DNA from: JBBIVP01 sp037439705 [NCBI: bacterium]
GTDB taxonomy: Bacteria > JBBIVP01
Assembly: GCA_037439705.1 (NCBI GenBank)
Contig: JBBIVP010000143.1
Coordinates: forward strand, 1 to 5,678
DNA: 5,678 bases
Reading direction: 5' to 3'
Every line of letters begins with the position of its first letter. The stretch's first letter is position 1. The notes beneath the pieces are model-generated. The model searched no databases and was not told the DNA's origin. It saw only the letters and a list, made by a program, of their open reading frames with translations. Below, piece by piece: positions 1 to 5,678 of the stretch. The translations under genes were made by a program, and so were the position numbers.

Positions 1-284
1 AAATTGTGGTGTGCAAAGGAGTTTCAAGTGATGTTTCTCTGAAAGAAGGTGAGGTTGATGAGTTTTTTCCGGAGGAAGGAAAAGAGGCATACACCTTCTG
101 CGGAATATCTTTTGTTGAAAGAAAAATTCTTGAAGAAATTCCAGAGGGTAAGGGATGCCTCGTGAGGGATTTCTTTATTCCTGTTTTAAGAAAAAGAACC
201 AAAATCTCAGCCTCTATTCATGATGGGAAATTTGTTGATATTGGAACTCCTTTAGGCTTAAAAATAGTTTTAGAAAAAATTTAA
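1..284 (+). CDS. Sugar-nucleotide (NTP) transferase, C-terminal part, 5' end outside window
   Basis: This is the last ~94 residues of a nucleotidyltransferase of the NTP_transferase fold (the glucose-1-phosphate thymidylyl-/mannose-1-phosphate guanylyltransferase superfamily), which makes NDP-sugars in the cytoplasm for polysaccharide or LPS synthesis. Seen: the segment YTFCGISFVERKILEEIP, which matches the family's 'Y.F.GI.....vl..ip' strand-helix unit, then RDFFIPVLRK, then an HDGKFVDIGTP motif (VDIGTP at about 234-251), the usual 'W.DIGTP' close to the end of the catalytic domain. The frame is open through the left edge (Ile codon at 3-5), so the GTG at 6 is an internal codon and not the start. 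The protein stops about ten residues after DIGTP, so there is no C-terminal left-handed beta-helix; it is a short, single-domain form. Which nucleotide and sugar it uses cannot be told from this end. It converges on the lipoprotein gene at 311-718 with a 26-bp gap. Confidence 0.82.
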   Translation, partial: IVVCKGVSSDVSLKEGEVDEFFPEEGKEAYTFCGISFVERKILEEIPEGKGCLVRDFFIPVLRKRTKISASIHDGKFVDIGTPLGLKIVLEKI

Positions 285-310
285 AAAACCTTCCCTCCTT
301 AAGTATTATG

Positions 311-718
311 TTATTCAGCCGGAGGTTCTTGTGGAGCAGGGGGGGTAACTTTTATCTTTGTGCTTGTCGCTGAAACTCCTCCCTTTACATCGCTCGCCTC
401 TACCACTATTGTGTATTCTGCAGATTCTGTGATACCCTGCGGGGCTGTCCAGTCAACGGATTCACCGGTAGTTGCGCTGAAGGATGGTCCTGTAAGGGGA
501 ACAGGAGCAGATGGAGCGGTCATACTCCATGAGTAGGTGATGGAGTCTCCGTCAAGGTCAGTGGCGGATGCTTTGAGATTCACAACCGCACCCGGTTCAA
601 CAGAGGTAGAGGAAGCAGTGATTGAGAGTTCTGAAGGAGGATTGTTCACCTTCTTCTTGCAGCCCGCAAAAAGAAAAGCCACTCCCATTACAACACCAAT
701 TATAGCAACTCTCTTCAT
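311..718 (-). CDS. Small lipoprotein with one PKD/Ig-like beta-sandwich domain
   Basis: A 135-residue predicted lipoprotein of unknown role. Residues 1-20 form a lipoprotein signal: basic MKR, a hydrophobic stretch, and the lipobox FAGC with Cys20 as the lipidation site, followed by KKK. Residues ~30-125 look like a single PKD or Ig-like domain: EPGAVVNLKASATDLDGD followed by SITYSWS, the usual 'G..v.l.a.a.D.DGD.l.Y.W' pattern, and a last strand EYTIVVEASDVKGG. The tail (125-135) is rich in Pro and Glu. Such domains mediate protein or glycan contacts on the cell surface; no catalytic motif is visible. The ATG at 718 is chosen because a near-perfect ribosome site lies just upstream (724-735). 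It lies 136 bp after the propeller lipoprotein on the same strand but has its own likely promoter, so co-transcription with btuB is not assured. No clear terminator hairpin is visible in the 26 bp after its stop. Confidence 0.85.
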   Translation of the reverse strand: MKRVAIIGVVMGVAFLFAGCKKKVNNPPSELSITASSTSVEPGAVVNLKASATDLDGDSITYSWSMTAPSAPVPLTGPSFSATTGESVDWTAPQGITESAEYTIVVEASDVKGGVSATSTKIKVTPPAPQEPPAE

Positions 719-723
719 CTTTT

Positions 724-735
724 ATCACCTCCTTT
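724..735 (-). promoter_or_regulatory. Ribosome binding site of the PKD lipoprotein
   Basis: The minus strand reads AAAGGAGGTGAT, an 11-base uninterrupted match to the complement of the 16S rRNA 3' end. It lies five bases before the ATG at 718, with GGAGG itself about ten bases upstream. It fixes the start codon and predicts high translation. Confidence 0.85.
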
Positions 736-789
736 CTTCATTTTTTTCTGATTTAATTTTATGGATAATCTTTTTTTTTCATAGGGGGA

Positions 790-818
790 ATTATTACACT
801 CAAATTTTTAAATTTCAA
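790..818 (-). promoter_or_regulatory. Probable sigma-70-type promoter of the PKD lipoprotein
   Basis: On the minus strand a TTGAAA (813-818; 5 of 6 consensus) is followed after exactly 17 bp by AATAAT (790-795; 5 of 6). Transcription would begin near 782-784, giving a leader of about 65 bases that ends in the strong ribosome site. It lies entirely in the gap between the propeller lipoprotein and this gene. The region is AT-rich, so chance matches are possible, but both boxes and the spacing fit. Confidence 0.5.
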
Positions 819-854
819 GTATTTTTTAAACTCCATTCCTCTCCCTTAAAACCC

Positions 855-1929
855 TTATTTAATCACCTCTATGTCAAAAGGAGGAAGGGATGTTTCAAAT
901 GGTTGTTCTCCAAGAACCTCTCCAGTTTCCGAATTTACAATAATTATGCCAGATTTTCCTGTTGGTGGTCTAAAAGCTATAAGAAGAAGATTTTGGTATA
1001 ATTCAATGTCTGCCACAGAATAACCGCCAGGAGAGAAAACATCTTTTCTTTTCTTTTCTTCTTCTGGATTGAACTCCACTACCTTTGTATTCTGAAATAA
1101 CAGCATATCCCTTATTATCAGAAAGGATAGCGATGTCGGATATATCCCCTCCGAGTTCCTTTTCTGTAATTATTGTTTCAGAACTTCCCGTTGATGGGTC
1201 AAATTTTTCAACAATTCCATCAGAAATATCAAAGGATGAACCGTGTTCAATGAGGTATATGAATCCATCATTTACATAAAGGGAATCCGAAATAGCCCAT
1301 GGATTTTTTCCATTCAGATTGTGAACCTTTATAACCTCGTCATTTTCTGTATCAATCTCTAAAATTTTCCCATTTCCTGAGGGAGGCCAAAACATCTCAT
1401 TCTGGTTTAGCAACTGAAGTGCAACAAAGAGGTGGTTTTTAAAAACCGCCATTCCAGCCATTTCAGGGAATCCATCCTCATCTGAATATTTTTTCAGGTC
1501 AATCTCCCTTATCTTTTTTCCTGTGAGAGGCTCAATAACAAGAAGGCTTTTTGCCTGAAGCCTTGAAACATAAGCCTTATTTCCTGAAAACGCTATGTCC
1601 TGAGGATTTGTTCCTGCTCCAACGGAAAACTCTGTTACCGGAGAAGAAAAGTTTCTGTTTTTTACATCAATAACCATTATGCTGTCCGAACCATATCTCT
1701 GGACGATATAAGCGTATCCGTTGTAGAACCTTACAACAGCATCAGGATGAACTGGAACGGGGCTGTTTAAAATCCAGACATTTCCGTCTTCTATTTCAAG
1801 AAGGCTGTAGGAACCAGTTTGATAATCCGTAGTTACGACAAAAACATCAGGAACTATCTCCTCCACCTTCTTCTCCTCAGCACACCCTATAAAGAATAGA
1901 ACCGCAAAAATAACTATTGTCTTTTTCAT
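855..1929 (-). pseudogene. Beta-propeller surface lipoprotein (YncE/DUF5074/BtuG-like), interrupted by a frameshift
   Basis: Two overlapping frames (1003-1929 and 855-1106) make up one gene of about 357 codons if one base is skipped near 1082. The N-terminus has a lipoprotein signal: MKK, a hydrophobic core, and FIGC with Cys16. The body has repeated propeller blades: NPQDIAFSGNKAYVSRL followed by SLLVIEPLTGKK; GKILEIDTENDE; GIVEKFDPSTGSS; and, after the shift, KVVEFNPEEE, YSVADIE and IIIVNSETGEVLG. These are the 'd.ia..g..ayV' and 'v.viD..tg' units of YVTN/YncE-type propellers. It starts 12 bp after the btuB stop with an excellent ribosome site, so it is in the btuB operon. Known: BtuG, a DUF5074 propeller lipoprotein of Bacteroides, sits beside BtuB and binds corrinoid at the surface; by position and fold this is the same type of partner (inference). 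In frame, the first piece ends with a basic non-propeller tail (RRRKEKKR), so the product would lack its last blade(s). Sequencing error, decay and programmed shift are all possible. Confidence 0.72.
1043..1064. repeat. Short pentanucleotide tract inside the propeller gene
   Basis: The plus strand carries three consecutive CTTTT units (1043-1057) followed by CTTCTTC; the coding (minus) strand is therefore a pure-purine GAAGAAGAAAAG-type tract. It lies just 3' of the frameshift and encodes EEEKKRK in the downstream frame. A change of one 5-base unit would shift the frame. Confidence 0.6.
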
Positions 1930-1932
1930 CCT

Positions 1933-1944
1933 ATCACCTCCTTA
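1933..1944 (-). promoter_or_regulatory. Ribosome binding site of the propeller lipoprotein, overlapping the btuB stop codon
   Basis: The minus strand reads TAAGGAGGTGAT, a 12-base match to the complement of the 16S rRNA 3' end. Its first three bases are the btuB TAA stop, and GGAGG lies seven bases before the ATG at 1929. This arrangement suits translational coupling to btuB. Confidence 0.85.
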
Positions 1945-3831
1945 CATTATTATTCCCTCCACTTTAACCCCGAACCTCCTTCCAGGGAGAGGAATGGAGT
2001 AGATGTCAACCCATTTTTCATCAAGTATGTTTTCTACATATCCATGAATTCTCACCCCCTTTTTAATTTCTTTTGTTAGATAAATTGAATGCTCTGTTTT
2101 CAAATTTCTTTTTCTCATATTTGCCCTGTCAAGAAAGGTATCTCCCTGAAGGTCAAACTCGTATCTTATGGAGAAATTTTTCAGAAGGTCAAAATTTAAG
2201 AAATAGTGAAGTTCGTGGGATGGCTGTAAGGGTAATCTTTTACCTCTCAAATAATCAATTTTTCCCCTGTCCTCCGTGAAGAGATATGTGTAATTTGCGC
2301 CCGTTTTAAAGGGTGAAAGTTCTAATTCAAAACTTCCCTCAAAACCGAGGATGAATGCCCTTGAGATATTTTCGGGAATGAATGTCCACTGGGAGTTCTG
2401 TGTGTAGGATATAAGATTGACAATATCTCTTTGAAAAAATCCAAGAGACGATTTGAAACCTTTAAACTCTCCGTTCCATTCAACAGATGTCTTTATCCCT
2501 TCCTCCGGTTTAAGGTCGGGATTTCCCATCCATACTCCTCTGTCTCCGAAAAGTTCAAAGAAAGATGGAATCCTTACATACCTTCCAAAACTCATAATTA
2601 TTTTATGGGAAGAAAATTTAAAAATTCCTGATATTGATGGCATAAAGGCGAAATATGAAGAGGAGGTATTCTTTTTTTCAAAATAATAAAGAATTCCAGT
2701 TTCTCCATCTGTTTTTGAAAAATAAAAAACTGCCTGTGGAATAACAGAGAATTTTTTTGAAAAACTGAATTCCGCATCCGAAGACAATCTGACTTCATTT
2801 CTTATAGCATGGAAAGAAAAAGAGGATGGTTTTATGAAAATTGACTTCCATCTCATTCCTGAATAAAGAAGGGAAAAGGAAGGCTGAATTCTTTTAAAGT
2901 TCTTTTTAGAGAAATTAACCCTCATCCCCCCCGATAAAAATTCCTGTTTCACTTCTTCTTTAAAAATTCCAATTTCGCCATCAGGGTCAGAAAAGGTTTC
3001 ATTCTGAATTCCTGTAAAGGGCTGTAAGGAAAGGAAAAACTTTTCATTTTCCAGTTTGAACTCTCCAGCAATAAATCCCCTTTCTGTTTTCAAATCTGTT
3101 TTTTCAGATTGAAGCACATCAGTCCCTGCTATACCCTGTTCCTTTGAGAAAAGGTTTGCTGTAATGGAAAGTGAGATTGAACTTGAAGGACGATATGTGT
3201 ATCTTCCCAGAAAATCAACCCTGTTTGTTGCATTGTTTTTTCTTTTTGAGATGTAGTCATCATAAGGATTGAAGGGAGTTCCGTTTGAATTTCTGTATCT
3301 AAAATCTCCGTCTGTATGAAAAAGGTTGAGATAAAAAAAATATGAGTGTGATAGAAGGTTTCTTATTGAATATCCGGTGAAACTCAATGTTTTGAATGAA
3401 GAAAATTTTCCGCTCAGATAATGAAAGAACTCCCTTCCTTTATCAGGAATAATTATGTTTATTACTCCTCCTATGGATGCAGTTGAAAACTCTGAAGGAA
3501 CAAAATCCTTGGCAATTTCAATTCTTCCTATTCCCTGAAGTGGCAGGTCCTCCATGTTTACGCTTGAATAGGGAGTAAAGGATATTGGAACTCCTTCAAG
3601 GAAAAATTCTGTGTGAGACGGATTTGTTCCCCTTATGCTTATGAGGCTGAATGAACCTTCTGTTCCGGCTCTCCTTACAGTTATTCCGGATTCCTTAGAA
3701 AGAGCATCGGACAATGAATTTTCATTAGGTGATGGAACAATAACCTGAATGACACTTTCTTTTTTTATCTCTCCCTCAACCTCTATGACCGGGATTTCCT
3801 TTGAAATAAAAATTAGAAAAATAAAAAACAT
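1942..3831 (-). CDS. btuB: TonB-dependent outer-membrane cobalamin receptor BtuB
   Basis: A 629-residue TonB-dependent receptor, close to the size of E. coli BtuB (614). It would move cobalamin or another corrinoid across the outer membrane using TonB energy. Seen: a short hydrophobic N-terminus (MFFIFLIFIS), a likely TonB box near 27-33 (VIQVIVP), a plug domain about 36-130 with SLSDALSKESGITV, ISIRGTNPSHTEFFLEGVPI, GIGRIEIAKD and GGVINIII, and then a 22-strand-type barrel. Barrel signatures are RIPSFFELFGD (420-430), NPDLKPEE (437-444), LPLQPSHELHY (533-543) and the terminal VENILDEKW...GRRFGVKVEG. The substrate is assigned from the cobalamin riboswitch directly upstream and the propeller lipoprotein directly downstream; the protein alone would only support 'TonB-dependent receptor'. 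The ATG at 3831 is used because the riboswitch ends just before it. Oddities: the signal peptide has no basic residue before its hydrophobic part, and the last residue is Met where an aromatic is usual. Confidence 0.88.
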   Translation of the reverse strand: MFFIFLIFISKEIPVIEVEGEIKKESVIQVIVPSPNENSLSDALSKESGITVRRAGTEGSFSLISIRGTNPSHTEFFLEGVPISFTPYSSVNMEDLPLQGIGRIEIAKDFVPSEFSTASIGGVINIIIPDKGREFFHYLSGKFSSFKTLSFTGYSIRNLLSHSYFFYLNLFHTDGDFRYRNSNGTPFNPYDDYISKRKNNATNRVDFLGRYTYRPSSSISLSITANLFSKEQGIAGTDVLQSEKTDLKTERGFIAGEFKLENEKFFLSLQPFTGIQNETFSDPDGEIGIFKEEVKQEFLSGGMRVNFSKKNFKRIQPSFSLLYSGMRWKSIFIKPSSFSFHAIRNEVRLSSDAEFSFSKKFSVIPQAVFYFSKTDGETGILYYFEKKNTSSSYFAFMPSISGIFKFSSHKIIMSFGRYVRIPSFFELFGDRGVWMGNPDLKPEEGIKTSVEWNGEFKGFKSSLGFFQRDIVNLISYTQNSQWTFIPENISRAFILGFEGSFELELSPFKTGANYTYLFTEDRGKIDYLRGKRLPLQPSHELHYFLNFDLLKNFSIRYEFDLQGDTFLDRANMRKRNLKTEHSIYLTKEIKKGVRIHGYVENILDEKWVDIYSIPLPGRRFGVKVEGIIM

Positions 3832-4031
3832 GCACCTGCCTATCTCTGCTCGGAGAGCCGAGCAGGTAATACCACGGAACAGGTCTTCCGACTTATGGGA
3901 CGGGCTCGTCCGGCCTTCCCAGAGTTTTCTCCAGTGGCCTCCTGCTCTCAGGCAGGATGAGGACTGCCCTTAGCCCCAATCACGGCCGCGGCACGGTGTC
4001 CGATTCTCACGGACTTCCCTAAATTCCGTGG
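3832..4031 (-). ncRNA. Cobalamin (adenosylcobalamin-type) riboswitch in the btuB leader
   Basis: On the minus strand the leader holds the hallmarks of the cobalamin aptamer. The outer helix P1 is perfect: CCACGGAA (4024-4031) pairs with TTCCGTGG (3872-3879). The B12 box AGTCGGAAGACCTGTT lies at 3878-3893 (consensus AGYCMGGAGACCKGCC). Also present are GAGGCCACTGG (3931-3941), TGGGAAGG (3914-3921) and the hairpin GTCCGTGAGAATCGGAC. P1 closes the aptamer at 3872-4031; positions 3832-3871 form the expression platform before the btuB ATG. The known family effect is that cobalamin binding lowers expression of the downstream uptake gene. There is no run of U after the platform hairpin, so control is probably at translation initiation, not by termination (inference). 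Confidence 0.95.
3834..3867 (-). promoter_or_regulatory. Riboswitch expression platform: hairpin and possible anti-Shine-Dalgarno switch
   Basis: The minus strand forms a perfect 8-bp hairpin CTGCTCGG-CTCT-CCGAGCAG (3846-3865) about 15 bases before the ATG. The ACCTGC at 3862-3867, which overlaps the 5' arm of that hairpin, is also fully complementary to GCAGGT at 3834-3839, which sits at the ribosome site immediately before the start codon. The two pairings compete, giving an open and a closed form. The native ribosome site is weak (AGG at 3839-3841, seven bases from ATG), in contrast to the strong sites of the two lipoproteins, as expected for a regulated start. Confidence 0.6.
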
Positions 4032-4039
4032 CAAACCCC

Positions 4040-4067
4040 ATTTTATTAAAAAAAAAATTAAAGTCAA
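4040..4067 (-). promoter_or_regulatory. Promoter of the riboswitch-btuB operon
   Basis: On the minus strand TTGACT (4062-4067; 5 of 6) and TAAAAT (4040-4045; 5 of 6) are separated by 16 bp consisting almost only of A and T. The expected start is near 4032-4033, one or two bases before the first base of the riboswitch P1 helix, so the transcript would begin essentially with the aptamer. The agreement between promoter position and aptamer start supports both calls. Confidence 0.75.
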
Positions 4068-4086
4068 GACCTTGTCCATGTTATAT

Positions 4087-4129
4087 TTCAATTTTTCCAG
4101 AAATTCTTGAATTTGTTTTTTAAATTGAA
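4087..4129. repeat. Nested inverted repeats between the divergent btuB and exchanger promoters
   Basis: TTCAATTT (4087-4094) and AAATTGAA (4122-4129) form a perfect 8-bp inverted repeat; inside it AAATTC-TT-GAATTT (4101-4114) forms another 6-bp one. They lie just upstream of the exchanger start and just behind the btuB -35. They could be an operator or a leader hairpin, or simply chance in AT-rich DNA. Confidence 0.3.
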
Positions 4130-4140
4130 TAAAAGAGATT

Positions 4141-5301
4141 ATGCTTTTCGTCTTTTTCTTTTTAACCATTCCCTGGTTGACATTATGGTTAATGGGGATT
4201 CATCCATCTCCTTTGAATCAGGCACTTTTTTCAGGGCTGGCAATAGTTGGAGCGGGATACATTCTTTCTGAATTCTCCGAGATAGCCCAGCTTGATATCT
4301 CAAAAGGATTTGCCCTTGCTATCATAGCCTTTATTGCAGTTCTTCCCGAGTATGTGGTGGACCTTTATTTTGCATGGATGGCTCCCAAACATCCACATTA
4401 CGCTTCTTATGCAGCTGCTAACATGACCGGAGCAAACAGGCTTCTCATAGGATTTGGATGGTCCATTATTGTTTTTCTTAATTTTTTAAAAACCAAGAAG
4501 AAGGAGGTGGTACTTCAAGAGGGCTTCCGATGGGAAATAGCAATCCTTGCAGTTGCAACCCTATATTCCTTTTCAATCCCCATAAGAGGGCATCTTTCTT
4601 TTGTGGACGCCATTTTTCTTATAGGTTTGTTTGGATTTTATGTTTATAAAACTGCAAGGGGAAAGGTTGAGGAGATTGAAGTTGAAACATTTATTTTCCA
4701 GTTCATGGAGTCCATTTCCAAAGTCAAAAGGGTAATTTTAATAACAATTGGATTCCTCTACGGAGGTTTTATAGTTTTTATATCCGCAGAGCACTTTGCG
4801 GAAGGATTGTTAAAGGTGGGAGAATCTTTCAAAATAGAAAAGTTTCTTCTTGTTCAGTGGCTTGCTCCTCTTGCTTCGGAATCTCCAGAACTTATTGTTG
4901 CAATTTTCTTTGTTCTTAAAAGAAAAGCGGAAAACGGTTTGGGGATGCTCGTTTCATCAAAGATAAATCAGTGGACCCTTCTGATTGGATGCATCCCTGT
5001 TGTTTACGGAATTTCCGGACTGACCCTTCATCCCCTTGAATTGGATATGAGGCAGAATGAGGAGATTTTGTTAACATCCGCCCAGTCTCTTTTCGCACTC
5101 GTTATTCTGTCCGAACTTGACCTTGACCTGAAAGAGGCAGTTCTTCTATTTCTATTATTTTTCGTTCAACTTCTCCTTCCCAATCCCCATACCCGCCTTA
5201 TTTTCTCCTTTATCTACCTCGGATTTTCTTTTCTTTTCTTTATTGGCTCAAAAAGAAAAAGGACTGGATTTTTTACTCTGAGAAAAGGTCTCAAATTTTA
5301 G
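4141..5301 (+). CDS. CaCA-family cation exchanger (sodium/calcium exchanger-type membrane protein)
   Basis: A 386-residue polytopic inner-membrane protein with about ten or eleven hydrophobic segments and the two inverted alpha-repeats of the Ca2+/cation antiporter superfamily. Repeat 1 (~56-112) has AFIAVLPEYVVDLYF (Pro69-Glu70) followed by AAANMTGANRLLIGFGW. Repeat 2 (~238-290) has LAPLASESPELIVAIF (Pro249-Glu250) followed by SSKINQWTLLIG. The 'PE' acidic residues and the 'N.tGaN / SSKiNqw' helices correspond to the family's cation-binding 'S.PE' and 'GN..GSN..N' motifs. A charged loop (~115-125 and ~172-196) separates the halves. It would exchange Ca2+ or another cation for Na+ or H+; which one is not determined by sequence. 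The ATG at 4141 has only a weak ribosome site (AGAGA just upstream), and Met18 at 4192 is an alternative, though the first helix supports 4141. It is transcribed divergently from btuB, with no evident functional link. A TATATT at 4082-4087 might be its -10 box, without a good -35. Confidence 0.82.
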   Translation: MLFVFFFLTIPWLTLWLMGIHPSPLNQALFSGLAIVGAGYILSEFSEIAQLDISKGFALAIIAFIAVLPEYVVDLYFAWMAPKHPHYASYAAANMTGANRLLIGFGWSIIVFLNFLKTKKKEVVLQEGFRWEIAILAVATLYSFSIPIRGHLSFVDAIFLIGLFGFYVYKTARGKVEEIEVETFIFQFMESISKVKRVILITIGFLYGGFIVFISAEHFAEGLLKVGESFKIEKFLLVQWLAPLASESPELIVAIFFVLKRKAENGLGMLVSSKINQWTLLIGCIPVVYGISGLTLHPLELDMRQNEEILLTSAQSLFALVILSELDLDLKEAVLLFLLFFVQLLLPNPHTRLIFSFIYLGFSFLFFIGSKRKRTGFFTLRKGLKF

Positions 5302-5309
5302 TAAATTTG
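5292..5309. repeat. Short perfect inverted repeat at the exchanger stop codon
   Basis: CAAATTT (5292-5298) and AAATTTG (5303-5309) flank TAGT, and the exchanger's TAG stop lies in the loop. All but one pair are A-T and no T-run follows, so it would be at best a weak terminator. Confidence 0.25.
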
Positions 5310-5357
5310 CATGTTTAAAGTCAGGTCTTACCTTTTCCATGGTGGTGAGTTCTGTCT

Positions 5358-5678
5358 GTGCTTCTACAACACAATTTTTTTCCTTTATATTTTTACTTTT
5401 CTTTGTTGAGCAGTAATGTTAAAAATTTTGGTTACAGTAGGCACTATAAATTACTAAAAAATCTCAGTGTTCCAGTGCCACCCCTTGAAACCCAGCGCCG
5501 CATAGCTTCTTACCTCAAAGAAAAAATGTCTTATGCAGAAAAACTCCGCACTGAAACTGAAAAGCAATTAGAAGCAATAAACGCCTTGCCTCGGGCAATT
5601 TTAAGAAAGGCTTCAGGGGGTAACTGTAAAAAAACACAACATTTACTTGACAAAATTTCTTACAATAATATAATATAG
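5358..5678 (+). pseudogene. hsdS: Remnant of type I restriction-modification specificity subunit (HsdS), C-terminal end
   Basis: This 106-codon frame holds only the end of an HsdS protein, the subunit that chooses the DNA target of a type I restriction-modification complex. Seen: YFYFSLLSSNVKNFG (~11-25), then YSRHYKLLKNLSVPVPPLETQRRIASYL (~26-53), the standard junction from the second target-recognition domain to the conserved helix, then the coiled-coil KMSYAEKLRTETEKQLEAINALPRAILRKA (~56-85). A full HsdS has about 400 residues with two recognition domains; everything upstream is missing, and a TGA at 5346-5348 closes the frame on the left. The end is also damaged: HsdS proteins commonly finish KAFRG or KAFRGEL, whereas here the frame runs on as KASGGNCKK. 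Restoring one T near 5613 gives KAFRG and a TAA at 5621-5623. No hsdM or hsdR is present in the window. The first ~10 codons have no recognisable homology. Confidence 0.85.
5647..5674 (+). promoter_or_regulatory. Perfect-consensus sigma-70-type promoter reading out of the right edge
   Basis: TTGACA (5647-5652) and TATAAT (5669-5674) are both exact consensus boxes, separated by 16 bp. Transcription would begin near 5681-5682, just past the window. The promoter lies within the out-of-frame tail of the hsdS remnant, which supports that tail being non-coding. What it drives cannot be seen; promoters this close to consensus often serve stable RNA or other strongly expressed genes. Confidence 0.7.

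Follow-up and report, generated by a model that had tools for sequence, protein, structure and literature searches.

Does a vitamin B12 receptor capped by a propeller lipoprotein exist outside Bacteroidota? Papers of 2018 and 2023 describe BtuG and other lipoprotein-capped TonB-dependent transporters as being, or seeming to be, exclusive to Bacteroidetes and tie such lids to competition in the gut (PMC6143338, PMC10404256), and the accessible parts of the open-licence literature yielded no report of BtuG outside Bacteroidota. The question is raised by a locus within a 5,678-nucleotide stretch of bacterial DNA (the window), in which a cobalamin riboswitch, a receptor gene and a propeller lipoprotein gene follow one another on the minus strand.

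Riboswitch, receptor and gene order

The initial annotation had recognized these three elements from the letters alone, and each proved real (Table 1). The riboswitch scores more than twice the RF00174 gathering threshold of 31.5 bits. The propeller ORF starts 12 bp after the receptor stop and, as had been proposed, its ribosome-binding site, AAGGAGGTGA, overlaps the receptor's TAA. The strong Shine-Dalgarno sites that had been claimed are present before the propeller gene and the PKD lipoprotein gene that comes next, but not before the receptor gene, where there is only AGG, 3 nt 5' of the ATG.

Table 1. Features of the locus, in window coordinates
Feature	Position	Strand	Evidence
Cobalamin riboswitch aptamer (RF00174)	3861..4055	-	cmscan 71.9 bits, E 8e-17, full-length model match
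Sigma-70-like hexamers TTGACT-16-TAAAAT	4040..4067	-	consensus scan, 10/12; doubtful as promoter
Putative expression platform	3833..3867	-	RNA fold and pairing by eye
BtuB-like TonB-dependent receptor, 629 aa	1942..3831	-	Pfam PF00593 and PF07715 above cut-off
BtuG-like propeller lipoprotein, first frame	1003..1929	-	lipobox FFIGC, Cys16
Propeller gene remainder, second frame	855..1106	-	carries family C-terminus TSLPPFDIEV
PKD lipoprotein gene, next after propeller	718-311	-	strong Shine-Dalgarno

The sigma-70-type promoter fared less well. A consensus scan of the 401-base region found two sites, against 0.5 +/- 0.8 in shuffled sequences, but the Rfam alignment places the hexamers over the 5' edge of the aptamer, and the promoter is doubtful because transcription starting ~7 nt past the -10 box would lose the 5' arm of P1. 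In the putative expression platform, an 8-bp hairpin (3865-3846) adjoins GGCAGGTG before the receptor ATG; the RNA fold of 3885-3826 has an energy of -21.5 kcal/mol (z -1.85, with 10 of 200 shuffles equally good), and by eye ACCTGC (3867-3862) could pair alternatively with GCAGGT (3839-3834).

The receptor has both a plug and a TonB-dependent barrel domain. Its best NCBIfam model is TIGR01779 (TonB-B12), at 95.1 bits against an equivalog cut-off of 599.7, followed by a siderophore receptor model at 81.6 bits. When its structure model (pLDDT 81.9, pTM 0.82) was compared with the PDB by VIA, PqqU (Z 36.9) tied with the top row, BtuB1 of the BtuB1G1 complex (Z 37.3), and the best fold matches include PQQ and citrate receptors besides BtuB, so the fold does not distinguish BtuB from other TonB-dependent receptors. 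We infer that the receptor is BtuB. In sequence searches of the PDB, its best match was XusA (9gbc, 3.5e-17), ahead of BtuB (1nqf, 2.2e-15), which would favor import of another ligand by the pair, for example a siderophore as in XusAB, with the riboswitch incidental; for the reasons that emerge below we think this very unlikely. A receptor scan of viral contigs gave no match, and plasmid searches gave remote matches only, among them two Bacteroidota records with receptor and propeller side by side; these pairs turned out to be XusB-like.

Relation of the propeller to BtuG and XusB

In this copy the reading frame of the propeller gene changes once, near 1085-1110, a break that counts against the uptake function proposed below; past it, the second frame runs to 855. 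Read through, it encodes 357 aa that fold as one propeller (pLDDT 88.3, pTM 0.87), the strands of which were grouped by hand into seven blades of the model. The lipobox was read directly from the sequence, and CAEEKK follows it; the lipoprotein export signal for surface display is described for Bacteroidetes (PMC6143338).

In the fold comparison suggested at the outset, BtuG ranks first with the read-through model by two methods. The 13 best PDB chains in Foldseek are all BtuG (E 9.6e-15 to 1.1e-11), with Lp49 close behind (2.5e-11) and TM-scores that overlap between BtuG (0.66-0.70) and XusB (0.68). The 11 best VIA entries are again all BtuG (Z 29.4-31.1), followed by YVTN (27.8), nitrous oxide reductases (~27), BtuK1 (25.3), XusB (24.6-24.8) and YncE (24.7); the distance of XusB from the BtuG entries, 4.6 to 6.5 Z units, argues against a siderophore lid. 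Identity to BtuG in the structural alignment is 16-18%. The nitrous oxide reductase, YVTN, hydrazine synthase and Lp49 entries in the fold tables were taken as sharing the fold only.

A profile of the propeller's relatives (A3), searched against the PDB, likewise places nine distinct BtuG-type sequences first (8.6e-9 to 2.5e-8), with Lp49 next (5.4e-3). Seven of the nine are BtuG by title, and 8puj and 8baz, which bear generic names, were taken for BtuG; the matches to BtuG span a single stretch of ~100 residues. Among the 59 PDB matches listed at E <= 1, the BtuG1 chains 8ptd, 8ptf and 8blw_B are absent, as is XusB (9hqe), and neither frame of the window gene matches DUF4374 (PF14298) at E <= 1; the latter two results again speak against a XusB-type function. 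The search for DUF5074 (PF16819) that had been suggested as a check also came back empty for both frames at E <= 1, while 3 of 18 family members match this model at E <= 0.1 (best 4.1e-6). The published definition of BtuG, as given in PMC6143338, is a BlastP E <= 1e-10 to BT1490, BT1954 or BT2095. As a proxy, we searched the first frame with phmmer against PDB sequences that include Bacteroides BtuG chains, where the best E value was 0.015, a weak direct similarity. Judged by these sequence matches, the propeller is BtuG-like, and not BtuG by published criteria.

Comparison between families is less one-sided. The Bacteroidota propellers found beside receptors (A4) were first taken for BtuG and then re-labelled XusB-like, because the Bacteroidota loci scanned lack a riboswitch (RF00174 in 0 of 11, nine of which hold an A4 propeller; two of the 11 A4 rows were unscanned) and because the A4 profile, run as a control, finds XusB first (1.4e-13, against 1.5e-3 for BtuG-type sequences). 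For BtuG itself, references were chosen from 19 DUF5074-matching places as those that, by our reading, lie directly beside a receptor (A5, n=10); the two strongest DUF5074 matches, L066 and L067, were excluded as being longer and encoded elsewhere in the same operons. A riboswitch precedes nine of these references, all but L071. In profile-profile comparison, the propeller family is nearer to the XusB-like set (4.5e-30) than to BtuG (4e-19), and in a tree made by a quick method XusB-like proteins fall among the non-Bacteroidota rows with weak support (82). Both results lend something to the siderophore alternative. In the same tree, Bacteroidota BtuG forms a long branch of its own, with support of 100 and free of other rows, and the tree places the family nearer to neither BtuG nor XusB. 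An approximately unbiased (AU) test does not reject the window propeller and BtuG as one clade (p 0.201), which is compatible with recent transfer of a known BtuB-BtuG pair from Bacteroidota, or with a host that is itself a member of that phylum; the isolation of the BtuG branch counts against this explanation, which we hold to be very unlikely.

Conservation within the family is concentrated in one part of the propeller. Of the 38 most conserved residues, 31 lie within residues 57-255 (58% of the mature length), a segment that we assigned to blades 1-4 in the model; in BtuG2, blades 1-4 hydrogen-bond B12, according to PMC10404256. Positions before inner strands are modestly more conserved (2.03 vs 1.67 bits), a level also reached by 25 of 321 circular shifts.

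Occurrence in other phyla

The window propeller alone, used as exact 8-residue peptide patterns, found no relative in a genome scan. Surveys with the propeller profile found the same arrangement of riboswitch, TonB-dependent receptor and BtuG-type propeller in other phyla. A riboswitch lies 5' on the same strand for 14 of 22 matches in Thermodesulfobacteriota, in 12 of 39 genomes of Spirochaetota and in 17 of 24 genomes of a third phylum, and a receptor lies within 1.5 kb of the propeller in 18/22, 11/19 and 9/10 loci, respectively; the link is looser in Spirochaetota, where 8 of the 19 loci are without a receptor match. None of 298 other genomes from the phylum of a gammaproteobacterial centre matched the profile. 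A survey of receptor neighborhoods, also proposed initially, covered 27 non-Bacteroidota loci; in 22 of them a propeller adjoins the receptor, and RF00174 was found in 19 of 22 such loci scanned. The named loci come from metagenome-assembled genomes, or ones that look so, and their labels may be wrong. Riboswitch linkage in three phyla, set against its absence from the 11 Bacteroidota loci scanned, nine of them with XusB-like propellers, weighs against the siderophore alternative, as do cobamide genes beside the relatives: CobD/CbiB, CobB/CbiA, CobT-type and cobalamin adenosyltransferase genes occur in these loci, as does ExbB.

The receptors closest to that of the window come from other phyla (3e-62 and weaker, against 1e-16 for the best from Bacteroidota), and so do the closest propellers (blastp 6e-43 and weaker; best Bacteroidota 2.5e-6), contrary to a Bacteroidota host or donor. 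The assignment to a lineage other than Bacteroidota rests on this kinship; the source is a bacterium with an outer membrane, probably not a Bacteroidota. The earlier interpretation is upheld in part: a riboswitch-controlled receptor does stand with a BtuG-like propeller, and the propeller's close relatives lie outside Bacteroidota, but this is no isolated or freshly transferred pair, since it belongs to a divergent family that extends over several phyla. The window's neighboring exchanger gene has matches at E <= 1e-20 in 46 of 297 genomes of an Acidobacteria centre's phylum, with identity of 50% at best; these matches gave no phylum placement for the window.

Anchoring of the propeller varies, since our pattern shows no lipobox in 12 of the 22 non-Bacteroidota propellers linked to a receptor. 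In bacteria other than Bacteroidota, outer-membrane lipoproteins mostly face the periplasm. Both points would suit a propeller held at the inner leaflet that accepts corrinoid after the receptor instead of serving as a surface lid. We consider this unlikely: one operon among the relatives (L010) already has a BtuF/C/D-like set of periplasmic binding protein, permease and ATPase beside the propeller, matches to dockerin (3/18 members) and CFI-box C-terminal (1/18) models suggest an outside location, and the fold is closest to the BtuG lid.

A proposed corrinoid lid

Fold, profile and neighborhood together point to the BtuB-BtuG arrangement, and we think it quite likely that the locus is a B12-repressed corrinoid uptake unit in which the propeller, a divergent relative of BtuG, is a lid that hands corrinoid to the receptor. 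For the propeller, we infer corrinoid binding, surface location and contact with the receptor. When corrinoid is scarce, the riboswitch would permit expression of the messenger; the lipid-anchored propeller would form a lid on the outer face of the receptor, bind corrinoid in the central pocket on its top side, then pass it to the receptor, which would import it with TonB energy. A 'pedal bin' of this kind has been proposed for Bacteroides BtuBG. Our scheme leaves surface export of the propeller outside Bacteroidota without explanation.

Bacteroides BtuBG (PDB 8bmx, 8blw, 8p97, 8okv, 3dsm) shares with the window riboswitch control, adjoining receptor and propeller genes, a lipoprotein signal and a seven-bladed propeller, and provides the best fold and PDB profile match, whereas the window protein lacks DUF5074 and has relatives across other phyla, some without a lipobox. 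Bacteroides XusA-XusB (DUF4374; PDB 9gbc, 9hqe, 9hqk) also pairs a receptor with a propeller lipoprotein of the same superfamily by profile comparison, but differs in lacking the riboswitch in the loci scanned and in its lower VIA scores; XusB binds iron-siderophore off the central pocket (PMC13142918). Escherichia coli BtuB is a TonB-dependent B12 receptor of closely matching fold that has no lid, E. coli being without BtuG according to PMC8941943. Accessory B12-binding proteins of the DUF4465/BtuJ type are described in several phyla, with a beta-jellyroll rather than a propeller fold (PMC13398666).

With homologous, riboswitch-linked pairs in Thermodesulfobacteriota, Spirochaetota, Gemmatimonadota, Acidobacteriota and other phyla, the restriction to Bacteroidetes would no longer stand, a function would suggest itself for the many propellers named by no curated model, and the evolution of receptor lids would become testable. 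On a broader proposal we are evenly balanced: propeller-capped B12 receptors may be an old, cross-phylum means of corrinoid uptake, of which BtuG, and perhaps lids of the XusB kind, are specialized offshoots, and the family may predate the gut lifestyle that has been invoked to explain such lids.

Organization of the cobalamin-riboswitch locus

The minus strand carries, in order, a cobalamin riboswitch, a TonB-dependent receptor and a propeller lipoprotein. The riboswitch claimed in the initial annotation is a clear RF00174 match, and the propeller gene starts where that annotation had placed it, its ribosome site included, with AAGGAGGTGA preceding the gene and overlapping the receptor stop codon. 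The annotation had also assigned a promoter to the unit; the hexamers are present but overlap the 5' edge of the aptamer, and because a transcript from there would not include the 5' arm of P1, it is doubtful that this is the promoter of the unit. RNA folding places an 8-bp hairpin between the aptamer and the receptor start codon, through which the riboswitch could possibly act as a translational switch. The propeller ORF contains a single frame change near 1085-1110, with the C-terminus of the family encoded in the second frame; this break may have arisen by recent mutation or in sequencing.

Features of the window
Feature	Position	Strand	Evidence
Cobalamin riboswitch	4055-3861	minus	RF00174, 71.9 bits, E 8e-17
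TonB-dependent receptor, 629 aa	3831-1942	minus	Pfam Plug and barrel domains above cut-off
Propeller lipoprotein	starts 12 bp past receptor stop; second frame runs to 855	minus	ORF
PKD-domain lipoprotein, 135 aa	311-718	minus	PF00801, E 4.1e-7
Sodium/calcium exchanger	4141-5301	plus	PDB chain 4kpp_A, E 1.5e-103
Fragment like type I restriction specificity subunit	5358-5678	plus	PF01420, E 1e-5

The divergent exchanger gene is very close to 4kpp_A, an Archaeoglobus exchanger, and the restriction-like fragment is cut by the window end. The next gene past the propeller, with a strong Shine-Dalgarno sequence, encodes a PKD lipoprotein in which no B12 domain was seen; PKD domains also occur in Bacteroides BtuH2 (PMC8941943).

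Relatives of the propeller and of its receptor

The window propeller matched no Pfam family above cut-off, and the DUF5074/BtuG profile, proposed in the initial annotation as a check, gave no support: neither DUF5074 nor DUF4374 appeared at E <= 1. Among PDB sequences, BtuG chains were already its best matches (E 0.015). With a profile (A3) built from the window protein plus 17 relatives, all from outside Bacteroidota, nine distinct PDB sequences led (8.6e-9 to 2.5e-8; following match 5.4e-3), seven of them BtuG by title and two, 8puj and 8baz, with generic names and taken as BtuG; the match to these BtuG-type sequences spans about 100 residues. BtuG1 chains and XusB, the propeller lid of a xenosiderophore receptor, were not among the A3 matches in the PDB at E <= 1. 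A control profile from XusB-like Bacteroidota propellers beside receptors (A4) was led by XusB (1.4e-13), with BtuG-type chains from 1.5e-3. Against BtuG as the closest relative stands the profile-profile comparison, which puts A3 nearer A4 (4.5e-30) than BtuG (4e-19).

For folding, alongside the 17 relatives, the propeller sequence was read through the frame break, and the resulting model is a propeller (pLDDT 88.3, pTM 0.87). The top 13 Foldseek chains are all BtuG, with TM-scores (0.66-0.70) that do not separate BtuG from XusB (0.68). The top 11 VIA entries are likewise all BtuG, with Z 29.4-31.1 and 16-18% identity (rmsd 2.8-3.2 across 299-305 aligned residues). An archaeal YVTN protein comes next (27.8), and after it nitrous oxide reductases (about 27), BtuK1, which binds B12 (25.3), and, further down, YncE (24.7) and XusB (24.6-24.8). 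In a tree, Bacteroidota BtuG forms one long branch and XusB-like proteins another, with the non-Bacteroidota rows outside both; neither a clade of the window protein with BtuG (p 0.201) nor one of all non-Bacteroidota rows (p 0.35) was rejected. It is safe to state that BtuG, XusB and the window family belong to a single superfamily, and the predicted fold and the profile search of the PDB suggest that, among characterised proteins, BtuG is the closest to the window family.

The receptor gave mixed matches. TonB-B12 was its best NCBIfam model at 95.1 bits, far below the cut-off of that model, with a siderophore receptor model second (81.6 bits). In the PDB, the siderophore transporter XusA came first (3.5e-17) and E. 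coli BtuB next (2.2e-15). For the structural model (pLDDT 81.9), VIA put BtuB1 from the BtuB1G1 complex first (Z 37.3), level with PqqU, a PQQ receptor (36.9), and PqqU and FecA led in Foldseek. Judged from these sequence and model comparisons, the receptor on its own does not give the identity of the ligand.

Distribution of the pair

BtuG has been reported exclusively in Bacteroidetes, in a study of 313 gut genomes (BlastP cut-off 1e-10; PMC6143338), and a different B12-binding protein family has already been argued to occur in several phyla (PMC13398666). No report of a BtuG-like pair outside Bacteroidota was found in the open-licence literature searched.

A receptor alignment, used to scan a genome collection, gave 61 loci, a sample rather than a census since a single peptide motif was used; by database labels, 27 are non-Bacteroidota and 34 Bacteroidota. 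This survey of receptor neighbourhoods, of the kind that the initial annotation had suggested for btuB, found a window-family propeller next to the receptor gene at 22 of these 27 loci. The window protein alone sufficed to detect 19 of them, and a profile made from these 19 was needed for the other three (L020, L023 and L064). The 22 loci, nearly all with metagenome-assembled-genome labels, are assigned to Thermodesulfobacteriota, Deltaproteobacteria, Gemmatimonadota, Latescibacterota, Acidobacteria, Spirochaetes, Planctomycetota, Gammaproteobacteria and relatives; the Gemmatimonadota and Latescibacterota propellers are so alike that one label may be wrong. Five loci gave no propeller match: the L006 contig and the stretch of L043 (Negativicutes) stop at the receptor, and the other three (L035, L044 and L046, also Negativicutes) have ORFs of about 1,700 aa. 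These three and a fourth Negativicutes locus, L004, encode related receptors in ORFs of that length with additional N-terminal sequence, and no window-family propeller lies beside any of the four. RF00174 exceeded threshold in 19 of 22 scanned loci (L005-L025 and L054; misses L007, L012 and L016); the propeller is present in 21 of those scanned, and in 18 of the 21 it is accompanied by RF00174. Among Bacteroidota, a propeller matched in 18/34 receptor loci, and RF00174 in none of the 11 scanned.

From the propeller side, phyla were named after the label of the genome whose phylum was surveyed, and riboswitch linkage (5', same strand, within 6.5 kb) was counted by hand from listed positions. 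For Thermodesulfobacteriota, 27/247 genomes matched; the kept set (22 hits in 20 genomes, >= 150 bits, two profile-training genomes left out) has a receptor within 1.5 kb in 18/22 and a linked riboswitch in 14/22, whereas neither accompanies any of the five weak hits (1.5e-7 to 4.4e-4). The case in genome G054 lies on a contig of more than 3.39 Mb, so that mis-binning is not its explanation. For Spirochaetes (43/198 genomes), a riboswitch above threshold is linked in 12 of the 39 genomes kept after removal of three weak hits and of the training genome, and in six more it falls below threshold. When the 19 best loci were examined, again without the training genome, a receptor matched within 1.5 kb at 11; one flanking ORF was scanned at each of the other eight, with no receptor-family match. 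In the same phylum, G365 has 19 cobalamin riboswitch matches, eleven of them on contig C22. In the phylum of L006 (25/46 genomes; 24 kept, with hits counted down to 61 bits and one weak hit left out), a riboswitch is linked in 17/24 and a receptor is present in nine of the best 10 loci. Propeller genes there lie directly 3' of a riboswitch in, for example, G809, G812 and G813, and occur in tandem in G795, G797, G801 and G814, possibly as two lids or as a lid and a second binder. By our estimate, no more than about 1% of random genes would have a riboswitch in the linked position (typically 1-8 riboswitches per 2-6 Mb genome). Only the centre itself matched among 299 genomes of the gammaproteobacterial centre's phylum; the profile therefore does not catch propellers at large.

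Neighbouring genes and a proposed route for corrinoid

In L010, a periplasmic binding protein, a FecCD permease and an ATPase lie between riboswitch and propeller, and in L009 such a binding protein is encoded ahead of the receptor. The same stretches encode CobD/CbiB (L011), a CobB/CbiA-type amidotransferase (L014), a cobalamin adenosyltransferase (L019), a cobW-like GTPase and a DBI_PRT phosphoribosyltransferase of CobT type (L023), and ExbB (L007 and L010). The 20 flanking ORFs scanned for domains were hand-picked and are no census: nine belong to B12-type families, two are ExbB, three are other ABC parts (L016, permease ABC-3 family, and L021), three are unrelated (GerE regulator, SdrD_B and molybdopterin oxidoreductase) and three had no match.

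Anchoring of the propeller seems to differ among members, given that a lipobox pattern is present in 10 of 22 receptor-linked propellers and absent from 12, and that a dockerin model matches 3/18 members and a CFI-box C-terminal model 1/18. The dockerin-like C-termini are those of L008, L009 and L012, and the CFI-box one that of L011, L014 or L015, as assigned from the alignment. When the 38 most conserved positions are taken, with the initiator methionine and the lipid-bearing cysteine set aside, 31 fall in residues 57-255, blades 1-4 by our assignment; the hydrogen bonds to B12 in BtuG2 likewise come from blades 1 to 4 (PMC10404256).

Together, the neighbours and riboswitches indicate the ligand far better than position alone, and point to a corrinoid as the substrate of the receptor-propeller pair. 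By analogy with BtuBG, a lipid-anchored propeller at the cell surface would contact the receptor and capture corrinoid, and the closing lid would hand it to the receptor, as described for the Bacteroides complex (PMC10404256).
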